A DNA stretch of 49,293 nt from Gammaproteobacteria bacterium (lineage in GTDB: Bacteria; Pseudomonadota; Gammaproteobacteria; GCA-001735895). Shown in pieces: positions 1 through 49,293 of this stretch. The stretch spans positions 1 through 49,293 of the forward strand of contig JACNJF010000101.1 of assembly GCA_014382695.1 (NCBI GenBank), read 5' to 3'. Numbering within the stretch: the first letter of the stretch is position 1; each line of letters opens with the position of its first letter. A program made the position numbers and the translations under genes. Under the pieces are notes generated by a model, which saw only the letters and a list, made by a program, of their open reading frames with translations, did no database searches and was not told the DNA's origin.

Positions 1-25
1 CCCGTGTTTATTCAGTGAGCTTTAG

Positions 26-889
26 CTATCCTTTGATTTTACACTGAGCAGTTACATTTAATTCAACCTTGATTTCACCCGGTTTCAGGATGCGCGAACG
101 GCGTTGCTCAACCCAGTCAGCGTGAGACGAACTGTTACCTTTGTAGTCTTCGGTGTAGGCAAGGATGTATTGCTCGATATTCTGTGTGCTCCAGGCGCTA
201 GCCCAGTCCTGTAGCGTCTTGGTCAGTTGATCTTCGAGACTCACACCGGGTAGAGGGTAACTGGCCGCTGGGCTGGATAAGGAAGGTGCTGGTACCAGTG
301 CTGGAGCCAATGTGAGCGCAGGCACACTTGCTGGATCGATGGTTTCATGAGTCTCTTCCATGTTTGTGGAAGATGTCTGCGTTGCAGCGGGTGGTTCCGA
401 TAAAGTGGTTAATTCTGCAAGCTCGATGCCTTCCATCGCATTGCTGGAGCCACTTTCACTGTTCAGCGCTTTTCGATAAGCCTCGCTTGCCAGGCCCTGA
501 TAGATCGATTTCAGGTTGCTCCAGATGGTGGCATAGGCCGGGTTGGTCTGCATGCTGGAAATCAATAGGTCAATCGCTTCTTCATGCTGTCCCTGTTGCA
601 GGTAAATCAGGGCCAGGTTGTTTCTCGGCTCTGGCAGATTGGGGTGACTCTGGATGATGTGCAGATAATGCTGGCGCGCCTTGTCGGTTTGATTGTTATG
701 TTGAAAAGCCAGTGCAGTCAAGAATTCAGCCTTAACATTATTCGGTTGCTTACGTAGTATTTCGAGCCCGGTACTGGCTGCCTGTACATAGTCTTTGCGG
801 CTCATCTGAGTTTCGAGTTGCTTAATCGAGGATGCCTGGACTGAAAATGAGATCAAACAGATCAGAAGAAAGCTGAATATTCTATGCAT
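26..889 (-). CDS. Secreted TPR protein with partial Cds6/NTF2-like C-terminus
   Basis: 287-residue protein. Residues 1-19 form a signal peptide (MHRIFSF, a hydrophobic stretch, then VQA). Residues about 20-140 hold three TPR-like helical repeats, for example around NNLALIYLQQGQHEEAIDLL. A Ser/Pro/Ala-rich linker follows. The last ~70 residues (DWASAWSTQN, WVEQRRSR) resemble the start of the NTF2-like domain found at the end of Cds6-type and TPR proteins. That domain normally runs some 40 residues further, so the C-terminus looks truncated. I chose ATG at 889, not the in-frame TTG at 934, because the signal peptide starts there and an extended -10 lies between them. Likely periplasmic; partner unknown. 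Confidence 0.7.
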   Translation of the reverse strand: MHRIFSFLLICLISFSVQASSIKQLETQMSRKDYVQAASTGLEILRKQPNNVKAEFLTALAFQHNNQTDKARQHYLHIIQSHPNLPEPRNNLALIYLQQGQHEEAIDLLISSMQTNPAYATIWSNLKSIYQGLASEAYRKALNSESGSSNAMEGIELAELTTLSEPPAATQTSSTNMEETHETIDPASVPALTLAPALVPAPSLSSPAASYPLPGVSLEDQLTKTLQDWASAWSTQNIEQYILAYTEDYKGNSSSHADWVEQRRSRILKPGEIKVELNVTAQCKIKG

Positions 890-924
890 AGGATTGTAAA
901 ACTGGGTTGTCTGGGAAACATTGA

Positions 925-933
925 AGTATAGCA
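925..933 (-). promoter_or_regulatory. Candidate extended -10 for the TPR gene
   Basis: Read on the minus strand this is TGCTATACT, an extended -10 (TGn plus 5 of 6 of TATAAT). A start near 918 would leave a leader of about 30 nt before the ATG at 889. No good -35 is present, as expected for extended -10 promoters. Inference from sequence only. Confidence 0.35.
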
Positions 934-1290
934 AGTAGTATTGTGAATGATTAAGGCTTTTTAAGTGGTTTTATCAGCGATTCTGCAGTTAACGGTCAGG
1001 CACCTATGGGATCTGGGTTTGTTTTTTTGGGATTTTGAAGAGAATATCTAGATTCTGGGATTATTTTTTACTGGAAAAGCAAAGCAAAAATGAAACCGAC
1101 TTTTGTCGCTGCGCTCAAGCTGGAGTATCAGGCATACAAAAAAAGTTACCTGAGATGACCGGGTTGAGATGCTGATACGGTATGCTACAGCGTCGGCGAT
1201 TAACGCGACGTATGTTCAAATCCTGCCTGGCGGCGATTCGTAATAGGATCGGACCGTCTCAATCAAACTGGGAAATAATCACTCGACACG
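934..1290. other. Intergenic region between divergent genes
   Basis: About 360 bases between the TPR gene and the exonuclease gene, with divergent promoters expected. The left part is AT-rich. A short inverted repeat, CGTCG/CGACG, lies around 1191-1210. I see no convincing reading frame, tRNA or strong -35/-10 pair for the plus-strand operon. Confidence 0.4.
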
Positions 1291-2184
1291 ATGGATAAAC
1301 TGTATCTGGTTGACTCCAGTATCTACATCTACAGAGCCTGGCACAGTCTGCCGGATACGCTGAGGAATAGTGCGGGGGACAGTAATAATGCATTTCTCGG
1401 TTTTACCGATTTTGTGTATCATTTTCTGCACAATGAACGGCCAAAAAAACTGGTGTTTGCATTCGATGAAAGCCTGCAGCAATCGGCTCGAAAAGATGTC
1501 TACCCCGAGTACAAGGCCAATCGTTCACCCGCGCCTGACAGCCTGAAGCGTCAGTTTGCCTGGTGTCGTGAGTGGATTGGTGTACTCGGTATTGCGCTGG
1601 TATCGAGTAATCAGCATGAGGCCGATGATCTGATCGGCAGTCTGGCAGAGTATCACCGCAGTGATGCCTGCCGGATAATCATTCTGACCGCCGATAAAGA
1701 TCTGGCGCAGCTGATCCGTGAGCATGATTTATGGTGGTCGTTTGCCACTGGGCAGCAGTTTGGTTATCGTGCCCTGATTAAAAAATTCGGGGTCAGGCCG
1801 GAACAGATTGCGGATCAGCTAGCGCTGGCGGGTGACAAGGTGGATAACATTCCGGGGATTCCTGGCATCGGTATGACCATCGCTGCGCGCCTGCTGAGCA
1901 AATTCGAAACCCTGCACAATCTGCGGGAAAATCTGGATAGAGTAAAACTGATGAAATTTAGAGGGTCTGAAAAAATCATGCAGTTGCTGCGGGAGCACGA
2001 ATCTGTGCTGGATATCTCTTCCCTGCTGACTCCGATTAATTGCCATATTGTCGAGATGAGGGATGTGCCGGTAGACAAAAAAGCTGCCGATAGTGCCGCG
2101 TTGCTGGCGCTGATGGAGTGGCATGGGATGGATCAGGGGCGTCAGCAAAAATGGCTGCAACTTATCGGGTCGAAGGCATCATGA
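1291..2184 (+). CDS. 5'-3' exonuclease of the Pol I / ExoIX (FEN) family
   Basis: 297-residue flap-endonuclease-like protein, equivalent to the N-terminal nuclease domain of DNA polymerase I standing alone. The acidic metal ligands of the family are visible: D8 (LVDSS), D59 (AFDE), E110-x-D112-D113 (EADDLIG), D135/D137 (TADKD), and D182/D185 in GDKVDNIPG. The helix-hairpin-helix GIPGIGMTIAA (189-199) binds DNA. It should remove RNA or flap 5' ends, or bind DNA structurally like Xni. It heads a tightly packed plus-strand run and its stop overlaps the rluE start by 4 bases. Family is secure; orthology to xni is not tested. Confidence 0.9.
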   Translation: MDKLYLVDSSIYIYRAWHSLPDTLRNSAGDSNNAFLGFTDFVYHFLHNERPKKLVFAFDESLQQSARKDVYPEYKANRSPAPDSLKRQFAWCREWIGVLGIALVSSNQHEADDLIGSLAEYHRSDACRIIILTADKDLAQLIREHDLWWSFATGQQFGYRALIKKFGVRPEQIADQLALAGDKVDNIPGIPGIGMTIAARLLSKFETLHNLRENLDRVKLMKFRGSEKIMQLLREHESVLDISSLLTPINCHIVEMRDVPVDKKAADSAALLALMEWHGMDQGRQQKWLQLIGSKAS

Positions 2185-2732
2185 GTCGGTTGCTAGTGTT
2201 TAATAAGCCGTTTCAGGTGATCAGCCAGTTTTCTCCCGAGCAGGATAAAACCACGCTGGCAGCCTTTATTGATGTTGCGGGTGTCTATCCCGCCGGCCGT
2301 CTCGACTACGACAGCGAAGGCCTGATGTTGCTGACCGATGATGGCAAGTTACAGGCGCAGATCACCGATCCGGAAAGCCATAAGTATAAAACCTATCTGG
2401 TGCAGGTGGAGGGAGAAGTGGATCGCAAGGCGCTGATTCGTCTGCAGCGCGGGGTGGAGCTGAAGGATGGCAGAACCTTGCCAGCGCGTGCCAGAAAGAT
2501 TGATCCGCCAGCGTCGCTTTGGCCACGTGATCCGCCCATCCGCTACCGTAAAAATATCCCGACCAGCTGGGTCGAGATACAGATTCGGGAAGGCAGAAAC
2601 AGGCAGGTGCGACGCATGACGGCCGCAGTCGGCTGTCCGGCATTACGTCTGATCAGAACCCAGATAGATGAGTGGACTCTGGATGGGTTACAACCGGGAG
2701 AATATCGCATGGTGCAGGAAACCGATGATTGA
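2181..2732 (+). CDS. rluE: 23S rRNA pseudouridine synthase RluE (RsuA family)
   Basis: 183 residues. It has the RsuA/RluE catalytic motif GRLDYDSEGL (39-48, catalytic Asp42) and the family motif EGRNRQVRRM (137-146). No N-terminal S4 domain is present, which fits RluE, the enzyme that modifies U2457 of 23S rRNA in E. coli, rather than RsuA or RluB. A longer in-frame start exists upstream inside the exonuclease gene. I chose the ATG at 2181 because it overlaps the previous stop as ATGA and gives the compact MSRLLVFNKP beginning usual for the family. Probably translationally coupled to its neighbours. Confidence 0.88.
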   Translation: MSRLLVFNKPFQVISQFSPEQDKTTLAAFIDVAGVYPAGRLDYDSEGLMLLTDDGKLQAQITDPESHKYKTYLVQVEGEVDRKALIRLQRGVELKDGRTLPARARKIDPPASLWPRDPPIRYRKNIPTSWVEIQIREGRNRQVRRMTAAVGCPALRLIRTQIDEWTLDGLQPGEYRMVQETDD

Positions 2733-3603
2733 CTGGAAATTGATCGAGCAATTACTGAGCAAGCATAGCGGGCGAACGTTTCATATTGTTGAACGTCAGG
2801 TGATTAGTGGCGGCAGCATCAATAACGCTCGCCGCGTGAGTGATGGGCGCGAGAGCTTTTTTGTCAAGATTAACCGAGCCCCGCTGGCACATATGTTTGC
2901 GGCGGAGTCTGCTGCGCTGGAAGAGTTGCATAACACCGGGGCGATTCGGGTGCCTGAGCCGATTAGTCATGGGGTCTCTGGGCAGGAATGTTATTTTGTG
3001 ATGCGCTGGCTGGATTTGTCAGGTTCCCCGGATGCACAGGAATTTGGCAGGCGGATGGCTGCGTTACACCGGCATACCCACCAGCAGTTTGGTTTTCATC
3101 TGGATAATACGATTGGTTCCACGCCGCAGTTGAATAACTGGTCGGATAACTGGATTGATTTCTGGCAAAAACAACGTCTTGGTTACCAGCTGAAACTGGC
3201 AAAGCAGAATGGCTTTGGCGACCGCCTGTACGCACTGGGACTTCAACTGAACGAAAAAACGCCGCTGTTTTTTGCATCTTATACGCCAGTCCCATCGCTG
3301 CTGCACGGCGACCTGTGGAGCGGTAACTGGGGTGCCACCGGTAAAGGGCAGCCGGTGATCTTCGATCCAGCCTGTTATTACGGTGATCGTGAAGCCGATC
3401 TGGCGATGATGGAGCTGTTCGGCCATCCCGGAAAGCGTTTCTTTGATGCTTACCATGAAAGCTTTGCGCTTGACCCAGGCTATGCGCTACGCAAGAAATT
3501 CTACAATCTCTATCATGTGTTGAACCATGCCAACCTGTTTGGCTCTTCCTATGCGATGCAGGCGGAAAACATGATTGAATCGCTGCTGGTTGAGCTGGGC
3601 TAA
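2725..3603 (+). CDS. Fructosamine kinase-like kinase (FN3K/YniA family)
   Basis: 292-residue small-molecule kinase of the protein-kinase-like fold. Motifs: GGSINNA (29-35) in the nucleotide loop, the ATP-binding lysine in FVKIN (K48), the substrate segment NTIGSTPQ (128-135), the catalytic loop HGDLWSGN (194-201, Asp196), and the metal-binding FDPACYYGD (213-221). The family phosphorylates ketosamines (Amadori products) on proteins or small molecules, marking them for deglycation. The start at 2725 overlaps rluE by 8 bases and gives the MIDWKLIEQ beginning; a start 57 bases upstream would lie inside rluE. The physiological substrate cannot be read from sequence. Confidence 0.88.
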   Translation: MIDWKLIEQLLSKHSGRTFHIVERQVISGGSINNARRVSDGRESFFVKINRAPLAHMFAAESAALEELHNTGAIRVPEPISHGVSGQECYFVMRWLDLSGSPDAQEFGRRMAALHRHTHQQFGFHLDNTIGSTPQLNNWSDNWIDFWQKQRLGYQLKLAKQNGFGDRLYALGLQLNEKTPLFFASYTPVPSLLHGDLWSGNWGATGKGQPVIFDPACYYGDREADLAMMELFGHPGKRFFDAYHESFALDPGYALRKKFYNLYHVLNHANLFGSSYAMQAENMIESLLVELG

Positions 3604-3604
3604 A

Positions 3605-4450
3605 ATGATCTACGACACACTGATACAGAGCGATGAGTTACTGCCCCGCCTGGGTGATACTAACTGGCTAATCTTCGATTGCCGTTTTGATCTGGCGGAT
3701 ACGGCTAAAGGGGAAACACGGTATCGTCAGTCGCATATACCGGGCGCGATCTATGCCCATCTGGACCGGCAGCTTTCGTCACCGATTACGCCCGCTTCGG
3801 GACGCCATCCGCTGCCACTACAGGCCGATCTGGTGCGATGGCTGGCAGAGTGTGGTTTACGCTCGGATACTCAGGTCGTGGTGTATGACGATTGTTTCGG
3901 CGCAATGGCATCACGCCTGTGGTGGCTGCTTAAGTGCCTCGGTCATCAATCCGTTGCCTTGTTGGATGGCGGCTGGCAGGCCTGGCAGGGGCAATCGCTG
4001 GCAGAGGATGCGCGGCTGCCGTTGCTTTCGCCATCCGCGTTTAATGCGGCTTTCGATTTGCAGTACATGGTGGATACCGATGCTGTGCTGGATAATCTTC
4101 AAACCAGACAATTTCAGTTGATCGATGTTCGATCGGCGGAACGCTTCAGTGGAAAACTGGAACCGATCGATCCGGTCGCCGGGCATATCCCGGGCGCACT
4201 GAATCGACCGCTAAGCGATAATCTGGATGCGCGGGGATTGTTTAAACCGGCGCAGGCGCTGCAGGATTACTATGCGCCGTTGCAGGCTGAATGGACATCA
4301 CAGCAGCAGGTGTTTATGTGTGGTTCCGGAGTGACAGCCTGTCATTCGGTGCTGGCGATGGTGATTGCTGGATACCAGATGCCACGACTGTATACCGGTT
4401 CCTGGAGTGAATGGATCCGTGATAGTGCACACCCGGTGGAGACGTCATTA
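3605..4450 (+). CDS. sseA: Thiosulfate/3-mercaptopyruvate sulfurtransferase
   Basis: 281-residue tandem rhodanese, the same length as E. coli SseA. The N-terminal inactive rhodanese domain includes SHIPGAIYAHLD (43-54) and VVVYDDCFGAMASRLWW. The C-terminal active domain has the loop CGSGVTAC, with catalytic Cys239. The CGSGVTA form is typical of 3-mercaptopyruvate sulfurtransferases, whereas thiosulfate rhodaneses carry CRKGVTA. It moves sulfane sulfur to thiol acceptors or cyanide in the cytoplasm. The start lies one base after the kinase stop. The coding sequence ends in the TGA at 4451-4453, which overlaps the next start (ATGA). Substrate preference is inferred from the loop only. Confidence 0.85.
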
Positions 4451-4695
4451 TGAGCGAGAATGTCCTGCCTTTTCCGCACAAGTTGAAAGATGCGATTGAT
4501 GAAGCGCAGTGGAAATCGCTGCAAGCTGAGTTTTATCTGGATTGTTACCTTGCTGCGAAAGGTCTGCCCGCGAGTGATCCGGAACAGTTACAGCAGTGGC
4601 TGATGGAAGCCAAAATCAGCGCCGACATCGAAAACCCTTTTTTTCGCGGCTGGCTGGTTCGACGCCTGAGCGAAGAAAGAGTGGTTAAAGCCTGA
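4450..4695 (+). CDS. Small hypothetical protein, 81 aa
   Basis: I do not recognise this protein. It is soluble, acidic to neutral and helix-rich, with no signal peptide, no membrane segment and a single cysteine (CYLAAKG). It starts in the ATGA overlap with the sulfurtransferase stop and keeps the codon use of its neighbours, so it is probably real and the last gene of the run starting at 1291. Its position suggests co-expression with the sulfurtransferase; no function is proposed. Confidence 0.65.
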   Translation: MSENVLPFPHKLKDAIDEAQWKSLQAEFYLDCYLAAKGLPASDPEQLQQWLMEAKISADIENPFFRGWLVRRLSEERVVKA

Positions 4696-4722
4696 TAGTT
4701 TTCTGGGATTGTGTAATTAGGA

Positions 4723-5946
4723 TTAAAGGTCCTGATATAGCACAACCTTATTCCGGCCTGAGTTTTTCGCCTGATAGAGTGCGTTATCCGCTCGCTTTAC
4801 GGTTGAGTGATAATCCGGTTCGCTGGGTAATGCGCTGGCTATACCAAAGCTTGCAGTGACCTTGATCAGTTGTTGCTCGGCTTCTATTTCGAGTTCAGAA
4901 ATGGCCTGGCGGATACGTTCAGCGACCAGTTTACTGGTTTCACCGGTTTCTCCTGGAAGTACCAGCAAGAATTCTTCTCCGCCAAAGCGCCCGAATCCAT
5001 TCACATTTCGAATCTTGGTCTTGATGCAGGCGGATATCGTGCTCAGGGCCTTGTCACCGATCGGATGTCCATGATTATCATTGATCGCTTTAAAGTGGTC
5101 GACATCAATCATCACCAGGCTGAGTTCGGACTGTGCCGGTGTGTTCAGGTTGAGTTTGTAATTTTCAAACTCGGACTGAAGCAGGCTGATGATTTCGTTG
5201 CGTGAATAGATTCCGGTTAAGGCGTCTATGGTGGCCATATGGTGCAGCTTTTGCTGTGCCAGACTGAGTTGTGAAGCTGATTTTTTGATCAGCAGATAAG
5301 ATACGCTAAAAGCGATTAAAATAATGCCCGCCAAAATGAAAAAGGACAGGGTGACACCAATCCGGATGTCATTGCGAAAGTTGGTCACGTCCTTGTAAAT
5401 TTCAAAGCTACCCACCGTGTTCCCCTGATTATTAAAGATCGGGACATAGCTTTCTACCACATCGATATCAAAGCGCTGTTCGGATTTCAGGTCGGCAATC
5501 TTCTCCTTTACCACAAATCGAGAGTCGTTAAGCCCCTGAAGTGCGTTATGCAGACGTTCATTCATTGGATCCTGCAGGCCGATCAGATCCTTGTCGGTAC
5601 TGTAGATAATGGTTCCATTTCGATCAAATACCTTGATCTTGATGATATGGAACGGGGTTAAAAACTGTGCCAGAGAAAAGTCCAGACCTTCAAGCGATGC
5701 GATGTTGATATCTGTAACTTCCTGTCCGGGGTGTTGTTCCTTGAATAAAAAATGGGACTGTAATGCGAGGATAGATTTGCTAATACTGATTGCATCCATC
5801 TCGGCATTGGTGATGACATGGCGCTGATACACCCAGTGGATGCCGAAAATAGAGCCGCCGAGAACCAGCATCGATGATGCGACGGCTAATACAAAAAGCC
5901 TGCGCAGGAGCTGGCGAGGGCTGGTCGTTTTACTTGGCTGATTCAT
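4723..5946 (-). CDS. Membrane diguanylate cyclase (Cache-like sensor plus GGDEF)
   Basis: 407 residues. Membrane helices at about 16-40 and 194-222 bracket a ~150-residue periplasmic sensor (FDRNGTIIYSTDKDL is Cache/PAS-like). The cytoplasmic GGDEF domain has TIDALTGIYSR, MIDVDHFKAIND and the active-site GGEEF (322-326), so it should make cyclic di-GMP from GTP. The inhibitory I-site expected nine residues before GGEEF reads RNVN, not RxxD, so product inhibition is probably weak or absent. I chose ATG at 5946; an in-frame TTG at 5991 would add 15 residues. A single-gene unit with an AT-rich upstream region. Confidence 0.9.
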   Translation of the reverse strand: MNQPSKTTSPRQLLRRLFVLAVASSMLVLGGSIFGIHWVYQRHVITNAEMDAISISKSILALQSHFLFKEQHPGQEVTDINIASLEGLDFSLAQFLTPFHIIKIKVFDRNGTIIYSTDKDLIGLQDPMNERLHNALQGLNDSRFVVKEKIADLKSEQRFDIDVVESYVPIFNNQGNTVGSFEIYKDVTNFRNDIRIGVTLSFFILAGIILIAFSVSYLLIKKSASQLSLAQQKLHHMATIDALTGIYSRNEIISLLQSEFENYKLNLNTPAQSELSLVMIDVDHFKAINDNHGHPIGDKALSTISACIKTKIRNVNGFGRFGGEEFLLVLPGETGETSKLVAERIRQAISELEIEAEQQLIKVTASFGIASALPSEPDYHSTVKRADNALYQAKNSGRNKVVLYQDL

Positions 5947-6043
5947 TGACTTGGCTGGAATCCTGATCCGGGTAAGCTTTATCTGAGACAACGTTCAACC
6001 TGCTTCAGGTACTGCAGGTCGACCTTCTATGGATAACACAGCA

Positions 6044-6071
6044 AGTCTAATTCAATGTATGTTAATTACAA
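6044..6071 (-). promoter_or_regulatory. Candidate sigma70 promoter for the diguanylate cyclase
   Basis: On the minus strand: TTGTAA, a 16-base spacer, then TAGACT (each 4 of 6 matches), in the AT-rich 245-base gap between ispB and the cyclase gene. Weak; spacing is the main support. Confidence 0.25.
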
Positions 6072-6191
6072 ATAATTCATGTTAATAATCTGTGTTAAAG
6101 CGGATTTGTTGGTTAAATGATGGAAATAAGTGCTGAAATTCAGATAATTTAAGCTTTTTGGAATTGTTTTAGCTATTTGTTGCGGAAGCTA

Positions 6192-7190
6192 TCAGTAACT
6201 GCGCTCCACAGCATAATCAGCTAGAAAGAGTAAGGCCTGTCTGGCAGCCGAGTCAGGCAGAGAGGAAATAGATTGTTTGGCGATTTCTGCGTGCTGTATC
6301 GCCTGCTGATGGGTATAGGCCAGCGCTCCCGTTTGATTGATGATCTGGGTGATCTGCTGGATCTGGTCGAGCCCACCCTGTTCGATAGCGCTGCGAATCA
6401 GGCTGCGTTGCTGCTGATTGCCCTGTTGCATGGCATAGATCAATGGCAGTGTCGGTTTGCCTTCGGCCAGATCATCGCCAACGTTCTTACCCAGTTCACT
6501 GCTATCGGCCTCATAATCCAGCGCATCATCGACCAGCTGAAAAGCTATTCCCAGGTGTTTGCCGAACAGGCCAAGGGCCTGCTCAACGGAGGCATCGGCG
6601 GCCGTGATGATGGCACCGATTTTACACGCGGCTTCAAACAGGCAGGCGGTTTTATTGTAGATGACCTGATGATAGCGTTGTTCGCTGGTATCCGGGTCAT
6701 TGATGTTGAGTAGCTGTAATACTTCACCCTGCGCGATGGTATTGGTGGTATCCGCCATCAGTTTCATGATGGGCAGGGATTCGGCCTGCACCATCAGCTG
6801 AAAGGCGCGAGAGTAGAGATAATCCCCGACCAGTACGGCGGCCTCATTGCCCCAGATAGAGCTGGCGGTCTGCTCGCCGCGACGCATCTGGGATTCATCC
6901 ACCACATCGTCGTGCAGCAGTGTGGCGGTATGGATAAACTCGATAATGGCTGCCAGCAGGGCGTCTTTTTCTGCGTGATAGCCACAGGCTTTGGCACACA
7001 GCATCACCAGCATCGGGCGTATACGTTTGCCGCCGCTGTGAATGATATGCTGACTCAGCTGATTGATCAGCACGACCTCGGACTTCAGGTGATTTTCGAT
7101 AACATCGTTGACGCGCTGCATATCGGCTGCAGTGAATGCGCGCAGGCTATCCAGGGTGAAGGCTTCGGTTACGGGCATGCTGCTATTCAT
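6192..7190 (-). CDS. ispB: Polyprenyl (octaprenyl) diphosphate synthase
   Basis: 332-residue trans-prenyltransferase. The first aspartate-rich motif is HDDVVDE (D94, D95, D98) and the second is VDDALDYE (D220, D221, D224). GGKRIRPML is the usual IPP-binding segment. It builds the C40-type side chain for ubiquinone in the cytosol and feeds UbiA, encoded at 28043. The small residues upstream of the first aspartate-rich motif fit a long-chain enzyme. Starts possible: TTG 7202, ATG 7190, ATG 7178; I chose the first ATG. In many gammaproteobacteria ispB sits divergent from rplU; here it is about 4.5 kb away. Chain length is inferred from family. Confidence 0.92.
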   Translation of the reverse strand: MNSSMPVTEAFTLDSLRAFTAADMQRVNDVIENHLKSEVVLINQLSQHIIHSGGKRIRPMLVMLCAKACGYHAEKDALLAAIIEFIHTATLLHDDVVDESQMRRGEQTASSIWGNEAAVLVGDYLYSRAFQLMVQAESLPIMKLMADTTNTIAQGEVLQLLNINDPDTSEQRYHQVIYNKTACLFEAACKIGAIITAADASVEQALGLFGKHLGIAFQLVDDALDYEADSSELGKNVGDDLAEGKPTLPLIYAMQQGNQQQRSLIRSAIEQGGLDQIQQITQIINQTGALAYTHQQAIQHAEIAKQSISSLPDSAARQALLFLADYAVERSY

Positions 7191-7321
7191 CTTGCTGTTC
7201 AAATTAATGGTTTAGAGTGAGTTTTTTTACCACGAAGCACTTGATGATCACGAAGCAATTCAGGATCATCATTTTTCGTTGCTTAAATAGTGTGCGTACT
7301 TTACAGAAATTTAAAAATTAC

Positions 7322-7348
7322 ACAAAAAAAAGGGCGGATTAACCGCCC
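7322..7348 (-). terminator. Rho-independent terminator of sat
   Basis: GGGCGG (7332-7337) pairs with CCGCCC (7343-7348) around an ATTAA loop. On the minus strand the stem is followed by eight T, just after the sat stop. It separates sat from ispB. Confidence 0.85.
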
Positions 7349-7370
7349 CCCTTTCTTTTAAGGCTGTGCC

Positions 7371-8558
7371 TTAGTTGAGTGACTGATAGTAGTTTATCAG
7401 GATCTTGGCAACCTCAGGGCGTGAAAATTCTTTTGGTGGCGCTTCGCCATTACCCAGCATTTCACGAACCTTGGTACCGGATAACAGTACAAAGTCTTCC
7501 TTTTGGTGATCCGGTGCTTCACACATCATCACTACCTTGTTTAGCTTCTTCGACCATGCGGTATGGTCAGCCTTGAAGATTTCGATATCGAGTGCGCCAG
7601 CCGGTACTTCGTCATCAAAAATAGTCTGGGCATCGAAAGCGCCGTAGTAATCGCCAACACCGGCATGATCACGACCGATGATGAAATGGGTTGCACCCAT
7701 GTTCTGACGGAAGTAGGCATGTAACACGGCTTCACGTGGACCGGCATACAGCATGTCGAAGCCATAGCCTGTGACCATTGCGCTATTCGGCGGGAAGTAA
7801 ACTTCTACCATCTTACGGATCGCGGCATCACGCACCGGTGCAGGAATGTCGCCCTGCTTCAGCTTGCCCAGCAGCATGTGAATCACCAGGCCATCACAGC
7901 CAAGACGATCCATCGCCATGTGGCACAGTTCTTCGTGCGCCAGGTGCATCGGGTTACGGGTCTGGAATGCGACGATCTTGTTCCAGCCGCGCTCGGCAAT
8001 TTCGTTACGGATTTCAACTGCGGTACGGAAGGTATCGGGGAATTCATCGATGAAGTAGCTGAAATGTAATACCTGGATCGGGCCTGAAACAGCGATATTA
8101 CCCTGGCTGTTGAAAGCCGCTACGCCGGGATGCTCAGGGTCAGCAGTACGGTAAACCTTGTCGGTCATGATCGCCATTTGTTCGGCGCTGACGGTTTCGA
8201 TGTTCTGTATATCCATAATCGCCAGAACTGGATTGCCTTCCATGTTCGGATCGCGCAGAGCAATACGTTTTGCGGAGCCGATGGCGTCGCTATTTTCGAG
8301 CAGGCAAAGTACCGGAACCGGGAAGAATGAACCGTCGGTCAGGGTCATTTTTTCCGCAGCACCCATACCGTCAGCCAGGCTCATGAAGCCTTTTAATGGG
8401 TTGAAATAACCGGCACCCATCATTACGGCATTACCGGCAGCCTGTGAACTGATGATCACAGACGGCAGAGTTTCCGCCTCTTTCATCAGCTTTGCATGCT
8501 CAACAGTATCGTAAACGAAACGGGGTTGTAGCTCGTCAGATCCTACGGGTTTAATCAT
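7371..8558 (-). CDS. sat: ATP sulfurylase (sulfate adenylyltransferase), stand-alone Sat
   Basis: 395 residues, single-domain ATP sulfurylase with no fused APS kinase. The nucleotide-binding QTRNPMHLAH (199-208) and GRDHAG (295-300) are intact. The enzyme interconverts ATP plus sulfate with APS plus PPi in the cytoplasm. In sulfur oxidisers this homo-oligomeric type runs towards ATP and sulfate as the last step of sulfite oxidation by APS reductase. It can also start assimilation. Neither aprAB nor cys genes are in this window, so direction is inferred. The start has a good GGAGG six bases upstream. Own terminator downstream; upstream the 155-base gap leads to znuA. Confidence 0.95.
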   Translation of the reverse strand: MIKPVGSDELQPRFVYDTVEHAKLMKEAETLPSVIISSQAAGNAVMMGAGYFNPLKGFMSLADGMGAAEKMTLTDGSFFPVPVLCLLENSDAIGSAKRIALRDPNMEGNPVLAIMDIQNIETVSAEQMAIMTDKVYRTADPEHPGVAAFNSQGNIAVSGPIQVLHFSYFIDEFPDTFRTAVEIRNEIAERGWNKIVAFQTRNPMHLAHEELCHMAMDRLGCDGLVIHMLLGKLKQGDIPAPVRDAAIRKMVEVYFPPNSAMVTGYGFDMLYAGPREAVLHAYFRQNMGATHFIIGRDHAGVGDYYGAFDAQTIFDDEVPAGALDIEIFKADHTAWSKKLNKVVMMCEAPDHQKEDFVLLSGTKVREMLGNGEAPPKEFSRPEVAKILINYYQSLN

Positions 8559-8714
8559 GATTATCCTCCAGATAAAGGGAAATAAGTGCGTGCCCGTTAA
8601 CCTTGCGCCAAACGGGGATATTTGAAAATGGCACGCAGATTAACCGTATGCCCGGTTTCTTGCAAATGGTTCTCTCTATGCCTTGATAGAGGTCATTTAT
8701 AGATTTGTAGTGAT

Positions 8715-9560
8715 TTAGCGGCATTGCTGCAGGGTAACGGCAATCTCATTCAGTAAGTCGATAATGTTTTTCGGGTTACTGGTTTCACCCAGGGTATTGA
8801 TCAGTTTGATTTCCAGCTGATAACGCTGGCTGATCTGGAGTGCCTGTTTTGATGCTGGCAGGCTGGAGACCAGCAGGCACTTTGGGGCAGAGTCAGCCAG
8901 TTGAAGATGTAGCTGGCTCAACTGTCGGATGCTGCTGCCGTGGTCATGACTGTTGCGCAGACTGCCGCTATTGTGCAGCGTAAAGCTGCGCTCGAAATAG
9001 GCCATAAACTGATGATCCAGCATATAGCGAGGTCTGGCACTATTCAGTTGCATGCGGGTTTGCTGTTGCCAGATGTTGAGGTTCTGGATCAGGCGCTGGC
9101 TATTAGTTTGGTATAGCGCCTGATTGTGAGGATTGAGTGTGATCAGCTGGTGGGTAATCAGTTCAGCTATTGCGATCACATTGTCCGCCGCCAGCCAGAG
9201 GTGGCCATCGAGCTCATGACCCTCGCCAATCAGAAGTTCGGCGGGTAAGGCTGTGGCCAGTTGCAGACGGTGGGTAGCGGCGGGCAGGATGGACTGTACG
9301 CGGCGCAGGCCGGTTTCGAACTCATCGCTGATCCAGATCAGTAAATCAGCGCTGCTGGCGAGTGTTAACTGCGACGGCCTGAGCTGAAAATGATGCGGGG
9401 ATTGCTGGCTGTCGATGAGCAGCTCTGCAGATCCGGCTCCCTGCATGATTTCATTCGCAATCAACTGTAGCGGCTTGATGGAAGCAATCACTTTAGGCGG
9501 CTTGTCCGCCAGTAACTGGACGGAAAAAAATAGCAGTAGGAAGCACAGGGCTGGGCGCAT
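8715..9560 (-). CDS. znuA: Zinc ABC transporter substrate-binding protein
   Basis: 281 residues, cluster A-I metal-binding protein. Signal peptide 1-18 (hydrophobic FLLLFFSVQLLA). Candidate zinc ligands are H56/H57 (SPHHFQLRPSQ), H120 (DGHLW) and H183 (DHQFMAYFE), matching the three-histidine ZnuA arrangement. The histidine-rich loop of many ZnuA proteins is reduced to GEGHELDGH. It captures periplasmic zinc and hands it to ZnuBC. It is divergent from zur-znuC-znuB with a shared Zur box; a candidate promoter has its -35 inside that box. No clear Shine-Dalgarno is seen before the ATG. Confidence 0.93.
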   Translation of the reverse strand: MRPALCFLLLFFSVQLLADKPPKVIASIKPLQLIANEIMQGAGSAELLIDSQQSPHHFQLRPSQLTLASSADLLIWISDEFETGLRRVQSILPAATHRLQLATALPAELLIGEGHELDGHLWLAADNVIAIAELITHQLITLNPHNQALYQTNSQRLIQNLNIWQQQTRMQLNSARPRYMLDHQFMAYFERSFTLHNSGSLRNSHDHGSSIRQLSQLHLQLADSAPKCLLVSSLPASKQALQISQRYQLEIKLINTLGETSNPKNIIDLLNEIAVTLQQCR

Positions 9561-9577
9561 GAATATGACTCGGGAAA

Positions 9578-9606
9578 ATTACAGTGAATTTAAAAAGGTA
9601 ATGTAA
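9578..9606 (-). promoter_or_regulatory. Candidate znuA promoter
   Basis: On the minus strand: TTACAT (9606-9601), 17 bases, then TGTAAT (9583-9578, 5 of 6 of the -10 consensus). The -35 lies inside the Zur box, so bound Zur would block RNA polymerase. Confidence 0.45.
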
Positions 9607-9620
9607 TAATATAACACTAT
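9598..9620. promoter_or_regulatory. Zur box shared by znuA and zur-znuCB
   Basis: By eye this 23-base site matches 18 positions of the gammaproteobacterial Zur consensus GAAATGTTATA-W-TATAACATTTC. The best part is the half-site TATAACA. It lies between divergent znuA and zur and overlaps the first two bases of the zur start codon. It predicts zinc-dependent repression of both transcripts, including autoregulation. Confidence 0.8.
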
Positions 9621-10101
9621 GCCATCGACGCCACAAAAATCTGCCCTCGCCTTTAGCCGGCATAATCATCAGCACTGTGAAAAAACTCTGTTACAGGCGG
9701 CACGTACGCTGTGTGAAAAACGTGTAGTCAGATTAACCCCGCGCCGGCAGCAGGTGCTGGAAGTGCTGCTGTCGACCCATCAACCGATGGGGGCCTATGA
9801 AGTATTGAGTACGTTGAATCGGCTGGAGCAGAATGTAACCCCGCCGATTGTGTACCGCGCGCTTGATTTCCTGCAGCAGCAGGGGCTGGTGCACCGTATC
9901 GAAAGCAAAAATGCCTTCATCCCCTGTATGCATCCCGGACATGGCAGTGAAGCGCAGTTTCTGATCTGTTCCGCCTGTGAGCGGGTTGCTGAGCTGGAAA
10001 ACACCTGTCAGCTTTTCACCAGTGAAGCGCGTGAACTGGGCTTTGAAGTGAGTCATGCGGTGATCGAAGTCAGCGGCCTGTGTGCCGACTGCCGTAAGTA
10101 G
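9619..10101 (+). CDS. zur: Zinc uptake regulator Zur (Fur family)
   Basis: 160 residues. Winged-helix DNA-binding half (RLTPRRQQVLEVLL, recognition segment PPIVYRALDFL) and a C-terminal dimer half. The structural zinc cysteines are C117/C120 (CSAC) and C155/C158 (CADC); C103 and H105 (CMH) are part of the regulatory site. Residues 15-20 (HNHQHC) match the usual Zur N-terminal His/Cys segment. The start codon overlaps the Zur box and has no Shine-Dalgarno at a usable distance; the TAATAT at 9607-9612 would place transcription start at the ATG, so the mRNA may be leaderless. The next in-frame ATG is at residue 57, too late. Confidence 0.93.
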   Translation: MPSTPQKSALAFSRHNHQHCEKTLLQAARTLCEKRVVRLTPRRQQVLEVLLSTHQPMGAYEVLSTLNRLEQNVTPPIVYRALDFLQQQGLVHRIESKNAFIPCMHPGHGSEAQFLICSACERVAELENTCQLFTSEARELGFEVSHAVIEVSGLCADCRK

Positions 10102-10102
10102 T

Positions 10103-10864
10103 ATGCCGTTAATCCACGCCAGTCACATTGGTTATCAGGTTGCTGGCCGGCAAATCCTGCACGATATCAGTTTTGTACTGGAGCCGGATCAGATCACCAC
10201 GATCATCGGGCCGAATGGCGCTGGCAAGTCATCGCTGGTGAATATTGTGATCGGCCTGAACCGGGCTTTTAGCGGCCGGATTACGCGTCAAGCCGGGCTC
10301 ACAATGAGCTACCTGCCGCAAAACTCGAAGATGAACCCGCTGGTGCCGATGACCGTCAGGCGCCTGATGTCGCTGACCCAGAAAGTATCCGAAAAAGATC
10401 TGCTGCAGGCGTTGACAAAAACCTCGGTTGCGGCGCTGGTGAATCAACAGGTCCGGGATCTGTCCGGTGGTGAAATGCAACGCGTGATGCTGGCGCGTGC
10501 ACTGCTGGGCCGACCGCAGTTGCTGGTGCTGGATGAACCTACGGCCGGGGTGGATATCACCGGCGAAGTAGAGATGTATGAGCTGATTGCAGAGCTGCGC
10601 GACGAGATTCACTGCGCTATTCTGATGGTGTCGCATGATCTGCATCTGGTGATGTCGAAAACCGATCAGGTGTTATGTCTGAATCATCATCTATGCTGCT
10701 CCGGGAAACCGGAGTCGGTCAGTCAGCATCCTGAATATCTGGCCCTGTTTGGCGGCAGGGTGGCCGAATCGCTGGCGGTCTATACCCATCATCATGATCA
10801 TGTACACGAGTTGAGCGGTGGCTGCGAAAGCTGTGTACAGCATCCGGAGCCGCCACATGCTTGA
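10103..10864 (+). CDS. znuC: Zinc ABC transporter ATP-binding protein
   Basis: 253 residues. Walker A GPNGAGKSS (36-44), signature LSGGEMQR (120-127), Walker B LLVLDEP (140-146) and switch histidine in VSHDLH. It drives ZnuB-mediated zinc import at the inner membrane. The C-terminus carries a His-rich stretch, THHHDHVHE (228-236), and two Cys; His-rich ends are common in ZnuC. I chose the ATG one base after the zur stop; a start 21 bases earlier would overlap zur. It overlaps znuB by 8 bases, indicating one operon. Confidence 0.93.
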   Translation: MPLIHASHIGYQVAGRQILHDISFVLEPDQITTIIGPNGAGKSSLVNIVIGLNRAFSGRITRQAGLTMSYLPQNSKMNPLVPMTVRRLMSLTQKVSEKDLLQALTKTSVAALVNQQVRDLSGGEMQRVMLARALLGRPQLLVLDEPTAGVDITGEVEMYELIAELRDEIHCAILMVSHDLHLVMSKTDQVLCLNHHLCCSGKPESVSQHPEYLALFGGRVAESLAVYTHHHDHVHELSGGCESCVQHPEPPHA

Positions 10865-11660
10865 CGATTTCCTGCTGCGCAGTCTGCTGGCCGGGTTGCT
10901 GATGGTGCTGGTAGCGGCACCGATGGGCTGCCTGATGGTGTGGCAACGGCTGTCCTTTCTGGCCGATACCCTTGGGCATGCGTCGGTATTCGGGGTCGGA
11001 CTTGGCATCCTGCTATCGATACAGCCGGTCATCGGAGTGCTCGCCGTCATCCTGTTGATTATGCTGATTGTGCGACAGTCGATGGGCGGCCGACCGCTCG
11101 CGATGTCCGAATCGGTGCTGGCGATTATCTCGAATACCGGTCTGGCGGCGGGTATCCTGCTGCTGAGTGTGGCGGGTGCCGGCAATGTCAGTCTGGAAGC
11201 GATTCTGTTCGGTGATCTACTGGCAACCTCGCTGAGTGATCTGGGTTTTATCGCGTTCACCGTATTCGTATTACTGTTTCTGCTGTGGCAGCACTGGGGA
11301 TCGTTCGTGGCCATATCGATCTGTCCCGAGATTGCGCAGGCCGAGGGGGTGCCGGTACAGAAGATTCAGCTGATTCTTTACCTGATGATCGCGCTGCTGA
11401 TCGCGGTGATGATGAAGGTGATGGGGGTGTTGCTGATCGGGGCGATGCTGGTGATTCCGGTGAATGCGGCCCGGGTGTTCAGTCGCAGTCCTGAACAGAT
11501 GTTGCTGCTGAGCCTGATTTTCGGCCTGATGTCGCTGATTTGCGGGATGTTTTTTTCCTGGCAACTCGATTTACAGACCGGGCCATCGATCGTGGTGATT
11601 GCCGCTGGCTGGCTGTTAATTGCATTAGTTGCACAAAAGCTGAATAAAACATTGACCTGA
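10857..11660 (+). CDS. znuB: Zinc ABC transporter permease
   Basis: 267 residues with about seven to eight hydrophobic helices, ABC-3 family. Recognisable features are the N-terminal LLRSLLAGLLMVLVAAPMG, the HASVFGVGLG loop and the helix pair LLIGAMLVIPVNAARVFS near the C-terminus. It forms the inner-membrane channel for zinc with ZnuA and ZnuC. The start within the end of znuC (8-base overlap) is supported by the family N-terminus; an upstream in-frame ATG at 10818 is rejected because it would extend deep into znuC. Last gene of the zur operon; rplU begins 57 bases later. Confidence 0.93.
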   Translation: MLDDFLLRSLLAGLLMVLVAAPMGCLMVWQRLSFLADTLGHASVFGVGLGILLSIQPVIGVLAVILLIMLIVRQSMGGRPLAMSESVLAIISNTGLAAGILLLSVAGAGNVSLEAILFGDLLATSLSDLGFIAFTVFVLLFLLWQHWGSFVAISICPEIAQAEGVPVQKIQLILYLMIALLIAVMMKVMGVLLIGAMLVIPVNAARVFSRSPEQMLLLSLIFGLMSLICGMFFSWQLDLQTGPSIVVIAAGWLLIALVAQKLNKTLT

Positions 11661-11717
11661 AAAGGTTTGGCGGATAAAATCTGCGCCCTTTTCGAGATCG
11701 GTTTGGAGAACATCACA

Positions 11718-12029
11718 ATGTACGCTGTCATCGCTACAGGCGGAAAACAGTACCGTGTCACCGAAGGTGAGACATTAAAGGTAGAAAAAATAGTAGGCGA
11801 AGAAGGTTCTGTCATTGAACTGGATCAGGTCCTGATGGTTGCTGATGGTGATAATATCCAGGTAGGTTCTCCTATGCTCGATAAAGGCTCTGTAACTGCA
11901 ACGATCGTTTCCCATGGTCGCGCCAAGAAAGTTGAAATTGTAAAGTTCCATCGTCGTAAGCACTATCGTAGGCAGATGGGGCATCGTCAGAGCTATACAG
12001 AAATCGAAGTAACCAAGATCACGGCATAA
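11718..12029 (+). CDS. rplU: 50S ribosomal protein L21
   Basis: 103 residues, full length. Starts with [14 protein letters not shown], the family signature, and ends with the L21 tail ([13 protein letters not shown]). Binds 23S rRNA with L20. An upstream in-frame ATG at 11667 would add 17 unrelated residues and is rejected; GGAGA lies 7 bases before the chosen ATG. First gene of the rplU-rpmA pair. Confidence 0.97.
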
Positions 12030-12064
12030 GCCCTGAGCTGAAGAATATTAGGTAGGTGTAAACT

Positions 12065-12328
12065 ATGGCACATAAGAAAGCGGCGGGTTCGACCCGCAAC
12101 GGTCGTGATTCGCAGTCGAAGAGACTGGGTGTTAAGAAATTTGGTGGCGAAGTGGTGGTTCCCGGTAATATTATCGTGCGTCAGCGTGGTACCAAGTTCC
12201 ATCCCGGCGAAAACGTTGGTATTGGCAAGGATCATACGCTTTTCGCGAAATCCGAAGGCAATGTTGAGTTTAAGATCAGGGGTCGCCATAACCGCACTTT
12301 CGTCGACGTCGTGGCTGCTGCTGCATAA
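12065..12328 (+). CDS. rpmA: 50S ribosomal protein L27
   Basis: 87 residues, full length. [15 protein letters not shown] is the conserved N-terminal arm that reaches the peptidyl transferase centre; [15 protein letters not shown] follows. The Shine-Dalgarno AGGTAGGTG lies upstream. It is 35 bases after rplU and is followed by a strong terminator. In most gammaproteobacteria obgE follows directly; here a 7-kb Bat cassette lies between. Confidence 0.97.
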
Positions 12329-12354
12329 GCGTTCCGCTTCGTTATGAATTAAAG

Positions 12355-12382
12355 AAACCCCGCCTGGCGGGGTTTTTTTTTG
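12355..12382 (+). terminator. Rho-independent terminator of rplU-rpmA
   Basis: CCCCGC (12358-12363) pairs with GCGGGG (12367-12372) around CTG, extended by AAA/TTT, then ten T. It closes the ribosomal protein operon, so the downstream moxR gene needs its own promoter. Confidence 0.92.
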
Positions 12383-12503
12383 CACAAGGAAGTGCTTATG
12401 CCCTGAAGGCCATGGAAGGCCGAGAAGGGTGCTTATGCTGCGAGCCCATGGACGGGCAGGAGCAGTGTTTTCCGTTAAGGTTCACGGCATGGTTTTTTGC
12501 GGC

Positions 12504-12531
12504 TTGAGTTTTATTTAACTGGAACTATGTT
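12504..12531 (+). promoter_or_regulatory. Candidate promoter of the MoxR/Bat operon
   Basis: TTGAGT (12504-12509), 16-base spacer, TATGTT (12526-12531), each 4 of 6 matches, about 50 bases before the chosen moxR start. Weak but in the right place after the terminator. Confidence 0.3.
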
Positions 12532-12581
12532 GCACAACAATAATCAAATCCACGCTAATAAAATTGCAAGAGGGCGCTAGC

Positions 12582-13550
12582 TTGTCTCATCAACAAAGTT
12601 TTCAACAATTAAAACAATACGCCGAAAGTCAGATTATCGGCCAGCCAAAGCTGATTAACCGGCTGATGATGGCCCTGCTGGCAGATGGCCATCTGCTCGT
12701 CGAAGGGGCTCCCGGACTGGCCAAGACACGTGCGATCAAGGTATTGAGTGACTGTATCGAAGGTGATTTTCACCGCGTCCAGTTTACTCCCGATCTGTTA
12801 CCGGCCGATCTTACCGGTACCGACATCTACCGGCCCCAGGATGGCAGTTTCAAATTCCAGAAAGGGCCGCTGTTTCATAATCTGATCCTGGCCGACGAAA
12901 TTAATCGCGCACCGGCCAAGGTGCAGTCTGCACTGCTCGAAGCGATGGCCGAAAGACAGATTACGGTTGGCGCTGAAACCTATCCGCTACCATCGCTGTT
13001 TCTGGTGATGGCGACACAGAATCCGATCGAGCAGGAAGGCACCTATCCGTTGCCGGAGGCTCAACTCGATCGCTTTCTGATGCATGTCAGCATCGATTAC
13101 CCGGATGCCGAATCGGAACGCAAGATACTTTATCTGAACCGCAATGAAGCACGCGACGGCGGTACCCACCCGGTACCTGCGTCGGTGGTTATTGCGCAGG
13201 CTGATCTGTTCGCTGCACGCAACGAAGTGCTGGATGTACACATGGCCGATAACCTCGAAACCTACCTGCTGCAACTGGTGATGGCAACCCGCCAACCGGC
13301 GGCCTATGGTAAGGATTTGCAGAACTGGATGGAGTATGGCGCCAGTCCGCGTGCCAGTATCGCACTCGATCGCTGTTCACGCGCTCATGCCTGGCTGGAC
13401 GGGCGTGACTATGTGACCCCGGATGATATTCAGGCGATTGCCTTCGACGTATTACGCCATCGGGTTATTCTAAGTTATGAAGCGGAAGCGGAAGGGATTA
13501 CCACCGACCGTTTTATCAATGAGCTGATTAACCGGGTAGCGGTTCCCTGA
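12582..13550 (+). CDS. MoxR-family AAA+ ATPase
   Basis: 322 residues. Walker A GAPGLAKT (42-49), Walker B LILADEINRA (101-110), sensor ATQNP and the MoxR loop QEGTYPLPEAQLDRF. MoxR ATPases act as chaperones that mature or control partners carrying von Willebrand A domains; two such partners lie downstream. There is no ATG at the 5' end. Two in-frame TTG codons exist, at 12564 and 12582; the second has AAGAGGG at 12568-12574, seven bases upstream, and is chosen. First gene of a six-gene cassette to 19597. Confidence 0.9.
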   Translation: MSHQQSFQQLKQYAESQIIGQPKLINRLMMALLADGHLLVEGAPGLAKTRAIKVLSDCIEGDFHRVQFTPDLLPADLTGTDIYRPQDGSFKFQKGPLFHNLILADEINRAPAKVQSALLEAMAERQITVGAETYPLPSLFLVMATQNPIEQEGTYPLPEAQLDRFLMHVSIDYPDAESERKILYLNRNEARDGGTHPVPASVVIAQADLFAARNEVLDVHMADNLETYLLQLVMATRQPAAYGKDLQNWMEYGASPRASIALDRCSRAHAWLDGRDYVTPDDIQAIAFDVLRHRVILSYEAEAEGITTDRFINELINRVAVP

Positions 13551-13557
13551 GTCGATT

Positions 13558-14517
13558 ATGCGGCACACAGAAGGTCAGGATAGTAACGACGGCATTATCC
13601 ATATCAGTCAGTCCGGGCTGATTGCGTTACAGCGTGAAGCACGTCTGTTACGTTCGCCAAAAGGGCAGATCCGTTCCCAGCATAACGGTGGTTATGTGTC
13701 TTCTTTCAGGGGACGTGGCATGGAATTCGATGAAGCGCGTCTGTATCAACCGGGTGACGATGTGCGTAATATCGACTGGCGCGTTACGGCTCGAACCAAT
13801 AAGCCGCATTCCAAGGTTTTTCGCGAAGAGCGTGAGCGCCCGGTGTTGCTGTGGGTAGATTTTCGCGCACCGATGTTTTTCGGTACCCGACAGTATTTTA
13901 AATCGGTAATGGCCGCCAAAGTGGCGGCCATCCTGGCCTGGAAGTCCTGTCATCAGGGCGACCGACTGGGTGGGCTGATTTTTTCCGAGCAGGGCCATCT
14001 GGAAATCCGACCGGGACGCGGCAAGTCGGCAGTGCTGCAGTTGATTCAGCATCTGTCGGAATACAGTTATCAGCAGCACAAAGATAGCGCTGCTTTAAAG
14101 GACCGCCAGCAGGCATCCGAACATGCACTCAAACGCCTGCTGCATGTGGCTCATCCGGGCAGCCTGATTTATCTGATCAGCGATTTCCGTCATGTCTCCA
14201 GCCAGCTGGAGTCGACCCTGAGTCGTCTCGGTCGACATAACGAACTGGAGCTGATCCATCTGCATGACCCGCTCGAGGCGCAGTTACCGCAGGCCGGGCT
14301 TTATCGAGTCACTGATGGCAGGGATGAAACAGAGATTAACTCGGCCGATGCAAGCGTGCGTGAACGCTATCAGCAACGCTTCAGCCAGCATCAGCAAAAC
14401 CTTAAAAACCTGTGTCTTAAAATCGCAGTACGCTATCTGCCCTTATCCACCGAGCAGCCCCTGTTAAGCGGCCTGATGTCGACCCCGCTCGCCAGTAGTG
14501 ATCAGGTGCAGCAATGA
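13558..14517 (+). CDS. DUF58 domain protein of the MoxR/Bat cassette
   Basis: 319 residues, soluble. The DUF58 hallmark RGRGMEFDEARLYQPGDD (51-68) followed by RNIDWRVTART (70-80) is intact. Its second half has a vWA-like pattern (VLLWVDFRAPM, LIYLISDF). DUF58 proteins nearly always sit beside moxR; the exact role is unknown, though an adaptor between the ATPase and the membrane vWA proteins is a reasonable guess. It starts 7 bases after moxR and overlaps the next gene by 4 bases. Confidence 0.9.
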   Translation: MRHTEGQDSNDGIIHISQSGLIALQREARLLRSPKGQIRSQHNGGYVSSFRGRGMEFDEARLYQPGDDVRNIDWRVTARTNKPHSKVFREERERPVLLWVDFRAPMFFGTRQYFKSVMAAKVAAILAWKSCHQGDRLGGLIFSEQGHLEIRPGRGKSAVLQLIQHLSEYSYQQHKDSAALKDRQQASEHALKRLLHVAHPGSLIYLISDFRHVSSQLESTLSRLGRHNELELIHLHDPLEAQLPQAGLYRVTDGRDETEINSADASVRERYQQRFSQHQQNLKNLCLKIAVRYLPLSTEQPLLSGLMSTPLASSDQVQQ

Positions 14518-15008
14518 ACCCGGCTGACACACTTGAATTAAGAGATATACACCTGCCGGATGCGGTGTCCTGGTGGCCGCCTGCACCGGGCTGGTGGGCG
14601 CTACTGGTGTTGCTGATCATCATTCTGCTACTCGGCTGGTGGCTGATCAGAAAACTAACCCGGCCGAACCTCAAAAAGAGAGTGCTGAGTGAAATCGATA
14701 GCTTGATTGCCGGGTATCGCCAGGACCTCAATAAACAGCAGCTGATTCAGCAACTGTCGGTGATACTGAGACGTATCGGGATCAGTTATCTGCCGCGAAA
14801 ACAAAGTGCCGGAACGCTGGGCGCTGAATGGTTGGCGCAACTCAATCAACTGGCCGCAAAAGACCCGTTGTCGCAGGAAAATCTTGAATTAATTACTCAG
14901 GCCCCTTATCAAAAGCAGCCGCAATTAAGCGATCAGCAGATTGAAGATCTGCTACAGCAGTTGCAGCGCTGGGTAAAAGGACTGGCACGCGGGGTGAAAA
15001 ATGCTTGA
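14514..15008 (+). CDS. DUF4381 membrane protein of the Bat cassette
   Basis: 164 residues. Short N-terminal segment with the family's LRDIHLP motif (9-15) and WWPPAPGWW, one membrane helix at about 27-46, then a basic, helical cytoplasmic domain. This matches DUF4381, found between DUF58 and the vWA genes in proteobacterial Bat operons. It overlaps both neighbours (ATGA with DUF58; 8 bases with BatA). Function unknown; probably a membrane scaffold. Confidence 0.85.
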   Translation: MNPADTLELRDIHLPDAVSWWPPAPGWWALLVLLIIILLLGWWLIRKLTRPNLKKRVLSEIDSLIAGYRQDLNKQQLIQQLSVILRRIGISYLPRKQSAGTLGAEWLAQLNQLAAKDPLSQENLELITQAPYQKQPQLSDQQIEDLLQQLQRWVKGLARGVKNA

Positions 15009-15996
15009 ACTGGGCTGGCCCTGGGCATTCCTGCTGTTGCCGTTACCCGTGCTGATCTGGAAGCTGATACCGGTGGCGCACAAACGCCAGCAGGCTGCGC
15101 TACGGGTACCGTTTCTGGAAGATTTCCAGCCACTGGCAGGCAGTCTTCAGCAGGGTAGAAAGAATCTGCTGGTGATATTGCTGCTGGTAATCGGCTGGAT
15201 ACTGCTGGTGCTGGCCACGGCTCGGCCGCAGTGGGTCGGTGAGCAGATTGAGCTGCCGGTCAGTGGTCGAGATCTGATGCTGGCGGTCGATCTGTCCGGC
15301 AGTATGCAGGCCGAGGATTTTCGTATCAACGGGCGTGCGGTAGATCGCTTGACCGCCACCAAGTATGTCGCCGGTGAGTTTATTCGTAAGCGTCAGGGGG
15401 ATCGTCTGGGCTTGATACTGTTCGGTCGCAATGCCTATCTGCAGACTCCGCTGACCTTCGATCTGACCACGGTGAATACACTACTGCTGGAATCGGTGAT
15501 CGGTCTGGCCGGCACCGAAACCGCGATCGGTGATGCGATCGGACTCGCGATCAAGCGCCTGAAAGATAAACAGGAAGGCAGTCGGGTACTGATTCTGTTA
15601 ACCGATGGCGCTAATACGGCCGGTGAAATTTCCCCGCTCAAAGCGGCTGAACTGGCGGCCAGTCACGGCCTCAAGATCTATACCATCGGTATCGGAGCGG
15701 ATGAAATAATCCGCGATACATTTTTTGGTAAACAGCGTATCAATCCTTCACAGGATCTGGATGAAAAAACCCTGATGGCGATTGCCGAACAGACTGGCGG
15801 GCTGTATTTTCGTGCGCGTGATACCGAAGAGTTGAGTTTCATCTACCAGCATCTGAATAAACTGGAGCCGGTGGAAGTCGACAGTAAAACTTTCCGCCCG
15901 GTAAAATCCCTGTATGTGTGGCCGCTCGCGATAGCGCTGATACTGGCACTTTTAATTGCAACGCAGACGCTGTTGAGCAGCAGGTTGAAGCGATGA
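15001..15996 (+). CDS. BatA-type von Willebrand factor A membrane protein
   Basis: 331 residues. Membrane helices near the N-terminus (about 5-25 and 55-74) and one at about 307-325 anchor a periplasmic vWA domain. The metal site MIDAS is complete: DLSGSM (97-102), with further motifs TETAIGD and LLTDGANT. Such proteins bind divalent metal and a protein ligand, and are thought to work with MoxR in envelope stress tolerance or protein maturation. It overlaps the next gene as ATGA (15993-15996). Confidence 0.9.
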   Translation: MLELGWPWAFLLLPLPVLIWKLIPVAHKRQQAALRVPFLEDFQPLAGSLQQGRKNLLVILLLVIGWILLVLATARPQWVGEQIELPVSGRDLMLAVDLSGSMQAEDFRINGRAVDRLTATKYVAGEFIRKRQGDRLGLILFGRNAYLQTPLTFDLTTVNTLLLESVIGLAGTETAIGDAIGLAIKRLKDKQEGSRVLILLTDGANTAGEISPLKAAELAASHGLKIYTIGIGADEIIRDTFFGKQRINPSQDLDEKTLMAIAEQTGGLYFRARDTEELSFIYQHLNKLEPVEVDSKTFRPVKSLYVWPLAIALILALLIATQTLLSSRLKR

Positions 15997-17831
15997 CAGT
16001 CCAGCTTTTACGTCCCGAATGGTTATGGATGCTGTTGCCGGTATTCTTGCTGGCATGGTTTTTCTGGCGCCAGCAGCTGTTCAGCAGGGACTGGGCTGCG
16101 GTGATTGATGCCCAACTGTTGCCCCATCTTCTAGTTGGAAAAGCGCAGGGAAAATCACGCTGGCCGGTGCTGTTATGGTTATTGCTGGGCGTGCTGAGTG
16201 TGCTTGCGCTGAGTGGCCCGGTGTGGAAAAAATCAGCGTTACCGGTGTATAAACAGCAATCTGCGCTGGTGGTTTTACTCGATCTATCGAGCTCGATGGA
16301 TAGCACTGATGTTAAACCCAGTCGCCTCAGCCGAGCGCGCCTGAAACTTCTTGATCTGCTCAAGATGCGCAAAGAAGGCCAGACCGCGTTGATCGCTTTT
16401 GCTGCGACCCCTTATACCGTAAGTCCGCTGACCGATGACAGCGAAACAATTCAGTCACTGGTTAACAGCCTCACCACCGACATTATGCCCATGCAGGGCA
16501 GTCGAGCTGATCTGGCGATTGAAAAGGCGCGTGAACTGTTTAGCAATGCGTCCATCAGTCGAGGTGATATTCTATTGATAACGGATGGCTTAAGTGCTGA
16601 CTCCATGCAGAAAATACAGCAACTGGAATTAACCGGCCTGCGCGTATCGTTGCTCGCCGTGGGGACCGAACAGGGAGCGCCGATTCCAGGTGCAGCCGGT
16701 GGCTTTATCAAGGATGCTCAGGGCTCTATTGTTGTCGCCAAAACCAATCATGGCGAGTTGCGCACGTTGGCTAGCCGGCTGGGTGGCGTTTACAGCATGC
16801 TTGGAATCGATGATGGTGATTTGAATCTGTACCAGCAATTTTTACAGAGCGATGAACGAGCGCAGGGGCATGAGCAGACCGATTTCAAGGCGGATCGCTG
16901 GCAGGAGGAAGGCCCCTGGCTGCTGTTACTGGTCACACCCCTGGTGGCGCTGATCTTCCGGCGTGGAATATTTCTGTCGCTCCTACTGGCGCTGTATTTG
17001 CTGCCTGCAGCGGATTCTGCGTATGCACTCGAATTGCCTGAGTGGAACAGTCTGTGGAAAACTCCCGATCAACGTGCCGAGCAGGCGTTGAAGGCCGGCG
17101 ATGCAGAGGCAGCCGCGAGCCTGTTTCAGCGTCCAGACTGGAAGGCTGCGGCGCATTATAAGGCCGGGCAGTATGAACAGGCTGTGACCGAGCTGGAAAC
17201 CCAGCACTCAGCGGATAGCCTGTATAACCGGGGAAATGCGCTGGCCAGAATGGGACAGCTGCAGGAAGCGCTGGATAGCTATGATGAATTACTCAGTCAG
17301 CAGCCTGAACACGAAGATGCACGATTTAATCGGGAACAGGTTGAGCAGGCCTTAAACAAGCAGCAGCAACAACAGAAACAGAATAAGCCACAGGATAACA
17401 GCGAGCAGCAGAAAGATAAGAATCAGCAGTCGCAACAGCAGGATTCTGATCAGCCCGGACAGCAGCCCGGCCAGCAACAGGGGGAGCAGTCATCTCAGGA
17501 TCAAAGCGCTGCGCAGTCACAGAATGCGGAGCAGAACGAAGAGACCCTGAAACAGGCTCAACAGCAACAGTCTGAGGCTGAAAAACAGGATGAAAAGTCT
17601 GAAGCTGAGCAGCAGTCACAGGCGCAGGCTGAGCAAAAACCGGAACAACAGGATGAGCCGGTAGAGCAAAAAGAGATGAGTGAGCAGCAGCAAACCGAAA
17701 GTCTGTCGGAGCAGGCTGAGGCACAATGGTTAAGGCGTATTCCGGATGATCCGGGTGGCCTGCTGCGGAACAAATTCCGCTACCAGTACAGTCGACAACA
17801 ACAGCCTACACGTGAAAAGGAGCCATGGTGA
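15993..17831 (+). CDS. BatB/BatC-type fusion: vWA domain, TPR repeats, Q-rich tail
   Basis: 612 residues. N-terminal membrane helices (about 10-26 and 56-75), a vWA domain with MIDAS DLSSSM (97-102) and LLITDGL, then two more hydrophobic segments (about 307-339). Residues ~360-446 contain TPR-like repeats (SLYNRGNALARMGQLQEAL). Residues ~454-579 are extremely rich in Gln with Glu, Ser and Lys, so low-complexity and probably disordered. A short conserved-looking tail, WLRRIPDDPGGLLRNKF, ends it. BatB and BatC are separate in Bacteroides but are fused here. The start at 15993 is set by the ATGA overlap. Confidence 0.88.
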   Translation: MTVQLLRPEWLWMLLPVFLLAWFFWRQQLFSRDWAAVIDAQLLPHLLVGKAQGKSRWPVLLWLLLGVLSVLALSGPVWKKSALPVYKQQSALVVLLDLSSSMDSTDVKPSRLSRARLKLLDLLKMRKEGQTALIAFAATPYTVSPLTDDSETIQSLVNSLTTDIMPMQGSRADLAIEKARELFSNASISRGDILLITDGLSADSMQKIQQLELTGLRVSLLAVGTEQGAPIPGAAGGFIKDAQGSIVVAKTNHGELRTLASRLGGVYSMLGIDDGDLNLYQQFLQSDERAQGHEQTDFKADRWQEEGPWLLLLVTPLVALIFRRGIFLSLLLALYLLPAADSAYALELPEWNSLWKTPDQRAEQALKAGDAEAAASLFQRPDWKAAAHYKAGQYEQAVTELETQHSADSLYNRGNALARMGQLQEALDSYDELLSQQPEHEDARFNREQVEQALNKQQQQQKQNKPQDNSEQQKDKNQQSQQQDSDQPGQQPGQQQGEQSSQDQSAAQSQNAEQNEETLKQAQQQQSEAEKQDEKSEAEQQSQAQAEQKPEQQDEPVEQKEMSEQQQTESLSEQAEAQWLRRIPDDPGGLLRNKFRYQYSRQQQPTREKEPW

Positions 17832-19597
17832 TTATGCCCACAATTCAACGCTTGCTGACAGCTTCAGGCAAAACCCTGCTACCCGGGATAATGCTGTGTT
17901 TGTTTGCAATATCGGTGTTTGCCGCGCGCATTGAGGTCAGCTCGGATCGTAATCCGGTAAATCTGAATGAATCGTTTAAACTGGTGTATGAAAGTGCTGA
18001 CGCGGTGGATGATGATCCTGATTTCACACCGCTCGAAGCGCAGCTCGACATTCTGCATCGGGGCCAGAGTAGTAACGTCAGTATTATCAATGGACGCTAT
18101 AGCAGCAGTAAGACCTGGACCCTGAGCGTGATCGCCAGAAAGCCGGGTAAGCTGACATTGCCAGCGATCAAGTTCGGTGCTGATTCCAGTCCTGCGTTAC
18201 AGATTAGTGTACAGGAAACGCCAGTCGATCAGCAGGCTCAGACTGGATTTTATACCCGGATAGAAGTTGATCAACAGCAGGTCTATGCACAGCAGCAACT
18301 GGTGATTACGCAGCAGATTTTGAGTGCCCAGAAGCTCGCTTCCTACGGTATGGATAAGCTTAATTTCAATGGCATGGATGTGCTGATCGAACCGCTCGGT
18401 AAGGTCAAACAGTACCAGACTCAGATAGCGGATCAAAGCTATCATGTGATCGAACAACGCTATGCGCTATTCCCGCAAACCAGTGGCCTGTTAAAGGTCC
18501 AGCCGGTGCTGGTTGAAGCCAGAACCGGAAATGGCTCGGGCATATTTTTTGATACCTTCGGTAATAGCCGGGGCAAACTGCTGCGCGCCTATTCGAATGA
18601 GCTGAGTGTGGCCGTGTTACCGCTTCCAGCGAGTATTAATGTCAATCCCTGGCTGCCCGCAAAAGAGTTCCAGCTGAGCGAACAGTGGGCGCAGGACCCC
18701 CCTCAGTTTATTCAGGGAGAGCCCCTGACGCGCACACTGTCGATCAAGGCGGAAGGCCTGACGGCTGCGCAGTTACCACCGCTACCGGATATGTCGATGG
18801 ATGGACTTAAGCAGTACCCGGATCAGCCACTACTGAATGATGTCGCGAATGACACCGGGATGACTGGTTACCGGGTTGAAAAGGTGGCGCTGATACCGAC
18901 CCGTGCTGGCTCCATGACATTGCCGGCGATTGAGATTGCCTGGTGGAATACGCGCACACAGATGCGTGAAATTGCCCGCATTCCTGCGCGCAAGGTACAG
19001 GTGCAGGCCGCCGCTAAGGCGACGGTTGTTACTACCGTTACACCAGCCGCTGCTGCCCCGACCGCAATGGCGCCGCTAGCTTCCGCAACCGCTCCTCCCG
19101 AGCTGACCCCGGAAATACCAGCCTCAACCGCTCCGACAGTTTTGCCGGATGATCTTTTCTCTAACTGGAAGTGGGTGGCGATACTGCTGGCTGTGGGGTG
19201 GCTGCTAACGCTGGTGGGCTGGTTGCTGGTGGCGCGCAGAAAACGCCCAGCTGTAGCGGTTCAGGCACAGCCGGCCAGGACAGGCGTGGAACAGCACTTG
19301 AAGTGGTTCAAAGCGTCCTGCACGGTTAAGGATGTGGCGGGCTGCAGAACACATTTGCTGAACTGGGCAAAGGCGTTTTACCCGCAACAAAAGATGACCA
19401 GTGTGAGCGACCTGCAGCCGATGCTGGACGCCAGGGTGGCGCAGGAAATTCGCAAGCTGGACGCGGTATTGTACGGAGGACAGACTGTAAAAATCGATTT
19501 TCAGCTGATTGTCGAACAGATTGCGCGACTGCACAAAGCCGGTCACGGCGCGGCATCAAAAGCACCTGCAGAATTGCTTGAGCCGCTGTATCGATAG
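17825..19597 (+). CDS. BatD-like oxygen-tolerance membrane protein
   Basis: 590 residues. N-terminal signal or anchor (about 15-33, ending VFAA), then beta-rich periplasmic repeats typical of BatD (SSKTWTLSVIARKPGKLTLPAIKF), a second such unit near residue 350, an Ala/Pro/Thr-rich linker, one membrane helix at about 448-471 and a helical cytoplasmic tail. BatD is presumed to support the vWA proteins at the membrane. Start is uncertain: ATG 17825, GTG 17828 and ATG 17834 are in frame; AAGGAG at 17817-17822 sits best for GTG 17828. All overlap or abut the preceding stop. Confidence 0.85.
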   Translation: MVIMPTIQRLLTASGKTLLPGIMLCLFAISVFAARIEVSSDRNPVNLNESFKLVYESADAVDDDPDFTPLEAQLDILHRGQSSNVSIINGRYSSSKTWTLSVIARKPGKLTLPAIKFGADSSPALQISVQETPVDQQAQTGFYTRIEVDQQQVYAQQQLVITQQILSAQKLASYGMDKLNFNGMDVLIEPLGKVKQYQTQIADQSYHVIEQRYALFPQTSGLLKVQPVLVEARTGNGSGIFFDTFGNSRGKLLRAYSNELSVAVLPLPASINVNPWLPAKEFQLSEQWAQDPPQFIQGEPLTRTLSIKAEGLTAAQLPPLPDMSMDGLKQYPDQPLLNDVANDTGMTGYRVEKVALIPTRAGSMTLPAIEIAWWNTRTQMREIARIPARKVQVQAAAKATVVTTVTPAAAAPTAMAPLASATAPPELTPEIPASTAPTVLPDDLFSNWKWVAILLAVGWLLTLVGWLLVARRKRPAVAVQAQPARTGVEQHLKWFKASCTVKDVAGCRTHLLNWAKAFYPQQKMTSVSDLQPMLDARVAQEIRKLDAVLYGGQTVKIDFQLIVEQIARLHKAGHGAASKAPAELLEPLYR

Positions 19598-19620
19598 ACG
19601 CTGATCGTGCCTGAATCATC

Positions 19621-19640
19621 GGGGATGCAGTCGATTCCCC
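19621..19640 (+). terminator. Weak hairpin after the Bat cassette
   Basis: GGGGA (19621-19625) and TCCCC (19636-19640) around a 10-base loop, 23 bases after the BatD stop. No T-run follows, so termination strength is doubtful. The rest of the 182-base gap to obgE holds a TATACT at about 19746-19751 that could be the obgE -10. Confidence 0.25.
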
Positions 19641-19746
19641 AGTGCGGCCACTGGAAATGGGCGCAATTCGCTCTGCATAGCACAAACAGCGCTGATTCTG
19701 AAGCGATACTAACACCGCCCGCATATTCAATATTAAAACTCAGTGA

Positions 19747-21955
<2,209 letters not shown>

Positions 21956-22381
21956 AGTAGGCCGACATGGCGGAGGTTGATGCAGATTCTATCGAACCGA
22001 TGGCTGCAGTCTTGATACCGGCGTCGGTCTTCTTGATAGCTGCCTCGCTCTGGCCTCCTCGACAACAGCTCCTACGTTGCTCTCGGCCACGGTTCCTGAC
22101 GTGGCTCTAACTCCTGATTCCCTTCAGTGGTGCGTGTGTATGACCAAGGTCGGGCTTAATGTGCGGATGTGGTGGGGGTTCAGGTGAGTAGTCAATACGC
22201 ACAGAAACGTCATGCCGGACTTTGATCCGGCATCCATTTGCAGATACCGCATTGCTCATTTCAGTTGAACCTGTAACTATTTGCCGAGCCGGCAGGTCTG
22301 AATTTATATGGTTATATTTAACTGTTTATAAACGGGTGGTTCGTCCCCTATACTTCGTTCTCCTTTGTTAGCGTGATCATT
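21956..22381. other. Intergenic region with palindromic repeat
   Basis: 426 bases without a supported gene. It contains an inverted repeat GCCACG/CGTGGC at about 22087-22106 and the palindromic repeat copy listed at 22209. The last 100 bases are AT-rich and hold a candidate promoter for the MscS gene: TTGCCG (22281-22286), 18 bases, TATATG (22305-22310). Confidence 0.45.
22209..22236. repeat. REP-like palindromic repeat, copy 1
   Basis: ATGCCGGA (22212-22219) and TCCGGCAT (22226-22233) form an 8-base stem around CTTTGA. A near-identical copy lies at 28936-28963, differing in the loop. Both follow the end of a plus-strand gene block, as expected for REP-type elements. Confidence 0.75.
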
Positions 22382-23698
22382 ATGGAAAAAATATTCAGCC
22401 CCGCCTGGTGGACAGATCTTATTCTGCAGTTGGAAACCTGGTTTTTAGACAAAATCTGGGTGGCTGCACATCTGTATCAGTTCGTTATTATTTTCCTGAT
22501 CTTTCTAAGCTCTTATTTCCTGTCTGGGTATACCAAAAAGTTTTTCCAGAAAATGTCAGAAAAGACCGGCCATATCGGCGGGTTGGCGCGCATATGGCTG
22601 GCACTGCAATCGGTATCGGTTGCCTTTCTGTGGCTGTTGCAGCAATACATTGTGGTCTGGATTGCCCGGCTGTTTGATATCCAGCATGGCCTGATCACCC
22701 TGACCAGCAGCCTGTTGACGGCGTGGATTGTGATCCGCCTGTTCAGTCAGTGGATTAAAAACTCGTTTATGGCAAACATGGTTGCAGTCGTTGCCTGGAT
22801 CGCTGCCGCCGCTAATATCCTTGGTCTGTTGCCGCAGATGCTGGCTGGTCTGGATGCGATGTCGGTCATGGTCGGTGACAAACCGATCTCCCTGTTGCTG
22901 GTGATAAAGTCTATCGTCGCCCTGGGTGTTCTGATCTGGCTCGCCAGCACCATGTCCGATCTGGTGGAAAAAAGGCTCGGTAGCAATAAGTCCTTCACAC
23001 CGGCTGCCAAGGTTCTGTTTACCAAACTATTCCGCATCGGTTTCTTAACCATTGCCACGCTGGTCGCGCTGAATACCGTCGGCATCGATTTAACCGCACT
23101 CGCGGTATTCAGTGGTGCGTTAGCGGTGGGTCTCGGTTTTGGCCTGCAGAAGATATTCTCTAATCTGGTGAGTGGGTTGATTCTGCTGCTGGATAAATCG
23201 ATCAAGCCGGGCGACGTGATTTCACTCGGCACCACCTATGGCTGGATCAACCATCTGGGTGCACGCTATGTATCGGTGGTCACGCGGGATGGCACTGAGC
23301 ATCTGATTCCCAACGAAGAACTGATTACCCAGCGGGTGGAAAACTGGTCGCATACGAACAAGCTGGTACGTATGCGCATCCCGGTCGGGGTATCTTACGA
23401 TGCCGATCCACGTCTGGTGATGAAGCTGTGTCTGGAAGCGGCCGAAATGGTGCCACGCGTACTGCTCGATCCGGCACCGCGCTGCCTGATCACCGGTTAT
23501 GGCGATAACTCGGTCGACTTCGATCTGCGCATCTGGATCAATGATCCGGAAAATGGCAGAGGCTCGGTGAAGAGCGATGTGCTACTCGGAATCTGGGATC
23601 GCTTCAAGGAAAATGGCGTATCCATACCGTACCCGCAACGCGATCTGCATATCAAAAGCCTGCCGGCAGGCTATCACAGAAGCGAGCTGCCGGATTGA
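22382..23698 (+). CDS. MscS-family mechanosensitive ion channel
   Basis: 438 residues. Five or so N-terminal membrane helices, then the MscS core: the pore helix with small-residue packing (ALAVFSGALAVGLGFGLQKIFSNLVSG), the beta domain (SIKPGDVISLG, DGTEHLIPNEELI, VENWSH) and the C-terminal alpha/beta domain (VSIPYPQRDLHIK). It opens under membrane tension and protects against osmotic downshock. It is longer than E. coli MscS (286 aa) owing to extra N-terminal helices. ATG 22382 is preferred to GTG 22373. Monocistronic, with its own terminator. Confidence 0.92.
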   Translation: MEKIFSPAWWTDLILQLETWFLDKIWVAAHLYQFVIIFLIFLSSYFLSGYTKKFFQKMSEKTGHIGGLARIWLALQSVSVAFLWLLQQYIVVWIARLFDIQHGLITLTSSLLTAWIVIRLFSQWIKNSFMANMVAVVAWIAAAANILGLLPQMLAGLDAMSVMVGDKPISLLLVIKSIVALGVLIWLASTMSDLVEKRLGSNKSFTPAAKVLFTKLFRIGFLTIATLVALNTVGIDLTALAVFSGALAVGLGFGLQKIFSNLVSGLILLLDKSIKPGDVISLGTTYGWINHLGARYVSVVTRDGTEHLIPNEELITQRVENWSHTNKLVRMRIPVGVSYDADPRLVMKLCLEAAEMVPRVLLDPAPRCLITGYGDNSVDFDLRIWINDPENGRGSVKSDVLLGIWDRFKENGVSIPYPQRDLHIKSLPAGYHRSELPD

Positions 23699-23712
23699 TG
23701 CTGAACAGCTAG

Positions 23713-23746
23713 CAAAAAAAGGGCTCTTCAAGAGCCCTTTTTATTT
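23713..23746. terminator. Bidirectional terminator between mscS-like and cytochrome P460 genes
   Basis: GGGCTCT (23721-23727) pairs with AGAGCCC (23731-23737) around TCA. Runs of A on the left and T on the right let it serve both convergent genes. Confidence 0.9.
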
Positions 23747-24239
23747 ACTCGGGAAATCTGGCTGGGTCGGTAAAAACCCAGTCGCGATTTTTTACCGGGG
23801 TATGGCAACTGGTGCATACCTGGGTACCTTTATCGAAAGGCTGCTGCTCCAGACCGACCCAGCGCGCCCAGCCCCAGCCACCGGTACTGGCGTACTTTTC
23901 GGCATCCTTGAACATAAATTCAGCATGTACAAACTCTCCCGGAGCATTGGCTGTAGGCCAGTCAGTCAGAGTGCTGTCTTTCCACACCACCTTGCCCAGA
24001 ATCGCGCCATCCGGCCAGGGATTAACCTGCCCTGCACGAGCGGCTTTTTGCGCAATGTCATTACCGAGGATCGATCGGATGGTTTTATTGTCGGTCCGGT
24101 GAGACACCGCAATGGTGGTCCAGTCCTGCCATCCTGCAGGGTAATCGATGCCGTGTGAGGGGGCTTTTGAGTTGTCGGCATAGGCACTCACAGCCAGGGT
24201 TAAGGTTAATGCGGTTAAAGCATGCAGGGGTTTTTTCAT
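23745..24239 (-). CDS. Cytochrome P460 family protein, monohaem c-type
   Basis: 164 residues. Signal peptide 1-21 (ending SAYA). The mature part has the P460 family segments YPAGWQDWTTIAVSHRTDN and VHAEFMFKDAEKY, and one haem c motif CTSCH (142-146) near the C-terminus. Periplasmic. Cytochromes P460 of ammonia and methane oxidisers oxidise hydroxylamine or NO through a lysine-crosslinked haem, while many family members lack that activity. I cannot assign the crosslinking lysine by eye. Monocistronic; the 24240-24428 gap upstream holds TATATA-like -10 candidates. Confidence 0.85.
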   Translation of the reverse strand: MKKPLHALTALTLTLAVSAYADNSKAPSHGIDYPAGWQDWTTIAVSHRTDNKTIRSILGNDIAQKAARAGQVNPWPDGAILGKVVWKDSTLTDWPTANAPGEFVHAEFMFKDAEKYASTGGWGWARWVGLEQQPFDKGTQVCTSCHTPVKNRDWVFTDPARFPE

Positions 24240-24428
24240 GATACAGAATCTCGACGAAATGTTGTTGATGTCAATACGTTCCGTGTTAGCGGACGGATCT
24301 GAACGAATACCCTTCAGATCATCATATATACACCGTTGGCGGGGATTTATTCCATCGGCTGTGACTTTATATAGCCTCAGGTCGATCAGCTGGTGAGGTG
24401 ATGTCGCTGAAGTGTCATTCGACTGATT

Positions 24429-25922
24429 TTATGAAACATACTCCGGGTACAGTTCCTGCATCGATTTCGAGCGACCGCTTTCGGTAACGGCGCGACAATG
24501 GAAGCGTTTCAGCTCGCGCGGTTCCTTTACCCCGCAGGAATGCGATATCACACCAATTTCGTGCACCATGTGCTGGATGTAGTTGTTAACCCTTAGCGCC
24601 TTGATTTCGGGATTCAGCCCGCGCTGTAGTTTTGGGTTATGGGTGGTGATTCCAGTGGGGCAGGTATTTTTATTACATTGCAGAGCCTGGATACAGCCGA
24701 GAGCGAACATCGGACCTCTGGCAGAGGTGATAAAATCGGCCCCCATACATAACGCCCAGGCGGCTTCTGCCGGGTTGATCAGCTTGCCGGAAACGATGAC
24801 CCTGATGCGCTCGCGTAACTGGTGCTTTTCCAGCATATCGACCACCAGCGGCAGGCTTTCACTGATTGGCATGCCCATGTAGTCCATCAGACTCATCGGG
24901 GCTGCACCGGTGCCGCCATCGGCACTGTCGATAGTGATAAAATCGGGGGCAGAGTCGGTGCCGCGCCGGGTAACTTCTTCCAGCAGTGTCTCTATCCAGC
25001 CATAGGCACCGATTACGGTTTTGAAGCCGGTCGGTTTGCCGCTGACACGGCGTACCCGATTCACCAGATCGAGCAGTTCGCCGATGTTGTTAACGTCGGT
25101 ATGTCGATTCGGGCTGATCGAATCCTGTCCAGGCGCGATGCCGCGTATGCTGGCGATCTGTGCAGTAACCTTGATACCCGGCAGGATGCCGCCTTTTCCG
25201 GGTTTGGCGCCCTGACTGAGCTTGATTTCAAACATCCGGACCTGCGCATGTGCGGCTACCGCCTTCAGCTTTTCATCGCTCAGATTACCGTCGCTATCGC
25301 GTACTCCGTATTTGGCAGTACCAATCTGAAACACCAGTTCGGCACCGCCTTCCAGGTGGTAAGGAGACAGACCGCCTTCACCCGTGTTCATCCATGCTCC
25401 AGCTATTCTGGCCCCATTTGACAGCGCCAGAACCGCCGGTTTTGAGATGGCACCATAACTCATGCCGGAGATGTTAAACAGGGATGCTGTGGTATAGGGT
25501 TTTTCACAGTGACTGCCGATTGTGAGCGGTTTAGGTTTTACCGCATCATCTCCCAGAGTGGGAAAGGGACAGTTAGCAAACATAATGGTGCCAGTGCCTT
25601 TCAGGCTGCGGGTGGAGCCGAAAGCAACCGTGGTGTCGAGATCTTTGGCGGAGCGATAGACCCAGCCGCGTTGCGCGCGGTTGAATGGCATTTCCTCGCG
25701 GTCCTGGGCGAAAAAATACTGCCGAAAAAAATCACCCAGATGTTCAAACAGGTAGCGGAAACGACCCACCACCGGGTAGTTCCGGCGAATTGCCTGTGCG
25801 GTTTGTGAAATGTCGGCGATATACATCCAGATCACCACCAGTACGCTAACGCCGATCATGAAAATGAACAGCACGGCCATGGCCTGCATAATGCTGAACA
25901 CGATATTGTTGTATTCGATCAT
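24429..25922 (-). CDS. FMN-binding glutamate-synthase-like protein with membrane anchor
   Basis: 497 residues. An N-terminal hydrophobic segment (about 6-35) is followed by a GltB FMN/iron-sulfur-type barrel: GMSYGAISKPAVLALS, NTGEGGLSPYH, GAKPGKGG, the FMN site DSADGGTGAAP, and a CX5CX3-4C cluster motif at C410, C416, C421. It lacks the amidotransferase and central domains of real glutamate synthase, so it is a stand-alone FMN/Fe-S oxidoreductase of unknown substrate. I chose ATG 25922 rather than 25934 because GAGGGG lies just upstream of it. It is separated from the rubredoxin-reductase gene by ~125 bases. Confidence 0.88.
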   Translation of the reverse strand: MIEYNNIVFSIMQAMAVLFIFMIGVSVLVVIWMYIADISQTAQAIRRNYPVVGRFRYLFEHLGDFFRQYFFAQDREEMPFNRAQRGWVYRSAKDLDTTVAFGSTRSLKGTGTIMFANCPFPTLGDDAVKPKPLTIGSHCEKPYTTASLFNISGMSYGAISKPAVLALSNGARIAGAWMNTGEGGLSPYHLEGGAELVFQIGTAKYGVRDSDGNLSDEKLKAVAAHAQVRMFEIKLSQGAKPGKGGILPGIKVTAQIASIRGIAPGQDSISPNRHTDVNNIGELLDLVNRVRRVSGKPTGFKTVIGAYGWIETLLEEVTRRGTDSAPDFITIDSADGGTGAAPMSLMDYMGMPISESLPLVVDMLEKHQLRERIRVIVSGKLINPAEAAWALCMGADFITSARGPMFALGCIQALQCNKNTCPTGITTHNPKLQRGLNPEIKALRVNNYIQHMVHEIGVISHSCGVKEPRELKRFHCRAVTESGRSKSMQELYPEYVS

Positions 25923-26048
25923 GAGGCCCCTCATTGATAATTCTGTTATAGGGGTGTGACTGGGACTGACGTTGAATGGTTCAACTTTAACGGCTCTTCA
26001 CCATTAAGTCGGGTTCCTGGTGATCGGTATGAACTTCGGGGTGAAAGT

Positions 26049-27191
26049 TTAGAGTACGGCAGGCAGTAAAGGCGTCAGAGCCTGTTTTTCAGTGACGGCA
26101 TCTCCGGCCAGCGCAAAGCCGATAAGCTGGTCCTGCTGATAGCAAAGTGCTTTGATACCGTCCTCGGTGGCGCTGTATTGCCACTGCGCCTGTTTGTTGG
26201 CCGAAGGTGAAACTACAATTGGACAGGCCGGGGTTTTGATTGCAACCGGCATCGCCGGGTAACTCACTGCGGTTTTGTCACCGGTGAGGGTTCTGGCGAG
26301 TGCTCTGGCGCTTTGCATGATCGGCAGGATGAAGGGCAGGTGATGGCCTTCGACCTCGGCGCAATCACCCAGCGCATAGATATTCGGCACCGAGGTTTGC
26401 AGATAGCGATCGGTCACATAGCCGCGTGCGGTCTTGATACCGCTGTCTTTGGCCAGATCCAGATTAGCACGCAGACCGACGGCACTCAGCACCAGATCCA
26501 CCTGCAGCGTAGTGTTGTCGCTGAGCGTGAGCTGGTAACCGCTGGCGTGCTGATCAACAGACTGCACACTGTTATTCAGGTAAAACTCGACGCCCAGTTG
26601 TTGCAGTTTGTGCTGCAGAAACTGGCCGATTTTTTGCGGTAGTAGATTACTAATCGGCCACTGATCTGGGCCAATGATGGAAACTGTTTTTGCCGCGCCA
26701 AGCAGGTCATTGGCAAACTCACAGCCGATCAGGCCAGGGCCGATAATCGCGATGTGATGCGCCTGTTCCAGCTTGTGGCGAAATGCCCGATAGTCATCCA
26801 GATGGTTGATCGACAGGATGTCCTGTGCCCCATTTCCCTGTATCGGTAACACAAAAGGCCGTGCGCCGGTGGCGAGTATCAGCTGGCTGTATTGCCAGAG
26901 CTGGGAACGGCTGCTGACTTGCTGATTTTTAATATCGATCGAGTTAATTTTACAGCGTTTGAACAGCTCGAAGTTTTGAGTCTGCTGCATCTTCTGCGCG
27001 GTTTGCATCACCAGTGCATCCGCTGTTTTATTCTTGTCGAGTGCATTCGACAGCATCGGCTTGGAATAAAAATCACCATTGTCCGCACAGATCAGGGTGA
27101 CTTTTGTGTGTGGATCAAGCTTGCGGATTTCACGTAGCAGGGTATAGCCAGCCATGCCGCTGCCGATAATGATGATGTTCTGTTCGGGCAT
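26049..27191 (-). CDS. rubB: Rubredoxin-NAD+ reductase
   Basis: 380 residues, FAD/NAD-dependent oxidoreductase with two Rossmann motifs, IIIIGSGMAGYTL (about 5-17) and IAIIGPGLIGCEFA (about 147-160), and the FAD-binding end motif IYALGDCAE. It passes electrons from NADH to rubredoxin. The rubredoxin gene lies immediately upstream on the same strand, with 8 bases between, which fixes the assignment among similar reductases. The pair may feed an oxygen- or peroxide-reducing enzyme or an oxygenase; none is in the window. Confidence 0.88.
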   Translation of the reverse strand: MPEQNIIIIGSGMAGYTLLREIRKLDPHTKVTLICADNGDFYSKPMLSNALDKNKTADALVMQTAQKMQQTQNFELFKRCKINSIDIKNQQVSSRSQLWQYSQLILATGARPFVLPIQGNGAQDILSINHLDDYRAFRHKLEQAHHIAIIGPGLIGCEFANDLLGAAKTVSIIGPDQWPISNLLPQKIGQFLQHKLQQLGVEFYLNNSVQSVDQHASGYQLTLSDNTTLQVDLVLSAVGLRANLDLAKDSGIKTARGYVTDRYLQTSVPNIYALGDCAEVEGHHLPFILPIMQSARALARTLTGDKTAVSYPAMPVAIKTPACPIVVSPSANKQAQWQYSATEDGIKALCYQQDQLIGFALAGDAVTEKQALTPLLPAVL

Positions 27192-27199
27192 GGGCTGGA

Positions 27200-27364
27200 T
27201 TAAATCTGGATCATTTCAAAATCTGATTTACCGACGCCGCAATCCGGACATATCCAGCCGGCAGGGATATCATCCCAGGCGGTGCCGGGAGCGATGCCTT
27301 CATCCGGTAAACCGAGGGCTTCATCATAGATAAAACCACACACAATGCATTCCCATTTCTTCAT
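27200..27364 (-). CDS. rubA: Rubredoxin
   Basis: 54 residues: starts [16 protein letters not shown] and ends [18 protein letters not shown]. The four iron-binding cysteines C6, C9, C39 and C42 (CxxCG and CPxCG) are intact, as are the usual aromatic residues around the Fe(Cys)4 site. A small cytoplasmic one-electron carrier. An AAGAG sequence precedes the ATG. Co-transcribed with the downstream reductase gene. Confidence 0.96.
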
Positions 27365-27445
27365 AACAGACTCTTCATTAACTAATTTAAACGAGGTCAG
27401 ATTCTAACCGTAACACGATTAATTTCTGCGCTATTTTTCCAAAGG

Positions 27446-27976
27446 TTATTGGCTTTCCAGGTAACGGTCTTTAAGACGCACATAATGTTCGGCGGAATAA
27501 CGCAGAGAACTCAGTTCGCGCTTTGTCAGCGCACGTATTTTCTGGCACGGATTGCCGAGGTACAGATGTCCACTTTCGAGCGTCTTGCCGGGTGGTACCA
27601 GTGTACCGGCACCGACCATCACATGATCTTCGATCACCGCATTGTCCATCACGATGGAGCCCATGCCGATCAGGCAGTCATTACCGATGGTGCAGGCATG
27701 CAGCAGCACCTTATGCCCGACCGTGACGTAATTGCCGATGCTGAGTGCCGCACCCTGCGGGTTGTATTCACCGGCGTGGCTGACGTGCAGCACACTGCCA
27801 TCCTGAATATTGGTGCTATGCCCGATATTGATGTAATTGACATCGCCGCGAATCACGCTCATCGGCCACACCGAACAATGCTCGCCGATTTCAACATCAC
27901 CGATGACATCGGCATGCTGGTCGATATAACAGTGGTCTGCAATTTTAGGGGTGATGTCTTTAAATGAACGGATCAT
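27446..27976 (-). CDS. Gamma-class carbonic anhydrase family protein (YrdA-like)
   Basis: 176 residues, left-handed beta-helix of hexapeptide repeats (for example IGDVEIGEHCSVW, IEDHVMVGAGTLV). The three metal-binding histidines line up with the YrdA/CamH pattern: H67 (VSHAG), H88 and H93 (VGHKVLLHACT). Members bind zinc or iron; carbonic anhydrase activity is not proven for many of them. It is divergent from ubiA with a 66-base shared upstream region. Confidence 0.9.
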   Translation of the reverse strand: MIRSFKDITPKIADHCYIDQHADVIGDVEIGEHCSVWPMSVIRGDVNYINIGHSTNIQDGSVLHVSHAGEYNPQGAALSIGNYVTVGHKVLLHACTIGNDCLIGMGSIVMDNAVIEDHVMVGAGTLVPPGKTLESGHLYLGNPCQKIRALTKRELSSLRYSAEHYVRLKDRYLESQ

Positions 27977-28042
27977 GGCCTGACCTTATGATAAAATTCC
28001 ACACAGTGTAACCAACTTAATCCCTGTATAAAACCGGCAAAC

Positions 28043-28912
28043 ATGAATCCTCTGTATTTAGCTAAATTAAAACTGTATGCACAACTGGTGCGGCTGGATA
28101 AGCCGATCGGTATCTATCTGCTGTTGTGGCCGACGTTATGGGCACTGGCGATTGCTGGAGAAGGCGGGCCGGATCTATGGGTACTGTTTGTGTTTGTGTG
28201 CGGGGTGGTGTTGATGCGTTCGGCCGGTTGCGCGATTAATGATTATGCCGACCGCCATATCGATCTGCATGTCGCCAGAACCCGCGAACGGCCACTGACC
28301 TCCGGCAAGATCAGTGAGAAGGAAGCCCTCCAGGTGTTTACGGTGTTAGCGTTGCTGGCTTTTCTGCTGGTGCTGACCCTGAATACCTTCACTATCTGCC
28401 TGTCCATCGTCGGCGTATTGCTGGCCACCAGTTATCCGTTTATGAAGCGTTATCATTATTTGCCGCAGGTGCATCTGGGGGCGGCTTTCGGCTGGGCCGT
28501 GCCGATGGCGTATGCGGCACAGACGGGTGAAGTGACCCGTATCACCTGGCTACTGTATATCGCTACACTGTTATGGACGGTGGCTTATGACACCATGTAT
28601 GCGATGGTGGATCGGGATGATGATATCCGTATCGGTGCGAAGTCGACCGCGATCCTGTTCGGTGAAGCGGATCGCCTGATTATCGGTATGCTGCAAGTGC
28701 TGTTTATTCTAACGCTGTGGCTGATCGGACAGGAGCTGAAGTTTCTGCCGGTGTATTTTGGCGGACTGATTGTCGCCTCACTGTTACTGGCGTATCAACA
28801 GGCGATGATTGCCTACCGTCTACCGGAGTACTGTTTTCAGGCCTTTCTGCACAACCACTGGGTAGGAGCAGCCATCTTTGGCGGGATTATGGGGCATTAT
28901 TATCTGGCCTGA
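28043..28912 (+). CDS. ubiA: 4-hydroxybenzoate polyprenyltransferase
   Basis: 289 residues, about eight membrane helices. The two magnesium-pyrophosphate motifs are NDYADRHID (66-74) and the YAMVDRDDD region (about 185-193). It attaches the IspB-made polyprenyl chain to 4-hydroxybenzoate at the inner membrane in ubiquinone synthesis. No ubiC (chorismate lyase) is adjacent, unlike E. coli. A TATAAA at about 28028-28033 may be its -10. A REP-like palindrome follows the stop. Confidence 0.95.
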   Translation: MNPLYLAKLKLYAQLVRLDKPIGIYLLLWPTLWALAIAGEGGPDLWVLFVFVCGVVLMRSAGCAINDYADRHIDLHVARTRERPLTSGKISEKEALQVFTVLALLAFLLVLTLNTFTICLSIVGVLLATSYPFMKRYHYLPQVHLGAAFGWAVPMAYAAQTGEVTRITWLLYIATLLWTVAYDTMYAMVDRDDDIRIGAKSTAILFGEADRLIIGMLQVLFILTLWLIGQELKFLPVYFGGLIVASLLLAYQQAMIAYRLPEYCFQAFLHNHWVGAAIFGGIMGHYYLA

Positions 28913-28935
28913 GCGAGCTGAAAATACACACAGTC

Positions 28936-28963
28936 GTCATGCCGGACGTTGATCCGGCATCCA
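28936..28963. repeat. REP-like palindromic repeat, copy 2
   Basis: ATGCCGGA (28939-28946) and TCCGGCAT (28953-28960) around CGTTGA. Same flanks (GTC before, CCA after) as the copy at 22209-22236. It lies between convergent ubiA and the PhnA-like gene and may help terminate or stabilise transcripts. Confidence 0.75.
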
Positions 28964-29023
28964 TTGCACCGCGCTGGCAGTAGCCATAATTAAAACTCTG
29001 AACTTGATGACGGCGAAAACCGT

Positions 29024-29599
29024 TCACTTCTTGACAAACTTGGTCAGTATCACGATCTGCTGATTGTTAACCCGGCCTTCGATGTGTTCCGGGTTGTCGG
29101 CGACCAGCGAAATACCACGCACCGCAGTACCACGTTTGGCGGTAAAGTTGGCGCCTTTAACGGTCAGGTCCTTGATCAGGGTGACCGTGTCACCAGCCTG
29201 TAGCACATTGCCGTTACTGTCGATATGTTTGAGTGCGCTGTCGCTACTGCCTTCACCGCTAGCTTTGGCCCAGCTCAGGGTGGCGTCATCCAGGTACAGC
29301 ATATCGAGCAGATCCTGTGGCCAGACTTCGGCACGTAGACGCGTCAGCATGCGCCAGGCCATTACCTGTACCGCCGGAATCGGGCTCCACATGCTATCGT
29401 TCAGGCAGCGCCAGTGGTTGATATCGACCTGATCTGGGTTTTCAATCTGGCTGCGGCACACATCACACAGCAGGATGCTTTGCTCGGCGCTGTCATCCGC
29501 ATCCGGTGGAATCGGGTAAGCGCTCAGGTCTTCGCTTGAACTGCACAGTTCGCAGCTGGAGCCGCTACGCTGGTGGAGGTTTTTTTCGATACTCATCAT
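29024..29599 (-). CDS. PhnA-like zinc-ribbon protein
   Basis: 191 residues. The N-terminal zinc ribbon has two CxxC pairs (C16/C19 and C45/C48). The C-terminal KOW/SH3-like domain (GDTVTLIKDLTVKGANFTAKRGT) is the PhnA family signature. Despite the name, PhnA is not part of C-P lyase and its function is unsettled. The ATG at 29596 is equally possible. It lies 48 bases after the ATP-grasp gene on the same strand and may share its transcript. Confidence 0.85.
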   Translation of the reverse strand: MMSIEKNLHQRSGSSCELCSSSEDLSAYPIPPDADDSAEQSILLCDVCRSQIENPDQVDINHWRCLNDSMWSPIPAVQVMAWRMLTRLRAEVWPQDLLDMLYLDDATLSWAKASGEGSSDSALKHIDSNGNVLQAGDTVTLIKDLTVKGANFTAKRGTAVRGISLVADNPEHIEGRVNNQQIVILTKFVKK

Positions 29600-29647
29600 G
29601 ATTTACGCCGCAAAGGGCGCGATTATACACCGGTTTGGATGGATATT

Positions 29648-30529
29648 TCAGCGTGCCATCCATTGCTCGAAAGCACGCGCAAAGCGTTCCGGTGATTCGG
29701 CATCCAGATTGAAATACAGGGATGGTTCGATCAGTTCGATTTCCATGATGGCGAATCCACTCTGGCTGCGCACGAAATCCAGTCTTGAATACAGAGGCGC
29801 TGGTCGTATCCACTGATTTAGTTGCGTCGCCAGTGCCAGTAGATCCGGTTCGGGTTCGACTTTCTGCAGGATTCCACCATGCTCTTCCTGTACCCGGAAA
29901 TCTCCCGTGGCCGGTTTTTTTAATACCGTATGGCTGTATTCACCACCAAAAAAGAATAGCGAGAATTCGCCTTCATCAATAATCGACGTCATGAAGGGTT
30001 GCAGCATAAACGGACGCTGCTCAAACACTGCCGCCAGTGCGTCGGCTCCCTGTTGCGCCTGTTTTAGCGTGAGCCGGAAGGTGTTATCCGCGTTGGCACT
30101 GATTAGCGGTTTGATTACGATCTCAGCGCATTGCAGTTGCTCAAAATAGTGTGCCAGCTCGGCTGCGTCGAATTTATCCGGCCATTGCGTTGGGACGATG
30201 TCGAAACCGGCACGCTGCAGATCTTTCAGATAGCCTTTATTGATGTTCCACTGCACCAGCGCGAGCGCATTTTCAAGCTGTGCAGAAGAGCGCTGAATCC
30301 GTTGCAGTACCTTGAGAAACAGAGCCGGGTCTGATTGATAATCCCAGGTTGAGCGGATCAGCACCACATCAAAACGGTTCCAGTCGATGGTTTTATCGCG
30401 CCAGGAAACCCGCTGTGTTTTCCAGCCTCGGCGCGCCAGTGGTTGTTCCAGTAAGGCATCGTAATTGTGGTAATTCTGCAGGCTGTCCATGGTTAGGAAT
30501 GCACAGTGTTTTGCTAGCGTTTTTTTCAT
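29648..30529 (-). CDS. ATP-grasp family ligase-like protein
   Basis: 293 residues. The ATP-grasp fold shows in IRSTWDYQ (N-terminal substrate region), the ATP-binding lysine in EIVIKPLISANADN, QPFMTSIIDEGEFSLFFFGGEYSH and the metal-binding end IMEIELIEPSLYFN. It resembles glutathione-synthetase-like and DcsG-like ATP-grasp enzymes that join a carboxylate to an amine. The substrate is unknown and there is no biosynthetic neighbour other than PhnA. Confidence 0.85.
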   Translation of the reverse strand: MKKTLAKHCAFLTMDSLQNYHNYDALLEQPLARRGWKTQRVSWRDKTIDWNRFDVVLIRSTWDYQSDPALFLKVLQRIQRSSAQLENALALVQWNINKGYLKDLQRAGFDIVPTQWPDKFDAAELAHYFEQLQCAEIVIKPLISANADNTFRLTLKQAQQGADALAAVFEQRPFMLQPFMTSIIDEGEFSLFFFGGEYSHTVLKKPATGDFRVQEEHGGILQKVEPEPDLLALATQLNQWIRPAPLYSRLDFVRSQSGFAIMEIELIEPSLYFNLDAESPERFARAFEQWMAR

Positions 30530-30736
30530 GCCGGGAAATATTTGTTGGTGTTATGGGTGATTTAGATTAACAGACTCGATCAAGGGCTGAGTGGGAAAAA
30601 TCAGGACCTGGGTGTAAAATTTCATGCTATAAATATGATTAGCATAAGCCGCTAATCATTTACTCACAGGACGACAGACATCGAATCCATAAGACCCATT
30701 CCATTTTACGTTTTTTTACGTAGACAGATACTGGTA

Positions 30737-32575
30737 ATGCTCGGGCTTTCGCTGGGGCCGGGTCTGGGGTATGTACTGCTCGGCACTTTGCATGATGCAG
30801 CGATCAGGGCCATCATCTGGTATATCAGTATGGCACTGGTTTCACTGTGGGGCTACCGGCTCTACAGACAATTCGATTTTAAGCGCATGAGTCATGTCGA
30901 TCTGGCCCGCTGGTATCGCAAGATCACTTTTTTTTACTACCTGATGTTCATCCTGTGGACGGTGATATTTCTGCTCTTCATTCCGCTGCATGCCTCCAAT
31001 CTGCACTATATTGCGATCTTTACCCAGATGGGTTCTGCGGTGGTGGCGTCGTCATTATTGTTCAGTGATCGACGACTGTATTTGCCCATTATCCTGATCC
31101 TGATGATTCCGCTGATCCTGTATTTTGCGCAGATTTCCAGCTGGTACGGCTATGTGCTGACCGTTTTTGCCTGTGTGTTTGCCTGGGTGCTGACTTACGC
31201 CGCCAGCAGCAGTAATCGACTGCTGTTTAAGACCAGTTATCAGGCGTCGCACGATCAGCTGACCGGCCTGTATAACCGTAACTACTTTATCGATGCGATG
31301 CAGCATACGGTGAATGCACTCAACAGCAATAATGGCTACTGCAGTCTATTATTGATCGATCTGGATCACTTTAAAACGATCAACGATTCGCTCGGGCATG
31401 ATGTGGGTGATGTGATGCTGAAGGAGGTGGCGCGCAGAATGGGCGAAATCGTACCGAAAAATGTGCTGATCGCGCGTATGGGCGGGGATGAGTTTATCGT
31501 CGTCGGTGGCATTGCCGCCAGTCGTCAGCGCTGTCTGGCGGATACCATGGAAATGGCTGAGGGCCTGCGTGAATCGCTCAAGGAAGTGTACCTGATCGGA
31601 CGTCATCATCTACATATCAGTGCCAGCATTGGCATCAGCATTTTGCACCAGCCTAAAAATAATGCAAATCAGTACATCAAGGAAGCTGATATTGCGATGT
31701 ATCAGGTTAAAGATAAGGGTCGAGACGGGATTGTGTTGTTCGGCCAGGAGATTTCAGACAAGGTTGAGCGTAATCTACAAATCGAAAGGCTATTGCATCA
31801 GGCAATCGCGAAGAACGAGTTTTATCTGAATTTTCAACCCCAGTTTGACCCGGGTCATAACATTGTCGGCTGTGAAGTTTTGCTACGCTGGAAAAATAGC
31901 AAGCTGGGCATGGTGTCACCACTGGAGTTTATCCCTATTGCGGAAAAAACCGGGCTCATTATTGATATCGGTTACTGGGTGATGCAGCAATCGTTTAAAA
32001 CGCTGCACGAATGGCTGGCCAATGGGATCGATCTACAGCAACTATCGATTAACGTCAGTATGCGCCAGTTTTTTTTTCAGACCTTCCCGAATGAAGTGGA
32101 TCAGCTGAGCCGGGACTATCTCACACCCGAAACCTGTTGCCGGATAACCTTTGAGTTAACCGAATCGGTGATGGCGGAAGAGCTGGATAAGCTGGTACGC
32201 ATCATGCACCAGTTGAAAAAGCAGGGGTTCTCATTTTCCATCGATGATTTTGGTACCGGTTATTCTTCACTGAGTTATCTGCGCAAGGTGCCACTCGATG
32301 AAATCAAGATCGATCGCAGTTTTATCGAAGAAATATCGACCAGTAAAAGCGATCAGTCGATGATCGAAATGATCCTCAATCTGTCCAGAGTGTTTGGCCT
32401 CAAGGTGGTAGCGGAAGGTGTGGAAACACAGGAGCAGGAAGATATCCTGTTACAGGGTGGCTGCGATCTGATCCAGGGGTATCTGCTTTCACGGCCTTTA
32501 TCACGCGAAGACTTTGAATTGCTGTTTAGAGAAAGGCAACAGGCCGTGCCAACATCGAAGATACCAGATCATTGA
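30737..32575 (+). CDS. Membrane GGDEF-EAL cyclic di-GMP protein (MASE2-like sensor)
   Basis: 612 residues from the first ATG. Several membrane helices (to about residue 160), a GGDEF domain with MGGDEF (248-253), then a complete EAL domain: E380 in EVL, SINVSM, FELTES, DDFGTGYSS (503-511), IKIDRSF, VAEGVET, QGYLLSRPL. The phosphodiesterase half therefore looks active; the cyclase half has an intact GGDEF but no RxxD I-site (PKNV). The frame stays open upstream to 30656 and encodes a basic, membrane-flanking stretch without any ATG, GTG or TTG, so the true start may be earlier and non-standard. Confidence 0.9.
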   Translation: MLGLSLGPGLGYVLLGTLHDAAIRAIIWYISMALVSLWGYRLYRQFDFKRMSHVDLARWYRKITFFYYLMFILWTVIFLLFIPLHASNLHYIAIFTQMGSAVVASSLLFSDRRLYLPIILILMIPLILYFAQISSWYGYVLTVFACVFAWVLTYAASSSNRLLFKTSYQASHDQLTGLYNRNYFIDAMQHTVNALNSNNGYCSLLLIDLDHFKTINDSLGHDVGDVMLKEVARRMGEIVPKNVLIARMGGDEFIVVGGIAASRQRCLADTMEMAEGLRESLKEVYLIGRHHLHISASIGISILHQPKNNANQYIKEADIAMYQVKDKGRDGIVLFGQEISDKVERNLQIERLLHQAIAKNEFYLNFQPQFDPGHNIVGCEVLLRWKNSKLGMVSPLEFIPIAEKTGLIIDIGYWVMQQSFKTLHEWLANGIDLQQLSINVSMRQFFFQTFPNEVDQLSRDYLTPETCCRITFELTESVMAEELDKLVRIMHQLKKQGFSFSIDDFGTGYSSLSYLRKVPLDEIKIDRSFIEEISTSKSDQSMIEMILNLSRVFGLKVVAEGVETQEQEDILLQGGCDLIQGYLLSRPLSREDFELLFRERQQAVPTSKIPDH

Positions 32576-32885
32576 TTTGAGAGTACTGAGTCACCCTGTA
32601 TTTTGCGGCTTTGCTATGCCGAAGCCGCCACAATTAAAACCGTTGTGTATAGCGCTATGTGCTAGACTGATGACACATCTTTGACTATTCAGTCTTCATC
32701 AGCATTAATCTTTGCTAAAGCACCTGTATTTAGTAGCCTGATCTTATTTCATTTTCCCGATCCAAATCTACGCTCAGTCAAATATTAAAATAATCGTATT
32801 GCAACAGGCCTGTTAGCCGTCCTTAGCTTGAGCAGTCCGGGTGAAGTAAAATATTTAATTTGGTTCATACCAAAGGAGAAAAACG
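32576..32885. other. Intergenic region
   Basis: 310 bases. A hairpin GCGGCTT/AAGCCGC (32605-32611 with 32622-32628) lies 30 bases after the GGDEF-EAL stop, but no T-run follows. The remainder is AT-rich and presumably contains the promoter of the 130-aa gene. No supported reading frame or RNA gene. Confidence 0.4.
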
Positions 32886-33278
32886 ATGACTTCGATTAGC
32901 GCTATTAAAATCGTGGGGATAGATGATGATCGCCCTCCCGCCGTTCGAAAAGAGGATTATATCGATTTATTTTTCAGGCTTTCGCAGAAAGCCCCATCAG
33001 ACTGGTGTGATGATTTTAATCAGCTCGGTCATCATGTCGAGCCACCGGTAAAGATTAATAAAAACAGCGGTATGATCATAGAAACCTGGATAAGAGACAT
33101 GAAGCTTATACCCGAGCATCTGGAAAAAATTAAACAGAAAATCTCACTCTGTAATGAGCAGTATCTGGAGAAAATAAAGCAAAAAAAATTAGCCGCTTTA
33201 GTTAAAGGCGCCTCGTTGCAGGGAGAGGATGGCAGGCAAAATCAGCTTAATCTGATCGTCGCTACACTGGAGTTTTAA
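32886..33278 (+). CDS. Hypothetical protein, 130 aa
   Basis: I do not recognise this protein. It has no signal peptide or membrane segment. The first 55 residues include RPPAVRKEDYIDLFFRLS and a WCDDFN segment; the second half is helical and charged, with a lysine-rich coiled-coil-like stretch around residues 80-105. A strong AAGGAG lies 8 bases before the ATG, so it is very probably translated. Monocistronic between two long intergenic regions; low-GC flanks. Confidence 0.75.
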   Translation: MTSISAIKIVGIDDDRPPAVRKEDYIDLFFRLSQKAPSDWCDDFNQLGHHVEPPVKINKNSGMIIETWIRDMKLIPEHLEKIKQKISLCNEQYLEKIKQKKLAALVKGASLQGEDGRQNQLNLIVATLEF

Positions 33279-33284
33279 ACATCA

Positions 33285-33316
33285 GGAAGCGCTGAAGAAT
33301 TCATCCATGAATTCTC
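33285..33316. repeat. Intergenic repeat copy 1 with perfect palindrome
   Basis: GGAAGCGCTGAAGAATTCATCCAT (shortened here to its key parts GGAAGCGCTGAA and TTCATCCAT) begins at 33285. It contains a 9-base inverted repeat, AGAATTCAT (33296-33304) and ATGAATTCT (33307-33315). A partial copy is at 36277-36299. The position just after the 130-aa gene also suits a terminator, although no T-run follows. Confidence 0.6.
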
Positions 33317-33361
33317 AGTGTGGCTTCAGTTTTGAGGGGCTTGGTGCTGTTGTATCGGAAC

Positions 33362-33481
33362 CTAGCTATGCTCAAATATACCGCTAGAACTCTTTTTCTC
33401 CTTTTTTGCTACCTTTTTTTCTTTTGCGGTTAACGCCGGTTTCTTTTTTGTTTCTTTGTTGCTTTTCTGTTCTTTACTCAT
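33362..33481 (-). CDS. Small lysine-rich protein, 39 aa
   Basis: Reading on the minus strand gives MSKEQKSNKETKKKPALTAK followed by EKKVAKKEKKSSSGIFEHS. About 40 percent Lys; strongly basic. It has AGAGAG six bases before the ATG. The SNKE-KK-PALT-KEK pattern is one I associate with small conserved lysine-rich proteins in proteobacteria, function unknown; a nucleic-acid-binding role would be a guess. It fills part of the otherwise empty region before hflK, on the opposite strand. Confidence 0.7.
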   Translation of the reverse strand: MSKEQKSNKETKKKPALTAKEKKVAKKEKKSSSGIFEHS

Positions 33482-33946
33482 GACGTTCTCTCTTTAACGG
33501 TTTGTGGTTGAATTCATTGTTGGCAAATATGCGAAACTGTTTAGTGCCCAAAATGCACGTTGCCGGCAGCGTCAACTGTTCAGTTCAGGGCCATGTGATT
33601 TCGATGAAAGGTAACAGGGATGGTTGCAATTAACGGTATACCTGATTTCAGTAGATAGCGAATCAGTTAAACTGATTCGCAATTAAATGATTCGCTATCC
33701 AGTCGGATAAGCCGCATACTGCATTTACACACTGCGTCATCAAATGATGCATCCCTTTGTGCAGATCCTGAATCTCCTGGATTCTTCGTTCTCACTTACG
33801 CTTTGTTCGTGCAAAACAATCAGTTTCTCTTCCTGACAATCTATGACGTATATAAGGCATTCCAACCGATGATTTAAGCACCTGTTAAATCGCTGGTTGC
33901 AGATATTTTTCAATCATCCAAACACAACACCACGCAGGATAACAAT
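33482..33946. other. Intergenic region upstream of hflK
   Basis: 465 bases. It should hold divergent promoters for the lysine-rich protein (left) and hflK (right). The main structure is the pair of competing hairpins at 33654-33699, listed separately. A TATATA lies at about 33849-33854. No supported gene. Confidence 0.4.
33654..33699. promoter_or_regulatory. Mutually exclusive hairpins upstream of hflK
   Basis: GCGAATCAGT (33658-33667) can pair with ACTGATTCGC (33671-33680), loop TAA. Alternatively GATAGCGAATCA (33654-33665) pairs with TGATTCGCTATC (33688-33699), 12 bases. Both are perfect, and they share the left arm. This could be a switch in RNA, a DNA-binding site with three half-sites, or a decaying repeat. 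Function not shown. Confidence 0.5.
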
Positions 33947-35011
33947 ATGACCAATCATAATGGCAAAGATGACCCGCTTTCCGCCTGGAATAATCGGAGT
34001 GGCGGTCCTACACCACCCGATCTCGATGCGCTGCTGCGCGAGGGACAGCAGCGTCTGCGCAATCTGATGCCGGGTGGCGGTCAGTATGGCATCTTCAGTA
34101 TGTTGATTCTGTTGCTGATCGGTCTTGGCCTGTGGACTTCCTACTATACCGTACCCAGCGACTCAGTTGCGGTGGTACAGCGATTTGGACAGTATCTGAA
34201 AGAAGTCCCGCCTGGATTGCATTTTAAATTACCACTGGGGATCGATTACGCCTCCATCGTACCGGTCAAGCGCCAGCTTAAGCAGGAGTTCGGTTTTTTC
34301 ACGCCGGGCGCCTCTGATCCCTATCAAAGTCCGCGTGATGGGCATAAGGAAACCGAAATGGTGACCGGTGATCTGAATGCCGCGCTGGTGGAATGGGTGG
34401 TGCAATATCGGATCTCGGATCCGGTCAAGTATCTGTTTGAAGTCAGAGAGCCGAGTGCGACCCTGCGTTATGTGTCCGAGTCGGTGATGCGTGAAGTGGT
34501 GGGGGACCGTACCGTGGATGAAGTCATCACCATTGGTCGTCAGGAAATAGAGATTGAGGCGCTGACCAAGATGCAGGAGTTGACCACCAAATACACGATG
34601 GGCATCAGTATCGACCAGGTGCAGTTGAAGAACATTAATCCTCCCGCGCCGGTGCAGGCCTCATTTAATGAGGTAAACCAGGCGCAACAGGAAAAGGAAA
34701 AACTGATCAATGAAGCACGCCGGGATTACAACAAGATCATCCCTCTGGCAGAAGGTGAAAAGGATCAGCGCATCCGTGAAGCCGATGGTTATCGACTGAA
34801 ACGGATCAACGAAGCGGAAGGCGATGTGGCACGATTTACCGCTCTGCTAACCGAGTACAGCAAGGCTCCACAGGTGACACGCCGGCGTATCTATATCGAA
34901 ACCATGCAGGACGTATTGCCGGGCATTCGCTCCAAGATCATTATCGATCAGAAGGCTCAGGGAATTCTGCCGCTACTCAATCTGGATTCACAAAAGGAGC
35001 CAAAGCTATGA
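33947..35011 (+). CDS. hflK: FtsH modulator HflK
   Basis: 354 residues. Gly/Pro-rich cytoplasmic N-terminus, one membrane helix (about 48-66), then the periplasmic SPFH/band-7 domain (SVAVVQRFGQYLKEVPPGLHF) and a coiled-coil (EKEKLINEARRDYN). With HflC it forms the large complex that surrounds FtsH and restrains its proteolysis of membrane proteins. The Shine-Dalgarno AGGAT precedes the ATG. It overlaps hflC as ATGA. The common upstream genes hfq and hflX are absent here. Confidence 0.95.
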   Translation: MTNHNGKDDPLSAWNNRSGGPTPPDLDALLREGQQRLRNLMPGGGQYGIFSMLILLLIGLGLWTSYYTVPSDSVAVVQRFGQYLKEVPPGLHFKLPLGIDYASIVPVKRQLKQEFGFFTPGASDPYQSPRDGHKETEMVTGDLNAALVEWVVQYRISDPVKYLFEVREPSATLRYVSESVMREVVGDRTVDEVITIGRQEIEIEALTKMQELTTKYTMGISIDQVQLKNINPPAPVQASFNEVNQAQQEKEKLINEARRDYNKIIPLAEGEKDQRIREADGYRLKRINEAEGDVARFTALLTEYSKAPQVTRRRIYIETMQDVLPGIRSKIIIDQKAQGILPLLNLDSQKEPKL

Positions 35012-35979
35012 AAATTATGCAGATAGTGATTTTTGCGCTGTTAGGTCTTGTTCTGTATACCGCAGGGAGTGCAATCTATACGGTTAGCGAAGTCGAGCAG
35101 ATGATCATTACCCAGTTTGGTAAACCGGTTGGTGAACCGGTGACTACGGCAGGATTGAAATTTAAGGTGCCCTTCATTCAGGAGCTCAACCCGATCGATA
35201 AACGGGTGCTGGAGTGGGATGGCAGCCCATCCGATATGCCGACCAAAGACAAGCTGTATATCTCGGTTGATCTGTTTGCGCGCTGGCGCATCGTCGACCC
35301 CTTACAATACTTTTTGCGTCTGCGTGATGAACGTAGTGCCCAGTCGCGACTGGACGATATCCTCGGCAGCGAAACGCGTAATGCAATCGCCAAGCATGAG
35401 CTGATCGAAATCATCCGTACTACGCAGGACCGTGTCCCCTTAAGGGATGCTTTTCTCACCGAAGCCGAGCGTAAACTGGATATGGGGTCACTGCTACCGA
35501 TTAAAAAAGGTCGTAAACAGGTGGAGCAGGACATCTTTACCGCAGCGGCGGAAAAGGTACAGGTATTCGGCATAGAGTTGCTGGATATTCGTTTCAAGCG
35601 CATCAACTATAACGATAGCGTGCGCCCGAAAATCTATGATCGTATGATCAGCGAGCGGCGTCAGATTGCAGAACGCTTTCTCTCCGAAGGGAATGGCGAA
35701 GCCGCCAGGATACGTGGTAATCGGGTACGTGATCTGAACAAGATACAGTCCGAAGCCTATCGTGCGGTAGAAGAGATTCGCGGTGTTGCCGATGCTAAAG
35801 CGACCGAAATCTATGCGCGCGCCTACAACCAGAGTCCCCAGTCGGTGGAATTCTATGAATTCACCCGTACTATGCAGGCCTATAAGACGATTATTGCCAC
35901 CGGCACCACACTCGTTCTGAGCACCGACAGCGACATCTTCAAATTTCTCAAGGGTATGAATGCAGAGGATAAAAATTAA
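35008..35979 (+). CDS. hflC: FtsH modulator HflC
   Basis: 323 residues. One N-terminal membrane helix (about 4-22), SPFH domain (IYTVSEVEQMIITQFGKPVG) and a helical C-terminal part (RMISERRQIAERFLSEG). Partner of HflK. It is slightly longer than E. coli HflC (334 aa family size is similar). The stop TAA shares its last base with the next ATG (TAATG), so the small DUF1488 gene is probably translated by re-initiation. Confidence 0.95.
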   Translation: MKIMQIVIFALLGLVLYTAGSAIYTVSEVEQMIITQFGKPVGEPVTTAGLKFKVPFIQELNPIDKRVLEWDGSPSDMPTKDKLYISVDLFARWRIVDPLQYFLRLRDERSAQSRLDDILGSETRNAIAKHELIEIIRTTQDRVPLRDAFLTEAERKLDMGSLLPIKKGRKQVEQDIFTAAAEKVQVFGIELLDIRFKRINYNDSVRPKIYDRMISERRQIAERFLSEGNGEAARIRGNRVRDLNKIQSEAYRAVEEIRGVADAKATEIYARAYNQSPQSVEFYEFTRTMQAYKTIIATGTTLVLSTDSDIFKFLKGMNAEDKN

Positions 35980-36254
35980 TGTCCATCCATTTTCCGAATA
36001 GCATGCGTAGCTTTGATGAAAGCAAAAATCGGGTCTGCTTCTGGGGTTATGACAAAACCATCGAGGTTTCGTTTTATATGGGCGTTGACGCATTACAGCG
36101 AATCGAGAAAGGCGCTGATAGCACAGAAGCGGCGATACTGATCGTGTTTGATGCGGCCATCGACAGAATCCATCAGGCCGCAGCGAAGCTATATAACAGT
36201 GGTAACCGGGGTAAAAGCCGCACCAGCTGTATCCTCATCGCTGACGATTTCTGA
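35979..36254 (+). CDS. DUF1488 family small protein
   Basis: 91 residues, soluble. SIHFPNSMRSFDESKNRVCF and FWGYDKTIEVSFYM match the pattern I know for DUF1488 (FPN-x-RS-D, V-FWGYD). Later, FDAAIDRIHQAAAKLYNSGN is also typical. The function of the family is unknown. It starts on the last base of the hflC stop, which suggests co-translation with the FtsH modulators. Confidence 0.75.
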   Translation: MSIHFPNSMRSFDESKNRVCFWGYDKTIEVSFYMGVDALQRIEKGADSTEAAILIVFDAAIDRIHQAAAKLYNSGNRGKSRTSCILIADDF

Positions 36255-36276
36255 CCCTGACCGTTTGAGTGCATAG

Positions 36277-36299
36277 GGAAGCGCTGAATATTCATCCAT
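36277..36299. repeat. Intergenic repeat copy 2 (partial)
   Basis: Shares GGAAGCGCTGAA and TTCATCCAT with 33285-33308, with one base fewer in the middle and without the right arm of the palindrome. Two copies only in this window. Confidence 0.5.
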
Positions 36300-36527
36300 A
36301 AGCAATGGCGCAGGGACGCGCAGCATGGGAGGGAGCAGACGCCTGAAGAAGAGTCCAGCGTCCTTATGCTAAAACCTGTCTGAATCAACACAGAATGCGT
36401 TCCTGAGAATGACCTGAAAAAAAGTACCTGCGGACTCCATAATCTGACCCATTTTTTGCAAATTCACGCCAATACAAACCTGCCAAAGTATTACGCGCAG
36501 TGCTCCAGTAACAGACCAATCCGGCTA

Positions 36528-36541
36528 TTGATACATATCAA
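36528..36541. promoter_or_regulatory. Perfect FNR/Anr-type binding site
   Basis: TTGATACATATCAA matches TTGAT-N4-ATCAA at every fixed position. It is centred about 103 bases before the hydrogenase-like start codon. Oxygen-sensing FNR/Anr regulators activate most such promoters when oxygen is low. CRP sites (TGTGA) are not matched. Confidence 0.75.
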
Positions 36542-36637
36542 TTTCCCCCCACTATTTTTGAATTGCACTGGCTGCGAATTTATTGTCGGACGTAGAATGG
36601 TGACAGCTTCAGATACCGGTGTTCAGGGAGGTTTGCG

Positions 36638-37831
36638 ATGTCGCAACGGAGTCGTTTCGATGATTATCTTGTTCAACAGGGCGTAAGTCGGCGCGCGTTT
36701 ATCAAGCTCTGTAGCTCGCTGGGTAGCCTGCTTGCCCTTCCAGCCGCTGCGCTACCGGCACTGGCTGATCAGTTACGTCAGGCCCGTCGTCCTGTGGTGA
36801 TCTGGCTATCCTTTCAGGAGTGCACCGGTTGCACCGAGTCTTTCACCCGATCCCATAGCCTGACCCTTGAAGACCTGATATTTAACTATCTGTCGCTGGA
36901 TTATCACCATACCTTACAGGCTGCGGCTGGTGAAGCGGCAGAAGCGGCCAGGCGAAGCAGTATGCAGCAGCATTATGGAAAGTATCTGTTGATCGTCGAA
37001 GGCTCGATTCCGCTCGGCTATGGCGGTGCCTGTTCGACTATTGCCGGTAGAACCAATCTGGATCTGTTGCAGGAATGCACGGCTGGCGCCGCTGCAGTGA
37101 TGGCGATTGGCAGCTGTGCAGTGTTTTCAGGCTTGCCGGGTGCCGCGCCCAACCCGACCTCTGCGACCGGTGTTGCGGACCTGATGCAGCAGGGATTGAT
37201 AGCGCTCAGGCCAATGGTGAATATTCCTGGTTGTCCTCCGCTACCAGTAGCGATCTCTGCGGTGCTGGCCCATTTTCTACTCTTCGATCGTTTCCCGCCG
37301 GTTGATGAGCTGGGAAGACCGCTCAGCATTTATGCCGAAACGGTGCATGATCGCTGTTCACGCGTGCATTTTTTCGAGCAGGAAAAATTCGCTTTAAGCT
37401 TCGATGATGAAGGTGCTCGTAAGGGCTGGTGCCTGTATAAACTCGGCTGTAAAGGACCGGTTACGCACAATGCCTGTGCGGTATTGAAATGGAACAAAAA
37501 GACCAGTTTTCCGGTTCAATCCGGGCATGGCTGCCTGGGCTGTTCGGAACCCGGTTTCTGGGATAAGGGTGGTTTTTACCGTGCGCTGGATGATGTCGCT
37601 AGCGGTTACAGTCCCCCCGCTATCGCTCACGATACGGCGATCAGCGAAGGTCAGCAACTGTATGAAACTAACTGTGTTTACTGTCATGCGGCGAATCCTG
37701 CGCAGTTAAAAACACCGGCTGAAAAAGTGACGGAGGTTTTACGTTCCAGCTCCCTGCGTGCGCATAGGAACCTGCAGTTTTCAGCGCATCAACTGGATGC
37801 ACTGGCGCGTTACCTGCAGTCAAAAAAATAA
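36638..37831 (+). CDS. [NiFe]-hydrogenase small subunit fused to a cytochrome c domain (orphan)
   Basis: 397 residues. Tat signal SRRAFIK (17-23). The small-subunit body keeps all cluster ligands: proximal C62, C65, C160, C199; distal H237, C240, C265, C271; medial C280, C299, C302. Residues 64 and 165 are Gly, so the extra two cysteines of oxygen-tolerant enzymes are missing. The usual C-terminal membrane helix is replaced by a monohaem cytochrome c domain, CVYCH (346-350). That domain has no Met after the haem motif; H376 or H384 may be the sixth ligand. No large subunit or maturation gene is nearby. GGGAGG precedes the ATG. Probably a periplasmic electron relay. Confidence 0.9.
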   Translation: MSQRSRFDDYLVQQGVSRRAFIKLCSSLGSLLALPAAALPALADQLRQARRPVVIWLSFQECTGCTESFTRSHSLTLEDLIFNYLSLDYHHTLQAAAGEAAEAARRSSMQQHYGKYLLIVEGSIPLGYGGACSTIAGRTNLDLLQECTAGAAAVMAIGSCAVFSGLPGAAPNPTSATGVADLMQQGLIALRPMVNIPGCPPLPVAISAVLAHFLLFDRFPPVDELGRPLSIYAETVHDRCSRVHFFEQEKFALSFDDEGARKGWCLYKLGCKGPVTHNACAVLKWNKKTSFPVQSGHGCLGCSEPGFWDKGGFYRALDDVASGYSPPAIAHDTAISEGQQLYETNCVYCHAANPAQLKTPAEKVTEVLRSSSLRAHRNLQFSAHQLDALARYLQSKK

Positions 37832-37841
37832 GGAGGCGAGA

Positions 37842-38225
37842 ATGAATTTCAAAAAATGGCTATGGGAAGTATCGATGATCACCCTGCTTGGCGTTAGCTT
37901 TTCAGCGCTGGCAGAACAGGGTTCGAGTCCAGCACATAGAGCATCAGAGTTGTCGAGGGCAGCACCGCTATCCAGAGTCTTTTCAGTGCATGATAGCGAT
38001 CTCAATGGACTGCTTGATCGTGATGAATATGAACGCTTGGTCGAACAGCTGGAAACGCGCAGATTGCATCGAAATCAGTCGCCCCGGCATAAGTTTCAAC
38101 CTTTGCAGTTCGAGCAGATCGACAGCAATCAGGATGGCGTGCTGAGCGAGGATGAAATGGTGGATGCGCTGAATGTCAGATTGCAGCAACAGCGGCGACA
38201 GCGCTATCGCGGCGAGCGACCGTAA
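37842..38225 (+). CDS. Secreted two-EF-hand calcium-binding protein
   Basis: 127 residues. Signal peptide 1-24 (NFKKWLWEV, hydrophobic core, ALA). Two EF-hand loops: DSDLNGLLDRDE (51-62) and DSNQDGVLSEDE (94-105), both with Asp at 1 and 3, Gly at 6 and Glu at 12. The C-terminus is Arg/Gln-rich. AGGAGG six bases before the ATG is a near-perfect ribosome binding site; a longer frame from 37758 lies in the previous gene and is rejected. It is only 10 bases after the hydrogenase-like gene, so almost certainly co-transcribed and possibly a partner or docking protein. Confidence 0.88.
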   Translation: MNFKKWLWEVSMITLLGVSFSALAEQGSSPAHRASELSRAAPLSRVFSVHDSDLNGLLDRDEYERLVEQLETRRLHRNQSPRHKFQPLQFEQIDSNQDGVLSEDEMVDALNVRLQQQRRQRYRGERP

Positions 38226-38234
38226 TCGCCTGGC

Positions 38235-39254
38235 TCAATCGATGTTGCCGCTGCCATGAAAGCTGCTGGATACGATACTGGCATCGATGCCTTCGATTTC
38301 TTCACCCTGATAAATAATCCGGTAACGGTAATCCCATGGTAGTTTCCCCAACGCTGTAGGCTGGTCTTTAAGCAGCACCTGCCAGTGCGTTGCATTCAGG
38401 TCAAAATCAAATGAAACGGTTTCACTGCCTGCCAGCACTACGGGTGACCTCTCATCCGTTGCACATTCACTACGTGGCGCTACGAAGCGACCAGCTTCAG
38501 CCGGAGCGCTGGTAATCGGGATCAACGTGAAGGAGCAGTTGGCAGATTTTAACGGCAGGGTGATCGGATGCTCGCTACGGTTCATCAGGGTGAAACGCAT
38601 CACGGCACTGGCCTGATCATCCGGCGCATTGCGTTCAGGGGATTTTAAGATTTCGGTTTTAAACGCCAGATTGGCCCAGCTAAAGGAGCGGATAATAGCG
38701 ACCCCTGAATCCGATAGTGCAGCCTGTATCAGCATCGGTACCTGAAAGTTGTTTCGACTACCGCGTATCTGTTCCATTTCCAGCCCCTGGCCCTGTTCCA
38801 CAAAGTATTGTTCGATACCGTAGTGGACTAATAGCGGATGGTTGACGGAACGCTGGCCGGTCATTTTTGGTGGATCGGCGCGGTTAAAATTATGGTAGGG
38901 CCAGTGTGCCTGTACGTAACCCGTCAGGTAACGTTCTGCTGCGGGAGGAGAGCTGAAGGCTTTTCCTGTTTGAGTCACACCCTGACGGGTTTCGCCCAGT
39001 TGCAGGTAAACCTTTTGTCCCTTGCGTAGACCGTGCTGAACGATATCTTCAGCCAGCAGGGAAAGCGGAAGTTGAGAAAAGGCATACTCTAGCTGTACAT
39101 AATCACCCTTGAACAGATCACGCGGATCAACCGGTGCAGTTTGCAGCACCAGCGGATACCCACTGGACAGCAGCCATTCTTTGGACAGGGCGATGCTGGC
39201 GACAGCGATAATCTGCAGCGCAACCGCTGCGTATAGCAGGATTTTCCGGTTCAT
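38235..39254 (-). CDS. GDYXXLXY domain membrane-anchored protein
   Basis: 339 residues. One N-terminal membrane helix (about 5-24) and a periplasmic domain with the family motif GDYVQLEY (50-57); the TAPVDPRDLFKGDYV segment is typical. The partner DUF2157 gene lies directly upstream on the same strand with a 4-base overlap, the usual arrangement. Function unknown. It is convergent with the EF-hand gene, only 9 bases apart with no terminator visible. Confidence 0.85.
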   Translation of the reverse strand: MNRKILLYAAVALQIIAVASIALSKEWLLSSGYPLVLQTAPVDPRDLFKGDYVQLEYAFSQLPLSLLAEDIVQHGLRKGQKVYLQLGETRQGVTQTGKAFSSPPAAERYLTGYVQAHWPYHNFNRADPPKMTGQRSVNHPLLVHYGIEQYFVEQGQGLEMEQIRGSRNNFQVPMLIQAALSDSGVAIIRSFSWANLAFKTEILKSPERNAPDDQASAVMRFTLMNRSEHPITLPLKSANCSFTLIPITSAPAEAGRFVAPRSECATDERSPVVLAGSETVSFDFDLNATHWQVLLKDQPTALGKLPWDYRYRIIYQGEEIEGIDASIVSSSFHGSGNID

Positions 39255-40537
39255 GGTTGCACCTGCTTTTTATGCCGCTGATAGATGTTGCCGACCACGA
39301 ACAGTGCGACGCCCACCAGCAGGAAAACGCTAGCACGGGCGAGCAGGCTGTCGAACAGGTCGCTATAACGTGCCATCGCCAGAAGCGCAAATAGTAGCGA
39401 GCCGGTCACCAGCTGGCGACGATTCGCCTGTCTGGCACCATCAAACATCATCCAGCTGCTGCCGATCAGTATCAGCAGATTAAACAGGGCCGGCAGCCAT
39501 TGATGAATCCGACCGAGCGTTTGTATGTTTTGCAAATCTAGCAGCAGGGCGGGTAACAGCACTGAGAGCAGGATCAGTTCGCTGAGTATTACCAACAGTG
39601 AAAGCTGACGTTTGATGAATAGCCAGATGAAACCAGCCTGACTGAGGGTGACGACGACCCAGAAAGCGACGCTATACAGATTCTGCTCCAGGCGGATGAT
39701 GATGAAATCCTTCAGCACCTCCTGAAAGGTCAGCATAAAGCTGATGATAGCCAGTAACAGAATGGCCGGTTTTGCCATTTCCTGTGCTATCTCGCGGTAT
39801 TCGATATTTTTCTGAAACTGCAACAATTGATTCAGGATGATCAGTAGACTTGCACTGGCCAGCAGACTGATTCCGAGCAGACGTTCACTCTCGATGCTGA
39901 TACTAAGCCCGAGCGTAATAAACAGTGCAATAGAGACATAGCGTGCCAGCAGCGGTGAATGCAGTCTCCACACCAGTGGGAATATGCCTGCAATGATGAG
40001 TAGAAAAGCACCATGATTGGAGGTGGAAAAATCGAGCACTTCGAGCATATGCCAGCTGAGAACCAGGATGATGGCGATGAAGGCCTGCGACAGAGAGGGG
40101 CGCGCCCACGCCAGTGCCAGCGCACCGCCTGACCAGAGCAGGAAGGCATCCGGGTAATGGCTGTCGAGATGGTAGATCTGTCCGATCAGAAAAATGGCGG
40201 CTCCCATCAGCATGGTGCCCACGACAAACAGGCCTTCGCTCAGAACAGGGTGACGGTGCATGCTTAGCAGGGCGGCCAGATGAGCACCAGCCAGCGCTGA
40301 GAAAATTACCGCCAGTTTGACGTACTTGCCCATTTCCGCCCAGTTGTAGGCGAATAGCAGAATCACGCCGAGCCCGATCATGATGGCACCTGCACCGGTG
40401 ATCAGCAGTCGTCCCAGATTGATACTGTCGCTAACCGGGTAACGTTGCTGCAGGTTTTTTGCCTGCTCGGCGCTGATGATCTGTGCGCTGACCCAGGCGG
40501 GTATCTGCTGTGCCAGCCAGTGATGATGTTTGTTCAT
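39251..40537 (-). CDS. DUF2157 multi-pass membrane protein
   Basis: 428 residues. A short soluble N-terminus with WLAQQIPAWVSAQIISAEQA and QRYPVS, the DUF2157 signature, followed by about ten to eleven membrane helices. DUF2157 and GDYXXLXY proteins occur together in many proteobacteria and are thought to form an inner-membrane complex of unknown role. ATG overlaps nothing upstream; a 174-base gap separates it from the DUF302 gene. Confidence 0.85.
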   Translation of the reverse strand: MNKHHHWLAQQIPAWVSAQIISAEQAKNLQQRYPVSDSINLGRLLITGAGAIMIGLGVILLFAYNWAEMGKYVKLAVIFSALAGAHLAALLSMHRHPVLSEGLFVVGTMLMGAAIFLIGQIYHLDSHYPDAFLLWSGGALALAWARPSLSQAFIAIILVLSWHMLEVLDFSTSNHGAFLLIIAGIFPLVWRLHSPLLARYVSIALFITLGLSISIESERLLGISLLASASLLIILNQLLQFQKNIEYREIAQEMAKPAILLLAIISFMLTFQEVLKDFIIIRLEQNLYSVAFWVVVTLSQAGFIWLFIKRQLSLLVILSELILLSVLLPALLLDLQNIQTLGRIHQWLPALFNLLILIGSSWMMFDGARQANRRQLVTGSLLFALLAMARYSDLFDSLLARASVFLLVGVALFVVGNIYQRHKKQVQP

Positions 40538-40646
40538 TCCTTAATCTAGGTTATCCGTTAGACAGGTGATACATCATATGAAAATAACAGCAACGGAGCT
40601 AGCGCACATTGCGCTGGCGCAGGTGGATCGGGATGAAACAGTCTAA

Positions 40647-40685
40647 GCCTGCGGGTTCTGGATCATCGGCAGGCAATTGGCCTGC
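40647..40685. other. Triple inverted repeat between DUF302 and DUF2157 genes
   Basis: GCCTGC (40647-40652), GCAGGC (40669-40674) and GCCTGC (40680-40685): the middle arm can pair with either neighbour. Lies in the minus-strand spacer. No T-run, so not a classic terminator. Confidence 0.4.
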
Positions 40686-40711
40686 AGAGGACTGGCTGCG
40701 CCAGATAGCAC

Positions 40712-41215
40712 TTAATGCTGATTGATAGTGGTCGGAAAGGTAACCGGGTTTAACGGTTCCAGTTTCTGGGTTTCAGACACTTCTTCAAAGATCGCGCGTA
40801 GATCGCTTTCCCAGCGAGCAAACTGAACCGCCAGTTCTTCAGATGGGAATAGCGGCGATAGAGTTTCAGGATTCATCGCGACGATCAGGACGGTCTCCTT
40901 TTCCTGCATGATAGCTATTTTTATCGGCAGATAGGGGATCAGCTCTGGATAAGTTGCGGTAAGATGACGCATCTCTTCAAACTTTCCGAAGAAAATAGAT
41001 TTATAAAAATCAGTCTTATAGCCTGAGTCACTCAGGCCGGTATCGCATTTTTGAATGTGGGCCACCTTGTAGCCATAATCGTCCAGTTTTTCCTTGATCA
41101 GTATCATGGTGTTATCGAAGCTGTGACTGACACGTAGCATGATCATGTTTTCGGCCTGCGCGGGCGACCAGCACAGCATCAGGCTGAGTAAAAATAACCC
41201 CGGATACTTTTTCAT
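40712..41215 (-). CDS. Secreted DUF302 protein
   Basis: 167 residues. Signal peptide 1-21 (LSLMLCWSPAQA). DUF302-like domain: SHSFDNTMILIKEKLDDYG and an AHIQKCDTGL segment with one cysteine (C57 region). Probably periplasmic. It starts in an ATGA overlap with the cytochrome-DUF302 gene, so the two are coupled. DUF302 is an alpha/beta fold of unknown function common in sulfur bacteria. Confidence 0.8.
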   Translation of the reverse strand: MKKYPGLFLLSLMLCWSPAQAENMIMLRVSHSFDNTMILIKEKLDDYGYKVAHIQKCDTGLSDSGYKTDFYKSIFFGKFEEMRHLTATYPELIPYLPIKIAIMQEKETVLIVAMNPETLSPLFPSEELAVQFARWESDLRAIFEEVSETQKLEPLNPVTFPTTINQH

Positions 41216-42249
41216 AAGGTTGCCTCGTCAATCAATTCCATCAGTTTCAGGTGCATCTTTTCGGCAGCCTCTGTCAGCTGCGCATTATTAAATACTCGGG
41301 AAACGACTTTCATATTCATGACGTACAGTTTGACCTGACCATCATCGCCTTCAACTACGGTTACGCTGCAGGGTAAAACCACACCGAGTCGAGGTTCGAT
41401 GTTAATCATTTCGTATAACAGGTTAAAGTTGCAGAAACGCAGGGATAGCTGTTTTTTATTCACTTCCTTGTCATCGATCAGACCCATTTCCATATAGCGG
41501 TCAGGAAAATAGCGGAAATTAAGGCCCTGCAGACTGCGCTTAATATTGCCGATAGTGGTGGTAAAGTCATACGGCGAGTCGAAGATCAGGGTCGGTTTTT
41601 CATCCTGATGTTTTTCCAGAGGTGCACTCTGCGCTTCGAAACTACGCAGATAGCTGACGATATTATCCACTTCGGTATTAGACAGCTTGAGTTTTTTCTG
41701 TGAAGGCATGATGGTCCCGGCTCGACCATTCACGACGGTATGTCGTATCCATTGGTCATTCGCCGCACCAAGAAATCCGGGATTATTCAGCGCCGGTGGA
41801 ATGACCTGGAATTCACGTTCTCTGGATAACGAAACGCCAGTACCGATACCTTCGCTTTTACCATCCATGCCATGACATTCGGCACAGTGATGCTCGAATA
41901 AAAGCTTGCCGCTAACCGGGTTGCCGTCTACCGGCGTGTCACTGAAAACAACTTCGATGGTGGTTTTTTTCCAGCTTAGCAGATAGTCGACAATCGCATT
42001 CACCTGCGCATCACTCAGCTTCTTGAAGGCGGGCATGACGCGCCCTTCACGGCCCAGGCGAATAGTTTTTAATAGATAGTCACGCGGGAAGGATTCGACC
42101 TTGTAGCTGTTCAGGGGCAGGCCAATACCGCCGATGCCATTTTCGTTATGGCACACGGAGCAATGTTTGGTATACAGCTTAAGTCCGTCCGGTGCCGCAT
42201 GGACGGAGCCAAAGGCTGCCAAGCATATAAGTAAAAGTAATTTTCGCAT
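41212..42249 (-). CDS. Dihaem cytochrome c fused to a DUF302 domain
   Basis: 345 residues. Signal peptide 1-18. Two cytochrome c domains: CSVCH (30-34) with distal Met near M72, and CAECH (122-126) with distal Met near M181. A linker of about 20 residues leads to a C-terminal DUF302 domain (about 218-345) with two cysteines. Periplasmic electron carrier. ATG 42249 is chosen because it starts the signal peptide (MRKLLLL); the longer frame to 42306 overlaps the promoter. Same transcript as the second DUF302 gene. Confidence 0.88.
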   Translation of the reverse strand: MRKLLLLICLAAFGSVHAAPDGLKLYTKHCSVCHNENGIGGIGLPLNSYKVESFPRDYLLKTIRLGREGRVMPAFKKLSDAQVNAIVDYLLSWKKTTIEVVFSDTPVDGNPVSGKLLFEHHCAECHGMDGKSEGIGTGVSLSREREFQVIPPALNNPGFLGAANDQWIRHTVVNGRAGTIMPSQKKLKLSNTEVDNIVSYLRSFEAQSAPLEKHQDEKPTLIFDSPYDFTTTIGNIKRSLQGLNFRYFPDRYMEMGLIDDKEVNKKQLSLRFCNFNLLYEMINIEPRLGVVLPCSVTVVEGDDGQVKLYVMNMKVVSRVFNNAQLTEAAEKMHLKLMELIDEATL

Positions 42250-42278
42250 TAGCCGATTGAATAATTGAATATTAGCGT

Positions 42279-42306
42279 ATTCTAATTCTTTATATCGTTT
42301 AATCAA
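42279..42306 (-). promoter_or_regulatory. Candidate promoter of the cytochrome-DUF302 operon
   Basis: On the minus strand: TTGATT (42306-42301), 16 bases, TAGAAT (42284-42279, 5 of 6). About 30 bases before the ATG at 42249. Confidence 0.45.
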
Positions 42307-42416
42307 CTGTAAATTTATCTAACTTAACTATTTGAGATATAACTTTTAACCCTGAGAATATTTATCAATTAATAATTCCTGCACTCTCGAACCTTCAAAA
42401 TCAGCGGTTTAAAATT

Positions 42417-43619
42417 TTAACCAGGGCTTCCATCGACTCTGGGGCGAGTCAGGAAGGCCGCGTTTGACACCACAAAAAGACTGAAGCTGATGATCCACAG
42501 CAACTGGGCGAGTAAAATCCAGCCCATATAGTAGGCTGGCAGTAAAGCCGGACCGAATACGCGAATAATTGCGCCGATGACCAGCAGGGTCTGTGCAATG
42601 CTAATCCAGCATGATGGCTGCTGAATGTTGCGCCCGGTATGACCCAGGGTGACGCGGGACATCATCGAAATCGTGATCAGGGCAATACCACCAAAGGCAA
42701 ACGCGTGATACGCCATGGAGCGGCTGATCGATGCACTATAAGGCAGTAAGGCAAACAGTAGCAGGCCGATCGTGATGGAAACAAAGGCACCATACAGGCC
42801 CCACAATAAGGGTTTGCTCCAGAGTCCCCGGGTATGCCAGTGGTAGAGGCGGATAGCGGAAATCACCACCAGGATCGCGGCAAGATAACTGCTAATGGCG
42901 GATTCGGTGAAAAACACTTCACCGATAGCAAAGGCGAGAAACACGAACAGACTGCTGAGATCCAGCCAGCGTGGATTTTTCAGCTGCACAGGATAGCCCA
43001 CCCCTTTTTCGATAAAGAACGGGATCACGCGTCGGCCCATGTTGAACACCAGCGCGATGAGTAGCATCAGGCCGCCATAGATGCCCCAGTCAACGCCGTG
43101 TTCCAGCAGGCCCAGCGCACCCAGATAGAATAGTCCGTTAAACAGCCCCAGCAGTAATATCTTCGAAATGATGCCGAGCTGCTTCCATTGCTTCACACGC
43201 ATCACCGGTTGCAGCATGGCAATCACCAGCAGCAGGTTGAAGCTAAGGTCGAGAATAGCCGCCAGTAGCAGTAAATCGGTTCCAAACAGCAGGCATAAGC
43301 GAGCACCCAGCCATAACGAAAACAGCAGCATCAGAGGGCGATGCTGTATGGTCTGCACCGAAGTCCAGTTCTTGATCGCGGTTAACAGGAAGCCCGCCAC
43401 TACAGACAGGGTGAAACCGTAAATCATTTCATGCGCATGCCACTGGAAGGGGGCTAGACCACTCAGCGGAAAAGGCATGGAAAAGCTAAATATAGCCATC
43501 CACATCGCCATGCTAAGCACGGCAAAAACGCCGGCTGCCAGAAAGAACGGTCTAAAACCGAGTACAAACACACTAAAAGCCGTGTCTTTTGGAGGGTCCT
43601 GGATGTTAAGTATGGCCAT
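42417..43619 (-). CDS. nnrS: NnrS family haem-copper membrane protein
   Basis: 400 residues, about twelve membrane helices. NnrS motifs are clear: GFRPFFLAAG near the N-terminus, WHAHEMIYGF with the paired histidines, and GRRVIPFFIEKG mid-protein. NnrS proteins bind haem and copper and are linked to NO metabolism or nitrosative stress; members are often FNR- or NsrR-regulated. I chose ATG 43619 over TTG 43631. It lies upstream of the cytochrome-DUF302 operon on the same strand, with ~165 bases and a separate promoter between. Confidence 0.92.
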   Translation of the reverse strand: MAILNIQDPPKDTAFSVFVLGFRPFFLAAGVFAVLSMAMWMAIFSFSMPFPLSGLAPFQWHAHEMIYGFTLSVVAGFLLTAIKNWTSVQTIQHRPLMLLFSLWLGARLCLLFGTDLLLLAAILDLSFNLLLVIAMLQPVMRVKQWKQLGIISKILLLGLFNGLFYLGALGLLEHGVDWGIYGGLMLLIALVFNMGRRVIPFFIEKGVGYPVQLKNPRWLDLSSLFVFLAFAIGEVFFTESAISSYLAAILVVISAIRLYHWHTRGLWSKPLLWGLYGAFVSITIGLLLFALLPYSASISRSMAYHAFAFGGIALITISMMSRVTLGHTGRNIQQPSCWISIAQTLLVIGAIIRVFGPALLPAYYMGWILLAQLLWIISFSLFVVSNAAFLTRPRVDGSPG

Positions 43620-43706
43620 AGTATTCAGCAATCAAAGTTGAACCGAGAGTATAGCAAATTTATCATCAGACCAGCGTCTGCTTATCCTTGGCAGTCGGCG
43701 GGTTAT

Positions 43707-45371
43707 TTAACTTCCGTTGCTTTCACTCTTGGGTTTGCGTTTCAGATAGTAGTTAATCAGCCCATTGGTCGAGCAGTCATGATTGCTCACTTCCTTGCCA
43801 ATATTGATTTCATTAAGAATATTGGTGGCCAGTACCTTGCCCAGTTCTACCCCCCATTGATCGAAGGAATCCAGATTCCAGATCACGCCCTGTACGAAAA
43901 TTTTATGTTCGTAAAATGCGATCAATGATCCCAGTGTGCGGGGGTTCAGGGTATAGAACAGGAAGGTATTGGTCGGACGATTGCCGGGGAACACCTTATA
44001 CGGCAGCAACATGTCAATCTCAGACTCTGACATACCCTGTCGGGTTAATTCGGCATGCACCTCTTCAGCGGTTTTCCCATTCATCAGCGCTTCGGCCTGG
44101 GCAAACACATTCGACATCAGCGCACGGTGGTGAGTCGCGATGCAATGGAAATTAGCGATGGGTGCCAGCATATCGGCCGGGACCAGTTTGGTACCCTGAT
44201 GCAGGAGCTGATAAAACGCATGCTGGCTGGCGATACCGATTTCTCCAAACAGGATGGGACCGGTGGTGTAGTCGACATCCTTGCCGTCGCGGTCACAGCT
44301 CTTGCCGTTACTTTCCATATCAGCCTGCTGCAGATAGGCCGGGAAACGGTGCATGTTCTGGTCGTAGGGCAGCACGGCGATAGACTCGGAGCCAAAAAAA
44401 TTGTTATACCAGACGCCCAGCAAAGCCATGATTACGGGTATATTTTCGGCCAGAGGAGCACTTTTGAAGTGTTCATCGACGTCGTGTGCGCCAGCCAGCA
44501 GGGCATCGAAGTTTTCTGATCCGATCGAGATCACGATCGAAAGCCCAATCGCCGACCATAACGAATAACGCCCGCCGACCCAGTCCCACATCTTAAAAAT
44601 ATTTTCTCTGGCGATGCCGAATTGTACGGCAGCCTCGGCGTTGGATGTCACCGCGACCAGGTGTTTGGGTAGATCTAGTTCACTCTTGAGCTTTTTCATC
44701 AACCAGCTTTTGGCTGTTTGCGCATTCACCATGGTGTCCTGTGTGGTGAAGCTTTTGGACGCGATGATGATCAGGGTGGTATCCGGGTTCAGGCTTTCCA
44801 GCGAATTGTTGATATGGTTTTCATCGATGTTGGAAACGTAATGAATGTGCAGATCATGGATCGAATAAGGTCTGAGCGCCTCGGTCACCATTAAAGGCCC
44901 GAGGTGAGAGCCACCGATCCCAATATTGACGACGTCGGTTATTGGTTGATTGCTATGCCCCAGCCATTGTCGCGTTCTGACCCGTTCCGCCAGTGCCTTG
45001 ACCCGGGCCAGTTCCTGTTTGATTTCCAGGTCGATACGCACCCCATCGGCATAGATGGGTTGCGCGCAGGGGCTGCGCAGCGCGGTATGCTGTACTGCAC
45101 GTCCCTCGGTATGATTAATCGGCTCGCCGGCAAACATTTTTTCGCGCCAGCCGGTGACGTCGGATTGTTCCGCCAGTTGCAGCAGTAAATCCAGGCTGTG
45201 CTGGTCGATGCGGTTTTTTGAAAAGTCGAACAGAATCTCATTGAAGGTTTTGGAGAAACGCTCGAAGCGTGTCTGGTCCTGTGCAAAAAGTTCGCGCATA
45301 TGCACGTCCTTGATGGTTTCGTAGTGTTGCTGTAATTGCTCCCAGGCGGGAAGGTCTGTCAGTCTGGACAT
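43707..45371 (-). CDS. pgi: Glucose-6-phosphate isomerase
   Basis: 554 residues, full length. Family signatures: VNIGIGGSHLGPLM, SKSFTTQDT, ESNGKSCDRDG, GEIGIASQHAFYQLLHQGT with the catalytic Glu and His, and the C-terminal FDQWGVELGK. Interconverts glucose-6-P and fructose-6-P. It is divergent from gnd-zwf-pgl, so central sugar-phosphate genes are clustered. A perfect TATAAT lies 34 bases before the start on the minus strand. Confidence 0.97.
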   Translation of the reverse strand: MSRLTDLPAWEQLQQHYETIKDVHMRELFAQDQTRFERFSKTFNEILFDFSKNRIDQHSLDLLLQLAEQSDVTGWREKMFAGEPINHTEGRAVQHTALRSPCAQPIYADGVRIDLEIKQELARVKALAERVRTRQWLGHSNQPITDVVNIGIGGSHLGPLMVTEALRPYSIHDLHIHYVSNIDENHINNSLESLNPDTTLIIIASKSFTTQDTMVNAQTAKSWLMKKLKSELDLPKHLVAVTSNAEAAVQFGIARENIFKMWDWVGGRYSLWSAIGLSIVISIGSENFDALLAGAHDVDEHFKSAPLAENIPVIMALLGVWYNNFFGSESIAVLPYDQNMHRFPAYLQQADMESNGKSCDRDGKDVDYTTGPILFGEIGIASQHAFYQLLHQGTKLVPADMLAPIANFHCIATHHRALMSNVFAQAEALMNGKTAEEVHAELTRQGMSESEIDMLLPYKVFPGNRPTNTFLFYTLNPRTLGSLIAFYEHKIFVQGVIWNLDSFDQWGVELGKVLATNILNEINIGKEVSNHDCSTNGLINYYLKRKPKSESNGS

Positions 45372-45772
45372 AATAGTGTGATGATTTCCGTAAACGAGGG
45401 GGCAATTATAGTGATCTGGCTATGTTTCTCCATCCGCAAGTTAAAAATACGCTATTCTAAATTTGTTTTCGCACCTTAAAGTGGCGTAAATATGGCAGTG
45501 CATCGTTGAGCAGGCTGACGGCACTGTGATAGTGCAAATAAGCCTCATCAGGGACATTAAAACAGGTAAAATGGAAAACGCGTAAAAAATACGCATTATA
45601 AATCCTATTCGTAACGACTCAGTGTGTTGATGATCGGTTTCTGGTTAAGGCATGTTGCGGGCTTAATGGGTATATCGATCAAAACACCCATCCTTGAGCG
45701 CGTAATTGACTATGCTGGAAACCCGCAGGCGGATACCGGGAAGTTCCAAAAATTTAGTAAAGGCGGCTTAGT
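45372..45772. other. Divergent promoter region pgi / gnd-zwf-pgl
   Basis: 401 bases. TATAAT on the minus strand (45410-45405) suits pgi, although no good -35 is at the right distance. On the plus side I see no clear promoter; GCGTAAAAAATACGC (about 45581-45595) is a small inverted repeat. A 42-codon frame at 45667-45795 overlaps gnd and is not called. Confidence 0.4.
45405..45410 (-). promoter_or_regulatory. Candidate -10 of pgi
   Basis: Exact TATAAT on the minus strand, about 34 bases before the pgi ATG. The expected -35 position (ATGGAG, 17 bases upstream) is poor. Confidence 0.35.
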
Positions 45773-47209
45773 ATGGCTTCAGATATTGCAGTAATCGGTT
45801 TAGGGGTGATGGGACGTAATATTGCCCTGAATCTGGCGGATCACGGTTTTCAGGTTACGCTGTATAACCGCAGCTGGCAGAAAACACAGGACACCCTGCA
45901 ACGGGTAACCGCAGAGCAGCGGGTGGTTGCCGTCAAAACACTGGCTCAGTTATGCGATTCATTAAACTCTCCGCGCATCATCTTTCTAATGCTGACGGCG
46001 GGCCCGGCAGTGGATGCAGTGATCGAAGAACTGCTGCCATTACTGGATAAGGGGGATGTTATCATCGATGGTGGCAACTCCAATTTTCACGATACCCAGC
46101 GGCGCTGGGAGCGACTTAAGCAGATCGATATCCTTTTTCTGGGTGTGGGTGTGTCGGGTGGTGAAGAGGGCGCGCGCTATGGGCCGTCGATCATGCCGGG
46201 TGGGGATAGCGCGGCGTGGCCGCTGGTCAAACCGATGTTGCAGGCGATTGCGGCCCGCTCCGAAGATGGTGAAATCTGCTGTCAGTGGGTAGGCGAGGGT
46301 GGTGCCGGGCATTATGTCAAGATGATTCATAACGGCATCGAGTACGGCGATATGCAGTTGATTGCCGAAAGCTGGCAACTGATGCAATCACTGGCGTTGC
46401 CGGAAGCACAGATTGCGCAAACCTTCGCGACCTGGAATGAAGGTGTACTGCAGTCCTATCTGATCGAAATTACCGCCGAAATTCTACAGGTGAAGGATTC
46501 TGACGGGCGGTTGCGGGTGCATTCGATTCTGGATAGTGCCGGACAGAAAGGCACCGGACGCTGGACCGCGATCGACTCGCTACAACTAGGCGCGCCTTTA
46601 ACCCTGATCAGTGAAGCGGTGTATGCACGCATGTTGTCGGCGATAAAGTCGCAACGTGTTAAGGCTGCTGCGCTGCGTGATCGACCGCCAGCGACTTTTA
46701 GTGGCGATAAGGAAGCCGCGCTGAATGATCTGCAGGATGCGCTATATGCGGCGAAAATTATTTCCTATGCGCAGGGCTTTATGCAAATGCATATGGCGGC
46801 CAATGAATATGGCTGGAAGCTGGAGTATGGCAATATCGCGCTGTTATGGCGTGCCGGTTGTATCATCCGCAGCCGCTTCCTGAAACATATCAAACAGGCG
46901 TTTGAGCGCCAGCCTGATCTGGAGAATCTGTTGCTCGATGAGTTTTTTGCAAGCACTCTACATAAGGCTGAAAGCGGCTGGAGGAATAGCTGCATACTCG
47001 GGATTCAGCAGGCCGCATCGATGCCGGCGATGACATCAGCGTTAAGTTTCTATGACGGCTATCACTCTGCTACCTTATCGGCTAATCTGATTCAGGCGCA
47101 GCGTGATTATTTTGGTGCTCATACCTACCACCGGGTCGATAAACCCGAAAAAATGGTGTTTCATACTCACTGGTTAGAGAGCGCGGAAGAGGAGCAAGTC
47201 GATGACTGA
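45773..47209 (+). CDS. gnd: 6-phosphogluconate dehydrogenase (decarboxylating)
   Basis: 478 residues, the long NADP-type length. NAD(P)-binding GLGVMGRNIALNLA near the N-terminus, GVGVSGGEEGARYGPSIMPGG region, catalytic Lys in HYVKMIHNGIEYGDMQ, and the C-terminal RDYFGAHTYHR. Converts 6-phosphogluconate to ribulose-5-P, CO2 and NADPH. It overlaps zwf by 8 bases and starts a gnd-zwf-pgl operon covering the whole oxidative pentose phosphate branch. GGCGG precedes the ATG. Confidence 0.96.
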   Translation: MASDIAVIGLGVMGRNIALNLADHGFQVTLYNRSWQKTQDTLQRVTAEQRVVAVKTLAQLCDSLNSPRIIFLMLTAGPAVDAVIEELLPLLDKGDVIIDGGNSNFHDTQRRWERLKQIDILFLGVGVSGGEEGARYGPSIMPGGDSAAWPLVKPMLQAIAARSEDGEICCQWVGEGGAGHYVKMIHNGIEYGDMQLIAESWQLMQSLALPEAQIAQTFATWNEGVLQSYLIEITAEILQVKDSDGRLRVHSILDSAGQKGTGRWTAIDSLQLGAPLTLISEAVYARMLSAIKSQRVKAAALRDRPPATFSGDKEAALNDLQDALYAAKIISYAQGFMQMHMAANEYGWKLEYGNIALLWRAGCIIRSRFLKHIKQAFERQPDLENLLLDEFFASTLHKAESGWRNSCILGIQQAASMPAMTSALSFYDGYHSATLSANLIQAQRDYFGAHTYHRVDKPEKMVFHTHWLESAEEEQVDD

Positions 47210-48677
47210 TTGTGTAAGCCTGATTATTCTGGGTGCCACCGGAAACCTGGCCAAGGTAAAGCTGATACCTTCGCTATTTCATCTGGAAGTGGCCGGGTTG
47301 CTGGATGAAAAAGTGAAGATCATCTGCAGTGGCCGGATCGAATATACGCCTGAACAGTGGGAGGAACAACTGGCCGAAAGCGTTCACGCCTATTCGCGCG
47401 ATAAGTGGAGCGACAAGGTGTTTAAACGTTTCACCAACCGGGTCACGTATTTTGCCGGTGACTATGCGCAGAAAGAAACCTTTGAGCGCCTGAAAAAATT
47501 ACTGCATGATGAATTTCCACCCAACCATGCGTTTTATCTGTCATTGCCGCCCGCACACTACGTCAAAATCGTACAGACGCTGGGCAGCCTGAAAATGCTG
47601 GAAGAGAATGGTAACTGGCGCAGGGTGGTGATCGAAAAACCGTTTGGACGTGACCTCGAATCTGCGGTCAGTCTGCAGAATATGCTGAAAAAGCATTTGA
47701 AAGAACACCAGACTTACCGTATTGATCATTATATGGGCAAGGCGATGGTACAGAATATACTGGTTTCGCGTTTTGCTAACCTGATGCTGGAACCACTCTG
47801 GAACCGTAATTATATCGATCATGTACAGATTACCCGTACCGAAAAACTGGGAGTCGGCACGCGTTCTGAGTTTTATGAAAAAACCGGAGCGCTACGCGAT
47901 ATGCTGCAAAGCCATCTGATGCAGTTGATGTCACTGGTTGCGATGGAACCACCGATATCGATGGATGCGGACGATCTGCGTGATGAAAAGGTGAAGGTGC
48001 TAAAATCCATCCGTCCGATCCATCCTTCCGCAATCCAGGCTCAGTCGTTCCGTGCGCAATACCGCGAAGGGATGATCGATGGAGAGAATGTACCCGGTTA
48101 TCTACAGGAACCGGATGTGGAGCCGGAAAGCGTGACTGAAACCTACGCCGCGATGAAGCTGTATGTGGATAACTGGCGCTGGAACGGGGTGCCGTTTTAT
48201 CTGCGTACCGGTAAACGCATGGCCGAAGCCAGTACCATGGTATCGATCTGCTTCAAGCAACCGCCTAAGCACTTTTTCCGTAGTTCACATATCGAACGTC
48301 CGCCACCAAACTGGCTGATCATGAGTATGTCTCCGGAAGAATCATTGCGACTGGAGATTACGGTGAAAGAGCCAGGGCTGGAAATGCAGACCCGGCAGAT
48401 CAGTCTGGATGCACCTTTCCGTTGTGAACACCACGCCAAGGCGGACGCCTATGAAGGCCTGTTACTGGATGTGATCGAAGGCGATCGTTCGCTATTTTTA
48501 CGTTTCGACGAAGTCGAGCATGCCTGGCGTATCGTCGATCCGGTAATACGCAACTGGTCGACTGAGCGCGATTACATCCATACCTATCCAGCGGGTGAAT
48601 GGGAGCCGGAGGAGGTACGCCGTATCTTTGACCGCGCGGAGCATTCCTGGCGCCATGTGCTGGATCCTGAAGTATGA
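47202..48677 (+). CDS. zwf: Glucose-6-phosphate 1-dehydrogenase
   Basis: 491 residues. Coenzyme motif GATGNLAK (11-18; GASGDLAK is the commoner form), EKPFGRD (145-151), substrate motif RIDHYMGKA (173-181) and the catalytic His238 in GALRDMLQSHLMQ. In most homologues the substrate motif reads DHYLGKE; here Leu and Glu are replaced by Met and Ala, with Lys180 kept. It oxidises glucose-6-P to 6-phosphogluconolactone. Start overlaps gnd by 8 bases and the stop overlaps pgl (ATGA). Confidence 0.96.
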   Translation: MTDCVSLIILGATGNLAKVKLIPSLFHLEVAGLLDEKVKIICSGRIEYTPEQWEEQLAESVHAYSRDKWSDKVFKRFTNRVTYFAGDYAQKETFERLKKLLHDEFPPNHAFYLSLPPAHYVKIVQTLGSLKMLEENGNWRRVVIEKPFGRDLESAVSLQNMLKKHLKEHQTYRIDHYMGKAMVQNILVSRFANLMLEPLWNRNYIDHVQITRTEKLGVGTRSEFYEKTGALRDMLQSHLMQLMSLVAMEPPISMDADDLRDEKVKVLKSIRPIHPSAIQAQSFRAQYREGMIDGENVPGYLQEPDVEPESVTETYAAMKLYVDNWRWNGVPFYLRTGKRMAEASTMVSICFKQPPKHFFRSSHIERPPPNWLIMSMSPEESLRLEITVKEPGLEMQTRQISLDAPFRCEHHAKADAYEGLLLDVIEGDRSLFLRFDEVEHAWRIVDPVIRNWSTERDYIHTYPAGEWEPEEVRRIFDRAEHSWRHVLDPEV

Positions 48678-49293
48678 CCCACTGGATAGAGTTTGATAAC
48701 GCCGCCGATGTGGCGGCGGCAGTAGCCGATACCATCGAGGATAGTTCGATCCACGCGATCAAGCAGCGGGGTTGTTTCAGGATTGTACTGGCAGGTGGTA
48801 CCACGCCGTTAAGCAGTTACCGGATGCTGGCCGAGCGAGATCTCGAATTTGAAAAATGGCAGGTTTATTATGGCGATGAGCGCTGTTTGCCGTTGAATCA
48901 TGCCGAGCGTAACCATCAGCTGGTGGCTGGCACAGGTTTTCTCGATCGCATCCAGCAGCACTTTATTATCCCCTCTGAACTCGGGCCTTTTAACGGGGCA
49001 GAGTCCTATCGGCCAGTGGTCGATGCTGCAGTACCGTTTGATATGGTGTTGCTGGGGATGGGGGAAGACGGGCATACCGCGAGTCTGTTTCCTGGGCTGG
49101 AATGGGATCAGCAGCCGGCTGAACTATCGGTGATAGCGGTACAGGCTGCACCCAAGCCGCCGGCCGATAGAATCAGTCTCAGCCTTGCCTGTCTACAGAA
49201 CTGTCGCCAGATGATGGTGATCGTTACCGGTCAGAGCAAGCACGCGGCGGTGCAACAATGGCTACAGGGGGCATCCTTACCGGTCGCCAGGGT
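48674..49293 (+). CDS. pgl: 6-phosphogluconolactonase, cut by window end
   Basis: Starts in the ATGA overlap with zwf and stays open for 206 codons to the window edge, so the 3' end is missing. N-terminus MTHWIEFDNAADVAAAVAD; family motifs AGGTTPLSSY, VYYGDERCLP and LLGMGEDGHTASLFPG are all present. It hydrolyses the lactone made by Zwf and completes the pathway to Gnd substrate. The family is about 220-240 residues, so only some 20-30 residues should be missing. Confidence 0.95.
   Translation, partial: MTHWIEFDNAADVAAAVADTIEDSSIHAIKQRGCFRIVLAGGTTPLSSYRMLAERDLEFEKWQVYYGDERCLPLNHAERNHQLVAGTGFLDRIQQHFIIPSELGPFNGAESYRPVVDAAVPFDMVLLGMGEDGHTASLFPGLEWDQQPAELSVIAVQAAPKPPADRISLSLACLQNCRQMMVIVTGQSKHAAVQQWLQGASLPVAR

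Follow-up and report, generated by a model that had tools for sequence, protein, structure and literature searches.

We describe a gene that joins the small subunit of a [NiFe]-hydrogenase to a cytochrome c (HynS-cytochrome c fusion; positions 36638-37831, + strand, of the window, the whole 49,293-nucleotide stretch analysed), and we consider it probable that its product serves as an alternative small subunit for the single group 1e large subunit (HynL) of the cell, delivering electrons to periplasmic cytochromes c and not to the Isp/membrane route. This reading is favoured because the fusion co-occurs with group 1e hydrogenases, nests within group 1e and is one of two 1e-type small subunits set against one HynL; because its electron-exit loop has changed while the rest has been kept, with FNR-type boxes before both the fusion and the 1e operon; and because hynSL operons that lack Isp, in genome G170 and on the Alteromonas plasmid pAM1A3, carry cytochrome genes.

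The 'orphan' small-subunit gene is an intact open reading frame for 397 residues, preceded by a Shine-Dalgarno-like GGGAGG read directly from the sequence (36626-36631, +). It begins with a Tat signal peptide region (36638-36772, +; S17-R18-R19-x-x-x-K23, ending near A45), followed by a small-subunit part (36782-37585, +; residues 49-316) assigned to the group 1e type by phmmer (E 1.5e-113 against HydA, 3MYR) and by phylogeny. Pfam recognized Oxidored_q6 at residues 62-212 (E 2e-26) and NiFe_hyd_SSU_C at residues 232-312 (E 6e-30), the NCBIfam hydA model TIGR00391 gave 364 bits, and the protein scores above the cut-offs of all three small-subunit models, PF14720, PF01058 and TIGR00391. The sequence-only reading had held that the Tat signal and all eleven iron-sulphur ligands are kept. 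This was borne out well beyond the window: the 11 ligands of the proximal, medial and distal clusters (C62, C65, C160 and C199; H237, C240, C265 and C271; C280, C299 and C302) are invariant in 14/14 fusions, and S17, R18, R19 and K23 of the Tat motif, which reads SRRxFxK in the window, are unchanged across the 14 homologues. Its statement that the C-terminal anchor has given way to haem c likewise stands, as the hydrophobic helix that ends canonical small subunits is missing (maximum KD 0.3 versus a canonical mean of 1.8) and a haem domain occupies its place.

This monohaem class I cytochrome c domain (37637-37828, +; residues 334-397) was recognized by Pfam, alignment and predicted structure, the Pfam match to Cytochrome_CBB3 (residues 334-393, E 2e-4) being under the Pfam cut-off. 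It carries a CxxCH haem motif (CVYCH; 37673-37687, +; residues 346-350) in which both cysteines and the histidine are invariant, and a further histidine, H376 (37763-37765, +), is invariant in all 14 fusions and in a free-standing relative. Because H376 lies near the usual place of the methionine of class I cytochromes, and the fusions have no conserved Met, the fused haem is predicted from its sequence to be bis-His ligated and probably of lower potential. An AlphaFold model of the domain is a small cytochrome (pLDDT 85) whose structural neighbours are c-type cytochromes at moderate similarity (Z ~7), among them copper nitrite reductase-cytochrome c fusions; a Foldseek search with the same model gave no significant match (best E 0.66). 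The full-length AlphaFold model, built from 14 rows, had a pLDDT of 61, falling below 40 in most of the stretch from residue 234 to 331, and was set aside.

The closest free-standing relative of the haem domain is a secreted cytochrome c in genome G170 (L205, 9286-9540, -) with the same CxxCH...H signature. A haem-domain profile built without this protein gave it 51 bits, compared with at most 30 bits for other cytochromes in the loci examined. Its gene adjoins hynD in a hynSL operon without Isp1/Isp2; the same operon has a 96-amino-acid hydrophobic open reading frame between hynS and hynL. Another Isp-lacking hynSL operon, that of Alteromonas plasmid pAM1A3, has a cytochrome c3-family gene, and the family of its product rules out this 'cyt' gene (PMC3102683) as the same cytochrome. 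A cytochrome c is found in both of these operons, and the fusion supplies the equivalent in one chain.

A search for further copies returned 13, giving 14 copies in 13 genomes with the window included. Full-length fusions were found in Sedimenticola selenatireducens DSM 17993 (L107), a Sedimenticola thiotaurini MAG (L054), four other MAGs (L053, L055, L056 and L068) and six further genomes of the class (G183, G390, G404, G130, G253 and G171). G044 holds, besides L068, a second pair of fusion and EF-hand genes at L248 (6852-8406, -), with 81% identity in the small-subunit part. The spread of the fusion is patchy, as 398 genomes sampled across the phylum yielded no additional fusion and seven other genomes of the window's genus are without it. 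Plasmid records contain 1e-type small subunits, and among the matches listed none extends to the haem domain.

Ten base pairs downstream of the fusion lies a gene for an EF-hand protein with an N-terminal hydrophobic signal (37842-38225, +; Pfam EF-hand_7, E 1e-9), whose Shine-Dalgarno AGGAGG overlaps the stop region of the fusion. Neither this gene nor the group 1e operon and hyp genes elsewhere in the genome had been mentioned in the earlier reading. An EF-hand gene directly follows the fusion in 14/14 loci, and in a class-wide sample strong matches to the EF-hand protein profile (>80 bits) occurred only in fusion-carrying genomes. What the protein does is a guess, a Ca2+-binding accessory or docking partner in the periplasm being probable. 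The fusion may be able to persist without this companion, because at one locus (G390; L194, 8650-9114, -) the EF-hand gene has decayed to a frameshifted remnant while the fusion is intact. Beyond the EF-hand gene the flanks vary by lineage, except for an NnrS gene common to G183 and G390, where it follows the EF-hand gene (L193 and L194); this hints at a link to NO or denitrification in that lineage only. In the window, the gene for an NnrS-like protein (42417-43631, -) neighbours one for a two-domain cytochrome c that carries DUF302 as its tail (41212-42306, -). A general association with NnrS was considered, the gene in the window lying 4 kb off on the opposite strand, and is not claimed because NnrS is missing from the other fusion loci examined.

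In a maximum-likelihood tree of the small-subunit part, comprising the 14 fusions and 62 canonical group 1e sequences, the fusions form one clade (100/96) within group 1e, and the tree thus shows a single origin for them. Selection on the fusion is purifying, as the sequence-only reading had proposed: dN/dS is around 0.08-0.17 across the hydrogenase part and, for the haem domain, 0.1-0.3, as estimated by a simple method with dS saturated in some pairs. That reading had also envisaged an ordinary hydrogenase fragment, either with a large subunit still adjacent in close relatives or as a frameshifted remnant. No large subunit adjoins the fusion at any of the 14 loci, and the gene shows no frameshift or decay, which excludes both cases. 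The branches of the fusions are longer than those of canonical small subunits, and constraint is therefore somewhat relaxed.

The changes are not spread evenly along the protein. Canonical 1e small subunits share 94 positions with a conservation of 97% or higher, of which the fusions retain 83 and have lost 11. Six of the 11 losses fall within residues 236-249 (37343-37384, +; hypergeometric P 1e-4, scan permutation P 0.001), where Y241 is changed to S, R243 to V/Y/L and G249 to E, among others, so that the canonical TIHDRCYRRPFYxxG reads TVHERCSRYHFYxxE in the fusions. This remodelled loop holds the distal-cluster ligands H237 and C240, and the distal cluster is the electron exit of the subunit. 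Outside it, the fusions retain 79 of 84 canonical-invariant positions (94%), the same level as in a comparison clade of bona fide, mainly alphaproteobacterial HynS (107/113). Losses clustered at the distal loop, with such retention elsewhere, suggest that the face towards the large subunit has been retained and the electron exit rewired. By alignment, position 243 of the fusion corresponds to R193 of Escherichia coli Hyd-1, the replacement of which by Leu is reported to retune the potential of the distal site and shift catalytic bias (PMC5708363).

A search of the whole genome of the window (G000) for large subunits and hyp genes placed the former on contigs C51, C88 and C121 and the latter on C121; the contig of the window has no [NiFe] large subunit, in agreement with what had been noted for the window. 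Contig C51 carries a full group 1e operon (HynD, a HyaE-like gene, HynS, Isp1, Isp2 and HynL). On C121 are a 1c-type HybOABC set, HupUV and the hyp genes, and C88 has HoxYH, of group 3 type. The genome therefore encodes a single 1e large subunit and two small subunits of 1e type, which share 60% identity; it holds four hydrogenases in all (1e, 1c, HupUV and group 3) and has about 39 cytochrome c domain matches. Neither hynL nor isp1/isp2 adjoins the fusion gene in the window or at any other fusion locus. The description of the fusion as a 'self-contained' electron wire was thus too strong, since a fusion without a large subunit has no catalytic site of its own.

Of 369 genomes sampled from the class, 42 have a canonical 1e small subunit; the fusion was present in 7 of these and absent from the other 327 (P 1.5e-7; P ~1.5e-5 when five families were each counted once). 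When the MAGs and the isolate found separately are included, a group 1e operon occurs elsewhere in 12 of the 13 carrier genomes, counting G253, in which the contig breaks off within isp2, before any HynL. The searches of G042 and G044 detected one group 1 large subunit in each, the 1e HynL. The exception, G043 (L056), is a 2.0 Mb Burkholderiales MAG with no group 1e HynL, in which a group 3-type large subunit, a HupK-like gene and hyp genes were found; incompleteness of this genome is a possible cause. The sequence-only reading had offered either a large subunit encoded far away or a non-hydrogenase partner, and these data clearly favour the former over the latter. A separate group 1-like large subunit at L145 (genome G041, contig C53) has a single in-frame TGA at a codon that specifies Trp in L139 of S. 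selenatireducens; a point nonsense mutation or a mistake in assembly is the probable cause.

The fusion and the 1e operon are neighbours in no carrier, and balanced expression of the two would therefore need regulation. A perfect FNR/Anr-type box, TTGATACATATCAA (36528-36541, +), lies 96 bp before the start codon of the fusion; no second perfect TTGATN4ATCAA occurs in the 49 kb window, where 0.14 were expected by shuffling. Elsewhere in this genome, the group 1e operon is preceded by a perfect FNR-type box about 60 bp before hynD. At the other fusion loci the box is perfect in L107, has one mismatch in L054 and is weak or absent in the remainder; convincing boxes (at most one mismatch; background 2.1%) are thus present in only 3/14.

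Taken as an alternative small subunit for HynL, the fusion would work as follows. At low oxygen, an FNR/Anr/Dnr regulator would switch on both the 1e operon and the fusion gene. HynL, matured by the Hyp/HynD machinery, would bind either its own HynS or the HynS-cytochrome c, the Tat signal would export the resulting pair, and haem c would be attached in the periplasm. Electrons from H2 could then run from the proximal through the medial and distal clusters to the fused haem and on to soluble cytochromes c, bypassing the Isp1/Isp2 membrane module. We infer from sequence both the pairing in trans with HynL of contig C51 and, within this scheme, the electron acceptor and the role of the EF-hand protein.

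Several findings weigh against an alternative small subunit for HynL: G043 has no 1e HynL, the fusion branches are longer, the boxes are convincing in so few loci and the fusion is never beside the 1e operon. The fusion might instead act without any large subunit: as an independent Fe-S/haem carrier in the periplasm, or as a docking hub there, it would pass electrons from the complete 1e hydrogenase, or from another donor, to cytochromes c. None of the 14 copies adjoins a large subunit, the 1e HynL was not found in one carrier genome and a conserved EF-hand partner stands in place of the large subunit, all of which would fit such a carrier. Its strong co-occurrence with group 1e would not, nor would the retention of 94% of the invariant positions outside the exit loop, including the half around the proximal cluster, which is of use only to the large subunit's active site. 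We therefore regard a stand-alone carrier as unlikely. To the same idea in evolutionary terms, a small subunit that left the hydrogenases and, with its EF-hand partner, became a periplasmic relay of three clusters and a haem with no [NiFe] large subunit, we likewise attach a minor probability.

That the fusion partners 1c HybC, HupV or a group 3 large subunit in place of the 1e HynL might be supposed from the three additional large subunits in the window's genome; it is improbable, as the small-subunit part nests in group 1e and G042 and G044 offer no group 1 large subunit other than the 1e HynL. HupUV and group 3 enzymes are, moreover, cytosolic, whereas the fusion bears a Tat signal. A part in redox or H2 sensing, in which the EF-hand protein would be the signalling partner, would agree with a gene set apart from structural operons and accompanied by a small accessory protein. 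However, the fusion loci show no consistent linkage to a sensor, kinase or regulator, and a periplasmic haem c outlet seems better suited to electron transport, making a sensor very improbable. A decaying or misassembled piece of a duplicated hydrogenase operon could explain why the operon is missing and why the seven congeners lack the fusion, but it is already contradicted by the 14 loci, the low dN/dS (well below 1) and the invariance of 11/11 ligands and the haem motif. The same fusion and neighbour recur in independent assemblies from several families, including the isolate S. selenatireducens DSM 17993 and the single-contig genome G171, and we give decay or misassembly almost no weight.

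Compared with known systems, the fusion most resembles group 1e HynS/HydS of Allochromatium vinosum (3MYR) and Thiocapsa roseopersicina, with which it shares about 60% identity, the Tat signal, the same three clusters and a 4-Cys proximal site, and within which its clade nests. Unlike these, it has no adjoining HynL/Isp1/Isp2, a cytochrome c domain for the C-terminal helix, a rewritten distal-cluster loop and an EF-hand neighbour. The Isp-lacking hynSL operons of Alteromonas macleodii pAM1A3 and of G170 (L205) similarly combine a 1e-like small subunit with a c-type cytochrome, but there the cytochrome has a gene to itself (of the c3 family in Alteromonas) and the operon also encodes the large subunit. 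A class I cytochrome c tail on a periplasmic redox protein is also found in copper nitrite reductases that end in a cytochrome c (2ZOO and others), yet their catalytic part is unrelated; the HynS fusion has no active site of its own, and its sixth haem ligand is predicted to be His and not Met.

To our knowledge, alternative small subunits sharing one large subunit are undescribed. In the openly licensed literature neither such a fusion nor an alternative small subunit was found described, which is not proof of novelty; one report on Thiomargarita (PMC4853749) concerns unrelated hupSL genes. The natural change at the position of Hyd-1 R193, together with a built-in haem outlet, offers a testable model in which the exit site sets direction and partner choice, and the cultured carrier S. 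selenatireducens DSM 17993 makes the idea accessible to experiment. If the reading is true, one catalytic hydrogenase subunit would be served by two wires, and the cell would choose between the membrane Isp route and the periplasmic cytochrome c pool.
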